Source: Absidia repens
Taxonomy: Eukaryota > Mucoromycota > Mucoromycetes > Mucorales > Cunninghamellaceae
Reading direction: 5' to 3'
Assembly (NCBI GenBank): GCA_002105175.1
Contig: MCGE01000001.1
Coordinates: forward strand, 3,782,001-3,846,000
DNA: 64,000 nucleotides
Notes under the pieces: model-generated
What the model was told of the DNA's origin: nothing
The model's input: only the letters and a program-made list of their open reading frames with translations
Databases searched by the model: none
Program-made: the position numbers and the translations under genes
Part shown: positions 1-64,000 of the stretch, piece by piece
How the letters are laid out: each line of letters opens with the position of its first letter
Position numbering within the stretch: the stretch's first letter is position 1

Positions 1-1464
1 AACTAGCAAATTCCTTGTCGGTACTGTGGGTACGCGAAACAATGTGGTTTGTTTACTGGAATACAATGACGATACCAACTCGATATCACCCACTTTATTT
101 GATCATCCGGATGAAGTATGGGATGTATCTTCCTGCCCTACAGATGAACAACTACTATTTACAACACATTCTCCAGGTAAAACGATCCTCATAACTACAT
201 ATGTATTTGTATACTAAAGAAGGGTACTTCTTTTTATTAGCATCGGTCAAAACAAAAGGGAAAAAGGCAACTTTATGGAAACAACAAATTCACGAGGAAA
301 ACAACGGCACACTGGAAGCGTTAACCGAGTTGGAACATCCTATACAGCGGTAATTCCATTTGACAGTAAAAAAAACTAAAATATACACATTACTGACGAA
401 ATTTTATTTAGCACCTTATGGAATACCAAGAATACTTCCCAAGTACTGTCTTTTGATTCAAGGTGGTTATACTTATCTATACTCGATGGATCCTCCAATT
501 CATCTGCCAAAGTAAGTCGTTTCCCCTATCTGCCAAAATACATGCCTCTCGTACCTCGCATTGACTGATATTTTTTTTTTTTTTATCTCTTTACTTATTA
601 TTATTGTTCATCACATTTATGCATTCGACTAAATCAAAAGACTTCATTATCCATAGATACAACAGACATGTTCAACAATGAAACTACTTTATCACCTTCT
701 CTTCAAGTGCTTCAAAATGCAGTATGGAACCCTCACGATCCGGAAATGGTGACAGTAGGCGGTCGATGTCTAGCGGGATGGGACTTACGATCAGGCGACA
801 ACACATTCACAAGGGAAAATGCTCATGCCAACACCATTAGAGCAGTGGACTACAACGCGAATAAGCCTCACCATATTGTTACTGGGGGCGACGACGCCAA
901 GGTATATTTGTGGGACGCGCGACAATTGAACCAACCAATCATGACGGTGGAAGGTCATACTCATTGGTAAGTGAACACCTCTCTTACCCTCTCCACTCTC
1001 CCGCCCCACCCATATATCTCATTTCTTTCTTCTATTAGGATATGGTCTGTTGCTTTGAATAAATTCCATGACCAACTCTTATTGACATCTAGCTCGGATA
1101 CCTTGGTGAATCTTCAGAATGTTGTGTCAGTATCGTCGGCCTCTTACTTTGAACATGAAACAGACGACACACCGGATGATCAAGATCTAGACAATAATGA
1201 GACGTATTGGAACAAGTAAGATCAGTGAAATCAGTGTAGAAGAAAAGGAAGCCTCTCATCCAACTTGACTCACTCTGTTTTTTTTTCTACAGTAACAAAA
1301 CAACCGATGGACTGATTTGTACTTATGATCAGCATGAAGATAGTGTTTATGCTGTGGAATGGAGCCCTGCGGATACATGGACTTTTGCATCTCTCTCTTA
1401 TCCTGGACGCATTATCGTTAGTCAGGTACCTACCGGTGAAAAATTCAAAATTTTGGGTGTTTAA
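1..1464 (+). CDS. EIPR1: EIPR1/TSSC1-like WD40 repeat protein (5' truncated by window edge)
   Basis: Beta-propeller protein that in animals binds the EARP and GARP tethering complexes in endosome recycling. Six exons are visible: <2-176, 241-349, 412-511, 641-966, 1039-1215 and 1293-1464, all with GT-AG junctions; the joined frame gives 352 codons plus stop, so about 35 N-terminal residues of a roughly 390-residue family protein lie outside the window. WD-type motifs are seen at [42 protein letters not shown] and, near the end, [20 protein letters not shown]. The last of these, followed by a short tail, is the characteristic TSSC1 ending. The exon 4 acceptor was set at 640 because the later AG at 656 breaks the frame. 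The family call rests on remembered motif order; the identity as a WD40 protein is very secure. Confidence 0.85.
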
Positions 1465-4400
1465 AATTGTTAGGTTTAGATTAGATAGACTTTCTTCCTT
1501 CCCCTTAGCCTGTATGTAGTATAATTTTTATTGTTAGTATTATTCTTATTCTTATTATTCTTATTATTTTTGTTCTTATTATTTTTACTCCATTGTGCCA
1601 TGATTCTCATAGATTCCCTCAAAACACCATCTCTTATATATTGTCAATAAAAAAAAGTTCCTTTTTTTTTTTTTGCCTTTATTGTTGCCGTGATTGTCTT
1701 TTTGCAGAATTAGTTTATTTTGATCAAGCATATGAGGGGATTTCTCTCAATATCCACATGTCTGTCTAATTCATTCCCAAGTTCTCGGTACCCAGAGAAA
1801 TTATTGTGTGGTCAGTTGATATAAAGTGATAGTGATGATGATTAAATATGAAGAGTTTCCGTAATCTGATGAAAAAAAAAAAAAAGGAAAACTTTAAAAA
1901 AAGAATACAGTTAAGGTCCAAAAAACCACGCTCTCTACCAACAGTTGATGGAATTGTTTAGCACTGGATTACGGAAGCAAACCATTGGTGATACAACTTT
2001 TCCCAGCACTTTTCCCTAGGGTACACCATAACACACACACATACACAATAGAATTAGATATTCCGCACCATCAGCAGAGAAATCTTTACTGGTCTTAGGA
2101 AATATCATTCGGTGGCGAAAAATGTCAATAAGAAATTAAAAAAAAAGGTAGTTTCTAATCATTTGATTGGTACAGATAAGTGGATTGGTGAATACGGATA
2201 TGATGATACAATTAAAATATGAACAATAATAACGACCATGGATATGGATATGTATAGATCTTTTATAGAATAGCTTGTATTGCTTTTTTTATATTATCAA
2301 CTCCTATTAAAAACCACCTGTCTTTTTGTTTGATTTTTTTTTATGTGAATGTGAATGTGAACGTGATTGTGATTGTTGTAGAATAGGGTTGTGATATAAT
2401 TAAATTAGCCCACCATATATCCTTTTTTGTATTGTGCTGATGAATTTACCCGTCATTGCTGCAAACCATGAGAGTGGTACTGTCTCAATATAGAAGGAAT
2501 TCAATGATTATCGGGGAAATGAAATAATGGAAAACGTTTTTCCTTTTAGTCGATGTCCTTTTTATGCAGCTCTAAATTTAAGAGTTAAGTGAGAGAATAG
2601 AGGGGCAGGGGGGGTGAGGGAGGGAAAATCAAATGAAAAGGGTAAGAAAACTGAGATGCCTTTTGCTGACTGACATTTTTTTTCTAATTCCGCATCCTAT
2701 TGATGAAGAAAAAAAAAACAGATATTCTTTCTTTTGTCAAACCTAAAATATCATTTTCGGTGCTTTGCAGTACGGCATTATCATCAACATCATCGTCACC
2801 TTCAAATGATAGAGTACAAAAAAGGAAGAAAAGTAGTTCATCACAAGATATCGTAGCTACATTTCACAACCCAAAAGATCAATTCATCAACCAGGAACCA
2901 AAGTATAAAAATAAACTTAAACTTACTTTTTTTTTTTTGAAACTCATTATTGGGCAACTTTCCATATGCATTCACTCCAACAGAAATAGCTCCCAGTTGG
3001 AGCGCTTTTACTTTTAGTACGATGTTCAAATTGGTGACTCTACTTTTTTTCCAGTTTCGCCGAGACAGGTGATGATAGTAAGAGTTTTTCCAGTGCGATG
3101 GATGAAAAATAATAGAATGTTGTATATACATTTAAAATAAAAAAATTAAGACTACGGGATGTGTATTTTTTTTTTTTAGTGTTCAATCGAAAATTCAGGT
3201 ACCCGATCGATGGGTATTATTTCGATGAAAAAATGCCTTTTTTTTTTGAACGTCAAACAGTCATCAAAGAAAATATCACGTTTTTCTTCTGATCTGTGAC
3301 GAATGAGTTAAAAAAAAAAAAAGATGGGCATATGCTATCCAAAGGAGGGGTTGAGGAGGGACTGTGTGGAAAGTTCGCGCGCGGTATAACAAGAATTAAG
3401 GCGCAAGAAGGCCAAAAAGTCCGCTCCGATAAAAATACCGCCGAAGATCCTTCTTGATTGGATGCTTTTTTTTTTTTTTAGTATTCACTCTATCATGGTA
3501 GAATTGAGCGGGTTGGCTAGGTTTCTTGCACCTTGCTGATCTTTCGGTGAGATGCTGCAGAATGCTAAATTAAAAATTTCAATTCCTGCATATGACACGT
3601 AATAGCTTTTGGTGTCAAATGATAGGAATTTGTTATCTTTTATCTATGGTATCTTCCAAGATGATTTGGTAATGAGAAGCAAATATGTTTTTTTTTTCAA
3701 GTTGTTTGATGATGATGGAGTTCATTTTTTTTAGATGTAACAGCGATCATTTAGCTATTTTAACTTTTTTAGCAAATGGGGGATCAAAGAAAACTCAAAA
3801 GCCTAGTTAATTGAACTCCCGCCTCAAAAATTCCAGGGGCGTGGTGGATTTCTTTTTTGGGTAGATCTTGTGTGATACAGCGCTTACTTTTTGCGTGCGA
3901 AAAAATAACCTGTTTTTTTCTGATAAGCTGCATGTTTCTATTATGTTTGATTTTACTCATCATCAATTTGAAACAAAAGAACTCAAGTATATGTTGTCAT
4001 TGATTGATCTTAATTACACAATAGCCGAAGGAAAGAGAGAAAGAGAAAAGAAAAATACGGCACCCGACATGTGTACCTGATCCATTTTGACAGATTCCGT
4101 CCATGTGGTGCGTGAGTAAAATAGTAAAAGGCGACTGGCTGGAGCCAAGCGAAGTACTAAACCATATCGAACCTGGCAAGCTGAAAAATTTTGGGTGGTT
4201 GAGAATTTTGTTTTCGCGGTAGACATATTGATACACCGCCGATGCTCATTGGTTGATTGCCCGCCATTTTTCAACCTGCTAAAAACGGTTATCTCCAGCT
4301 TTTTTTCTTCTCTTTTTCTTATCCTTTTTCCTCTTTCCTTTTTCTTTTCTTTTTAATATCAAACCCTACAAACTTTCCTTTAACTTCCCCCCTCCCCTCC

Positions 4401-4520
4401 CCTTCCCTTTACTCACACTTCTTTTAGTCAAACTCTCCTTCCTGACTATTCCTTTATTCCTTCATTCGACTCTCGACTCCCTTTATACTCCCATTTACAA
4501 TAAACACCACTTTTCAAACA
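1465..4520. other. Intergenic, no convincing gene
   Basis: About 3 kb of AT-rich DNA between the EIPR1-like gene and the homeobox gene. It holds the 3' flank of the first gene, several poly(T)/poly(A) runs, a GC-richer patch around 3340-3440 and the homeobox promoter and CT-rich leader. A Ser/Lys-rich 105-codon frame at 2700-3017 is the only sizeable open frame; it has no recognised domain and no clear splice continuation, so it is not called as a gene. No tRNA-like cloverleaf or rRNA was recognised. Confidence 0.5.
4248..4252 (-). promoter_or_regulatory. Possible CCAAT box of the homeobox gene
   Basis: An inverted CCAAT (ATTGG on +) lies about 270 bp before the homeobox start codon, followed by a CT-rich tract from about 4296 to 4500 that probably forms the core promoter and leader. 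CCAAT boxes bind the HAP/NF-Y complex in fungi. The match is only five bases, so function is inferred. Confidence 0.3.
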
Positions 4521-6579
4521 ATGTCAATGACTGAAACTGATCACCACAATGCAGGTGCTGAAGCAACCAACCTCACCGACACAAACTCTGATGAATCCGG
4601 CACAGTAGATACATCGGCGACCACCACCACCACTTCGGTGCGAAAGCGAACCCGTGCCACAGCAGAACAACTCTCAGTATTGGAAGATACTTTTGCTGCC
4701 AATGTCAGTCCAAACAGCAAGCTTCGCAAGGAACTCTCTGATCGTTTGCAAATGAGTGAGCGGTCCATTCAAATCTGGTTCCAAAACCGTCGGGCCAAGG
4801 TCAAACATGTACAAAAACGTGCTCAAATGCAAATGCAACAAGCTTCCATTCGTGCTCAACTGTATCATTATCATCAGCAACAATATGGTATGCAGCCATA
4901 CGGTGGAGCACCTATCATGCCTTTACCTCAACATCAGCAACATCAGCAACAAATGTATCCTTCTCGTATGCCATTACCCCGGTCTTCTAGTATGGATAAT
5001 CCTTCAGTACACCCATTACCAACACCTCCGGCATCCGCCTCTTCCTCTTGTACATCTTCCGCTTCACCAAATGCGTCTTTGGATCCATCGATACCCCCAA
5101 CACATCAACTGTCATACCCGTCTCGAGACACTATGGAATTCCCTGATTATTTGCACGGCGGTCCTTTGTCTCCTTCACTTAGTCCTCATAATGTCCACAC
5201 TTTGTCTCACCCCTCTGCTGACTCCCCTATTGTGGATACATCATCATCATCATCATCATCAATGCCTTCCTTGATAGCTGTACCTGATGCTGGTCCCACC
5301 GCCATGCTAGCCACTCCCTCCACTTCAGTGTCTTCCTCGTCATCAACAACCGACCATCTGGTATCTACTCCTGTAACATCTCCCTCATGCGTGACTGATC
5401 AAATGACCGTTAGTCCTCAAGATATATGGTCTGCCTCTGTGCATCAGAGTGAACGTAAGTTTTATTTATTTATTTATTTATTGACGTACGCCATATACTT
5501 ATTCATTTTATATAACAGAAATGATGCGATCACAATCAGTCTCTATCGGTTCATCATTACATACAGGAAATCAAACTTGCTCAGATCTTCCAACTGGCCA
5601 TCCTCTCGAAAGATCACTCAGCAATCCACCAATGACAACCATCGATCCTTCCAACTTGATGATGAACACTGGCATTCCATCCGTCAATGATACTACACAT
5701 CAGCAACATCAGCAACCACAACAACTGCAGCAGTCTCATCATGAATCTGTCACTCCATCATCTACTACCACTGATACTTTTCTGAATTGCACAACACTGA
5801 CAATCGGCACATGGCATAGACTCAAGCTCCGGGCGTCTGATCTCATGTGTGCATTTAAAAACAACAAAACCTTTGAATGGCAAATCGAAGATGCAGGTTG
5901 TCACTTCAAGATGGAAATTCCTCTCAGCTCGGTGGCCAATATTGATTTTGTCCCAGACAACAACGTTTTAGCCGATGTGCACATTGATATCAGCGAAAGT
6001 CCTTTGTTCTATATGGAAACAACAACAACAGCGGCCGATGGCTCCACAAGCTGGGTACAATGTAGTGATTTCACCGAAGGAAAACAAGCATCAAGGTTTT
6101 TCCGTCATTCACTGAAAGGCGTTGCGCAACATTTGAAACAAGGATTGATGACATTGATGGATCGATGTCCTGATACACGTCGTTGGATTCGATTTGTTGA
6201 ACCTCCCACTTTCCCCTATTCTTCTCCACAACAACAACATCCTTATCAACAGGTGTCAATGACTTCCTATCCATCCCAACAACAACAGCAACAGCAGACT
6301 CATTATCCCCAGTATCTTAAACAACAACAACAACTACAACAACAGCCCTATTATGCGTCTTCTGAATTAACAGCACCATCTCACCCTTACCCAATGGCCG
6401 CTCCTCATGACTCGTTGATGGCAGTTGGCTCCGAACTTACGCCATCACACCCTAGCCATGCCACCGCCTTTTCTACTTCAATGTATATTCCACCTTCTAC
6501 TGCCTATTGGTCACCCATGTATCAAGCACCTTCCTCACAAACACCTATCATGATGGGTATGGCAAATCCTCCTGTTTAA
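4521..6579 (+). CDS. Homeodomain transcription factor, Phx1/Hoy1-like
   Basis: Nuclear DNA-binding regulator. Two exons, 4521-5454 and 5519-6579, flank a 64-nt intron and give 664 residues. The homeodomain spans about residues 41-100: a basic N-terminal arm (RKRTRAT), then the recognition helix IQIWFQNRRAKVKH with the WFQNRR signature. Long Gln-, Ser- and Pro-rich disordered stretches follow (CAG/CAA runs near 4870-4950 and 6230-6340). Residues about 400-540 contain a second, structured region beginning TLTIGTWHRLKLRASDLMC, which resembles the conserved C-terminal block seen beside the homeodomain in Schizosaccharomyces Phx1 and Yarrowia Hoy1, proteins linked to stationary-phase survival and hyphal growth. 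That second homology is from memory. The start is the first ATG after a CT-rich leader. Target genes cannot be inferred. Confidence 0.9.
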
Positions 6580-6880
6580 TTCGCCCTTTATTTGTTTTGT
6601 TTGTCAATGCTTTATATTTAGTTCCCATATATATCATACATTCATACTTTTATATACATATACATATATATTATACATTATCTCTCTTTATCTTTTATTT
6701 GTTGTATTTTCTTAATTTTTTTTATTCCTCCTTCATTGCTCATATTCGTACTGTTAATTAATCAATTAATAAATAAAAGAAGACTTTCTCTATTTTTTAC
6801 TTGCGTCTGTATATATGTCTTTCTGGTCTAGTTGGCAACTTTTGTCTGTCTGAAATGATACTTGTCTGTGCGTGATTAGC

Positions 6881-6882
<2 letters not shown>

Positions 6883-6926
<44 letters not shown>
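6883..6926. repeat. Poly(T) tract, 44 nt
   Basis: Uninterrupted T run directly visible upstream of the A1 repeat copy. Either an A-tail-like scar, a slippage-expanded homopolymer, or a nucleosome-depleting element; the sequence cannot distinguish these. Confidence 0.95.
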
Positions 6927-6930
<4 letters not shown>

Positions 6931-6964
6931 CAGCTGTTCAGCGAGGCACACAGAATGGAATTCT

Positions 6965-7250
6965 AATCCCGCACACATGATTTTTTTTTTTATTTACTCC
7001 CAATTTTTTTTTCCTTTTCTTTTTTTCTTAATCATTCAACTTCATTGAAATCATGGTGATCTTAGATTAGTGTCCGGACTAGTTTAGAAGGGGTTCCAGC
7101 TCAGGGATTACAAGATGCCTGGGGAAACCCTTTCATTTTGGATTCAGGATTTGGGACTACCATCAGTTCGGCTTTTTAGAGCCTTCATTAGTTTAGCTTT
7201 GTATTAGTTTATTCATACTTTGTACCAATATCTGAATAAAAACATGTTTG
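6965..7250 (+). repeat. Dispersed repeat segment A, copy A1
   Basis: Starts with AATCCCGCACACATG, then a T/C-rich tract, then the family core GGGGAAACCCTTTCATTTTG and the 3' block TCTGAATAAAA. The same order of blocks recurs at about 12760, 14925, 57205 and 60795 on the plus strand and inverted near 15700, 20125 and 56572. Each copy differs by scattered substitutions and small indels, so they are old. No open frame is shared between copies. Confidence 0.85.
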
Positions 7251-7839
7251 GCCCTTTTTCTCTCTCTTTTTATCACGTTTGAGTTGCCTTAAACTGAGAT
7301 GATTCCTTTTTTTTTTTTTTTTACAATCATTTCCCCTTACTTAGGGTTGACCATCCCACGTTTATGCGTTATGTTTACTGCCTCAATAAAATCTGTATTC
7401 TTGTCTCCAACTATAAATCATAGCCCCTCTTTTGCGCTAAATCTGTTTTTAAATATCCTGTTTTACGATCAATCCACCATAGAAATAGGGTGAATATAGC
7501 ATACCCACAGTGATACTATCAATGATACTATCAATGTAATACCCCACCAGTACCAAAAAAAAAAAAAGTCCTCTTATCCTTTCCCCACCTCATTCACATA
7601 TAATAGATGTAGATATTTATTGTCTAGATATAGATATTTTGTATTTCCCTATTTCCATAACCATACCTTATCTTAATAAAGTAAACTTTTATTCATTTTT
7701 ATTATACGACCAAAATACGATGTAGCATCCAAAACGATTGTTGTTTGTGTCATTATTGGAAAAATTTTACAGTATGGAAACCCCACCCCCACATCTAAAT
7801 GTATATGAAAACGAGAAAAAAAAAAGAGCAAGAATGTAG

Positions 7840-7867
7840 ATATATATATATATATATATATATATAC
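7840..7867. repeat. (TA)n microsatellite
   Basis: Alternating TA run about 28 nt long, immediately downstream of the minus-strand CaaX-protein gene. Similar TA runs occur in or beside several introns of this window. Confidence 0.9.
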
Positions 7868-7912
7868 TATGAACGTGTGGGACAATGATGTTCGAAAAAA
7901 AAAAGAATTGAA

Positions 7913-8755
7913 TCAAAGAATAATACATTTCTTCTTCAACTTGTCCTTTTTGGCTTGCCGCCTGGCATCATCCACAACGGAAGACGGTTTGGGTACGGGG
8001 ACTGGTTTTTGTTCTTGATTTCTTGGATCAGCAGCCGCAGATGCATGATTACCTACAATTGCAGCAGGTTCTGGCGGAGTGATGTCGGCAGCAGCGGGAG
8101 CAGCAGCAGCAGCAGCAGCAGCAGTGGACTCCGGTTTGGGTGCCTCTTTTTTAGGGAGGGTGACGGGTGGTTCGCTGGGGGATGTTGCTACTGGTACTGT
8201 CGTAGTGGCTTTTTTCTCTATTGACTTTTTTGTTGATTCGGTTACTGGCGCAGGTGCAGGTGCAGGTGCAGGTGCAGCTTTAGCCGAGACCGGTCTTGCT
8301 GCTGATTTTTCTGGTGGAGGTGGAGCAGGGGCACTGGCCTTTGATACATTTGCAGTGTTACTTTTAATTATAGATTGTGCATTTAAATTATGGGAGGCCA
8401 CTACAGAAGCAATGGCGCTCGATACACCAGGACTTACAGCTACTGTATGCTGCTGGGTTGATATTTTTGGGGCAGGTTTCGTTGAAGGGGTCGTTGTTTT
8501 ACCGGCATTCTCGGTTGTCTTGTCCTTATTGGCTATAGCGATGACATTATTTTTAATAATGGTTTGTATATCTAAGCTATGCGATGCCACCACAGAGGTA
8601 ATCGCTGCTTTAACAGAAGGAATGTTGGCAGGTGATGATCCAAGTGTTGTGTCTGGTGCAAGCGATACTGTTGTTGTATCTGTAGTTGCTGGCGGAGCAT
8701 TGGTAGTAGCTGGCTTTTTGTTTTTGTTGCTTTTATTCTTTTTTCGAGAAGGCAT
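7913..8755 (-). CDS. Disordered Ala/Pro/Lys-rich protein with C-terminal CaaX box
   Basis: Uninterrupted 280-codon frame on the minus strand; not recognised as a known family. The N-terminus is strongly basic (MPSRKKNKSNKNKK), the middle is low-complexity Ala, Pro, Thr and Lys, including a run of eight alanines and AP dipeptides. Two copies of a unit of about 30 residues are visible: VKAAITSVVASHSLDIQTII and VSSAIASVVASHNLNAQSII, each preceded by a Pro-X-Val or Pro-Gly-Val and followed by KNN/KSN. The last residues are KKDKLKKKCIIL: a lysine-rich stretch and a canonical CaaX motif ending in Leu, the type preferred by geranylgeranyltransferase I. This suggests a membrane-anchored, otherwise disordered protein; function is unknown. 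Base composition is GC-richer than its surroundings because of GCN and CCN codons, but no intron is needed. The large frame on the opposite strand is a shadow of the Ala-rich coding. Confidence 0.75.
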   Translation of the reverse strand: MPSRKKNKSNKNKKPATTNAPPATTDTTTVSLAPDTTLGSSPANIPSVKAAITSVVASHSLDIQTIIKNNVIAIANKDKTTENAGKTTTPSTKPAPKISTQQHTVAVSPGVSSAIASVVASHNLNAQSIIKSNTANVSKASAPAPPPPEKSAARPVSAKAAPAPAPAPAPVTESTKKSIEKKATTTVPVATSPSEPPVTLPKKEAPKPESTAAAAAAAAPAAADITPPEPAAIVGNHASAAADPRNQEQKPVPVPKPSSVVDDARRQAKKDKLKKKCIIL

Positions 8756-9617
8756 GTTATTTTTTTTTTTTTAAAAAAAAGGATACGTTGCTGATAAACA
8801 ACATGAAAAAAAAATTTCGACTTTTTTTTTATATTCCCGAGAGTTCTTTTTTTTGCATGAAAAAGACCCGATGCCTGTGATCTTAATGCTAATCTATTGG
8901 AGCAATGTCATTTTTATTTTTGTTTCTCAAAAGCCCCCACTTCCATTAAGGACAAAATGATCCACATTCAAACGCCGCTCACTAGTAAAGTCCTACCCAA
9001 ACTCGAGGTCAAAGTGTACAGAGGCCCTGCGACTCTACCGAGCTATTCTAACGACCTGATTTTTTTAAACCGTATACTAGAATTTTGAAAAATGTCTTAT
9101 ATACATTGCGAGCCATTTTTGGTCCGCGCAGCCTAAGAATATCTTTGGCTGGAGCCCAACTTAGGGAGCAGTTGGATATTCAATATGTTTCTTGTCTCTT
9201 AACGCTCATAACGCATATAATTAAATGTTATTTCTCATCATAACGAATATGGATCTCTTTCATTATAATATATTAATATGGAGAAATTCCTGAATATTTG
9301 ATTTATCATTTTATTTTCGCTGAAAATAGCGTGTGGGTGGCTAAGGTTAAGATCACCCAACACCTTATTTTCGCTTTTGGAGGGGTAGATGCCACTTTTG
9401 TCAAAAGCCCCGACAAAAAATTTTCTTTTTCTACCTTTTTCTTCTCTTTTATTTTTTCTTTCAAGGACCTCTACATTCCCTTTGTCGCAACCGAGGTAAG
9501 TCGTACTCTTATTCAAACTGGATTCAATTCAACATATTACCTCTTTTTATATACTATTGTTCTAACCCCGTGTTTTATCCTGTAGAAAAAGAAAAAAAAG
9601 CAAGGCACCTTTACACG
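8756..9617. other. Intergenic, divergent promoter region
   Basis: Lies between the minus-strand CaaX gene and the plus-strand DUF2011-like gene, so it must carry both promoters. It contains several A/T homopolymers, a pyrimidine-rich leader before 9480 and a probable 5'UTR intron. Short frames at 8897-9088 and 9238-9585 show no protein-like composition. Confidence 0.5.
9496..9585 (+). other. Probable 5'UTR intron of the DUF2011-like gene
   Basis: A consensus donor (GAG|GTAAGT) and acceptor (TCCTGTAG) bracket 90 nt just upstream of the start codon at 9618, within the CT-rich leader. No coding frame depends on it, so it is inferred only from the splice signals. Confidence 0.5.
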
Positions 9618-10598
9618 ATGGCATCAGCAAACGACGATACTAGCACCAAAGTATCAAACAGAAATGATATTTTTAACGACGATCAAGACGATCAGCCAAC
9701 CGATATGGAAGCCAGCAAACGTATGGAAGCAATGATGAGTATGGTGCTTGTGGAGGAGGATGCACAAGAAGAATCAGCTGGTGATGATCAAGGTAAACAA
9801 ACTTAGGCGACATGTGTCTCCTGTTGACAAATACTAAGTTACTTTATTCCCTTAGACGAAACTATGGATGATGATGAAGAAGAATTTGCCTTTCGGTTAT
9901 TCTCAACGGACTCGGTAGCCAAAGTATCCATCAAGGAAAATGATGAAGAAACTGCCAACGCCCTGTCACAGCAAATCGCCAATCAACAACAAATAGATCA
10001 TGATGAAACCGATCCGACTTTCCTCGCCAACGTCGCCCAGGCCAGCATTAGTTATGATGATATTATGCGACAATCCACATGGGCTTATCCTGCCCTCCGT
10101 TTGCCCAAACGTGTTACCCATTTACCGTCATCAACACCAACATCAACATCCAGCAAAACCGTTCCACCTGAATCATCGTCATCATCATCATCATCATTAT
10201 CATCTATCATACCCAAAGACAACAATTCTACATCAACATCAACAGTAGATAAACCAAAACGGAAAAGCAAGAAACGACGAGATTATGAAAAGGCGGTCAA
10301 GGAAGGTCGAATTACACCCAAGGTCAATATGCGTGATCCTCGTACCCCTGGTGGTTGGCCTGGATATCCCGGTGCCCGTGATCCATGCGCTATTATCAAT
10401 GATCAACCTTACCGTGGCAACCGTGGGTCTGGTGGTAGTGATGGCTATAAATACAAGTATCAAGGACCTACCTCTAAAAATGGCTATGGTGGTAGTAGTA
10501 GTAGTAGAGGAAGGGGTAGAGGGGGTTTTGGTGGTCGAGGTAGAGGTAGAGGTGGCGCGGGTGGCCCGTCTCGATTCAACAAGGCTGTAGCAGTATAG
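9618..10598 (+). CDS. DUF2011-like fungal protein with RGG-rich tail
   Basis: Two exons, 9618-9792 and 9856-10598 (63-nt intron), 305 residues. The N-terminal third is acidic (DDQDDQPTD, DDDEEEF). The segment EEFAFRLFSTDSVAKVSI and, some 65 residues later, WAYPALRLPKRVTHL match the layout of the fungal DUF2011 family as remembered (an FxFRLF start, then a Trp-Pro...P-R-V block). Next come a Ser-rich linker (eight serines), a basic NLS-like cluster PKRKSKKRRDYEKAVKEGR, and a glycine/arginine tail with repeated GRGRGG units, typical of RNA-binding or nucleolar proteins. Function of DUF2011 is not established; an RNA-related nuclear role is inferred from the RGG tail. The gene ends only 264 bp before TEF1. 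Confidence 0.65.
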
Positions 10599-10649
10599 TA
10601 GTGGTAGTTTATCATAGTATTTTAGATTAGTTTTTATTTTTTTTTTCGA

Positions 10650-10712
10650 CCAATAAAAATTGTTTGACTCGGGAACTCAAAAATTTTTTCGTTGCAAGGC
10701 GCCATATAAAAT
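10650..10712 (+). promoter_or_regulatory. Compact TEF1 promoter: CCAAT and TATA elements
   Basis: The gap between the upstream stop codon and TEF1 contains CCAAT at 10650-10654, overlapping the AATAAA that probably ends the upstream transcript, and TATAAAAT at 10705-10712. With the leader and 5'UTR intron occupying the rest, the promoter of this very highly expressed gene must fit in roughly 100-150 bp or extend into the upstream gene. Confidence 0.55.
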
Positions 10713-10768
10713 CATTTGGGATTGCCATAATGTATTGTTTCTTTCCTTTCTTCATTTTATATTATCAG

Positions 10769-10860
10769 GTATGCATCCTTTTTATTGATCCATCCATTTA
10801 TTATGCCCATCCATCTATCTATTTATTTTTACTTATCCATCATCCTTTGATTTATTATAG
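10769..10860 (+). other. Probable 5'UTR intron of TEF1
   Basis: Donor CAG|GTATGC and acceptor TTATTATAG delimit 92 nt; the start codon lies two bases after the acceptor. Introns in the leader are common in eEF1A genes and can raise expression. Confidence 0.65.
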
Positions 10861-10862
10861 CC

Positions 10863-12487
<1,625 letters not shown>

Positions 12488-12759
12488 ATTAGCTACTATT
12501 CCCCTCCCATTTAGCGTAGTTATTTAGTATTCAATTATTCTTGTGTTTAGAAAAATAAAAATCCACCTATTAGGCTTTTTGTTTGTTTAAAAAGATTTGT
12601 CTTTTTTTTTTTTGTAAATGTCTTTATTTGATTCGTATTGTCATATTGTTTGGTTTGCACCAAAGTTTATGCTTGTTGGTGTAATGGGATGCTCACAGCA
12701 TCGATTGAAATGTTCCTCTTGACCTACATTTCAAATTCCGTCCGTCATCGGTTTTATTT

Positions 12760-13065
12760 TTATTTCTTTACTTGTTTTTTTTTTTTTTTTTCCCTTAAGC
12801 ATTCAACTTTTTTGAAATTTTGATGACTTTAGATTAGTGTTAGGACTAGTGCAGAAAGGGGTTTCAGATAGAGGATTGCTCCATGCATGGGGAAACCCTT
12901 TCATTTTGGATGCAGGATTTTGGATACAACAGAAGTTGGCTTTTTGAAGCCTTCATTAGCTTACTTTAGTTTAGTGCTAGTTTATCCATAGTTGTATCTA
13001 CATATGAATAAAATATATACTCTTTCTATTTGTTTCAATGAAAAGTGTCTCATGTGTTGTGCAAT
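12760..13065 (+). repeat. Dispersed repeat segment A, copy A2
   Basis: T/C-rich start, CATTCAACTT, then TTAGATTAGTGTTAGGACTA, the core CATGGGGAAACCCTTTCATT, a TTAGCTT/TTAGTTTAGTG block and GAATAAAATATATAC. This copy continues through AATAAA-bearing middle units into a C segment at about 13655, so it defines the longest version of the element, about 1.2 kb. Confidence 0.85.
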
Positions 13066-13654
13066 TGATCCATTTTTTTTTTTTCTCTGCCATTATGGTT
13101 AAGGTTGATCATTTTCGTGACAATAATACACACGCCCCTTTAACCATTATGCTATGTTAGCTGCTCTTTACACTTGAACCATTAGATTAGTGTTGAGCAT
13201 TCATCAATTTTCACAATAGTCTCCCTCATGCTACTCTCGTTATAATGAACATTGCACCTTTAATATTGTATTGACTACTGCAGTCGCTTTAAATAAAATA
13301 TCGTCATTTTTTAACCATCGACTGACTCATTAGTTAGTGTGCAATACGGCTATCGCATCTGTACAAATATTTACTCTCTAGTTCAGTTCGCCAACTATGG
13401 CTACTCTCCAATGAGAGGACCAATGAATTTGTTTCAATTCTAGGAATGGTAGGTAGGCCATTCACAATAAGTGATCCCATGCTGTACCTGAAAGTGTAGC
13501 CTTTGCTATGCAGTAGAGCATTATTTTCTTTTGCTTTCTGGGCTAGTACGTTCATATAATAAATAAATAAAACCCATTGAGATTTCAATGACTACTCCAC
13601 CATGTATACTAATGAACTTAAAATGTCATCCCGTCCCAATGTACCATTCTCCTC

Positions 13655-13984
13655 CGCGAGTGATTGATTGTCAGTTCTAGGTCACTTTATATGGAAGGTG
13701 ATGCTATTCCTGCAAAAAATCAATCAACCATGACATGATGTCATTGTAGTCTTCAGACTGGACATGCTATATCTATTCAGACTTTTTTTTCTGGAAATTG
13801 AAATGTATTTTATCAAAGTATGTATGATGATGATTTATAAGGTGATGCTATTCCTGCAAAATATCAATCAACTATGACATGATATCATTGTAGTCTTCAG
13901 ACTGCACATGCTATATCCATTCAGGCTTTTTTTCTGGAAATTGAAATGTATTTTATCAAAGTACGTATGATGATGATTTATAAA
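13655..13984 (+). repeat. Repeat segment C1 with 144-bp tandem duplication
   Basis: The block beginning TCAGTTCTAGGTCACTTTAT matches segments near 16480 and 57840. Inside it, 13697-13840 is repeated head to tail at 13841-13983: both start GGTGATGCTATTCCTGCAAA and end GATGATGATTTATAA. The two units differ by only a few substitutions and one T in a homopolymer, so this duplication is much younger than the divergence between element copies. Confidence 0.9.
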
Positions 13985-14057
13985 GTCCGCGACGGCATGA
14001 AATGATTTCTTTTTCTTTTTCTTCAATCATTTCTACATTCTTACTCATTCATCCAAG

Positions 14058-14781
14058 ATGGGGGTCTCTGAGCTGCTATCAAATCGTGACCAGATCAAAG
14101 CTAAAGGAAAGCAACGAATGCAAGGTACAGGTGTTCTATCGTCTTTTGAGCAATCAATCCTTGGTCTCACAACTGGTCAGTAGCTCCACAAGGAAACCTC
14201 TATCACCAATGACAGGCGGGGGGGTGACTCACAAATCATTAGGGATTTGGTGTACACATGGATTTTTTAGATGAAAGTTTGGAAGAAAGCAATGAAGAGC
14301 AGCATGTATTGGAGATGTTGATTGAACCTACGGCATCAACAACAGCACAGAATCAACCGGACAATCGACTAGCAACCATATTACACCTTCACCTCTTGTC
14401 AACTTACATCCTGGGCGACTATGATGGGTGTGCAATTTGCTTGAATGATGATACAATCAACGAACCAGTTACCAAGTTGGACGGGATGAAGCTTTATTTG
14501 AAGCACTTGATATACAGCCACAAATCACCTCAATGGGGACAATTGGTGGTACTCGGATATGCGTTGCTGACAAGTGTGGGTTTGTTGTGGGGCGACATGC
14601 AAAAGACGGAGTTGATCGAGTATACCGGGAACACTTGAGACAAAACCACCGACAACAAGATCTGACAGTACCCCAAGTCTTTCTGGTATTAAAAGAGCTC
14701 TTCGTGACGGAGCACAATACTATTATCACAAAGGTCCAATTTGACGACATATACAATGAAACATATGCTGAAAATCAAAAG
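14058..14781 (+). pseudogene. Unrecognised spliced gene or gene relic inside the repeat block
   Basis: Not recognised. A CT-rich leader is followed by ATG and MGVSELLSNRDQIKAKGKQR (39 codons to 14175). A GTCAGT donor and a TTTTTTAG acceptor at 14270 restore the frame into exon 2 (DESLEESNEEQHVLEMLIEP...). A third frame, beginning about 14469, has protein-like composition and includes CVADKCGFVVGRHAKDGVDR, which looks like a small Cys/His-containing fold, then runs to a possible donor at 14781. Joining exon 2 to exon 3 needs either a weak donor (14398, GTCAAC) or a frameshift. The sequence beyond 14900 is repeat A3, so the 3' end may be lost. It may be a captured host gene, a decayed transposon gene, or a live lineage-specific gene. 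Confidence 0.4.
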
Positions 14782-14924
14782 GTAAAAGAAAAAAAAAACC
14801 TCTCCCGGGATCTGTGATTATGGAAATGGCTATTGATCAAGGAAGTTCAAATCAAATGTAACTTTATATTTTATCTCTGATAGATTCATACACACCAGGC
14901 CCATGCGTATTATGTCAACAGCAT

Positions 14925-15085
14925 GCATGTGGAAACCTTTTCATTTTCGATTCAGGATTAGGACCACCAATAGTTGGCTTTTTAGAGTTTTCATTAGCTT
15001 AGTTTAGTGCCAAATTGTCCGTTGTTTGAATATATATCTCAATAAAATGTGCCTCTTTTTATTTGCTTCAATGAAAAATGTCCTG
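14925..15085 (+). repeat. Dispersed repeat segment A, copy A3 (5' truncated)
   Basis: Begins at CATGCATGTGGAAACCTTTT and keeps the 3' blocks TTAGCTTAGTTTAGTGCCAA and CTCAATAAAATGTG, followed by GCTTCAATGAAAAATGTCC as in A2 and A6. The 5' half is missing; the preceding sequence belongs to the unrecognised gene. Confidence 0.8.
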
Positions 15086-15330
15086 TTGATCTCTATTGTA
15101 TCATGCGTGCAATATATCATTTTCTTGCACTGTCTCTTTAGTGTTGACAGTTGTCATGCTTCAATAAAAACACCACTGCAGTCTCCATCATTCTTTTTTA
15201 TGTAAAGTATATTAGGCTCATATTTACATTTGAACCTTGGGTTAATGTTGGCCATTATTCAACTCTCCCGTTAGTCCCTATTATATCCCCTCTAATGTAT
15301 CCTTCCAGTCATCCTTGTCCCAATCGACAT

Positions 15331-15380
15331 GGCGTTGAACACGACAATTGGGCCCCAAGGGACTGCCCACCCATAGTGCC
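15331..15380 (+). repeat. Short repeat motif B, copy 1
   Basis: GCGTTGAACACGACAATTGG followed by GCCCCAAGGGACTGCCCACC. The same 40-50 bp block recurs at 16111 and 16246 with substitutions. It lies within the downstream part of the A3-containing element. Confidence 0.6.
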
Positions 15381-15699
15381 AAATGACGGAGTCTCCCATT
15401 CCATCCTATCAAAACCCACACTTCAGAAACTCCCTGGCACCCAGTTATTGAAATTTTTTTGTTCCCTAGCTACATAATTAATACTATTCTCGACTTCACT
15501 CTTCAATATACCCCACCACAACAAATACACTGTAATAGCTGTATTTCACACAAACACATCCCTGAATTCTTTTCTACGTACAAACTTATAGAGCTGGTGG
15601 AAGAGGTCTCCAGAATACCCAACACGTTCCTTTTTCATATATATATATATAAGCATTCGATAAAGCTCTTAATGTAAAAGTACAACAGAGAAACTAATT

Positions 15700-16035
15700 A
15701 TAAAAAAAGAGCATATTTATTCAGACGTAGATACAAACGATGACAAACTAGTACTAAACTAATGACGATTCCATGATACTATTTCCTAAAACGTGCTAAT
15801 CTACTGACGTTTCCAAATCCTACATACAAAATGACAGGGCTTCCCCATGATGTTTGTTTTGCATTTTTGAAAATGCCTCTAATTCAAGTTCTAATATTAA
15901 TCCTAGAGCACCAGTATCCCAATGAGCCTTGCCATCATATCATTCAACTTTTGATGAAGGGAAAAAAGAAAGAAAGGAAAAAGAGAGGGAAAAAAATTGA
16001 TGCCCCAAGAATATAGAAATCATGTGTGCGGAGCC
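15700..16035 (-). repeat. Dispersed repeat segment A, copy A7 (inverted)
   Basis: On the minus strand the blocks run in the same order as in forward copies: GGCTCCGCACACATG, a C/T-rich tract, CATCATGGGGAAGCCCTGTC, ATTAGTTTAGTACTAG, and TCTGAATAAATATGC. It sits inside the larger A3-to-C2 element, so the insertions are nested. Confidence 0.75.
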
Positions 16036-16110
16036 TGAATTGACTTTTTTCACATCTAAACGCTATCCTGTATTTCTTTTTCAACGCACAAAAAAATTAC
16101 AATAAGCGAG

Positions 16111-16295
16111 CGCTGAGCACAACGGTCGGTCCCCAAGGCGCTTCCAACCAAAGTACGAAGTGGCTAATTCACCTAACGCCTACCCTATTTTTTCCTATTT
16201 TTTTTCTTTTTTTCAGCACACACAAAAAAAAAAACATTGACGACACGTTGAGCATGACGGTTGAACCCCAAAGGGCTGCCCACCATGAATTCTTT
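16111..16295 (+). repeat. Short repeat motif B, copies 2 and 3
   Basis: Two units about 135 bp apart, each preceded by a TTTCTTTTT tract and CGCACA/GCACACA run: CGCTGAGCACAACGGTCGG...CCCCAAGGCGCTTCC and CGTTGAGCATGACGGTTGAA...CCCCAAAGGGCTGCC. Similar to copy 1 at 15331. They look like a diverged tandem duplication. Confidence 0.6.
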
Positions 16296-16454
16296 TCCCC
16301 AGAATTAGCTGGTGGGCATAGCATATAATCGCGTGCTGTCAAATGTAGTCGTATTATTGCCTGAGCAATCATGTAAATGGGTCAAGGTCGTGCTGTCCGT
16401 GTAACTGGTGACGCTATAGAGTATTTTACGTCTGCTTTCTGTTTTATCTATGAC

Positions 16455-16615
16455 TGCATTCCACGCTCAGAGACTTAGCGGCTAGTTGACAATTATAGGT
16501 CACTTGATATAAAACGTGGTCGTATTCCCGCTGTCAGTCTAGGTCCCGTCGCCAGCGTAGCCTCCGCTAGGCTGGACATATTTTATATGTATTGCTTGAG
16601 ACTTTTTTTTTACGT
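16455..16615 (+). repeat. Repeat segment C, copy C2
   Basis: Contains AGGTCACTTGATATAAAACG and GCCAGCGTAGCCTCCGCTAG followed by GCTGGACATATTTTATATG. The closest partner is C3 (57830), which has GTCGCTTGATATGAAATGTG and GCCAGCGTATCCTCCGGCAG at the same spacing. Confidence 0.8.
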
Positions 16616-16798
16616 CAATGAATAAATGAAGGTTAGCCAAGTAGAATGTTGCTCTGCTATCAGATTCGGAGCACAATTGTGGTCTATGCCGTCTATTCCT
16701 TTCCTTGATGCCACTTCAAGCGGAATTTAAATATTGTGACCCTTAAATTTTTAAATTGTTCGCTGCCCTAAAAAAATTCTTCTGCTTTCTTTCCATCG

Positions 16799-18791
16799 AT
16801 GTCTAGCCCTGCACAACAAACAAGACTTTCACTTCGGCTTAGGGTAAGTAATCATCAAAATAAAAACAATTGTAGACAGTATTCAACTTTTATTTATTAA
16901 CGCTATTATTATTTTATTTTATTTACCTGTCAACCTGGTATTAGAAACGAAACCAAGAACGATGTGAGGATGCTTTGCCAGTTAGCAAAAAACAGGCCAA
17001 GATCATCTCAGAGGACACTCAACTGAGGCAAGAATCATCTGCTTTTGGTGCACCTATATTGGAAGAGGAAAGAAAGGTAATGTGATTTTAGAATACCTTT
17101 GTGCAAACAACTCATATCTTCATCGTCTACAAAAACTAGATCACGAAACGAAGCATCAAAAACCAAACACCAACCGCAGATGAAGCACCAAAGAAAAAAC
17201 AAAACACCAGACAGGCGACTATCAAAGACTTGCTGAAATCGTCACCTCCACCTACGACCACACCATCAACCAACTCCAGTACGGCAGAAATAGATTCAAC
17301 AAAACCAAAATCAATAGCAACTGACAAGACGGAGAAGGCTATTGAAGAACGTGCTGCATCTTTACCAATTGAAAGCAAGGAGTCGAATACCACAGCACTG
17401 GCGACGTCGACAGAAACACTGACTCCAACGACAAAAGCAGTGACATCACCTGGTCAGGAAACAGTTACTAGTGATCGATCATATCAATCTACTTTGCATT
17501 CACCATCTCGCTCACCTACCTTGGTCTACTCACCAACAGAAGAACACAACTCCTTGCATGAAAAATCATTACCAGATGTTGTGGACAATTGCTCTTTACC
17601 TTCACCTATGACGACACCGGAAACAACTCGAACAGCGAAGGCAACGACAATGACTATGCCATCACAATCGACTCCCTCTATGTTTGAAGAAAGCTCACCC
17701 TCAAAACCTCAGGTGGATGTCACCACATCTCCCTCTTCATCGACCAAGGTGCATGATAAATCGCTTTCATCAAAGGTAAGAGGAGAAGGATTTTTTTTTT
17801 TGTGCTAGTGAAATATGGTATTTAAACGACTGTTGATTTTTTTTTTACATTTATTATTTGATATGGGCAAAAAAAGGAACGAATTACTGAGGAACAACAC
17901 ACCCTGGAAAAACTGGTATCCGCCCTAGACATCACTCTCATTTTCCATGCTGCTCGAAACGTTGCAGCCTTCTTCCACAAGATACAGCCGATGCTACGAA
18001 ACTCAACAAGCAAGTATGTTCTTTTTTATTTTTTTTTATTTTTCTGCACAAGACAGAAAACGGACCCACTTTATATACTAATAATGCCCCCCTTTTTAAA
18101 TAGAAATATCACCATATCCCATCTATGCAAAATTTTATTTGTTGCTCCGGAATTGTACGACGTAGAAACGAAGCTGTTAAAGGAATTCGGCAAGGAACTG
18201 GAGGCCCATCAAGTGTCGATTGGTCATGACTGGACAATGCCGTTATCTGGCAAGGCGATTCAAGAGCGTAAGGATTTAATGACGAAACGCAGTGGGGACT
18301 ATTATGAAGAACATAAAGAAGTAAGAAACATTTTTGAAATTGTTTATGCTGTTTTGTGATTTGTTATGCCTGACCGTTAGTTTCTTTTTTTTTTGTTTTG
18401 TTTTGTTTTGTAGACAAATGCAAGAATACCCGAAAAGCAATTACCAGGACTGGAAAAAGTGGTGGATAAGAAAAAATGGTTGGACAGAGCGAAACTTCCT
18501 GATCGGGTAAGAGTTCAGTAACTTTTACAATTGGGATGACGCTAATTAAGTCATGTGTTTGTTTATTTATTTAGGTACGAGCTGTCCTGGAATTACAGGA
18601 AAAACGTAAAGCAGCAAAAGAAGAAAAGGCATCTCAGCCACGGATCGAACCAAAAGGAACGGCGAAGGACAGAGCCAAGGCTTTATTGGAGCGCGTAAGT
18701 GAATTATGACTGGAATTTACTATTGCAGTGATCAGTAGTTGATAGTTACTTGTTTTTCATCTGTTAGATCCGAAACAAGCAAAAGAAATAA
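16799..18791 (+). CDS. CDT1: Cdt1-like DNA replication licensing factor
   Basis: Loads the MCM2-7 helicase at origins with ORC and Cdc6. Eight exons (16799-16843, 16945-17076, 17140-17775, 17877-18013, 18104-18320, 18414-18506, 18575-18694, 18768-18791) give 467 residues. The first 270 residues are disordered, Ser/Thr/Pro-rich, with RQATIKDLL near residue 85 resembling a degenerate PCNA-interaction (PIP) motif. Residues about 272-390 form a structured region (HTLEKLVSALDITLIFHAAR, ITISHLCKILFVAPELYDVE) matching the central winged-helix layout of Cdt1, in which a lone alpha-helical start is followed by a 'HL..I..L.PE.Y' block. The last 30 residues (DRAKALLERIRNKQKK) match the Cdt1 C-terminal domain ending, LLERIRAK in animals, which binds MCM. 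The call rests on these two motifs recalled from memory; Cdt1 is poorly conserved in fungi, so homology search should confirm it. Confidence 0.72.
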
Positions 18792-20753
18792 TGACGTGAA
18801 GATTATGCAACTTTGTACTTTGGCTCTTGGTTTAGTAGTATTTATTGTGGTTACGTCTTTTTTTTTTTTTTTTAGTCTTTATTGTTACCAATGAATCAAT
18901 GCAAACTTTTTCTCGATAGTGGATTGACCTTGATCGTAGATCATGTACTATGTAATATTTTATTAGCTTTTAGTATATGATATACAAATCTTTTATATTA
19001 TTACCGCCAAAATAAAACCCATTATTGCTCACCCTATTTTGATGATTTTGAAACTGTCCCTCAAATGACATTGTTGATAATAAAGATGTAGTGCAGGGGA
19101 TAGGCAGGAAAATGGGTGATGAAAAAAAGAAACAGAGAAAATAGGGGATGCTTCGCTATGATACAGTACACAGCTTCTTATACAATAAAATAAGAAAGTA
19201 AATAGACTGTTACAGTTTATTAACTTCAGATTGAGACGATTACAAAATAAATTGAAACGCAATATAAATAAAATTGGGATGAAGACAAATACACTTCGTC
19301 TCAATAGAAACAAAAAATACTGAATCATGACGCAAATTGCATGACAAGCGGTACAATCTGCATTAAATGATATGAATGGCACAGAAGGAATATGACCACG
19401 TTTGATATCAAGTGCCCTAAGACTGTCAACCACATTGGAAAACTGTCTTAAGCTAATGAGGGTCTTTTTAGGTTAATAATGCTATGATCCTAAAACCAAC
19501 CCCCTTCTAGTTGTAGTGACAAGAACATCATCGGAAGTACACCACGTACGAAAAATTGGGGCTTATATTTACGAATTTTTACGACCACAATCAACCCGCC
19601 CCACTCCAATTTCCCTTACACCATTCAACAGCTACATGTCCGTGATACTTCTACCTATCCTACATATTATGTAACACATACAGTGGCATGCCATTTTTTT
19701 TTAAAAATATCATTTCAATAAAATATATATTTTTTATATGCAGTGTGTCATTCTAACATTCAGTATACTGTATTGCGCCTTTCAAAAAAAAAAAAAAAAA
19801 AAAAAAATGGTGACAGGGTCTGCAGGCACCCGACAAAAATTGATAAACTGCGCGGAGACAAAAAAGAAAAGTGGTACCGTAAAACAATAAGGTTTTATTT
19901 CAATAGAATAGCTATTATACATACTAATAAAACTATCACTACAACATCTAATCAACTGCATATATACTATTTCAATGAGACACTGTTGCAAATACATCAT
20001 TGCTTTGCCCAGCAATGTAGATTTCACTAGCGTGTCGCCCATTCCATTCCAGAAGCACACTGTATGACCACTTGAGACCACCGGCATGTCACCATTCCAG
20101 ACGAGAAACACGTTCACTGAATCCTACATCCAAAATGAAAGGGCTTCCCCATGTCCTTTGTCATGTCCTTTTTCAAAACCCTCTAAATCTAATAAAAATC
20201 CCACTCCATGATCATCAGACCATCAGAGGGCATCAACGTGGAGAAAAAAAGGGAAGAAGCAAAAGGGAAAAAATTAAGCAAGCATGCTCTTTTAAAAAAT
20301 CAATTAAAATCCCGCCCTTTTGGGTCAAAGTTTTTTTTTTTTTTGTTGGAAATTACTCCAGATACGAATTTAATAACGGAATTACTCCCGATACAAATTT
20401 TACAGTTACGAAATTCGTACCTGGAGTAGTTCCATTTCTTCTTTGATCTCTTGGTGATGTATCAGGTCAAGACAGTTTTATTGTGATATTGCGTAAAGGA
20501 ACAAGCGTAATCATAGAATGAAAAAGTATTGAGAAAAAAATAAAAAAACAAAAATATGCTACACCTAGTTTATTGTACGTGAATCATGTTTAAATTATTC
20601 AAAAGACAATTTTTTATTGTGATTTTGTACAAAACAATGATAGAATGAAGTATTGAGTAAAAATAAATAAATGATAAAAAACGATGATATGTGTGTCTAC
20701 CTAAACTAATCTACATATAAAAGAGGGGTAATGCTATTCTAAATTAAATCATA
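18792..20753. other. Intergenic region between convergent Cdt1-like and DBP10 genes
   Basis: Contains the 3' ends of both genes (AATAAAACC near 19010 on the plus strand), AT-rich filler, a poly(A) tract at about 19784-19807, an inverted A-segment repeat copy, and short poly(T) runs. The minus-strand frame at 19029-19433 is Phe/Leu/Ile-rich but has no homology that I recognise and no leader, so it is not called. Confidence 0.55.
20125..20270 (-). repeat. Dispersed repeat segment A, copy A8 (inverted, partial)
   Basis: On the minus strand: TTAGATTTAGAGGGTTTTGA, then GACATGGGGAAGCCCTTTCA and TTTTGGATGTAGGATTC, the core order of the family. The 5' end is a purine-rich tract on the plus strand, as expected for an inverted copy. 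The 3' AATAAA blocks are poorly preserved. Confidence 0.7.
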
Positions 20754-23700
20754 CTAACGCCGTCCTTTTCCTCCTTTTCCTTTCTTGGGAGCCCGAGCAG
20801 ATTTTTCCTTTCGTTTTCCTTGTTGTATACGAGTCTTACGGATTTGGCCAGCATTCTTAAGTTCACTCGCCACACCACGACCACCAACACGTCGTTGACC
20901 CATCGCCACCTTTGATCGCTTGTTGTTGTTGTTCTTGTCATTGGGGGTTGATCCAGATTCATCATCGGCACGTTTTCGTTTCTTCATCTTCTTGTCATAA
21001 TCAAATGCCAAAGGATCAAGAGGTTTGGCATCATCCGTTCTGGTGTGCTTGAATCGTCGTTGTTGTGCCTTGTGACTAGCAGAGGGGAGTTCCAGTTCGC
21101 CAGCACGGGGAATGGTTGTTCGTGTCTTCTTTGTCCATTCATCAAATCGTCCGCTTTTATAAGAGGCAGGAATCAGTGCACCACTTTCGGTTCGAATCAT
21201 TTTCTTGTTGTCTGACCCGATACCAGTACCCTTCACAAAGTTGTGTTTCTTGGAGTCCCATCGTAGTTGATTTTGTTTGCTTTTGATAGTATCATTGTCA
21301 TCACCGATCAGATCCAGTTGCGCTTTGCCGGCTTGTTCCATAAAGTTACCCGAAGTGTTCATAGCGTAACCGCGCTCAGTGTTGGCATCCTTCTGTGTAT
21401 AAGAGATGTAAAATTCTTCATCACGGTATGACTTGGGTTTACCTGAAGTTTTTTTTTTATCAAAAAATAACAATAACAGAGTAAGTATGGTTTATGTGAA
21501 TTTCTTTTTTTGGTAAAATAAAAAAGAGTTACTTACTTTCTTTTTTGTTTGAAGGTATATTGAAAGTGCTGGCCAATTCTTCTTCCGCTACATTGTCCCC
21601 AAGATCGGCTATCACTTGCTGTTCCTTGTTGTTTCTGGCATCTTCCTTGGCTTTTTGAATCGCAGCATCTTCAGCGGCTTCGGCTTCAGCAGTTTGAATC
21701 TTGAAGGCACCAATCATTTTCCCGACATTTTGTCGACGTTCCCGCATCATGGAAGTAGCAGGGCTGATCTTTCTTGTTCCACGTTGACCCACTTCAAAGA
21801 TTGTTTCGGCAGGTCTAAATCCAGAAATCATATTGATCATTTGTTGTCGTTCAAGTTCCATCGCGCTACTGTTTTCTTCGTTGACTATAATATTAAAAAA
21901 AACAACAAGATACATGAGATTTTAATCTTTTTCAATCCAGCTGTCTTTTTTTTTTTTTTTTTTTTTTTGCCTTACCAAGTAACGGATGCAAATCTTTCCA
22001 AGCTTTCCTCTTTAAGAGTTCCTTGGCGCGTGTATAACTTTCGGGAGAGGCACGAGGTTTGGTACGATTGTATAACTTGTAGGCATTGTTGGCAGTTGAC
22101 ACCAAACCTTGCATTTCCGCATCACTAGCCACCTTGTTTTGTATCCAAGTCACATCATCAGCCAAAGCATCCTTTGGCATGGTACCCACAGATAGATCAC
22201 GTGTATAATCAATCTCATCCTTTTCATTTCCGAGCACCAGAGGTCGAGTCAAAAAGAGTTCCAAGTCCACCAAATAGGGAAGTTCATCAGAAGTCAGTAA
22301 AGAGTACGCCCACCCACGACGACCAGCACGAGCCGCACGACCAACACGATGCACAAACACCTTGGACGACCCACAAAAGTCATAATTGATTACATTTTCA
22401 AGAATAGGGATATCAATACCACGGGCAGCTACATCCGTCACCACCATCAAGTTCGTAACACCAGTGCGGAACCGAGTGATTTGAACACTTCGAGCAGTTT
22501 GATCCAAAGATCCATAAACATAAGAGACTTGATACCCGGCCATGATCAAAATATTGGAGAGATATTCAACATGATGCTTTGTGGCAGCAAATAGAATGGT
22601 TTGGCGATCGTCCTCCGTTGCTGATTGTTTGTACTGCTTCTTCTTCTTTTTCTTGTCAGATCCATCATCCTTGTTCCTTGTCGTCTTGGGCAGTTTGATA
22701 ACATTTCGAAGTAAATGTAAAAGTGCAGCTTCTTTTTCCACTTCCTTGATGCAAAAGAAGGCCATCTACAATGAACGCAAATATAAATAAAAATTAGTAA
22801 GAGAAAAATCAGTGGAATTATCTTTTACGTATGGTAGCTTACTTCCAAGTCCCTGCTAATTTTTGTATCAGCATCCAAACGAATAAGGGTTGGTTCTTGT
22901 AAACCAGCTTTGGCAAAATCCACCAACATTTTAGGAAGAGTGGCGGAGAAGAGCAGGGTTTGGCGCGTGGGAGGTAAGCGGGAAAGAATTTCATGCAGTT
23001 GGACAGCAAAACCCATTTCAAACAAACGATCAGCTTCATCAAAAACCACGTATTGCACTGTACGTAAATCCAATTCCATTTCCACCATCAAGTGAAGAAG
23101 ACGACCAGGGGTAGCAATAAGGATATCAGGGTTACTTGCCAACATACTGAATTGATCATCCAAGGAGTCACCACCCACCAGCACACAGCTTCTGAGATCA
23201 GTGTATTTGCCCAATTCCTTGCACACCTTTTGAGTTTGTAAAGCCAATTCACGAGAAGGAGACAAAAGTAATGCACGAGCACCCACCTTGGCTGAATGCG
23301 CCTTGAGTTTTTCAAACATGGGAATCAAAAACGCCGCAGTTTTACCAGAACCTGTACGAGCCATCCCAACGACATCATCACCTTGAAGTACGACAGGAAT
23401 ACATTTTCGTTGAATGGGTGTTGGGACCTTGAAGCCTTTATGGATAATTGCTTTGTACACAGAGCTGGTGAGACCTACATTTTGGAATAAGTCAACAAAA
23501 TCAGTAAAAAAAACAATGAATAATAATAATTATAATATAAAGCATTCAACCCCTTCCTTACCCATTGATTGGAAACCACCGGATTTCTTGTTCTTTCGGT
23601 TGGCAAGTACGTTTTCGTTAGCAATAAACTTTTCTTCGTCGTCCAGGTTGTCCTCATCGCTGTCATCCATGGTGATAGGCTGAGAAAGCACCGAAGCCGA

Positions 23701-24129
23701 TGATTGCTGCTGTTGCGTTTGTTTTTGCTGAGGAATAGCAGATGTCATGGTGTTCGACTTGCTGATATTATTGTTCAAACTGCCAAACATATCCACTTCA
23801 AGATCTGAGGAGCTATCGTCGTCGTCGTCGCTGTGATCGTTGTTCGCAAAAGAAGATCCATTACCTGAAGTTGGTACAATTTCAAAATCCGAGTCTTCGT
23901 CTTCGTCTTTATCCTTTTTGTTGTATTTAGCTTTGTGGTATTCCCTTTTCTTCAATTTGGTGTTGGAAGGCGCCTTATCTTTTTTCGAGTCGTTTTGATC
24001 ACGGTCGTTTTTTCCTGACAGCTTTGTGGTCTTTTTGCCATTTCTATTGTTAGCACCAGCACTGGTGCTTTTGTTGCCCATACGGTGATCGGCCTTCTTG
24101 CTACCTTGAACGGGTTTCTTAATCGCCAT
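20754..24129 (-). CDS. DBP10: ATP-dependent RNA helicase DBP10 (DDX54 family)
   Basis: Nucleolar DEAD-box helicase for 60S ribosomal subunit assembly. Five exons on the minus strand (24129-23562, 23474-22843, 22765-21976, 21884-21537, 21442-20754) give 1008 residues; yeast Dbp10 is 995. After a charged N-terminus come all helicase motifs: Q motif GFKVPTPIQ, Walker A ARTGSGKT (about 227-234), [18 protein letters not shown] in [17 protein letters not shown], then [12 protein letters not shown] and [11 protein letters not shown] in the second RecA lobe. The C-terminal part carries the DBP10CT-type segment ([12 protein letters not shown]...), ending in a Lys/Arg/Gly-rich tail ([12 protein letters not shown]) as in the family. 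An acidic/serine stretch within the first 190 residues includes DSDFEIV, also typical. The 606-bp gap upstream to RPN13 contains its promoter. Confidence 0.96.
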
Positions 24130-24654
24130 CGAGATGAATGAAGAAGAAAAAAAGAGTGATCAATAAAAAAAAAAAAAAAAAAAAAAGCTGAAGGTGAGTA
24201 CTATTTTGTATTCCGACCATGTGGCTTACATTTTGCATGTGTAGTGGCGGGAGTTGAAAATCAGTCAGGAAGCGAAGAAGAAGGACAGTACAGTTAGCAT
24301 TGAACAAAGGTGATGAACTTGTCTCTCAAGTTTTCTTGAACCAATTTTGATGTCCCATATCCCATACTAGTTCATTAATCTAGAAAATAAATACACACAA
24401 CCCATAAGAAGCAAATATAAATTTTGCTCCTCTGAAGACTACCAATAATAGTAAAATTTGGTGCCTGAAAGAAATACCATGAGGTGATCACATACACCAA
24501 GTACTACATAACTAAATCAAAATACCAAGCAATCGCCCAACCGCAAAATAAATCACATACTAAGTTTCATATAATATTAAGAGACAATGACAATGATTGT
24601 AAAAATGTAGAATGTTTATTAATAAAGTATACAGTTTGTATAAAGACTAGTTTA

Positions 24655-24709
<55 letters not shown>

Positions 24710-24735
24710 TAACCTAAACTATTGCCAATATATAA
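24130..24735. other. DBP10 promoter and RPN13 3' flank, with 52-nt poly(A)
   Basis: Both flanking genes are on the minus strand. The stretch holds A/T homopolymers (24163-24186 and 24656-24707), a GC-richer segment near 24190-24300 that is likely DBP10 promoter or leader, and the RPN13 3' flank. No gene is seen. Confidence 0.5.
24656..24707. repeat. Poly(A) tract, 52 nt (poly(T) on minus strand)
   Basis: Uninterrupted A run directly visible about 30 bp past the RPN13 stop codon. In the transcript sense it is a T run, so it is not a templated poly(A) tail of that gene. Confidence 0.95.
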
Positions 24736-26310
24736 CTAATGTTCCATAGACTCTTCATGAGTGCTTTGTGCCTGTTGCTGCCCAGATTTAGCTTGTTCTT
24801 CTATGGCTTTCAAAAAGATATTGATATCTAAAAAATAAAATGGAAAAAGACAGTCAGTAGAGATGTTCAAATAATCATCACTCGCTCTTTCTTCTTCTTG
24901 TTAAGAACATACCTGCAGATGCGTCCAAACCAAGAGAGGAAAGAATAGAATCCAACGAGCCATCTTCAAGTGCCTTGTCAATCTTCTTCAAAGAGAGTTG
25001 GAAGTGTTCACTTTGGATCAAATGAGATACTTCATCATGGGAGTGGCGCGCTGTTGATTCCACATTAGGTACATTAGGAAATAGAGCCTGTCGCAGAGCA
25101 TCATTTTGTAATAGGGCATTCAAAGCATCGACGGACGCTACATCGTCAGAAAGAGTTACTACTTTTGTTGCTGTTGTATCTTCCGCGACCGTGGTATTAG
25201 CAAGAATTTCCTTCAACGAGTCCACCTGCGTTCCCGAGAGCCGTTTTTGTTCGCGAGGTTCATCATTTTCATCCACGTCCATTGAGTTTTCGATGGTATC
25301 ATCCCCGCCGGCGCGCGTAGAAGCTGTAGGTGCAGAGTTTCCTCTATTCATATATAAATATACAAAAATGGTTAAGGTTATAATATGAATGCATCAAGTA
25401 AATAAATGTCGATTCTTACCCAAAGCCACCAGCTGCTTGGAGAAATTGCATAAGATTTTCTTGAGACATGCCAATATCTAACCAAGAGATAAAGAATAAA
25501 GATCAATATCTAGCACATGTATGTTTGCAATGAAAACACCCCCTTTTCCTTCTTTTCCTTTACCTTGACCACTTTCACCGAGAATTTGCATTAAATCTTG
25601 GGAATCATTTGACAAGTCCATGCGACTGGAGGATCTACCTTCATCAATGGCGCCTTGCGGATCGTTGATCAGTCGATTGATTTTGGTAATACATTCTTCG
25701 TCCTTTTCATCATCCTTATTTTGCATCCAAAAGAAGAGCTTTTGATCTGAAGACTTGAATTTCAGGAGATAGACGCGTCCCGTTGTACACTCCTTCACAC
25801 GGATCATTTCAGCTTCGTCAGGAAAGATGATCAAATCCTGCCACATAAAATAAAAATCAGTTTTGTACTACCAATCGATTGTATTTTTTCTAATGATGAT
25901 ATGTGGGTGGAAATAATGACCAATACTTACTTCCTCAGGCTCGGCTGATTTGCGTTCTTTCCAATAAAAATGCATAAGTTGATCATCACTCTGTAAGTCA
26001 TACACAAAAACATATGAGCGTTAGACAAATAAAACAATAGTCAATATATATATATATGTTACCTGATCCATGTATATTACGCTAAATCGTTGAAAACAAT
26101 AAAAGACCAAGTGTTAGTAGCAGATGTTTTTTGAGGCACAGTTGATCTTTTCCTTTGCGGAGGGGGGGGGGTGGAAAAGTCGGGGGAGGGCGATAGAATG
26201 AATTACCCTTTTCGTAAATCAGGCTTGATTGTGTTGTTTTCGCGAATACACTTTCCAGCGTTACATTCAACAAGGTGAGTAGGGTATTGGGTAGTGGGGA
26301 AAAAGCTCAT
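24736..26310 (-). CDS. RPN13: 26S proteasome ubiquitin receptor Rpn13 (ADRM1)
   Basis: Regulatory-particle subunit that binds ubiquitin chains and, in animals, the deubiquitinase UCH37. Seven exons (26310-26207, 26081-26063, 25990-25931, 25837-25564, 25477-25420, 25343-24913, 24827-24736) give 345 residues. Exon 2 is only 19 nt, encoding the VIYMDQ junction. The N-terminal Pru domain is clear: HLVECNAGKCIRENNTIKPD, then SDDQLMHFYWKERKS and DLIIFPDEAEMIRVKECTTG, ending with the FFWMQNKDDEKDEECITKIN helix. A linker with GGFGGNSAPTAST follows, then a C-terminal helical (DEUBAD-like) domain, including DALNALLQNDALRQALFPNV and HSHDEVSHLIQSEHFQLSLK. The presence of that second domain implies it can recruit a UCH37-type enzyme, unlike budding-yeast Rpn13, which lacks it. 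The start was placed at MSFFPTTQ, the ATG nearest the Pru domain. Promoter is shared with the divergent arrestin gene. Confidence 0.93.
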
Positions 26311-26749
26311 GCTAATATGCGTGAATAAAGAGGGAGAGTGATGGTAGAAAGAAAAGAAAAAAATGACGCGGCGCTGCCCAGTCAAAAAAAAAAAAAAAGT
26401 TGGCATGTCGGGGGTTTAAACACAGAAATTGGTGGCATATATGGACTCCATGCTATAAAGACACAGTACCCGATGGGCGTTAAGAAAAGACGTACCGGAT
26501 AATCTCGCCCATTTTCCCCAATTTATCACTCGCTAGAAGTAATTAATTATCTTGTAGTATGCATACCCTTCCAATGTTATGATAATCCAGAATGTTAACT
26601 ATATTTATGCGTCCCAATTCAAAATGGAAACAACTCGTCTAAAAGCGGTATTTCAATTTCAGTTTTAAAACCTGCACATGAATCTTCAACTTCTCTGACC
26701 TCTCTCTCACCTGTTCTTAATCGTTTTTTTTTTCTCCTACAACTGATCG
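26311..26749. promoter_or_regulatory. Divergent promoter of RPN13 and the alpha-arrestin gene
   Basis: 439 bp between two divergently transcribed start codons. It contains an A run near 26384-26398, a GC-rich stretch GACGCGGCGCTGCCCAG about 50 bp from the RPN13 start, and a CT-rich leader before 26750. Proteasome genes in fungi are often controlled by short promoter boxes such as PACE (GGTGGCAAA); a similar GGTGGCATA is visible at 26431-26439, an imperfect match, so its function is uncertain. Confidence 0.45.
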
Positions 26750-28811
26750 ATGGATACTTTGAGTAGTTTGAATCCAGTTAGAACAAGAAGCCGGGCCAGA
26801 TCTGCTACAACTACACTTCCTACTCCGTTACTACCCGAACATACAAATTATCGGCACTCTCAACCTGATCCCCATTGGCGACGATCTCAACCTGAGTTAT
26901 CTACTAGTGCTCCGACATCCTACCTTAATCCCCCTTCAATCACTGGCTCTTCTAATTCTGGTGACTCCACAAGGAACAATATTATCACGGACGGCTCGTC
27001 TAATACCAGTAGCAGTTGCAGTAGTGGTAGTAGCATCAGTGTGGTCTTTGAAGGGGGTAGTCATGTCGTTATACGACCAAATCGCATCATACGAGGTAAG
27101 TGAAGAAAAAAAAAAGTTAAGGTTTTGACTTCAACGCTACCTTGAGAGCACTGACTTCTTTTGCTTCTGTTTTTTGTAGGAACATTCTATCTTGACCTTG
27201 CTGAAAAAACTCAGGTGACACGAATCCGAATAAAAGTAAGGGAGTTCGATAGTGAAGCGAGAAAAAGTATTATTCCATTAGAACCATTGTACTAACGTAT
27301 AGATGTTTGTAGTTTCGGGCAGAAGAATATGCAACTGTCAAAGTAGATGAAGCAGGTGCAGATGGGAAAAGTGATTGGATATACCAGGCGACCACTACCT
27401 TCTTTGAATCGGACTATAAATTGTTTGGAAATGAAGCATTGTGTAAGTCCTGCCCAGAATTGCGGGGAAAGGGAAGGGTTTACGACTATGTACTAAAATC
27501 GTCTCTTTTCTTTATTTTTTAGCCTACTCACAAAGTGCTTGGGAAGAGATGGATATCGGTCATTATGAATTCCCTTTTGCTTTGAAGGTATGATTTTTTA
27601 AAAAAAGGAGGGGTGGGTGGATAATGGGACAATGTGCATGATCATCAAGTGATTAAAATTAGAATGTCAATTTTTACTCAACTTTCTTCTTTTTCTAAAT
27701 TAGTTCCCTAATGTGAACTACCCTCCTTCAATAGAGGAACCTCCTGGATTTGGTATTCGTTATATATGGACTGGACAGATAGACGGACCTGGATTACAAT
27801 CTGGATTACGAAGTAGAGATTACATTACCCCTTATAGACCCATCATTGTATCTACTGAAGGTAATTTAAATTTTTATGAAAAGAAAAAGAAAAGTCAAAT
27901 TGACCTGTGATGTTTTTATAGAAAAGGAATGGACCTATCGGACGACATTGACACGGGACAAGAAACAAGCTTTAGCAGAAGTACGGGGAAAACTCTTCAA
28001 ACAATGTTATTGCCCAGGTAACACGGAAAAAAAAAATCAAGTTTGATCGATTGATGGTATAATCAAACCTTACTAAACCTTACTTCTCCTAGACGAACCT
28101 TTTTCAATGCAATTAAGCATGACGACCTTACATTCGGACTGCAAAATTGGGAACATCAGCTTCAAATTCAGAAAACATCATGAAGGCAAAATGATATTAC
28201 AACAAGGCACAGCATTCCGTGAAAACGTACACACCGTTTTACAGGGCAAAATTCCTTTGACCGATGACAGCACCAACACCAACCTATCTGAACTGATCTC
28301 CTTCAACATACCTACCAAACTTGTATCCCCGTCTTTTTCAACAAGACATACTCGAATTTATTATGACCTTCAGTTCCAAGTCCAGCTTTTACATGGTCAG
28401 TTGTTCAAGGTTAACCACACAGCTGAATTTGCAATTCCTTTGTCCATCGCCAATTTACCTCACGAACAACTGTTACGGGTTCCCGACCTCACATCGACTC
28501 AATTTTATCAAGACTCGAAAGAATGCCCGAACTTTTTTGACCCTGATTTGGACGAACCTCCTGAGCCCCGAGGGTTGCCTAGTGAACTTATTGGCCCATT
28601 GACCTCTGCATTAGTTACGCCTCCTCAACATGGTGAAGAACAACCTCCGAGTTACTTTAGTTTATCGACCCTACCACCCCAGCTTGAAATCCGGAAGGAA
28701 AGAAAAGAGCGCACCGTGTATACATCTGCACCAGCAAGAGGTGCTTATTACTTGACAGAACTTGCTGAAGCTATTATCGTACATGGGCTCTATGATGAAT
28801 ATAGCTGGTGA
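26750..28811 (+). CDS. Alpha-arrestin (arrestin domain protein with PPxY motif)
   Basis: Adaptor that recruits a Nedd4/Rsp5-type ubiquitin ligase to plasma-membrane transporters for endocytosis. Seven exons (26750-27095, 27180-27235, 27313-27442, 27523-27587, 27704-27860, 27922-28017, 28093-28811), 522 residues. After a disordered Ser/Thr-rich N-terminus of about 115 residues the arrestin-N fold begins (GTFYLDLAEKTQVTRIRIKF, ...HYEFPFALKFPNVNYPPSIE, then GIRYIWTGQIDG). The arrestin-C half starts around WTYRTTLTRDKKQALAEVRG and contains NISFKFRKHHEG and a beta strand-rich stretch. EEQPPSYFSL gives a PPSY motif at residues 468-471, the WW-domain docking site of such adaptors. Only one PPxY is seen. 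The cargo is unknown. The TT/GA-rich gap upstream is shared with RPN13. Confidence 0.85.
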
Positions 28812-29208
28812 TTTGCACTGTATATCGCATGGCAACAGAACCTGGTACCTTAGTATTAGATTGATTACTTATTACCCCATTTATTATTTATTATTATTTA
28901 TTATTCTTATTATTATATACAATTACTTATTCTCATTATTATTTATGATTTATTATTACTATTTTATTTTTTCACTCTTTTACTCTATTTATATATTTAT
29001 TATTATATCTGTGCGATTTTAATAAACTTGACTTTGTGGAGCGCATGAATCATTTTGTGTCAGTGTTGTGTGGCTTGTCGAGCTTTTTTTTTTTTTTTAA
29101 TTCTCAGATTTGGTATCTTTATTTTTTTTCCCTTTTTTTTCCCTTTTTTTTTTACAACCCTTCCTTTTTCCTTTCTTTTCTTTTTTTTATCTTTTCTACG
29201 TTTACACA
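28812..29208. other. Arrestin 3' flank and ArgRS promoter
   Basis: AT-rich TTATTA repeats after the arrestin stop, AATAAAC at 29020-29026 as likely end signal, then a T-rich and CT-rich tract up to the ArgRS start codon at 29209. No gene. Confidence 0.5.
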
Positions 29209-31491
29209 ATGGAATTGACTTTATCCAACCCCAGCATCCCTTTGAATGTACTCACCACTGTCGTACTCGGCCAACTTCAGTCCAAAGTGCAACTCGTGAA
29301 TGGACCTACTACCAGTTTGAAAGTGGACGACAGCACCAAACTCACCGGTGACGTTAATGTTACTCGCTACCTTATCCGTTCCAACAACCTTTTGAATGAA
29401 CAACAATCCGTCAATCAACGTGAAGCGTCTCTAGTGGATGCTTTGTTATTAAAGGATGCTTCTATTGCCGCCGACTTGGTCAAGCAACGCCAACACTCAT
29501 TCCTTGTATCTGATAATGCCAGCTTGGTGGATTATCTTGCCTGGTCCGTATTGTCCGGTACTCTACAGGAACAAGAATATGTCGCAGCTGTGCAAGCGAC
29601 TCAAGTGATTCAAGATACGATTGCTTTGCAACAAAAGGCTATCTCCGATGCTGCCAACGCCGCCAACGCCACTCCTGCTGTTTCCATTCCTGGCTGCGAT
29701 CCTACCACCAACCCCCTCGATATCTTCAGAATCCGTATCGCCACTCAATTATCCAGCGTGACCAATATCGATCCTGCCACCATTTACCGTGCCATTGATA
29801 TCCCTCGCCAATTGGACCATGGTGATTTTGCTCTTGCTTTACCTCGTCTTCGCGTCAAGGGCAACCCCGCTCAACTTGCCAAGGAATGGGCCGCCGCCTT
29901 TGTCCCTGTCGATGATTACATTCTTGAAGCCACCCCCATTGGTCCCTTCTTAAACTATCGTATCAATACCCGCCTCTTGATCAAACACACCCTTGAATTG
30001 GCCAGCGCTCGTGTGGAAGCCTTTGGTGCCAACGCTTCCGGTGCTGGCAAGAAAGCTATCGTGGAATTCTCCTCGCCCAATATCGCCAAACCATTCCATG
30101 CTGGTCATTTGCGATCAACGATTATTGGCTCCTTTATTCGAAATGTTTACGCTGCTAATGGTTGGGATGTCATTGCTATGAATTACCTTGGTGATTGGGG
30201 CAAACAATATGGTAAGGGATTTGGGTCTTTGTTCAATGATTAGGAATGAAAGTTTCTAATTTTTTTTTATTTGTTTATTTTATGGTTTTAATTAGGACTT
30301 TTGGCCATTGGTTACTCTCGTCATGGATGTGAACAAAAGTTGTTAGAAGATCCTATCAAGCACTTGTATGACGTCTATGTACAAATCAATCGCGATGCTG
30401 AAGATGAACCCACTATTCATGATGAAGCCCGTGCCTATTTCAAGAAAATGGAAGATGGTGATGAATCTGCTTTGGCTTTATGGCGTCGTTTCCGTGATTT
30501 GTCTATTGTCAAGTACCAAGAAGTGTATGGCCGTTTGAATATTGAATTTGATGTGTACTCTGGTGAATCTCAAGTGGGCAAGGGTATGGAAGAAGCAATG
30601 GCCATGCTCGAATCCACTGGCTTGTTGCAAGAATCTCAAGGTGCCAAGGTGATTGATTTGGAAAAATACAAGTTGGGTGTCTCTGTGGTACAAAAGAGTG
30701 ATGGCACTACCCTTTACATCACACGTGATATTGGTGCTGCTAAGGAACGTTATGAACGATACAAGTTTGACAAGATGATTTACGTGGTGGCTGCTCAACA
30801 AGATCTCCATCTTAAGCAATTATTCAAGACTTTGGAATTGATGGGCTTTGACTGGGCCGATAGAGTGGAACACGTCAACTTTGGTATGGTGCAAGGCATG
30901 TCTACTCGTAAGGGTACTGTTGTATTCTTGGAAGATATCCTGGATGAAGCTCAAGAAGTGATGCACGACCAAATGCGCAAGAACGAAGCCAAGTATGCTG
31001 AAATCCCTGAACCTCTCCGTGTCGCTGACGAAATCGGTATCTCTGGTGTCAAGATTCAAGACAATGCTGCTCGCCGAGTCAAGAACTATGCTTTTGATCG
31101 TAACCGTATGTTTAGTTTCGAAGGTGACACTGGTCCTTACATCCAATATGCTCATGCCCGTTTATGCTCCATTGAACGCAAGAGTGGTTTGAAGGTGAAC
31201 CTTGATGCCGATACCAACTTGCTGACTGAAGAAGGTGCATTGAACATTATGCGTACTGTGGCCCAATACCCTGATTTGGTCAAGAGTTTGATGAATGCAT
31301 ACGAACCTTGCAATGTGGTCACTTATGCCTTGAACTTGTCTCATGATATCTCTGCGGTCTTTGATACTTTATGGGTCCGTGGTACTGAACCTGCCGTCGC
31401 CGATGCTCGTCTTCTTATGTACTGGTGTGCCCGGGTTACTCTTGGCAACGCTATGCGTTTGTTGGGTTTGCGTCCTTTGGAACGTATGTAA
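29209..31491 (+). CDS. RRS1: Arginyl-tRNA synthetase, eukaryotic cytosolic type
   Basis: Class I synthetase charging tRNA-Arg. Two exons, 29209-30211 and 30296-31491, 732 residues. The N-terminal 150 residues form an additional domain, followed by the ArgRS core: DHGDFALALPRLRVKG, then the signature SSPNIAKPFHAGHLRST (HIGH-type motif HAGH at 297-300) and NYLGDWGKQYG. The second half carries VSVVQKSDGTTLYITRD, GMSTRKGTVVFLED (residues 535-548; ArgRS replaces KMSKS by a degenerate form) and the all-helical anticodon domain starting at GPYIQYAHARLCSI and ending at ARVTLGNAMRLLGLRPLERM, which is the normal C-terminus. No obvious mitochondrial leader, so the product is probably cytosolic; dual targeting cannot be excluded. 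The promoter contains T runs and CT tracts. Codon bias is strong (second to TEF1). Confidence 0.95.
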
Positions 31492-32014
31492 AATATCATC
31501 CACTCATACAACATTACCTTTGACATCATCATCATCATCAACAACAACAACAACTACGACGACAACATCAATTATTACTACTACTACAGCAACAACAACA
31601 ACAACAATAAAGGCAATATCAACAAGTGGATTAGGAACGATATAGAATTAGTACCAAAGTAATGCACATACATATTTTACTTATTCACCTTCATCCTCAC
31701 TGTCATTATGCTTTATTATCATTTTTATATATTTATTTCCATCATTTGATTTTATATTAGCTTGGTTTAGTTTTACTATAGTATTCGTTTTTATCTTCAT
31801 TATCCTTGCCTTTATTGTATTTGGTTTTTTATTTTTATTTTTATATATATACTTCACTTTGTCAATTAGTTTTACAATAAAATATTGTCTTTTTCCCTTT
31901 CTCCAACATGATATGTTTTTAAATTTGAAAATTGAAATGGGTAGGGGATGGAAGTCATTAAAATGAGAATCTTTATTTTTTAAATGTAGACATCATTTTG
32001 AAAATTCACGGGGA
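31492..32014. other. Intergenic between convergent ArgRS and RhoGAP genes
   Basis: 3' flanks: CAACAACAA and CATCATCAT trinucleotide runs just after the ArgRS stop, AATAAAATATTG near 31878 as probable ArgRS end signal, then AT-rich DNA to the RhoGAP stop on the opposite strand. No gene. Confidence 0.55.
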
Positions 32015-32437
32015 TTAAGGGGTTGATGGAGGTGATGTATCAAATATTTCAGTGATATGATGAAGAATAAAATCAATCACATGTATTTTTTGATTCATTT
32101 CTGTGATATCATGCATCTCGTCAATGTTTCGGATTAGCGTAGGGCCAAATACCATGGCTAAATTCTTGGTGACCATAAGATTATTCTGACTGTGTTGTTG
32201 AACTCTATATATATATATATATATATATATAAAGAGGGTCAAATGAATAGATACACTTTTGCGTAGAATGACGTGATGAGTTTTACCTGTCCAAGTGCTT
32301 CATCAAATAAGTGATTGTGATGTAATTTTCTTTTGGCATGGATTTGATGACTTGTCCAACCTTTTTTATGCGATCTCCAACATCAGAGTAATCTAATAAA
32401 AAATGGAAAGAATCAAGTTTAATAAGCTCTCAACATG

Positions 32438-32476
<39 letters not shown>

Positions 32477-34249
32477 GGAACTTACCTAGAGATTGCATTA
32501 GATCGTCATAGTATTCATAGGGGAACAAGGGATTCGGCAGTTCTCTGAAATAATGTTTTAGCACACTAGTAATTGCACAAATATCCCAAGAAGATGCATC
32601 AAGCAGATCCGGATACTGTTTCTTGTCAAAACATTGTTGGATTAACCTCATTTGACTGGCACCGCCTGATTTCCTATAAATGCCTTCAAAATCAAGACCT
32701 GATTTTTTTTTTTTTTTTTTTTGGGGGGGGGAAATGTTGCGGGTGGGGTGATTTTTGAATAAACAAAAAAATGAAATCAAAATATTCTTCAGTATTCATT
32801 TGACGTTACGTTGTATCTGTCATACCTCTATAATCAATGGCCTCAACACAGAGTTGAACAACAAAAGGTACTGTTCGTTTTTCTTCTCTAGCTTGCGCCA
32901 CTAGATCTCGTCCAAAACATGACGTTTCTATCATGAAGAAATAAATACTGGATTGATTAGTCCTCCCCCGTCCAAGTCGATCATCGTTAGCTTAACTCTC
33001 TCTTTTATTTATTTATTCAACTTACGCTGATATGGTTTGATTGGAATGGACGGCAACTTTGTTTGAGAAGTAGGAGCATTTTTGCATTGATCGGTCATCA
33101 AAGGAGCACATTTGGCATGACACACCATAGAGCAGGCTTTACCGGGCGGAGAATAAACTTTTAGCTATTATGCGGTTTTTTTTTCTTTCACCCTTGCCCT
33201 TTTTTTTCACTCCTAGTTTTTATTTTTTTATTTTTCACTCTCTCCCTCTTTCTATTTTTGGGTTACCTTGACATTTCCATTCATTTGATCGCCACATCTT
33301 CTCCTGACACAATTCACACCTTATGGGGCGCAAGAACTTGGTTTCAACAAACTGATGGTGGCTAATGGATCTAATATCTTCCGGAGATTCTCCACTATTG
33401 AATGCCTGTTGTTGTTGCTGCTGCTGCTGCTGGAGCTGCTGCTTCTGGGGCTGTTGTTTATTTTTCCCTTGTTCTCCTAGTATCCAATTTTCCTTGTTGT
33501 CATATTGCTCATGGGATATTCGAGATTGGGACTCCTTTTTTAAAGGTAAAGCGATGGCAGGTTTGATATTGGTGGTTTGTGATGGCTGCTGCTCCTGGCT
33601 AATATCATTTGACTTTTTTTTTTGGAGGACCTTGGGTTGCATATTGGCGAATACGTTTTTGTGACGACCGAATGGAAATATTTTTGTATCTGACATGGTA
33701 GAGGTTGGATCCTGCTCCTGCTGCTTCTGGTTTTTGGTATGCTTTTGTTGCTTCTTGGACTGCTTTTTGGTGGAAGAGGATGCTGATGAACAAGTAGATG
33801 AAGAAGTTGATTGGTTGGGAAGTACAGTATGGTCAGGCACAGGTGGTGGAAGATGGGAACTATAAGATGACGACGTGGAGGTAGATGTGGAGACGGAAGG
33901 AGAGACGATAGGAACGGTATCGGATGAAGTGGAAGGGCGTAGAAATTGTGTGCTTGCTATCAGTGCCTTTGTCTCTAATTCACGATGGGCTATATGTCGG
34001 GATAGATCATTATTCATTGTGTTTAATTCAGCGTTTTTTGTATTTAATAGGACCATTTCTTCAAGGATGCCATCCCTGATATCGTTTAGTTGCTCTATGG
34101 TATGTTTGGCATTGTGTATCTCTTTTTGCATGGACTGCAGCTGGGCGTTAAGCGCTCGGTCCAAAGCTGGTTTGGGATTGTAGGTGGCACTAGTATATTT
34201 AGTAGGTATGAAAATATGCATGCGAACTCATTAGTCATAGTTTTTTTAA

Positions 34250-34286
<37 letters not shown>

Positions 34287-35022
34287 CTCCTCTTACCCCT
34301 CATGTGGTCGTGACAATAGTTGGATTTCTTTGACAAGTTGGTCTCGTTGTTTGCTTAGATCTTCACATGTCCTTTGTAATTCGTATTTGTTACCATTGAA
34401 CATGCTCTCCGTTAGTCCCAATTGTGCCTTTAATTCTTCCACCACTACTTTAGTTTGATCTTGACTGTTGCGTGCTAGTAGCTATAGATATAAAAATAAA
34501 AATAAAAAGATCCAATTTTTATACATTAAAATCTTATGGTGTTGATGATGATTGTTTGCGTGTTTGTATGTGTGTGTATGCATAGATGTGTAAAACTTGA
34601 TCAAATCGGTAAGATTGATGAATATGCTTGTCAATGTATGACGGAGTGATTGTGTCTTGGGAATGATAGTTGTTTTTTAGGGGGGACTGATTAATGGGTT
34701 TTGTTACTTTTAATATCTACCTTATAATTTTCCAAACATGATTCCATTTCCTTTAGTTTTATCATTGTATCATTAAGATGTTTTTTAATTCATCCTTTGA
34801 CATACTCTCAATGTCATCGCCTATTGAAGATGGCGAGCCTGGTAAGTTGAGTTGCCGATCTGGAAAGGCTATAGAAGGACTTGTATGACTATTGGTGACA
34901 AGTGGTGATAGTTGATGGTGTGGCTCTACTGAATTATCCGCGTCGGTGTAGGAAACAAATGAGCATTTAGAGGATGAAGAGGATGACGGTGATGGCGACG
35001 GTGATATTGAAATTGTTGCCAT
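32015..35022 (-). CDS. C1-domain Rho GTPase-activating protein, with a one-base frameshift
   Basis: Switches off Rho-family GTPases in polarised growth. Minus-strand exons: 35022-34721, 34481-34297, 34189-33267, 33136-33026, 32927-32826, 32698-32486, 32392-32287, 32204-32015. Order of parts: Ser-rich N-terminus, a coiled coil over the first exons (e.g. KLKEMESCLENYK and LVKEIQLLSRPHE), a Gln/Ser-rich linker, a zinc-binding C1 domain with its His/Cys ligands (HQFVETKFLRPIRCELC ... KCQACSMVCHAKC), and a RhoGAP domain from about residue 508 with the arginine finger in GIYRKSGG (about 550) and MPKENYITITYLMKHLDR. The eight exons add up to 2132 nt, one short of a multiple of three: the run of six A (plus 34791-34796, T run) must be seven to join the Ser-rich start to the coiled coil. 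This may be an assembly error, an allele with a broken start, or a start at a downstream ATG (about 34779). Either way the catalytic parts are intact. Confidence 0.85.
32440..32475. repeat. Poly(T) tract in RhoGAP intron
   Basis: About 36 T in a row on the plus strand (A on the coding strand) within the intron between exons 6 and 7 of the RhoGAP gene. A second run of about 35 T sits in the second intron at 34252-34286. Confidence 0.95.
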
Positions 35023-35910
35023 TGTACTTTTTCATGAAAAGAAGGGAAAGAGAAAAAAGTTTTATGCAATGGGATCGAAAAATAAAGAAAATTAATGTTA
35101 AATCTATTCTGTATTAGAATGGACTCCTTAAAAATGGTTAAAAAGGTAGTCGGTATGTTATTAGACTCAAATATGTATATCGTTCCTTTTTTAGTTCTAG
35201 TTGACAACCTAGGGATGCATAAAAAAGCATGATTTTCGCTATTCCTGCAAGTCCCTATATGCTCAATTGATTAACTCCGAAATCCACCTTCTTTACCTTT
35301 GCGGGAAACTTTTAGTTTTTCGATTGTCTGGAATTGCCTTACCACACAGCACACATTATATATGCTTATTTTATTAGCGAAATACTATGATGCCATCTTG
35401 AGGTGCGGTAAAGGTTAATCTTGATTCATGACGAAGAGCTGAGTTCAAATAGTAGTGCACGATAATCAATGCAATGGCTATTACGTTTTACCTCAATATG
35501 ATACATGCAATTTTGCAATAATGTACATATAGAGTATAATAGCATAGGACAGCAGTTATCAAGTTTGGAACATGACTGGGTATGTATGATACGATATTTA
35601 CGTCGGCTTGCAGATTATACGGAGGCACGTTTTGTAAGGAAATACCTACAGTACGTACAGTACAGTGCAGTACACGGTTAGAGTTGTGCCTTGTTTTAAC
35701 TATACTCTACTAAATGGTATAGTACACCAGTTTTATTAATTATTATCATTATTCAAGCTACACTCACTTATCATCGTCATAGGGCAGATGACATTTACTA
35801 AAAAAAAATCCATCGGGACGGAAAAGCGGTGATTGAATATTTATAAGCTTTCTTTTATTTTTTCCCCATTTCTTATTTTTACTCTTTCCTCCTTTCGACG
35901 ATCTACATCT
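35023..35910. promoter_or_regulatory. Divergent promoter region of RhoGAP and C2-lipase genes
   Basis: 888 bp between divergent starts. The lipase side has a TATA-like TATTTATAAG near 35838-35847 and a CT-rich leader before 35911. An unusual run of GTAC-containing palindromes lies at 35646-35676. No open frame of interest. Confidence 0.5.
35646..35676. repeat. GTAC-rich palindromic cluster
   Basis: Four GTAC tetramers within about 30 bp (CTACAGTACGTACAGTACAG and on), giving overlapping self-complementary sites. The 19-bp block GTACGTACAGTACAGTGCA recurs inverted at about 56501-56520 with one mismatch. Could be a transcription-factor site or a chance AT/GC dinucleotide cluster. Confidence 0.5.
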
Positions 35911-38837
35911 ATGGCTAGCAACGATCCCACTGAATTAGAAAATCCTGATGATAAAGGTGGCACCTTAAGTCAGGGAGTTCTACGGGTATGTTTACGATGA
36001 TATGGATAATCAATAATTTTTTACCTATGATACTAATTCTTGTATTGAATTAATACTTGAAATAGCTTAGAATCTTGGATTGTCACCTAAATAATATACC
36101 CATCAAGAAACCGTATTTTGTCATCACTCTTGGAGGTAAGGACAGTAGAGAAAAGAACACGTAAAATGAAAACGTATTACTGACTCCACTATTTCATTTT
36201 ATGTCGTACTTGCATTTTTCTAGAACAAAAACTACAGACAGCAATATCAGAGGAACAGCAATGGTCGCAACAACAGTTTGACTTGACCGTCGATTTTCAT
36301 GCCCAACTCTTCGGTACTTTACAACTTGATCTATACGACAACAACACTTGGTTTTCGGATAAACATATTGGCAGAACTGAAATTCGACTTTGTTTATTGG
36401 AAACGATGCCTGAATCTTTTACGAACTACTACGAAATATGGGACAAGCAACTATCGTCTGGCGCCAGTTCAACGGTGGGTCAAGAAACAGCATGTAGAAA
36501 CAACCTAGGGGTCCTTCATATTCACCTGACATACCGATACCAACATGCCACCATGCAAGAACACGATAATCCTGATCAGCATATGATAGCAAATGGAACA
36601 CAAGACAATTTGCCAGCTCGACTAGCCGACCTTCTTCTGCTGCCTTCTACTTCAAGACGATCTCAAGATCAAGATGAAATGGATAATCAGGGCATACGGA
36701 ATGACACCAACAACGACAGCAGCACTCTGCAAGGCCCGCCGGGATCGTACAATTTAGTGGAAAAGGAAGCGATGGATGAAGATTTGAAACGTTATGCACG
36801 ATTCCAACGTCAGCGCAGCAAATTACTGAATGGTGATATAGAAAACAGATCAATATTGACTGGCGGAGACGAAGACGAAGACGATGAAGATGACGACAGT
36901 GATGAGGACGAAAGTGGTTACGGTTATTCTGCGGGTGGTAGTCGTGATAGCAACAGCAATTATAGAACAAAGGGATCCCGTGGGCTTGAACAATCAGAGG
37001 AAGAAAAACCATTACCAGCACACCAAACGGATGATAGTTTGACTTCGCCTACATCCACCATCAATCAACAAGACGACCTGAATTCTACCGACCAAGACAA
37101 TTCGAAAGACAATCGACAAGTCCTTCGCGCTATTGGGAAGTTATTGTCTCAATTTGTAAGTGAATACAGTGATGGCAACTCTTTGTTTTTTCAGCAACAC
37201 ACCTCATCCGTTTTTTTTTTCTTTTTTTTTTTCTCCAAGGGGCAAGGTTTGGAACTCAGTAATCTGCAAATTCTATCTGGATTCAATTTACTCGAAAAGT
37301 TTTATGCGCAACTGCCACGGGATCATGATGACAGGGACATCGTGTTGGATTTGAAGCAAGTGGAACTTATGGGTCACTTTTGGAAATTTGCAATGGCATC
37401 TTATGGCTGGAAAGGCTTGAACTTCCTTGGACGTGGTAACGGTGTTTTTTCTGATGGATGGCGGGACAATTCAGATGCCCTTTCTATTGTCGAATATCTC
37501 TCCATACCAAAGGCAGACCTCCTGGCTTACGAGTTTAGACGTGCTGAAGCTTTCCGCCCAAGCTATTTTATTGCTCTCGATCGATCTACCGATGCTATTG
37601 TATTGTCAATTCGTGGCACTATGGTAAGGAAGGAGGGGATGTTTACGAAATGAAAATGCTTTATCGACTAACGTTAGATGATCATCTTTGCTAACATTTA
37701 TATTATCATAGAGCGTTTCTGATACATTGACGGATCTTGTTTGTACTTATGAACCCTGGCGGGGCGGAATTGTTCATTCTGGAATGAAGGTACACACACT
37801 CACTGCACAAAAAGATATGGCACATATTGAATTTATTACTTCCTTTTGTGTTGGTACTAGGAATCCGCCTTATGGTTTTTACGAAATGTAGCGCCTCAAT
37901 TATTAGTTTACTGTCAAAAATACTCGGTTTCTGGACTCTACATTATCGGCCACAGTCTTGGATCAGCCACAGCAGCCATATTGACAATTTTGTTGATGGA
38001 TTATTTAGACGAATTTAAAGAAAAGGGTGGCGATGGATTTACTTTGGAATGCTTCGGTTATGCACCTGCTTGTTGCCTAGATCTGAAATTGGCCGAAACC
38101 TACAAGGTAAAAAGAATAAGAAAAGAAAAGTGACCGATTAAGAAACCGTGCTGATTTGTGGTGTGCCTCCTCTTTTTTTTTTTTTTTTTTTTTTTTGGTG
38201 GTGTATATGCGTGATTAGGAACACATTCATTCATTTGTATCTGCGGATGATATTGTAAGCAAATTAAGCTATGGTAGCATGATGACACTCAAAGATATGA
38301 TTGTGGCCGGTGTGGAAGCATCGAAATTGGTGGCGCCAAAATCATCCACTGGTGACAGATATAAAAGTGCATTTGAACGGATCGATAAAGTCAGAACTCG
38401 GTGTTTGGCTTCCAAGGAAAATCCAAGGGTAAGCGAAATGGAACAAAATGAAGAAGAATCGAATTGTATGCGGCACTAAATATTTTTTATCTTAATCATA
38501 GTTGTATGTAGCAGGACAAATCTATCAATTCTGGTTGGACCCTATCCCTGGTCATGATACTCGGGTAGTGATTGAAAAAACAAACGCAACAAAAGTATGC
38601 ACCGAAGTGATTGCTCAACGATCAGTTATTGGCGACCATCTACCTAGCAACTTTGATTTAGCTGTCAAACGGTGTCGGGAAACTCTAATGCGGAAGGGGC
38701 AGCAACATGATACCACCACCACAACCACCACCATAACCACCACCAATACCGAACCAATATCCCAACCTTCAGTATCAACAGACGACTTGTGGAGCCAATT
38801 CTCAAATTTGAAGTGTGGCGATGGAAAGGAAAAGTAA
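35911..38837 (+). CDS. C2-domain class 3 lipase, diacylglycerol-lipase-like
   Basis: Likely hydrolyses acylglycerols or phospholipids at membranes. Eight exons (35911-35985, 36066-36135, 36224-37155, 37240-37623, 37712-37789, 37861-38106, 38219-38428, 38502-38837), 776 residues. An N-terminal C2-like domain of about 100 residues (LRILDCHLNNIPIKKPYFVI, FGTLQLDLYDNN) is followed by a disordered acidic linker with runs of Asp/Glu, then a class 3 lipase domain: SIRGTMS..., GHSLGSA with nucleophile Ser545 (GxSxG, residues 543-547), and SADDIVSKLS with candidate catalytic Asp605/606; His683 in PGHDT is a possible third residue. The domain order (C2-type membrane module then lipase_3) resembles fungal and animal sn-1 diacylglycerol lipases. 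The third intron (37156-37239) is 84 nt with no in-frame stop, so retention would insert a Phe-rich stretch. Confidence 0.87.
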
Positions 38838-39063
38838 TTAGTAGGATAGATTTACTATAGAATAGAAATTTTTTAATCTAGTTTAGTGTAGTGTACAAAT
38901 ATTTTTAATCGGGATTTGAAAAAATGTTTCATGCCATAAAAAAAAAAAGGCTTCGCTCAATGTTTTTTTTTCATGCTTCTATTTCTGTTACCGTTTTGGT
39001 TGACTTTTTATTTCTTTTTTTTTCATTCACAGAATACATCATTGACTTTTGAAGCAATACAAT

Positions 39064-39732
39064 ATGGGTTACCATTATGAAAGCCACACAACAACAAGGG
39101 GTCCGGATGGAAGCATTCAAAGCAGCTCTTCAGTGATTGTTCGTGAGTTGGACGATGGGGAAGTGGGGATTTTAATGGCAGGCAACAACAGTATTCTGGA
39201 TCCCTCTTTGACACCACGTATGCTTGCATCGCCAACAACAGACTATGATGTCGAAAGCGATGCTTTACCTCCATCACCTAACGACGACGATTACTCTGAC
39301 AATATCGATACAACAACTGATGAAGAAACATGGTTCCCGGCTCTTCGACATAATTCGTGGATTCAAGGATTAGACGACGACGACGACGACAACGACGACA
39401 GCCACAAGGACAATGAAACGGAAGCTAATGTGGATGATGATAATAGTGGTGGTCCCGGTGGTGATATGGTTGAAAAGATGTTGGAAACTTTATTTGCTAC
39501 TGATGTGGTGGAAAAAGAGGATGAGAATGACGCTGAATCTGGGCAAAAAACTAGCGGCGGTCGTCGTGGGTCCGAATATGCTCACCGGGCTAAGAAATCA
39601 AGAAGGACAGCACGATCAAAATCAAGACAAAACCGGTGGTCTACTAGTGATAGAAACGATGATGATGATGATGATGATGCAGTAGATAGTCTTGTCCCAG
39701 TAGATATTATTTGTGTTATGTTGAATGATTGA
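39064..39732 (+). CDS. Acidic protein of unknown function with basic NLS-like patch
   Basis: Not recognised. The frame runs 222 residues from ATG at 39064, taken as the start because the DNA just upstream is an in-frame non-coding leader rather than an exon with a recognisable join (an acceptor-like ACAG at 39031 leaves the possibility of an upstream exon). The first 40 residues (MGYHYESHTTTRGPDGSIQ) resemble the 'tyrosine-rich, GPDG' starts of chaperone-client or stress-associated proteins, but this is impressionistic. The middle has strings of Asp (five to seven in a row) and the C-terminal third has RAKKSRRTARSKSRQNR, a bipartite nuclear-localisation-like signal, then another Asp run. GAT/GAC trinucleotide repeats encode the Asp strings. 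It follows the lipase gene by 226 bp on the same strand. Confidence 0.6.
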   Translation: MGYHYESHTTTRGPDGSIQSSSSVIVRELDDGEVGILMAGNNSILDPSLTPRMLASPTTDYDVESDALPPSPNDDDYSDNIDTTTDEETWFPALRHNSWIQGLDDDDDDNDDSHKDNETEANVDDDNSGGPGGDMVEKMLETLFATDVVEKEDENDAESGQKTSGGRRGSEYAHRAKKSRRTARSKSRQNRWSTSDRNDDDDDDDAVDSLVPVDIICVMLND

Positions 39733-40572
39733 ATGACAATAAAATAAAATCCATTTATTATATCTGAAACAGCAACGAGTAGTTAGGGTATTTTTTTTCT
39801 TTATACGTATCTTTTGTCGTTATGGGTTTATGACTTTGTGCATTTATTTTTGTATCCTTATGGCATTGACGGGGTTATATGTAAAAAGATGTGATGTTGG
39901 TGTATTTAGCGATATGGACATATGTGAATGAAATCAATATTATTTTTAGTAAAATCCATGATGTGATGTAGAGGGAAGGAGTTGAATAGATTGTTCGAAA
40001 AAGAAACTGTTGAAAAACACAGGAAAAACAAAACAAGGCAACCGACCTTAAATACAGTCAGCCAATGTGGTTGGAGTTAAACAGGGCGTTATTAATGATA
40101 GCCCCTTTCTTTTTCATTTTTCACCAGCATTGGGTTAATCGCAAAAGGCATCATTGTCTAGAATGCTGATAATCAATGTCCTGCAAATTTTAATGTCCGT
40201 CAATTTTCTATATGATAAAAATAGAAACAATGGGGAAAAAACGTGCCTGGTCATTCATTGATTTTTTTTATATACGGGAGACCAAAAATGACCTCGAGGA
40301 TAATTTTAATGTCCAATGTCTAAAAACAGGCGCAAATCAATCAAAATGACTGGGCGTGAAAAAGGGGATCGACTTGTTATCCAACTCCCCTTAGTTGACA
40401 TTGAAAAAAAAAAGATTATAAAGGTAATGATGTTTCAAGGCGAGTCTTTTTTTTATTTCCTTTTTATAGTTTTCCCTTTCTTTCTTTCTTTCTTTCTCTG
40501 TGTTCGCCCCCTCTCTACCCATTCTATCAAGTTTTTTTTTTTTTTGTTGCTTTTCCTCCGTTAAATGGGCCA
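39733..40572. other. Intergenic
   Basis: AATAAAATAAAATCC just after the acidic-protein stop is its likely end signal. The rest is AT-rich, with TTTCTTTC tetranucleotide repeats and CT-rich DNA from 40440 to 40560 preceding the small gene at 40573. A short frame at 40316-40564 is mostly this CT tract and is not called. Confidence 0.5.
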
Positions 40573-40839
40573 ATGATGTTTCAATTTTTGGCCGATATTA
40601 CCAGCAAAAGAACACCCAAGCAGTCATCTTCTGATGAACAAACCGATGCCAAGTCTCGGCGATACCACCGACAGCGTCACCACCATCAAGATGAAAAGAT
40701 AATGGCTCGATCTTCTTCTTTCCATTCTATTCAATCCACGACTTCAGCATCTTGGCTCGATGAAAAACATGAATTCTCTTTTAAAAACGATTACGTTTCC
40801 TTCCCTAGCCTTGAAATCGACCCTACTGAATGTATCTGA
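40573..40839 (+). CDS. Small basic protein, unknown function
   Basis: Not recognised. 88 codons starting MMFQFLADITSKRTPKQSSS, with a His/Arg-rich middle (RRYHRQRHHHQ) and an end rich in Ser, Phe and acidic residues (WLDEKHEFSFKNDY, FPSLEIDPTECI). Real-gene evidence is the CT-rich leader that resembles those of neighbouring genes, protein-like composition and absence of a competing frame. There are two adjacent ATGs at the start. It could also be the first exon of a longer gene, but no donor with a good downstream partner was found. Confidence 0.4.
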   Translation: MMFQFLADITSKRTPKQSSSDEQTDAKSRRYHRQRHHHQDEKIMARSSSFHSIQSTTSASWLDEKHEFSFKNDYVSFPSLEIDPTECI

Positions 40840-41086
40840 TTCCTTTCTCTTCACTTTTATACCACAAAATGCAATTCCTCGAACATTTTATCATTCCTTT
40901 AAAGTCAATCCTTCCCTTCTTTTCATTTCGATCAAGTCCCTCCTACTGGGATTCTTATGTATTTTACTTTGATTTGCCGTTTAGCATTGTCCCATTCCAC
41001 TCTTTTTTAATTATATGCCCTTTTTTTCACACACGTCCTTATTGATAATAATACTAGTACTGATAACAATAACAATAACAATAATG

Positions 41087-41117
<31 letters not shown>

Positions 41118-42107
41118 TAAAAAAAAAGGTGATAAATCCCAAGCCATTTCTTTATGCCATCTACACCGTCTTTTCCCCATGAATTAAAACCAAGCAACAC
41201 TGCATATTTTTGTACAACGCCAATAACATGTGTCAAATACCCTATAAAAATCCCAAGAATAGTAAACTTTATTCAAACAATACAATCCATCAAATCAACT
41301 ATATTCTACAAATAGTGTATGTATATCTATCTAACCCAAACTAAACTAAACCAAATACTCACCATTCGCCGTCCAAATCATAAAAAGTTGCATTCATGTA
41401 CAGATTGTGCCAGTTTGGACCAGCCATCATGAGATCGTTTTCGTCCAATTAAAAAGAGACAACCTTTTGCCAATGTCCATCCAAACCCGTTGTACCAATC
41501 TCGTGTTGAAGAATAGATTCATCGTATGATAGGAAAGTGAAGGAGTTTATCTATAAAAAATAAAATAAAAAAATCGTGTTGTGTAAGAATGTCCGTCCGA
41601 GTCAAAAAAAAAAAAAATCCTGTCCACCTCTAACTATTGTTCATTCCAAACCCTGAGCACGTTCAGTATTTGAGGGTCGAATGGTGCGCGCGAAACACAA
41701 ACAGGAAGTAGTGTGGTGAAATGAGAGCTTGACCAAATGAGGAAAAAGATTGCCGAGCGATTAAAAGTAAAGCTATGCATAATAACGGTCGAGACACTCG
41801 CAATCCCATGGCCATCGTCGGACTTGTTGTCAATTTAATCAATGGTCGCCGCCCCGCCCTCCTTCCCGCATCAAATTAAATCAATCCGCTTTCGTCCATA
41901 CATTATTTCATTTTACTGTCCTATATATTGATTGTGCCGAAAAAGAGAAACAGATTTAGTAAAAAATATAGAGTCATGAAAACGTTGCATATGATGTTCC
42001 ACCTTTAATACACCGAATTTTCAATTTGTGGCACCTACTATAGACACGCGCATAGCTCCAGTTGTCGTGTTGTCCACCATTGACATGTCGAGTAATTCAC
42101 CCAGTAC

Positions 42108-42141
<34 letters not shown>

Positions 42142-42517
42142 TAAGTTTCCGCTTTTTGTCTCTGCTGCTCACTCATGACAAAGTTGATGAGGTGAGGAGC
42201 AGTGTAAAAGTTGAATTGTATATTTCAGTCCATCGTGGTTTCTTTTATGAATGATATTGCGCCATTTTGTTCCTTTGAGACTAGTAACTTCACGCAAATA
42301 AAAAAAAAAAAATTGAGTGGAAGAAATAAAGGGGATCAATGCAAAAAAAAAAAAAGAAATCGAATTTCCCCAGAATTACAAAAAGCCACCTATCTGAGTC
42401 AATGACTCAGGCCATGGCGGTATTTTAAATGCGCACATCTTTTTGAAGCCAAAAAAAAAAGACAACTTTTTTTTTTTTACTCTCTTTGTGTTTGACACAC
42501 ATTACATCCTCACCATC
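40840..42517. other. Intergenic with gene relic
   Basis: Contains AATAAT triplet repeats near 41080-41115, a TATAAAAA at 41243-41250 with no gene at the right distance, the minus-strand terminal-exon relic at 41359-41550, a poly(A) run at 42108-42139, and the promoter and leader of adenylosuccinate lyase. The segment 41640-41900 is GC-richer with no open frame. Confidence 0.5.
41359..41550 (-). pseudogene. Orphan terminal exon with internal stop codon
   Basis: On the minus strand a good acceptor (TTTTTTATAG) opens a 64-codon frame, INSFTFLSYDESILQHEIGT ... GHWQKVVSF, then TAA (41449-41451), then LDENDLMMAGPNWHNLYMNA ... and a TGA stop, with AATAAAG about 90 nt further on. Both sides of the internal TAA read as one continuous aromatic-rich, beta-strand-like sequence, so the stop looks like a mutation in a former last exon. 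No upstream exon was found on the minus strand. Family not recognised. Alternatives: stop-codon read-through, or a chance open frame. Confidence 0.5.
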
Positions 42518-44148
42518 ATGTCAACTCATTCCAAGTATCAATCCCCTTTGACGTCTCGTTACGCCTCCAAGGAAATGGCTTTCAACTTTTCCGAAGACAA
42601 ACGCTACACCACTTGGCGCACGCTTTGGCTTAACTTGGCTATTGCTGAACAACGTCTTGGGTTGACAGATATCACCGACGAAGCGATTGAACAAATGCGT
42701 GCCAACTTGGACAATATTGACTATGAAGTGGCTGCTGCGGAAGAAAAGAAGCGTCGCCATGATGTTATGGCTCACGTTCATGCGTTTGGCTTGGTGGCCC
42801 CCAAGGCGGCTGGTGTCATTCACGTGGGTGCTACTTCCTGTTACGTTACTGGTAAGACAATAGACATGGAAATTGAACATGGCATACAAGTTTTTTCGCG
42901 TGTATTCATTGATTTTTTTTTTTTTTTTTAAAAAAAAAGATAACGGTGACCTTATTATTCTTCGTGATGCGTACGACCTCGTTATCAAGAAATTGGCGCA
43001 AGTGATCGATATCTTGAGCCAATTCGCCAAAGAATACCGTGATCTGCCTACCCTTGGGTTCACTCACTTCCAACCTGCTCAATTGGTCACTGTTGGCAAA
43101 CGTGCGACTCTCTGGATTCAGGAATTATTATGGGATTTACGTAACTTCGAACGTGCTCGCAATGATTTGAAATTCCGTGGTGTCAAAGGTACCACTGGTA
43201 CTCAAGCATCCTTCATGGCTTTATTCAATGGTGATCATGATAAGGTAAAATATATATATATACTGGAAAGAGAGTGAGAACATGGGAAAATGAGCATTAA
43301 GGTACTGACGGACACGTACCTTTTTTTTTTTTTTTTCGAAGATTGAACAACTGGATGAACTGGTTACCGAATTATCTGGGTTTTCAGAAGCCTACCCTGT
43401 CTGTGGACAAACGTATTCTCGCAAGATTGACATTGATGTGTTGAATCCTCTCTCCGGCTTTGGTGCCACTTGTCACAAGATTGCTACTGATATCCGTTTA
43501 TTGGCCAATCTCAAGGAAGTCGAAGAACCCTTTGAAAAGGATCAAATCGGAAGCTCAGCTATGGCGTACAAGCGTAATCCTATGCGATGTGAACGTGTCT
43601 GCTCGTTGTCTCGTCATCTGATGGTACTCGTGAATGATGCCCTCCAAACCAGCGCTGTGCAATGGTTCGAACGTACTTTGGATGACAGTGCCATTCGTCG
43701 TATCTCTCTCCCCGAAGCGTTTTTGACTACCGATATTCTGTTGACCACTTTACAAAACATCTTTGAAGGTATGGTTGTCTATCCCAAGGTGATTGAACGC
43801 CGTATTCGCCAGGAACTGCCTTTCATGGCTACTGAAAATATCATCATGGCAATGGTCAAGAAGGGGGGTGATCGCCAGGAATGCCACGAAGAAATCCGCG
43901 TCCTCTCACACCAAGCTGGACACGTTGTCAAGATGGAAGGGGGTGAAAACGATTTGATTCAACGTATCGAAAAAACAGAATACTTCAAGCCCATTTGGAA
44001 TGAACTCCCAGCCCTTTTGGATCCTTCTACATTTATTGGTCGTGCTCCCCAACAAGTGGATAGCTTCCTTGCTAAGCATGTAGAACCCGCGCTAGCTCCT
44101 TATGCTGAAGCTCTCAAGGACAAGTCTCGGGCTGAATTATCGGTTTAA
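42518..44148 (+). CDS. ADE13: Adenylosuccinate lyase
   Basis: Cleaves SAICAR to AICAR and adenylosuccinate to AMP in purine synthesis; homotetramer in the cytosol. Three exons, 42518-42851, 42940-43244, 43342-44148, give 481 residues, close to the 482 of yeast Ade13. Family features: SPLTSRYAS near the N-terminus, HVHAFG and [15 protein letters not shown] (active-site region; the intron falls just after the Val-Thr), [18 protein letters not shown], and the fumarase/ASL signature [14 protein letters not shown] at residues 284-297, in which the mobile serine loop binds substrate. The C-terminus (APQQVDSFL ... RAELSV) matches the family's end. Strong GGT/AAG/GAA codon bias. Its leader is pyrimidine-rich with a CTCACC before the ATG. 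Confidence 0.97.
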
Positions 44149-44595
44149 TTAGAGAACCGGTGATAGTACCTAGTGATTTAGTTTTCCCTTTTTTTTTTTT
44201 TTTTTTTTTCTCTCACCCTTATTGTATTATTTATAGCTTTGTCATACTCATTGTATTAGTTTTTAGAATCAATCTTTTTTTACCATTTAAATAAAAGTCA
44301 TTATATTCATGCTTAATGTATGAGCCACATACAAACAGATATCATTGCGGGGCGTGGATTGGGGACAGGTTGGGGTGAAATGGACTAGGTCCATTCTGCC
44401 GCTGCATGTATTCAGAGTCCATTCAAATGTGGGTTCGGAAAAATTGTGGCATTTCCCACAGTATATCAGCGAATAAATCTCGGTCTAATAAATTAGGCGG
44501 ATGCTTATTAAAATAAAAAAGTCAGACTAAAAAACTGTTTTTAATTTTCTCTTCTTGTTAACTCTTTTATTTATTTCTTCATCCTTGTTTATATC
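44149..44595. other. Intergenic between ADE13 and the alpha/beta hydrolase
   Basis: A T run at about 44190-44209, AATAAAAG near 44290 as the ADE13 end signal, a GC-richer part at 44340-44470 with short inverted repeats (ATGGACTAGGTCCAT), and the next gene's leader. No gene seen. Confidence 0.5.
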
Positions 44596-45831
44596 ATGAC
44601 TATCAACCAATATCCTTGTCATCCTGTATACCAGGCTACTTTTGAAGCCATGAACAAACTTGGCTTCAGACTTAGCTCTCCTGATTATGTACAAACCCGT
44701 CACATCGTAGATACGAAACCTCTTCCTGAAGGTGTCGTTCTTCCTGAATCCATTGTTGAAGAAAAGGTGATCACAGCTGGTCTGGACAACCAATCGGTGA
44801 CATTGACTATTGTGCGTCCCGCTGGTACTGAAAACGAAGTTCTTCCTGGACTTGTGTATTTGTAAGCAGCGAGGAACAAGGAGTTACGGTTAATAGGGGC
44901 AAAATATCAGGTACGTCGCGACTTGACCACTTGACTAACCTTTTTTTTATTTCTCTCTTTGTTATATAGCCATGGTGGAGGCTATGTTCTCGGTAGTTAT
45001 CATGGTTCCGAAAAACTATTGAAGGATGTAAGTTGATTATCCAATGATATACTTGAGAGTATACTAACTCCTTTATGCTCTTTTTTTTATAACCTCTCCA
45101 GTTGGCAAAAAGTGTCCATACTGCTGTCATTTTTGTGGATTATAGCTTGAGCCCTGAAGTGAAATTCCCTGTGGCTGTTGAAGAATGCTACTCCTCTGTC
45201 CTTTGGTTACACGAAAATGCTGCTTCTCTCAAAGTGGATCCCTCAAAATTGGCTGTTGCCGGTGATAGTGCCGGAGGCAACCTTTCTACTGTTACATCAA
45301 GTAAGATAATAAACCCCTCCTCCCTCCCATTGACGAGGAAGCTGATTTCCTTTTTTTTTTTTTTTGTCAAACAATATAGTTTTGTTGAAGCAACGAAACC
45401 ACAGTGATATTTTGAAAGGACAAGTCTTGCTCTATCCTGTCGTTGCTCAATCCAGTGTGGACTATGAGTCCTACAAGGTATATGGGGATGGGGATTACTT
45501 TTTATCTCGCGATGATATGGCCTTCTTCTTCAATGCCTACCTTGATGGCCAAGAAGTTCCCAAAGATGTGCGAGTTGCTCCTTTACTGGCTACTTTGGAT
45601 GAATTGAAAGATCTCCCCCCTGCTCTGGTATTGACTGCTGAATGCGATGTACTCAGAGATGAAGGTGAAGAATACGCTCGACGTTTGACTGATGCTGGTG
45701 TTGATGCCTGCTGTATACGAACGATTGGTGCCATTCATGGGTACCTTACTATGCCATTGGATACTCCTCAATACCGTAGATCTATCAGTCTCATCACCGA
45801 CTTTTTGAAGAATGATGTCTTTGGTATTTAG
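44596..45831 (+). CDS. Alpha/beta hydrolase, hormone-sensitive lipase family
   Basis: Carboxylesterase or lipase-like enzyme; substrate unknown. Four exons (44596-44861, 44970-45027, 45102-45300, 45380-45831), 324 residues. Oxyanion-hole motif HGGGYV (90-95), split from the N-terminal part by the first intron, and nucleophile elbow GDSAGGN with Ser164 (162-168) mark the HSL (family IV) group. The triad is completed by Asp264 (AECDVLRDEGEEY) and His294 (IGAIHGYL). No signal peptide, so probably cytosolic. Such enzymes in moulds deacetylate small esters or xenobiotics. Medium codon bias; CT-rich leader before the ATG. Confidence 0.92.
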
Positions 45832-46509
45832 AATAGCGTATTTATAGTTTGGAATTTTTGCGTGATGATGATTGTCTGAATAAAACCCGTTTGTTTTGTA
45901 CATTATATTGTTATCGTCGCTTTTTTTTTTTTTTTTTTTTTTTTTTTTGCGAAAAGAATTATAGGCTGATTCTCCCACAAGTCTAGTGCGCGCTGTCGCT
46001 GACTGAATGATATGTTGCTGCATGTCAATGAAATTTTTTTAGTGGGTTTTAATCGAGGTGTCTGTGAATTTCATGCCCAAGCCAAAAGAAAGAAGAAGGT
46101 TACACCGTAGCATGTACAAAAAAAAAACGTTAAAGCGCCTTGCGAACAATAAGACAGCATATGCGTGTATGTAAAACCATAACCTTAACATATGTCGTTT
46201 TCGTATTCTTCCATAAACCAGTGGGTTTGGGGGAGGTGATATCAATATCGTGCCTATAAAGGGAGACCGATGAATGTCTGGCAGCTACAGAACACACTTA
46301 CCAAGTAGCACAAACCCATTTCTAGAGTGTTACCTTTCTTGCCTTTTACATCCCGCACCAATGATTTTATTCTTTTTCAAATTGAAATAGATCCCCACTT
46401 TTTTTTTTTTAACACTTTACTTCCATTCCTTTTCTTTATTTCTATATTCTCTTTTTTTTTTCAAATATATCCTCTCCTCTCCTTTATACATATATTTTAT
46501 TCCATTTTC
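45832..46509. promoter_or_regulatory. Intergenic with TATA box for the membrane-protein gene
   Basis: AATAAAACC at 45880-45888 ends the hydrolase transcript; a 27-nt T run follows at about 45921-45948. TATAAA at 46255-46260 lies 250 bp before the ATG at 46510, with a pyrimidine-rich leader between, so the mRNA leader may be over 200 nt. No other gene. Confidence 0.5.
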
Positions 46510-47385
46510 ATGAAGTATACTGATACGATTTCAATAGACGTTTACAATCTCGAACTTGCTTGCAATCGTGCTTTGATCGCTTTCAGTTGTATTGCTTTTT
46601 TACTCGCCAATGGCTGTGCCTTGAAATTAAAAAACTTTTTACCCAGTGCTCACCTCATTGTGGCCTCATTTAGCTACCTTGCCTATCATGTGATTACTGA
46701 AGTGAACTATACGCTCATCGTTGACGAAGGTGTGTATCTCCTCATCTTTTATATCAGTATTATTTGCGAATATCTCGGTCGACTGGCGGTGTGGTTGGCG
46801 GCAATCGAGGTATTCCGTTTAAATCCTCGACCTCGACAACCCCCCCTTATTTGGATCTTTCCTTATTTGATGTACTTGCTCAGTTCTGGTATGTTTGGTG
46901 TCCACAGTGTTTGCTATTGTGTCCTTGGTATTGTCCAAATGGTTTTGGGTGCTACCACTCCCCCTACTGTCATTGACTGTATGATCAAATCAAGATTGGT
47001 GGCAATGTATCTGTTCTGGCCTTTCGTTGGCGCTGTCTTTTTATTGTTTTTCTTCTATCGCAAAACACTGAATCATTTTTATGGTACCTTTGTGTTCTAT
47101 TATATGTGTCTTGTACCTGGAATTCTGGCCATGACAATTTGTGAAAATGTGCTTTCCAAGACCGATCAAAATGAAATTCGCGTGGCATACATCGTCGAAT
47201 TTGTCTTGTACCGTCTCTTATATCTCTTTGCTATTGGTTGGGGATCTCTTTTTGCTTCTCAATGGGCGAAATCGAAGGAAGTCCGTGACAAGGAAGAAGT
47301 GACTGCCGATGTAGTGGATATTGATATTGACGATTTTGATGAAAAGACAGAAGAAACTGGATCTCATCGTCACTTAGCCGTTTGA
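46510..47385 (+). CDS. Seven-transmembrane-like membrane protein, unknown function
   Basis: Not recognised. A single uninterrupted frame of 291 residues, unusual in a window where most genes are spliced. After a short N-terminus (MKYTDTISIDVYNLELACNR) about seven hydrophobic segments alternate with loops: ALIAFSCIAFLLANGCALKL, HLIVASFSYLAYHVITEV, YLLIFYISIICEYLGRL, PYLMYLLSSGMFGVHSV, LVAMYLFWPFVGAVFLLFFF, FYYMCLVPGILAMTICENVL and VLYRLLYLFAIGWGSLFASQ. The tail is strongly acidic (VDIDIDDFDEKTEETG). The layout is like fungal RTA1/GPCR-like seven-TM proteins, but no diagnostic motif was seen, so it is best treated as an orphan membrane protein. It has its own TATA box and an AATAAAAGG downstream. 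Confidence 0.8.
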   Translation: MKYTDTISIDVYNLELACNRALIAFSCIAFLLANGCALKLKNFLPSAHLIVASFSYLAYHVITEVNYTLIVDEGVYLLIFYISIICEYLGRLAVWLAAIEVFRLNPRPRQPPLIWIFPYLMYLLSSGMFGVHSVCYCVLGIVQMVLGATTPPTVIDCMIKSRLVAMYLFWPFVGAVFLLFFFYRKTLNHFYGTFVFYYMCLVPGILAMTICENVLSKTDQNEIRVAYIVEFVLYRLLYLFAIGWGSLFASQWAKSKEVRDKEEVTADVVDIDIDDFDEKTEETGSHRHLAV

Positions 47386-48028
47386 TTTATTAGTGAAATT
47401 TAATTAGTTAGTTATTTACTCCTTTTATTCCTTATATATTTTATTATTTATTCTGACTGATGTATTATATTTGACACTCTATTTTTGTCAATAAAAGGTC
47501 GCCGCGCATTACTATCCTTTTTCATTTGTCTTGACTGTTTAAATTCCGACAGTCGTTTCTTTTTTTTTGTTGGCACTAAATTTTTTTTTTTTTTTTTTTT
47601 TTTTTTTGCTTCCCTTTACGTTTGTCAATCTTTATTTTATTTTTTTTTGACTCCTTCTTTTATATACTCTCTTTCTCTCTTTCTCTCTTTTTACGACTCA
47701 CTGTGTTATATTCAACTCAAGACGAAATCAAGGTTAGAGAATTAAAAGTGAAAAAAGGATGTCTATATTGGAAAAATAGATGAATTAACGAATATTTTAC
47801 TAACTGCTCTTGTAACTGGCTTTAATCTAGTTTTGGGCTTCACTTTTTACGTCCTCTTAGAAAAATTCACTAAAACAAATTCAACAACTCTTTTGATCAT
47901 ATATAAATATACACTCTTCGTTTTTTGACCGGTAAGAAAAACAACAGATAACAACTTGAAATATCTATTGCTGACACGGAACTCTTTTTATCTTAGTATA
48001 CACACTTACACACTCATTACGAAATAAC
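47386..48028. promoter_or_regulatory. Intergenic and NOT1 promoter
   Basis: Contains AATAAAAGG at 47491-47499 (end of the membrane-protein gene), a 27-nt T run near 47581-47607, and TATAAATA at 47902-47909. The distance from this TATA to the NOT1 ATG (about 120 bp) leaves no space for upstream coding exons. A donor/acceptor pair at 47932-47996 could be a leader intron, but it lies very near the expected transcription start. Confidence 0.5.
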
Positions 48029-51000
48029 ATGTCAGATTCACTCAGTCTTTGGAAAACTTTATACGATGCTGGTTGGCAATCTTGCTCGTCTTTGGACTCA
48101 ACACTCAAAACTATCAATCACCTTGAAATTCATGAAGATGGCGTAGCGAGAACGTTGGGCATGATGGCACGAACACAATCCACTGAAGGCCAAGGGAAAA
48201 CTTGGAATATTACTCACTTCGTTAATGCCGTCAACTTGAAGGTAACTATGCATTTTTATTTTTATGAATTGCTACTTAACTATTATTATCATTATCATTA
48301 TCATTAGAATGAACATTTACAATGGACATTGGTCATCAAGTACCTCGATCATCCTGATTTTGCTGTATGTGACGCGGTTGGATTGAAACTTTTGTTTGAT
48401 GCATGGGCTGTTGCCGAACAGGTAATAAGAACGGATAGTATAAGCTTAAAAGAATACTCGTTACTTACTGTTTTTCTTTCACTCTTCGTCTCTTTCCTCA
48501 ACTCATTGTAGAACAATCCTTTTCCTGTCTATTTACTGTTTCAGCCTTGGACAAACGCACGTGGACAACTCAGTATTTTATATCAAATGGTGTATAGCAA
48601 TTCCGATCTTCTTTTGACAGTTATGCAGGCATTATCTTCAACGACAAAGGCGATCCGAGATGTTGATATCCAGTCTTTACATGTCAGCATTCGATCTGAA
48701 GCAACACATTTGGCCACTCAACCATTAAACTGTTTGGAGTTGGTGAATTCACTTGTACATCTATATGATACTGTAGTGGCAGATGATATACGTATTTTGG
48801 TGGATAGATTATCTATTCAAGCACCAGAACTGCTATTGATGGGATTTGCTCAAATACAGGTAAGCTACCAAAAAAAAGGGGGAAGGGGGTGGGATCCTAA
48901 CGGTTATTGACCCATATATATATTCATGTTTATGTGTTTTTAATAGCCATTGCAAAACCAGCTACACCGTGATACCTTGCTTAAATTACTCAATATCTTC
49001 TTGATTGGACATGCAAACTCAAACTTGGTGATTATGCTTCTTTGGAAAAAATGCCCTGCTTTGTTGATGGATGGATTTTTGGCTATGTATAAAAAGGATC
49101 CATCTTATGTCTCACGTATATTAGATGTATCTCAAGAAGCGAAAGTAATACCCCCCCCCCAAAAAAAAAGAGAAAAAAAATGCTTCATCTGATTGGTGTA
49201 CTCATCATGTAAGCACTTTGCATATTTTAGATTTTGTTTCATGTTTTGAATATTGAAGTCCCTTACTTCGTTTTGGATCTCGCTTCCTTAGCAGCAAGGC
49301 GACAACATTTGAATTTGGAAAAATGGCTCCTGGATAGTGCTACAAAGGACAATTTTATTGCTGGATGTATCGATTTTTTGGAAAAGAAATATATGATGGA
49401 AGTGGCTCGTCAATCTGGTGCGAATGTTACATCAACACTACAACTCTCAGTGGACGTAATCAACATTATTTTACGTGTTTTGCGGGAATGGTAAGCGTGT
49501 GAAGTGGAGAAAATGGAATAGATAAGATGGCTCATACTAATCTCGAATATTTTATTTTACCTTTTCTGTAGTGCGAAACAGCCTGTTGAAGCAGCCAAAG
49601 TGGCTCAACTGGTACAAGCTTACTCCAACATTTATCCACAATTGAATGAAACTTTGAATCATGTTCCAAAGGCCGCTCCCGATGGTGATGTGGACTCTGA
49701 GCGATCTTATTCTCCTGAAGTTGAAGAAACTGTTCGTCGTTACTTTGAACGCCTTTATACTATGGAAACAAGTCCTAACCGCTTTGCCTCTTTGCTCAAA
49801 ACATGCCGGAATTCTTCAGATCAGAAGCAGCTGGATTTCTTCTCTTGTACTGTACACACTTTGGTAAGTTTTTTTTTTCTTCTTCCCTCCTATATACTTT
49901 ATTCGAAATGAATAATGTAATTTTAATTTCTTTTTATGCTTTGGTTTTTATAGCTGGATGAAGCGCGCTTTTTTGATCAGTACCCTGAAAATGAACTCTT
50001 GGTGACTGGTGAACTTCTTGGTCTTTTAGTGGAACATCATCTGATATCTTACGCTCAATTACGCGTCGCTCTCAAGTACATTTTGGATGCAGTCAACAAT
50101 AAACATGATTCGAAAATGTTTAATTTTGGTACTCAAGCTCTGCTTCAATTCCGTGACCGATACAGCGAATGGCCCCAGTACACTCTTCTTCTCTCGAAAA
50201 TTGATGGCTTGAAAGGATATCCAATGATTTACGGTAGCATTGCAACAGCATTACAGCAAATTGGTCAACGTGAACAGGATCAAGGCACACCAAAGGACAA
50301 CAACATATCAACTGGTGTTAAGAATGATAGCAAACAGGATGGTGTCGGCAAAGTATCTTCGAATGGACATGATCTGGCGCCAGATGTATTAAGCTTATTG
50401 GAAAAATCGGACACAACACCAACTCATGAACAACCACCAACTAAATTACAAGAAAGGGTCTCCTTTTTGATCAACAACCTTTCTATTGGAAATATGGATA
50501 CGAAGTGTCCTGAACTCTTGAAATTATTGGAACCATCTACTTGGCCTTGGTTTAGTCACTACCTTGTGGTACGCCGTGTCAGCATCGAACCGAACAACCA
50601 TGACCTGTATATGTCGTTATTGAATCATCTGGATTTATCTCAACTTAACGACATCATTGTGGAAGACACCTACTCGAATATTCGTGTTTTACTTCAATCA
50701 GACACTATCACATCATCATCAGCTGATCGAAAATTACTGAAAAATCTTGGTATCTGGCTCGGAAAAATGACGATCGCCAAGAACAAGCCCATCCGTCACA
50801 AGGACTTGTCATTCAAGGTAAGAACGAAAAAAGGCAGTACAATATATATTATTAGATGGGCTTGATGTTAACTCCCTTTTTTTTTAAGAATTTATTGTTG
50901 GACGCTTACGATAGGGATCGGTTGGTGGTAGCCATTCCGTTATGTTGTCAAGTCTTGCATCAAGCCAGTAATAGCAAGGTCTTCAAACCTCCCAACCCTT

Positions 51001-54000
51001 GGCTAATGAGCATTTTGAAGCTATTGGCCGAACTTTATTGGACAGACAAATTGCGCTTGAACATGAAATTTGAAATTGAAATTCTTTTTGACAACCTGAA
51101 ATTGGATTTGAATGGTAAGATATATTGCATCAACAAAAAATATCTTTAAAAAGTACTAATAATGGACATGCTTATCATGAATCTATAGAAATCGAGCCTA
51201 CCCTTCTTCTTCAAAAGCGACAAGAACAAACACAACAACCACAAGTACAGCAACTTCAGCAACAAGCTCAAAACTTACAACAGCAACAAAGACCAGCACC
51301 AGGCCTACCAATGACAAGTGGGCCTCCTCCTTCACTTCCTGTCAATGCGTCTCCTCAAAAATTAGACCAAGATCAACGTTCATTTGGAACAAACATCAAT
51401 CAAGCGGATGAACGCCCAGAAGTGGATATTTCGCCTTTGCTTAGCAGATTGCAACTCAATCCTGTGGTATCCCAATTCATAGCTCAACAGCCTCTGGTGA
51501 AGGCTACTATTTTCCGTGCTATCTCCGAATCCTTTGCTGACGTGGTACCTCCTGTGATCCTAAGCACATCCAACATAGCTAGTATATCGACCAAGGAATT
51601 GATTCTCAAGGACTTTGCAACTGAACCTGACGAAATGAAACTTAAACGTGCTGCCTATGCTATGGTTCAGCCTTTGGTTGGAAACTTAGCTGTCGCTACC
51701 TGTAAAGAAACACTGTGCAATGCTATGATTGGTAATATTTGTGAAGATCTTATCCAAGCTAGATTCCCAAAGGTAAAAGAAAGGGGAAAAAAACAACTAA
51801 TGCAAGGGAGGGATACTCAACTTATCTTATTTTTAATAGGCTCTTTCGGACGAAATCGCATCTACCATTGTGGCTGACAATCTGCAATTGACGTGTCTTT
51901 TTGTTGAACAACTAGCCCACTTGCGCGCAATTAACGATATTGACAGGGCCTTATCTATGGCATACGCCAATAGGATATCGCATAGAGAAGTAAGTTTATC
52001 ACAGTCACTGAAACATGAAGAACATTAAAGCAGAACAATTCACTAATATTATATTTTTCAATTTATCCAGAAGCACGGTGGTGCCTTCTTTGATCCTCTC
52101 AGTCGCAACAGTGCCCCAAGATCAACGCCGTTACCGGAAGCTTTAAAACCAAATGGATCCATCACAGCGGAACAAGTATGTTAGAAAAAAGAAATGACAA
52201 GCACATATAATGATGATATCAACTTACAATAATGTTGTTTAGATGTTCCTTTACGAGTCGTTTAATCGTCCTCTATATGATCCTCTTCAGCAAGCACCTG
52301 CTCCTCCACCAGGTAAACTTTTTCGTTTTTATTTCTGGTGAGGGCCTTGGCGTCAATACTTACATTATCTTTTTTTTAAAAAAATAGGTCCTGTAGTGAA
52401 CTCGCCTCATCCTCCATCTCTGCCTTTGAATCAAGCTGCAAACACAACCAATGCGCTTACGGTCAAGTTGGAACAAATGCTTCTTGAAATGGATAGAATG
52501 ATTAGACAAACCAATGTGACCTCTGTGGCGTCTTTACCACCCAACCATGATCTCTTCCTTTTGATTCGACAAATCCCACTAATGATCTCCCAAAGTTCAG
52601 CGGCCCTACCATCGGTGATGAATTTTGTTGAAAAAGTGGTGTATATGCTGTATGAAAGCAATTCAGCTTTTGGTAGAGAAATATATGTGCTCTTTTTGCA
52701 AACTCTTTTTGGAATCTCCCGTGAAGTGACTCATGAAACTTTAGCTTGGCTTCTGTATGCGGATGATCAAGTAAGAACCGTACTTACCCTTCCCCCCCCC
52801 CCGAAAAAAAGAGACACTCATCATAAAGTTGTATTTATAGAGGAAATTCAACCCTGAAGTAATTGCTGCCCTGATACAACATGAAGTCATCCCTGCTGAA
52901 GATTATGATACCCATTTGGCCAAAATGATATACAACAAAATGGATGGCGTTACCGGATTCGCCATTGATCTGATGCAATTATGCCTTCTGACAGATTGCC
53001 CTATCACTCGTCTGGAAGATCATGTCCTCACAATCAAAGCTCTACAACACTCCCTTGATGAAAACAACTCCCAAAGGTACTTACAAACTAAACAGCATGA
53101 AATTGATACTCATTTTTTCATTACTTTTTAGTATCACTGACTTTTTGGATAAATTGAAAAAACACACCAAACCTCTATATGCCGAAATAGACGGAAGCGA
53201 TTCTCAGTGTATGGATGCTCGACTTCTTCTTGCCGAATGGATTCGACTTAACCAACATCCACTGGTTACTGATGATATAGCTTTATCACTGGTTAAAAAG
53301 GCAAGTGTGAACAGATATTTTTGAATGACATTTTATATTATAGAAACTCATGCTTTTTTTTTATTTTTTTTATATTTATAGGCGGTCCTCATCACACAAG
53401 ATTCTGAAAAATTATGTTTCTTTGTCCGAATGTGTACTGAAGCATGTATTGACCATTATATGTCTCAACGTTCCCCCAGCCCATCTCATAAAAGATCTTC
53501 TGTGACTATGATTGACTCCTATGCCAAACTTGTCTCGTGTATGGCGACTGCTGATTCTGTGGCAAAGGATGACAACAAACTTAAGGTATTTGGGAAGGCC
53601 CTTTCAGTGATTGTTTTGGTCCTGGCACATCACCATGAGCGATCGGGTAGCGAATTCAACCAAAAGCCATTTTTGCGACTATTGACTTCTCTTTATGCGG
53701 AAATACACAAATTTATGGACTTGAACTTACTGGTTGCTTTCAGGTAATATAAATCCTGGAACGTCGTACAAAAAAACATAGGTTACAACAATATTTATTT
53801 TCCCTCTCCTTTTTTTTTTTTTTTTGTCTGAATATAGTGACACTCTGTTAACACTTCAGCCGACCAATTTTCCAGGATTTGCATTCGCATGGCTTCATCT
53901 TATCTCTCATCGAAACTATCTTCCACAGCTACTGGTCACTGATGAAAACAAAGGTTGGACTGTTTGTCAGCGTCTCGTATTAGGTCTTTTGGAATTCTTG

Positions 54001-54959
54001 CGGCCACTTTTGGAACAACACAATTTGGACATAGCAACAAAAACATTCTACCGAGGAACACTTAGGGTTTTGGTTGTTCTTCTTCATGATTTTCCGGAAT
54101 TCCTGTGCCACAACTATATTGTGTTCTCGCAAGCCATCCCTGTATCAAGTATTCAAATGCGAAACCTGATCCTGAGCGCTTTCCCAAGAACGATGCATCT
54201 TCCTGATCCCTTCACTCCTAATCTTCAGCTGGATGATTTGCCTGAATCAAAGGTACGTCCGTTTTTGGATACCAGCTATTTGGATGTACTGGCGACTTCT
54301 GACCTTGTGCCATCAGTGGATGCTTATATTGAAAAGAACAACAATGGTATTGAAACGGAAAACAGTGGATGTCTCAAGGAACTCTTGGCCAAGGTTACGC
54401 TGGAACTGAACTCGGCTCTAATGGAAGGACAATCTCGTGGATCACAAGTATTGGGCGCGTTTGTATTGTATATAGGTGACAAGGCATCGAAACTTCCCTT
54501 CCGGGATGATTCTTTAGCATTGACGATTTACAAGCACCTACTATCGCATTTAACAGACGAAGGTAGGCAAATGTCATCATGGTAGTAATCGAGGGGAGGT
54601 TGGGGCGGGATATCTCACCTTTTTTAATTTTTATAGGTCTTTACTTATTACTGGGGTCATTGGCTGATCATTTACGATATCCAAATAGCCATACGTACTT
54701 CTTTAGCCGGGCAATTCTATATTTGTTTGAAACAGAAAACGAAAATGTCAAGGAACGAATTACTCGGGTTTTATTGGAACGATTGATTGTAAACAGACCA
54801 CATCCTTGGGGTTTACTATCTCTCTTTATTGATATGATGAAGGACGAAGGGTTCTGGAAACATGATTTCATTCAGTGCTCTCCTGAAATCGAGCAATTAT
54901 TTAGCAATGTAGCAAGGTATTGTTGTGAAAAAAGTCTGGATATACCGATGAAAATATGA
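48029..54959 (+). CDS. NOT1: CCR4-NOT complex scaffold NOT1 (CNOT1), short N-terminus
   Basis: Scaffold of the mRNA deadenylase complex. Eighteen exons join in frame to 1873 residues: 48029-48241, 48308-48421, 48512-48859, 48947-49144, 49231-49490, 49572-49863, 49954-50817, 50889-51114, 51189-51772, 51840-51989, 52071-52175, 52243-52312, 52388-52770, 52841-53076, 53132-53300, 53382-53743, 53838-54562, 54637-54959. Diagnostic stretches: [68 protein letters not shown] (MIF4G, CAF1 site), [12 protein letters not shown] (CAF40 site), and [19 protein letters not shown] with [12 protein letters not shown] (Not1 superfamily C-terminal domain). It begins at the equivalent of about residue 240 of human CNOT1, so the domain that binds CNOT10/CNOT11 in animals is absent. 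The intron at 53301-53381 has a GC donor (AAG|GCAAGT). Gln-rich linker near residues 1040-1070. Confidence 0.95.
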
Positions 54960-55251
54960 AACTCATTCGATTTATCTTTTTATACATACTTCTAGATCAA
55001 TTAAGCATGCAACATGAAATCCCCATTATTAGCATTAGTCAATGATTCTAGTTATTACCTCCGTCCTCCATTTTTATACAGATATGAAATAAATTACCCA
55101 CTTTATATATATATATATATTTTGATGTGCAGACCAAATGGCGGCGGTTCAAAACTAAAACCAGGTCCGAATTCCTTTTTTTTTTGTTTTTCATTTTTTT
55201 TTTTTTATTTCACCCCACTTGCACAACAATCTTGACAGATCATCCAGCATT

Positions 55252-55935
55252 ATGAACCGTCTTATTAATATTAGCCGCATGGCTGCGACCCGCATAGCCT
55301 TACGGAACAGCATTCACTTAAAATCAACCATGTCAACTAGGACTGCGCTTAACATTTCAGTCGTCCATCAAAAATATGGTTTCCACACTCATAGCGCGAC
55401 CATGTATGCATCACACCAAGAAAACAACGGATGGCAACAGCAGCCTCAAAATGGCACAGGACATCCGCTCATGGACCAACTGGCGCAGCATCCTCACATT
55501 ATGCAACAATTATTGGACTTTACCGCGTTTATCCAAACCAAAGGGATTGATCCTACGGGGAAGCAACTCAACTACATGCAAGTCATGAAAGTGATGCAAG
55601 ATCCTGAAGTAAGTTAGCAAATATATGCAAGGATCTGGCTCTGGATTTTGTAAAATAACAGATAAAAGGAACTCATCTCTACTCTTTTCTTCTTTCTCTT
55701 GGCGTGCGCATAGGTTAGGGGAAAGGTACAAAAACTGGCAGAAGATATGAAGAACGCTGGCATTCAATTGGATATGGCAACCATTGCTGAACTTCAGAAA
55801 TCTTTGGGTCAACCGGCGACTACGATGGATCACCAGCAACCAAATCAAGATAAGACAGACGAAAAGAAGGAGGATAACAAGGAACAGCAAGATGGCGGCG
55901 TAATGAACAAAATGAAAGGCTTCTTCAAGAAATAG
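55252..55935 (+). CDS. Small protein with mitochondrial-type leader, unknown function
   Basis: Two exons, 55252-55608 and 55714-55935, 192 residues. The start is a basic, Ser/Arg/Leu-rich helix without acidic residues (MNRLINISRMAATRIALRNS), typical of a matrix-targeting peptide; a second ATG lies 26 codons in. The middle (LMDQLAQHPHIMQQLLDFTA, NYMQVMKVMQDPEVRGKV) and MKNAGIQLDMATIAELQKSL appear helical, resembling chaperonin-binding or STI1-like repeats (pattern: helix, D-P-E, helix), but I cannot assign a family. The end is lysine-rich and disordered (KKEDNKEQQDGG, KMKGFFKK). Confidence 0.7.
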
Positions 55936-56571
55936 ATGGAATAAATCACCAAGTCGTGGTAGTTTAGTTACATGAAGTGCCTGAATAGCAGTGCAACATT
56001 TAGTTAGCTACCCTCGTCTTATATATATATATATATATAGACATATTTACGTTTTATTCAATAAATGTTGTTATGATATGGTATATGATATGGTATATGA
56101 TAATGTTGAAGTTGGAAAATATGGCGCAGTTTAGCAACAACATAAAGAAAGGATTGGATTCCAGGGACTATGTTTAGCAGGGGGGCGGGGGCGATTACCC
56201 ACATTGATGATAGAACGGTGAAAAGGAACTAAGTGACTTAGAGGCTTTTGTTTTGTTCATATAAAAAAAATACTTGGGCATTTAAGTTTGCCGGTTTTTG
56301 GCTCAGAGGTCGAGAAATAGCAATATCAAGACGTTTACATACCAAAGAAAAAGAAAAAAGGGATGTCATGGGACTCAACTTGATGGCTTCCAGTGCGTTT
56401 CAATTATCGCATTTTTATGCGGTCAACACTGCTTTTTTTTTTTTTTTTTTTTTTTTTTTGCACACACACACATATATTAGGTATTTTTCCTACCCCCGCG
56501 TGCACTGTACAGTACGTACACCGATTCAACAACACAAATTAAACGTATGAGAGACAATGTAAGACTAAAAG

Positions 56572-57099
56572 GTTAATCCATTTTTTATTCAGATGCAGAT
56601 ATAAAACTATTGTAACTAAACTAAGCCTATATAGTAATAACGAGACCCATATCTCAATGTGAAGCAACTAAGAGTATATGTGGAAGTGAGTTATCTTGTT
56701 GTAGAATAAACATAACGTAAGATAAGCTATTCCAATCAGAGAGTACAAGGTATTCTATGGAAAGTGACATACTATTCCACTCGGAAAGAGACAACTAAAC
56801 TGGGTAGAATTGCTTTGTCTTGGCTGCAGCGGTATTAATCTTGTAGAATAACCATGCTGCTGATGTTAAATGGTGGTGATCCTAAATCCTAGATCCAAAA
56901 TGAAAGGGGTTCCCCATGCATCTTGTAATCTCTGAGCTCAAAACCCTTCTAAACCAGTCCTGACACTATTCTAAGTCCATCATAACGTTAAAGAAGTTGA
57001 GTGATGAAGATAAAAAAAAAGGGGATGAAGAAGAAAAGAAAGAGAAGCAAAAAAAAAAAAAATTTGGGGATTAAATAAAAAAATATTCACGTGGGCGGA
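56572..57099 (-). repeat. Dispersed repeat segment A, copy A4 (inverted)
   Basis: Read on the minus strand: TTCCGCCCACGTGAATATTT at the 5' end, the C/T-rich tract, ACTGGTTTAGAAGGGTTTTG, GATGCATGGGGAACCCCTTT, and after an enlarged middle GGCTTAGTTTAGTTACAATA and GATGCAGATCTGAATAAA-like end (ATCTGCATCTGAATAAAAAA). It lies head to head with A5 about 100 bp away, giving an inverted pair. Confidence 0.75.
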
Positions 57100-57204
57100 A
57101 TGTGAAAATATTTCACCAACAACAACAGGAAAAAAACCCTTCTGTTATTTTGCTTTCATTTTTGCGACCCTTAACTTGGTGGTTCTCTTCTCATCTCGTA
57201 ACCA

Positions 57205-57560
57205 CCGTTTTTTGGCATTTTGCAACTTCTATTAGCTTAGTTTATTCTTAATTCGTCGATAGTTTGTATCTATATCTGAATACAATATTTTTCTTTCTAT
57301 ATGCTTCAATAAATGATGTCTTCCTAGTATTTCTATTGTCTTGTACAACACAGTAGCTCCCATTTTACAACCATCCGTTTAAAATAATGTAGACCATTTA
57401 TCAGATCTCCCTTAGCCTCCCGCATGTTATCTCCATGAGATCTCTTGTTCTAATGAACAGTGCGCCTTTAGTTTACTATCCTACCATATCACTTCAATAA
57501 AACATGGACTTTTTATTAACCATCCTCTGACACTTTATACGACAAGAAGAACAATCATTG
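57205..57560 (+). repeat. Dispersed repeat segment A, copy A5, with middle units
   Basis: Only the 3' half of A is present: TTTTTTGGCATTTTGCAACT, TATTAGCTTAGTTTATTC, TATCTATATCTGAATACAAT and GCTTCAATAAATGATGTC. It runs on through middle units (AATGAACAGTGCGCCTTTAG, CTTCAATAAAACATGGAC) matching the A2 element near 13240-13300, then into C3. Confidence 0.75.
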
Positions 57561-57829
57561 TAGCTCTTTTTGTGAGTGTCAAATCATACACTTCTTTTGT
57601 AGCTCCCCGACTATCCAGAGTCCAGTGATTGAATGACAGACGTAGCTCATATTTTTAATCGCCTAATTATATTAATGCCCTTTAGTACCTATAAATATAC
57701 TTCAATAAAATATTCCTTTGTATTAGCTAACCTTTCTATGACCCATATGACAGTGAGAAATATCGTTATTGTTGACTTTACGGATGCCTTAGGCTATGTT
57801 TTTTGCTCGGTCCCATTTTCCTCCTTGAG

Positions 57830-57985
57830 CGACGGACCGCGAGTTCCATGTCGCTTGATATGAAATGTGACCAAAGCCTGATCTATAATTCTATCAATCG
57901 ACCACGGCTGTGCTGCCAGCGTATCCTCCGGCAGACTGAACATATTGTATATTTTCAGCTCATTATCTATTTATTTATTTACCTT
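57830..57985 (+). repeat. Repeat segment C, copy C3
   Basis: GACCGCGAGTTCCATGTCGC, TTGATATGAAATGTGACC, GCCAGCGTATCCTCCGGCAG and ACTGAACATATTGTATATTT follow in the same order and spacing as in C2 (16455-16615). The shared spacing shows that A, middle and C belong to one element of about 0.9-1.2 kb. Confidence 0.75.
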
Positions 57986-58515
57986 TTTGCATGTGGTATA
58001 ATAAAAAAAATAAAGCCCCGATAAGATGCGTGCTAAGGTACAAGATAGCAGGGGATGTCAAATTCCATCAAAAACCTCGTTTGAACAATCCTTCCCCTGA
58101 CATCCAGTAGTTCGGGTATTTTGGAAGTTTGGGATTGAATACAAAGAATTATAACAACTTCGGTTTCTTTATGTCCTTGCTAAATTGTAACTACCCTACA
58201 TGAGATCAATAGCGGAATGACGATGGTCAAATCCTAATTCTAATACGAAGATATCTATATTAAGAAATAAATGAAAATATACAGCACAGACTTTTTTGTA
58301 TGAGGATCTTTTTTTTTTTTTTTTTTTTAACACAGATCCAAAAGTGGTATACCCATACCATTCCATTGTACCTTCTAGAATACTTACCCCATATGGCAAG
58401 GACGCCATTGACGGAGATTCATCTACAGGTATGACGAAGGGAACAAAAAAGAAAAAAAACTACAACAAACGATCAAACACGTAATGATAAACAAAATATA
58501 GGTTTCTTTTTATTA

Positions 58516-58788
58516 TTATATATAAAAAAACAACAGAACTCTAATACTAAACTTGGATGCACCAAAAGGACATGTGTGATGGTTAGCTACACTTGATCCA
58601 TGTAAGAGACCCACCGACCGATTGACGATGGGATTTGGCACGCCTCCAACAGAGCACACCCATGCGGAAATGTCGTTAGCCATACCTGAGGCACACACCT
58701 CCCCGCGTTTTGTAGCCGCGATGAATCCTCCATGAGCAAGTCCCCCGTGATCCATTTTCCCGGCCAAAACACGCAGATCATCACACAC
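58516..58788 (-). CDS. Doubtful small ORF in a GC-richer island
   Basis: Minus-strand frame of 90 codons (or 79 from the internal ATG at 58755, MDHGGLAHGGFIAATKRGEV). The composition (Gly, Ala, Val, Ser, Cys) is protein-like and contrasts with the AT-rich surroundings; AATAAAAAG follows the stop, and a CA microsatellite lies just upstream. No family is recognised and overlapping frames are also open, so this could equally be a non-coding transcript or chance. Confidence 0.2.
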   Translation of the reverse strand: MCDDLRVLAGKMDHGGLAHGGFIAATKRGEVCASGMANDISAWVCSVGGVPNPIVNRSVGLLHGSSVANHHTCPFGASKFSIRVLLFFYI

Positions 58789-58808
58789 ACACGATCAGAG
58801 AGGAAGGC

Positions 58809-58836
58809 ACACACACACACACACACACGCACACAG
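58809..58836. repeat. (CA)n microsatellite
   Basis: Run of CA dinucleotides with one CG interruption; a shorter CACACACA run lies at 58784-58792. Confidence 0.95.
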
Positions 58837-60794
58837 CAAAGGGCACAAAAACGACTGTGATACCGCACCGAAAAACCCGAAGTCCAGAGAGAGACCAGGA
58901 AGGGGGATGAAGCCATAAAAACAACACTCCCTAAATATTCCAAGGGAGACGGCTTTTTATGACTTGTAACACGAGCGCCCCCATCTTACATAGAGATGGA
59001 AGTCTTCACCAACCCCTTGTCTCGCCATAACAAACAAACAAACCCACTAGCGAGAGGACGAGGGACTGTCGCACTTGTCTAGATAATAATAGTATAAAGA
59101 AAAATGAAATAAAAGATATGTTAACTTCAAAATTTTTTGGTTGATATATGAACTTTTTTGTTACCTTGTTGTTTCCACAAGTATTATGTCGTCCATTGCG
59201 AAGGTACCAGCTTCATTACCAAGAGAGCCATCGTACAACTAGATCAGTCACCTATGACGAAAAATAGAATGAGAATGTGAAAGAGAAAAGAAAAGAAAAG
59301 TTAAAGCGGTAATATAAAAGAGAGAAGGAGTGGTGCTTGATTTTTTTTATTATTATTGTTATTATTATTATTACTAGCATACCAAAAAAGCAATTGTAAG
59401 GGAAAAGGAAAGTGGGAAGAGAAAAGGAAACAAAAAAAGGAAGGCAGAATTTAAAATAACAGTAGTTATTCAGAAATAGCTATCATGCCAAATTGAGAAT
59501 AATTGTATGCTCGGCAAGATCATAAAAGAAAGGAAGAGAACAGAACAGAACAGAACAGAAAAATAAAATCAGTTTCTTGTTATTTTTATAGTCCTTACTT
59601 TCTTCACTTGCTCGTTCCTTCTAATTTGGCTAGATGCATTTTAGGAGTTCTGCTGTAAAACAAACTACCTTGTAAATCCTTTTTTTATTCTTTTTGTGTC
59701 ACAGTGCAGACTACGATTAAATCGCCTCCTGCGGTATTAAACCGCCGATGTGTGCCTTCCTTCCTTGCTTTATTGACATTGCATTTCTTCCCGCCCCTTA
59801 TTCTCGTGCCGCACTGTATTTGAAAAAGACAAGTCCCTATTTTCACTCACAGATTTCAGAGACCTTTTTTTTTTTTTTTTCCTTATGATATCTCCTCAGA
59901 AAATATCCGTTTTTCATTGGATTTCTTCAAATGAGCCACATCATTCAAAACTGACACCTGATATATAGAAAAAAAAAAACGGAGACCACAGGCTTTGAAA
60001 CTTTTACTGATTTTTGCCTTCTTATTTTCCCTTTTAGCTAGATACAGCATAGTGTGCAATCTGCACTCGTGACTCTTTGGCGTACAGTGGAGTTGAATAT
60101 ATTAGATATCCCACCCTTGATAATAGAATCATGATAGTTTAGGTATTTGACTGATGTAGTATATTAGTATAATGTTTTTCTGGCAATGAAAAAAAAAAGT
60201 CGACGTGATCAGCATGATCGCAATTTGGTATTAGATCTGCTGTTTGGTGTGGAGCCTACAGGCTGTGGTTACTTGAGCCGAAACCGCTTGAATTTGAAAA
60301 TAACGTTAATATGACATTAGTAATAAGAAATCTGACTTTCTCAATATGACGGATGTCTGGGTGAGACTTGTGTGAAAAAACAAAGCGAATCTTGCAGTCG
60401 AGGAGGATTTGTTGGCTATTTGTGCGATAAATTGTTCTTCAGGGTTCGGAGGGAAACTTTATCTTTTTTTCCTTCTTATTCAGGGCGGTAGCTGGCTAAA
60501 ATTGAACGCGTGGTCAAATTGGAATTAGGATGAATATTGCGCTGAGATGGTCTTGATGAAATGCCAAGGAGGAATACTTTATGATACCCTTATACTAGGC
60601 GGGGTCAGAGCTGCCCGTCCCAACCCGCACCCTCCCTAAAAAAGACTTCATAGACGGAGCTGTAATATATCCCAGATATTTTCTTTGTTAACGATCTACC
60701 TAGAGCTTAACTCACTAACAAGTGACCATTATTCTGTAGGTTGTATCCGTCAAATAAAATAAACCTCACCAGAGAGCATCCGAAAGATGTTTCA

Positions 60795-61150
60795 AATCCC
60801 GCCCACGTGTTTTTTATTTTCACCTATTTTCAGCTTCCGTCCTTTTTCCTTTCTTTTTCTTTTCTTTTCTTCACCATTCAATTTCTATGGGTTATGATGA
60901 TCTTAGATTTGTGTTAGGACTAGTTTAGAAGGGTTTTCAGCTCAGGATTACAACATGCATGGGGAAACCCTTTCATTTTGGTTCCAGGATTTTGAATCAC
61001 CATTAGTTAGCTTTTTGCAACTTCCATTATCTTAGTTTAGTGCTAACATGTCCATAGTTTATTCCAATAACTGAATAAAATATGTTATTTTTTAAATGCT
61101 TCAATGAAAAATGGCCCATAAGCCTCTCTCATGTCTTGTGCAAGGGATCT
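60795..61150 (+). repeat. Dispersed repeat segment A, copy A6
   Basis: The best preserved 5' end: AATCCCGCCCACGTG at 60795-60809, a 50-nt C/T tract, CATTCAATTTC, ATCTTAGATTTGTGTTAGGA, CTAGTTTAGAAGGGTTTTCA, GCATGGGGAAACCCTTTCAT, TTAGTTTAGTGCTAACATGT, and CTGAATAAAATATG, then GCTTCAATGAAAAATGGCCC. Useful as the reference copy. Confidence 0.9.
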
Positions 61151-61299
61151 CCCTTCCTTTTTTTTTTTTTTTACTACCACTGCTTTTGATTCTACTTGAT
61201 CGATCATATAAATAAATATAGGTCGTGCTTCCATGCAGCCACCGCTATAAAAGATTTTACACTACTTCCTAGCGTATCTATTGCTACTCTCACTACCCT

Positions 61300-61355
61300 T
61301 CAGAGATCTAATGACTGGCTGCCAATTCTAGTTCCCTTAATATGAATATGACCCT
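61300..61355 (+). repeat. Repeat segment C, copy C4 (truncated)
   Basis: ATGACTGGCTGCCAATTCTA followed by GTTCCCTTAATATGAATATG aligns with the first third of C2 (GCGGCTAGTTGACAATTATA, then GGTCACTTGATATAAAACG). The rest of C is missing. It follows A6 at roughly the distance seen in the other elements if part of the middle is deleted. Confidence 0.5.
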
Positions 61356-62209
61356 ATCCCTTATCTACCATTCATATTTATCAGTGTGAAAATATTTTGA
61401 AATTCAATATAGAAAATTGCAACAACCAATTTGACTCTACACTCCCGCTGAACCGCACCAGTACAATACAAACACAAACACACACACACAACACAAAAAA
61501 AAAAAAAAAAAAAAAAAAAAACGAAGGCCAATTCCAACATTGTAAAAATTTGAAAAAATATGAAGATCATAGGATAAAAAATATGTTTATTTAAAACTTT
61601 AATTTACGTGTACCAAGCTACTGTAGTTTTAAAAAAAGGGAAGGGCGGTAATCATAACTAAGTCTAACTAACTACAATAACACCGCTGTTGCTAATCCTT
61701 CTGTCCCAATATCGAGCTCACATCTAATAGTCCATATATCGCTTGTTCCTGATGCACTTTGGCGACCACTACAAAGATCGGATAATAACTACCTATAATA
61801 AGCTGTCAAATTCTAATATCGAATTTTCAATTCAGTCTATCCATGTAACTAACCAAGACCAATAGGAGACCCAAGCCTTTATTTCATAAAAATCCACTTG
61901 TTCTTAAAAGGTGAGTACAATCAAAATCCGAGGCGGTAGCTGGAATGTAAGGTTTCAATGGTTGAGCGATCGGCTTGATGATGATGTTCCTATCAGGCAT
62001 ACATTCCAAAACTTCCAATATATTGATATCAGTGCTGTGAGATTATTTGAATGAGAGTGAGTAAAAAAAAAAAGGGGGGAGGGAGAATAAAATGATAAAA
62101 AGATTGGGTGAGGGTATAGTAAGATAAAAAAAAAAAGGATTTCTGCAAGCATGATCAATAAAACGCCGCTTGCGGTCATACAAATGTTTTATTCATCAAT
62201 AAACCATTA

Positions 62210-63529
<1,320 letters not shown>

Positions 63530-63835
63530 AGGAATGATGATGATGAATAAATAAAAAGAGTTGTAAATAAATAAAAAAAATTGTCCCCAACGTCCTTTTA
63601 TGCTCACAGATTCAAACACCGAAACCATGACAACCAAATCGTTCCACTAGCAAGCAACAGGAACAAAGATAAAAATAAAACGAGTAGAATACAATACATG
63701 AAAGAAGTTCTTTATTTGAATTTTATTGTAAAAAACGAATCAAGAATATAAATGTAGAATCAAAAACAAGGACAAAAGAGGACATTTTGCCAAAGCATGC
63801 AGTGAGTGGAGAGAGTGCAGCGGAAGGCCAACAAA
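63530..63835. other. Epimerase promoter and uS11 3' flank
   Basis: Both genes are on the minus strand. ATTTATT/TTTTATT runs (AATAAA on the minus strand at about 63705-63725) mark the uS11 end; the rest is epimerase promoter and leader. No gene. Confidence 0.5.
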
Positions 63836-64000
63836 CTAGAGACGACGACCACGACGACCACCCTTTCTTCTGGTGCTGTCAGTAGGGATAGGGGTAGTAT
63901 CTTCGATACGACCAATGCGCATACCAGCACGGGCAAGAGCACGGAGAGCACTTTGACCACCGGGACCAGGGGTCTTGACACCAGTACCACCAGTAGCACG
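63836..64000 (-). CDS. RPS14: 40S ribosomal protein uS11 (RPS14), C-terminal part
   Basis: Small-subunit ribosomal protein at the platform, near the mRNA exit. Fifty-four codons plus stop are visible in one open frame up to the window edge. The sequence includes [38 protein letters not shown] and the invariant ending GGRRGRRL, which identify uS11 without doubt. The N-terminal two thirds and any introns lie beyond the window. Codon choice is strongly biased as in TEF1. Confidence 0.95.

Follow-up and report, generated by a model that had tools for sequence, protein, structure and literature searches.

The 64-kb stretch of Absidia repens DNA analyzed in this work (the window) carries dispersed copies of a repeat which the earlier note had described as a set of eight blocks. 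By ArgRS comparison the host is Mucorales-like, the best named matches being Rhizopus arrhizus (77%) and Mycotypha africana (76%), with other matches reaching 87%. An A-core profile, built from 46 aligned sequences (three of them window copies), recovered all eight blocks and gave no match in the reversed-sequence control, and a conserved 34-mer was matched at five window positions (≤3 mismatches) as against none in 100 shuffles. The unit first placed at 12760 really begins about 34 bases earlier. Its A core, found with the profile, occupies 12726..13052 on the forward strand (best relative 80% identical among 40 scored) and is followed on the same strand by the middle part or tail of the A arm (13053..13641; the full model matches 12726-13782) and by segment C (13642..13791), recognized by sequence match. 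The end of segment C is duplicated in tandem over 13695-13986, the second copy, 94-97% identical with a period of 143-144 bp, lying at 13839..13986 (+).

The profile also located A-core copies at 6959..7249 (+), where likeness to most other listed copies ends just past AATAAA, at 14918..15083 (+; 5′-truncated, with a tail to about 15304), at 15702..16042 (-; diverged, with AATAAA retained), at 20118..20278 (-; a fragment) and at 60787..61118 (+; 5′ motif TTTCAAATCCCGCCCACGTG intact). The arm of the last copy includes a segment C fragment (61290..61385, +), and another segment C copy lies at 16467..16611 (+). A distal module of the A arm, designated X, is present at 15342..15424 (+), and two X modules (16122-16175 and 16255-16343, together 16122..16343, +) lie 5′ to the 16042 copy and on the strand opposite to it. 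Between two of the copies, at 14240-14800 (+), there is a coding-like remnant with shifting frames, apparently a decayed gene. A weak core-profile match at 24120-24259 (-; 11.6 bits, E 0.0025), perhaps a chance match over a homopolymer run, was excluded from the count.

One element (56489-57962) has an inverted centre. Its left arm (56489..56880, -; 232 bits) consists of outer arm B (model 115-481), including the AATAAA. This is followed by the inverted centre, composed of the 5′ portion of the A core (model 6-235; 56866..57107, -; found with the profile) and inner arm B (model 4-121; 57084..57207, +), which overlaps the shared 5′ motif. The right arm (57200..57962, +) resumes A from model position 220 (57200-57320) and continues through the tail (57300-57677) to segment C (57804-57962), with an X module at 58014..58082 (+). 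To judge by the sequence, this layout would result if the central ~340 bp of a B-centre-A element had been inverted. The break points of the inverted centre match in both arms, and the layout with these matching break points provides independent support for A and B being arms of one unit. An alternative in which block 56576-56626 terminates the 57107 A copy, following an insertion, was rejected, the block being arm B by match. The count of at least eight A copies in the earlier note has to be amended accordingly: the blocks are real, but those at 56572 and 57205 are arms of one element, so that the window holds seven elements and not eight independent copies.

Across the genome the A unit starts with TTTCAAATCCCGCCCACGTG irrespective of the sequence upstream and proceeds through a C/T tract and CACCATTCAAC to a core of about 250 bp, which ends with AATAAA at model position 299. 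Past this hexamer there are tail units of the TTCAATRAAA type, commonly followed by two C modules and in some copies by an X module, and the likeness fades at about 1.3 kb. Segment C gave nine genome matches, and all eight non-self loci have a same-strand A copy about 0.8-1.0 kb upstream, which confirms the A-middle-C order proposed earlier as that of a single arm of about 1.3 kb. Arm B, read in the opposite direction and bearing a TGAATAAAATATGTC-like region of its own at a distance of about 450 bp, was found upstream in 33 of 70 copies (at least one of the matches, in locus L049, being weak); since 15 of these 33 copies had been found through B, 18 of 55 is the fairer share. A recognizable B arm is missing from most copies, and another upstream module occurs in eight of the 70. 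The B query carried about 75 bases of the 5′ end of the A unit, and of its 20 loci one was the query itself, one a repeat and three (L058, L072 and L074) were reached via the A part; each of the 15 remaining distinct non-self loci, found via B proper, has an A core next to B on the opposite strand. By a stricter count over all loci, 31 B matches have their nearest A on the opposite strand and nine have it on the same strand; six of these nine overlap the AATAAA region of A, two are in L035 and one is the inverted-centre element of the window. Both arms run to AATAAA, and they are alike mainly around it. The centre common to both looks like a promoter in sequence, its motif resembling, as we take it, an E-box, cell-cycle promoter elements and a pol III B box. 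The gene-like ends recognized before, a C/T tract and AATAAA, are present.

A 24-base core word was found at 4,064 places (2,014 and 2,050 by strand; ≤2 mismatches) in the genome of 47.37 Mb in 79 contigs, and its reversed pattern at none. The 20-base 5′ motif was found at 2,421 places (1,168 and 1,253), with none for the reversed pattern, and two of four arbitrarily placed 10-kb stretches of the genome contained one copy apiece. The whole-genome search recommended in the earlier note has in this way returned thousands of copies and not merely the few of the window. The list of core-word places is incomplete by strand and its counts alone were used; megabase strand domains, suggested by contig C1 where nearly all copies appeared in one orientation, were dropped, exact minus-strand places at 1254992 and 1493059 being absent from the list. 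A scan of viral contigs with a 32-mer gave no match, and no account of such a family was found in the literature, in a search whose coverage excluded most subscription papers, Dfam and RepBase. About 4,000 copies in 47 Mb correspond to one per about 12 kb, a density at which the family could influence the annotation of this fungal genome, the ends of its transcripts and its recombination. The safest statement, as far as sequence comparison carries it, is that the dispersed units represent an ancient, abundant and apparently non-autonomous family, built like a noncoding cassette that runs from promoter to polyA signal. The family is left without assignment to a known superfamily.

The age of the family is indicated by the distance between its members. 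The best genome relatives of five query copies were 80, 83, 85, 82 and 90% identical among the 40 scored of about 2,700-3,300 candidates for each query (one 49-base piece at 92% was set aside). A tree built from 65 cores has a star-like shape, its terminal branches making up 7.28 and the internal ones 1.04 of a total length of 8.32, and 11 of 61 nodes have support above 0.9. Among 2,539 pairs whose members come from different loci, only two were more than 95% identical, and both belong to a duplicated stretch on contig C24. This stretch (167978-170261 and 179185-181472) is a recent segmental duplication (~99.5%) that contains a convergent pair of A copies. The variable core columns form local linkage blocks, as expected from old subfamilies or from recombination. 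Thousands of dispersed copies, the star-like tree and linkage blocks typical of subfamilies would also suit a dead non-autonomous transposon of unassigned superfamily, in which copies have undergone neutral decay since they inserted, the conserved columns reflecting only selection on past source copies. Private substitutions fit such a history as well, being spread evenly even along the core as in neutral decay, although this measure is blunt at variable columns. We regard a dead transposon as possible, with a chance that is appreciable but limited. It is opposed by the best-kept columns, which change in about 1-3% of copies though the nearest relatives of the tested copies are 10-20% away, and by the closest pairs, which still avoid changes at conserved columns.

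The evidence on conservation comes from several comparisons. Pairwise identity of the core averaged 0.765, reaching 0.85 in block 141-205, among 32 copies that came from the window, from arbitrary stretches or from searches with B, C or the A 5′ end. For the B arm it was 0.61 (nine copies), and for the A-arm tail (26 copies) 0.66 falling to 0.52, a low value to which alignment error contributes since the tails have 10-31% gaps. Of 34 copies found by routes other than the core, 31 retain AATAAA unchanged (it stands in 29 of 32 gapless rows, and in two more rows it can be read through a gap in the alignment); the other three have ATTAAA, AATACA and AATACA. The AATAAA columns are on average 98.5% conserved as compared with 87.2% for A/T columns (permutation p 3e-5). 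When even decay was simulated, the best hexamer did not exceed 0.72 in 300 runs, or 0.81 in 100 runs with polymorphic columns removed, while the best hexamers observed scored 0.94 and 0.91, and AATAAA 0.91. In 13 independent closest pairs, with column conservation judged from the other copies, differences affected 43 of 1,049 cells in conserved columns, as against 196 of 1,054 in the least conserved third. The differences between sites could predate insertion, through selection on source copies or through subfamilies.

The ends of the unit were compared with those of known mobile elements. Solo LTRs and TRIMs combine a promoter and a polyA signal in a noncoding repeat, and in this respect the present units are alike. 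Their promoter-like start, AATAAA and lack of a coding frame are the traits on which a reading as solo LTRs or as a TRIM-like LTR derivative would be built, and one copy (in locus L008) lies on the same strand about 600 bp downstream of a retroelement end resembling a chromodomain integrase (2403-3284, -). Within-copy matches were nevertheless about as long as between-copy matches when target duplications or paired direct repeats were sought at the candidate ends, which are decayed, and the divergent B arm also speaks against this reading. The solo-LTR-like nature suggested earlier has gained no positive evidence and we consider it improbable. MITEs and fold-back DNA transposons exist in thousands of noncoding copies with head-to-head arms. 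The family shares this copy number and arrangement of arms with them, but terminal inverted repeats gave no signal, matches within copies being about as long as those between copies (six candidate-window pairs, n 40-67, element ends approximate), so the MITE-like classification was not upheld. The alignment of copies for target-site duplications and terminal repeats, as proposed in the earlier note, produced no signal at the candidate ends. DIRS retrotransposons, which have inverted terminal repeats, occur in Mucoromycotina according to PMC3783388; the host group is the same and these repeats recall the inverted pairs described below. Unlike DIRS elements, the units gave no inverted repeat signal at the tested ends, and no YR, RT or other coding region was recognized within them.

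A tRNA-derived SINE was considered on account of the CCCGCC motif, which would be the remnant of a B box: TTTCAAATCC presumably resembles a pol III B box, and CAGTTCAGCGAGAG-like sequence is found upstream in some copies. ARAGORN detected no tRNA in the A unit in the window and 60 loci (and none anywhere in the window), no Rfam family overlapped A anywhere in the window or in 12 loci, and the upstream sequence varies between copy classes. The SINE-like alternative of the earlier note is, in our estimation, very improbable. Fungal SINEs such as AfuSINE2 of Aspergillus fumigatus are characterized (PMC5063351) as tRNA-related and flanked by short target duplications; the units studied here are likewise short, noncoding and dispersed, but neither a tRNA relation nor target duplications were found in them, their ends being decayed.

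The reading as dispersed genes for structured noncoding RNA has equally little to recommend it. The consensus fold over 65 copies includes a small core hairpin (-1.12 kcal/mol) whose energy is just below that of all 30 column shuffles (mean -0.07, lowest -0.96); however, this single 4-bp hairpin of the GGGG/CCCC type is the entire consensus fold, and no conserved or covarying RNA fold was found beyond it in the same copies. The remnant of a short protein-coding gene, the least probable of the explanations considered, would be represented by one 44-aa stop-to-stop stretch of the consensus (model 131-262), which is without a start codon. Counting substitutions alone, 42 of 65 copies are stop-free as compared with 30.1 in random sets (sd 3.7, max 39), and this rarity of stops is mildly in favor of coding. 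Against it, the length is divisible by three in 24 of the 65 copies and the stretch open in 14, and amino-acid-changing substitutions are in excess (702 of 873; random 651, 633-665), which argues against coding. Identities at the three codon positions were 0.923/0.893/0.883. The apparent non-autonomy noted earlier stands. The copies do not preserve the 44-aa stretch in the manner of a coding frame.

The surroundings of the copies were analyzed with a codon-usage classifier at a cut of 30, with which the reversed window gave two segments above the cut. Of 78 copies, 16 have a coding segment no more than 1.6 kb away in the 5′ direction, on the same strand in 15 (two of which share one gene) and on the opposite strand in one (p = 5e-4), and on the 3′ side two segments were same-strand and five opposite. 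Pfam, to which 20 ORFs from the loci were submitted, supports 10 genes that account for 11 of the 15 same-strand cases, and also the gene of the opposite-strand case; two of the remaining four same-strand segments had no Pfam match when submitted. Three more Pfam-backed ORFs fell under the classifier cut, all of them same-strand, and they include the L008 retroelement end, the one clear case of its kind among the ORFs submitted, and one ambiguous nuclease/phosphatase (L015, Exo_endo_phos).

Three loci (L048, L049 and L050) each contain two copies in opposite orientation, separated by 1.0-2.3 kb, whose cores are 96.7, 99.6 and 99.6% identical, respectively. The high identity extends from the C/T tract to about +380, +600 and +430 in the same order, beyond which it drops to about 0.4-0.7 or the alignment ends; such a drop outside the core is the pattern of conversion around the core and not of recent duplication of the whole element. 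The sequence of these pairs suggests local gene conversion. No rate or frequency of conversion can be derived from them, since they were picked because both partners were among the best matches; identity in the other neighbor pairs compared ranged from 0.62 to 0.93.

We lean towards the interpretation that the repeat is an ancient mobile family, non-autonomous and very abundant, each unit of which forms a compact, noncoding cassette for transcription. This interpretation, which we hold to be probable by a modest measure, draws on copy number, anatomy, divergence, conservation of the core and of AATAAA, co-orientation with genes, the inverted centre and the three inverted pairs. The promoter-like centre (TTTCAAATCCCGCCCACGTG, the C/T tract and CACCATTCAAC) would lead into the A arm with its conserved core of about 250 bp ending in AATAAA and, in about a third of copies, also into the divergent B arm with an AATAAA of its own. 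RNA polymerase II may transcribe the unit and its RNA may be polyadenylated. The family would have spread long ago using the proteins of another element, and the core may since have been held by constraint on its signals together with local gene conversion. Neither the ends of the element nor a partner to mobilize it came to light in the analysis, and this counts against the interpretation, as does the lack of a recognizable B arm in most copies. Of the kinds of element listed in the earlier note, a transcribed non-coding unit agrees with the anatomy and with an AATAAA kept far above its surroundings, and transcription would be a prediction from these features. A bolder proposal, which we advance only tentatively and rather doubt, is that thousands of once-mobile cassettes are now under purifying selection in place, many of them downstream of genes and co-oriented with them, acting as promoter-to-polyA units that end or insulate transcription, with gene conversion around the core between nearby inverted copies. 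If such constraint in place proved true in sister strains, a fungal repeat family would have turned into a genome-wide system for ending or insulating transcription. The inverted-centre element and the inverted neighbors with raised core identity are natural tests of recombination between copies.

Some copies have RNA genes in their vicinity. The only tRNA genes detected in the 60 scanned loci, two ordinary ones, are located near copies and outside the repeat, for tRNA-Asp in L005 (3225-3298) and for tRNA-Asn in L063 (2290-2363). A snoRNA cluster (L006, 2536-3192, -) is present about 0.7-1.4 kb 5′ of an A copy, with snR75 above the gathering score and SNORD27-like and other members under it.
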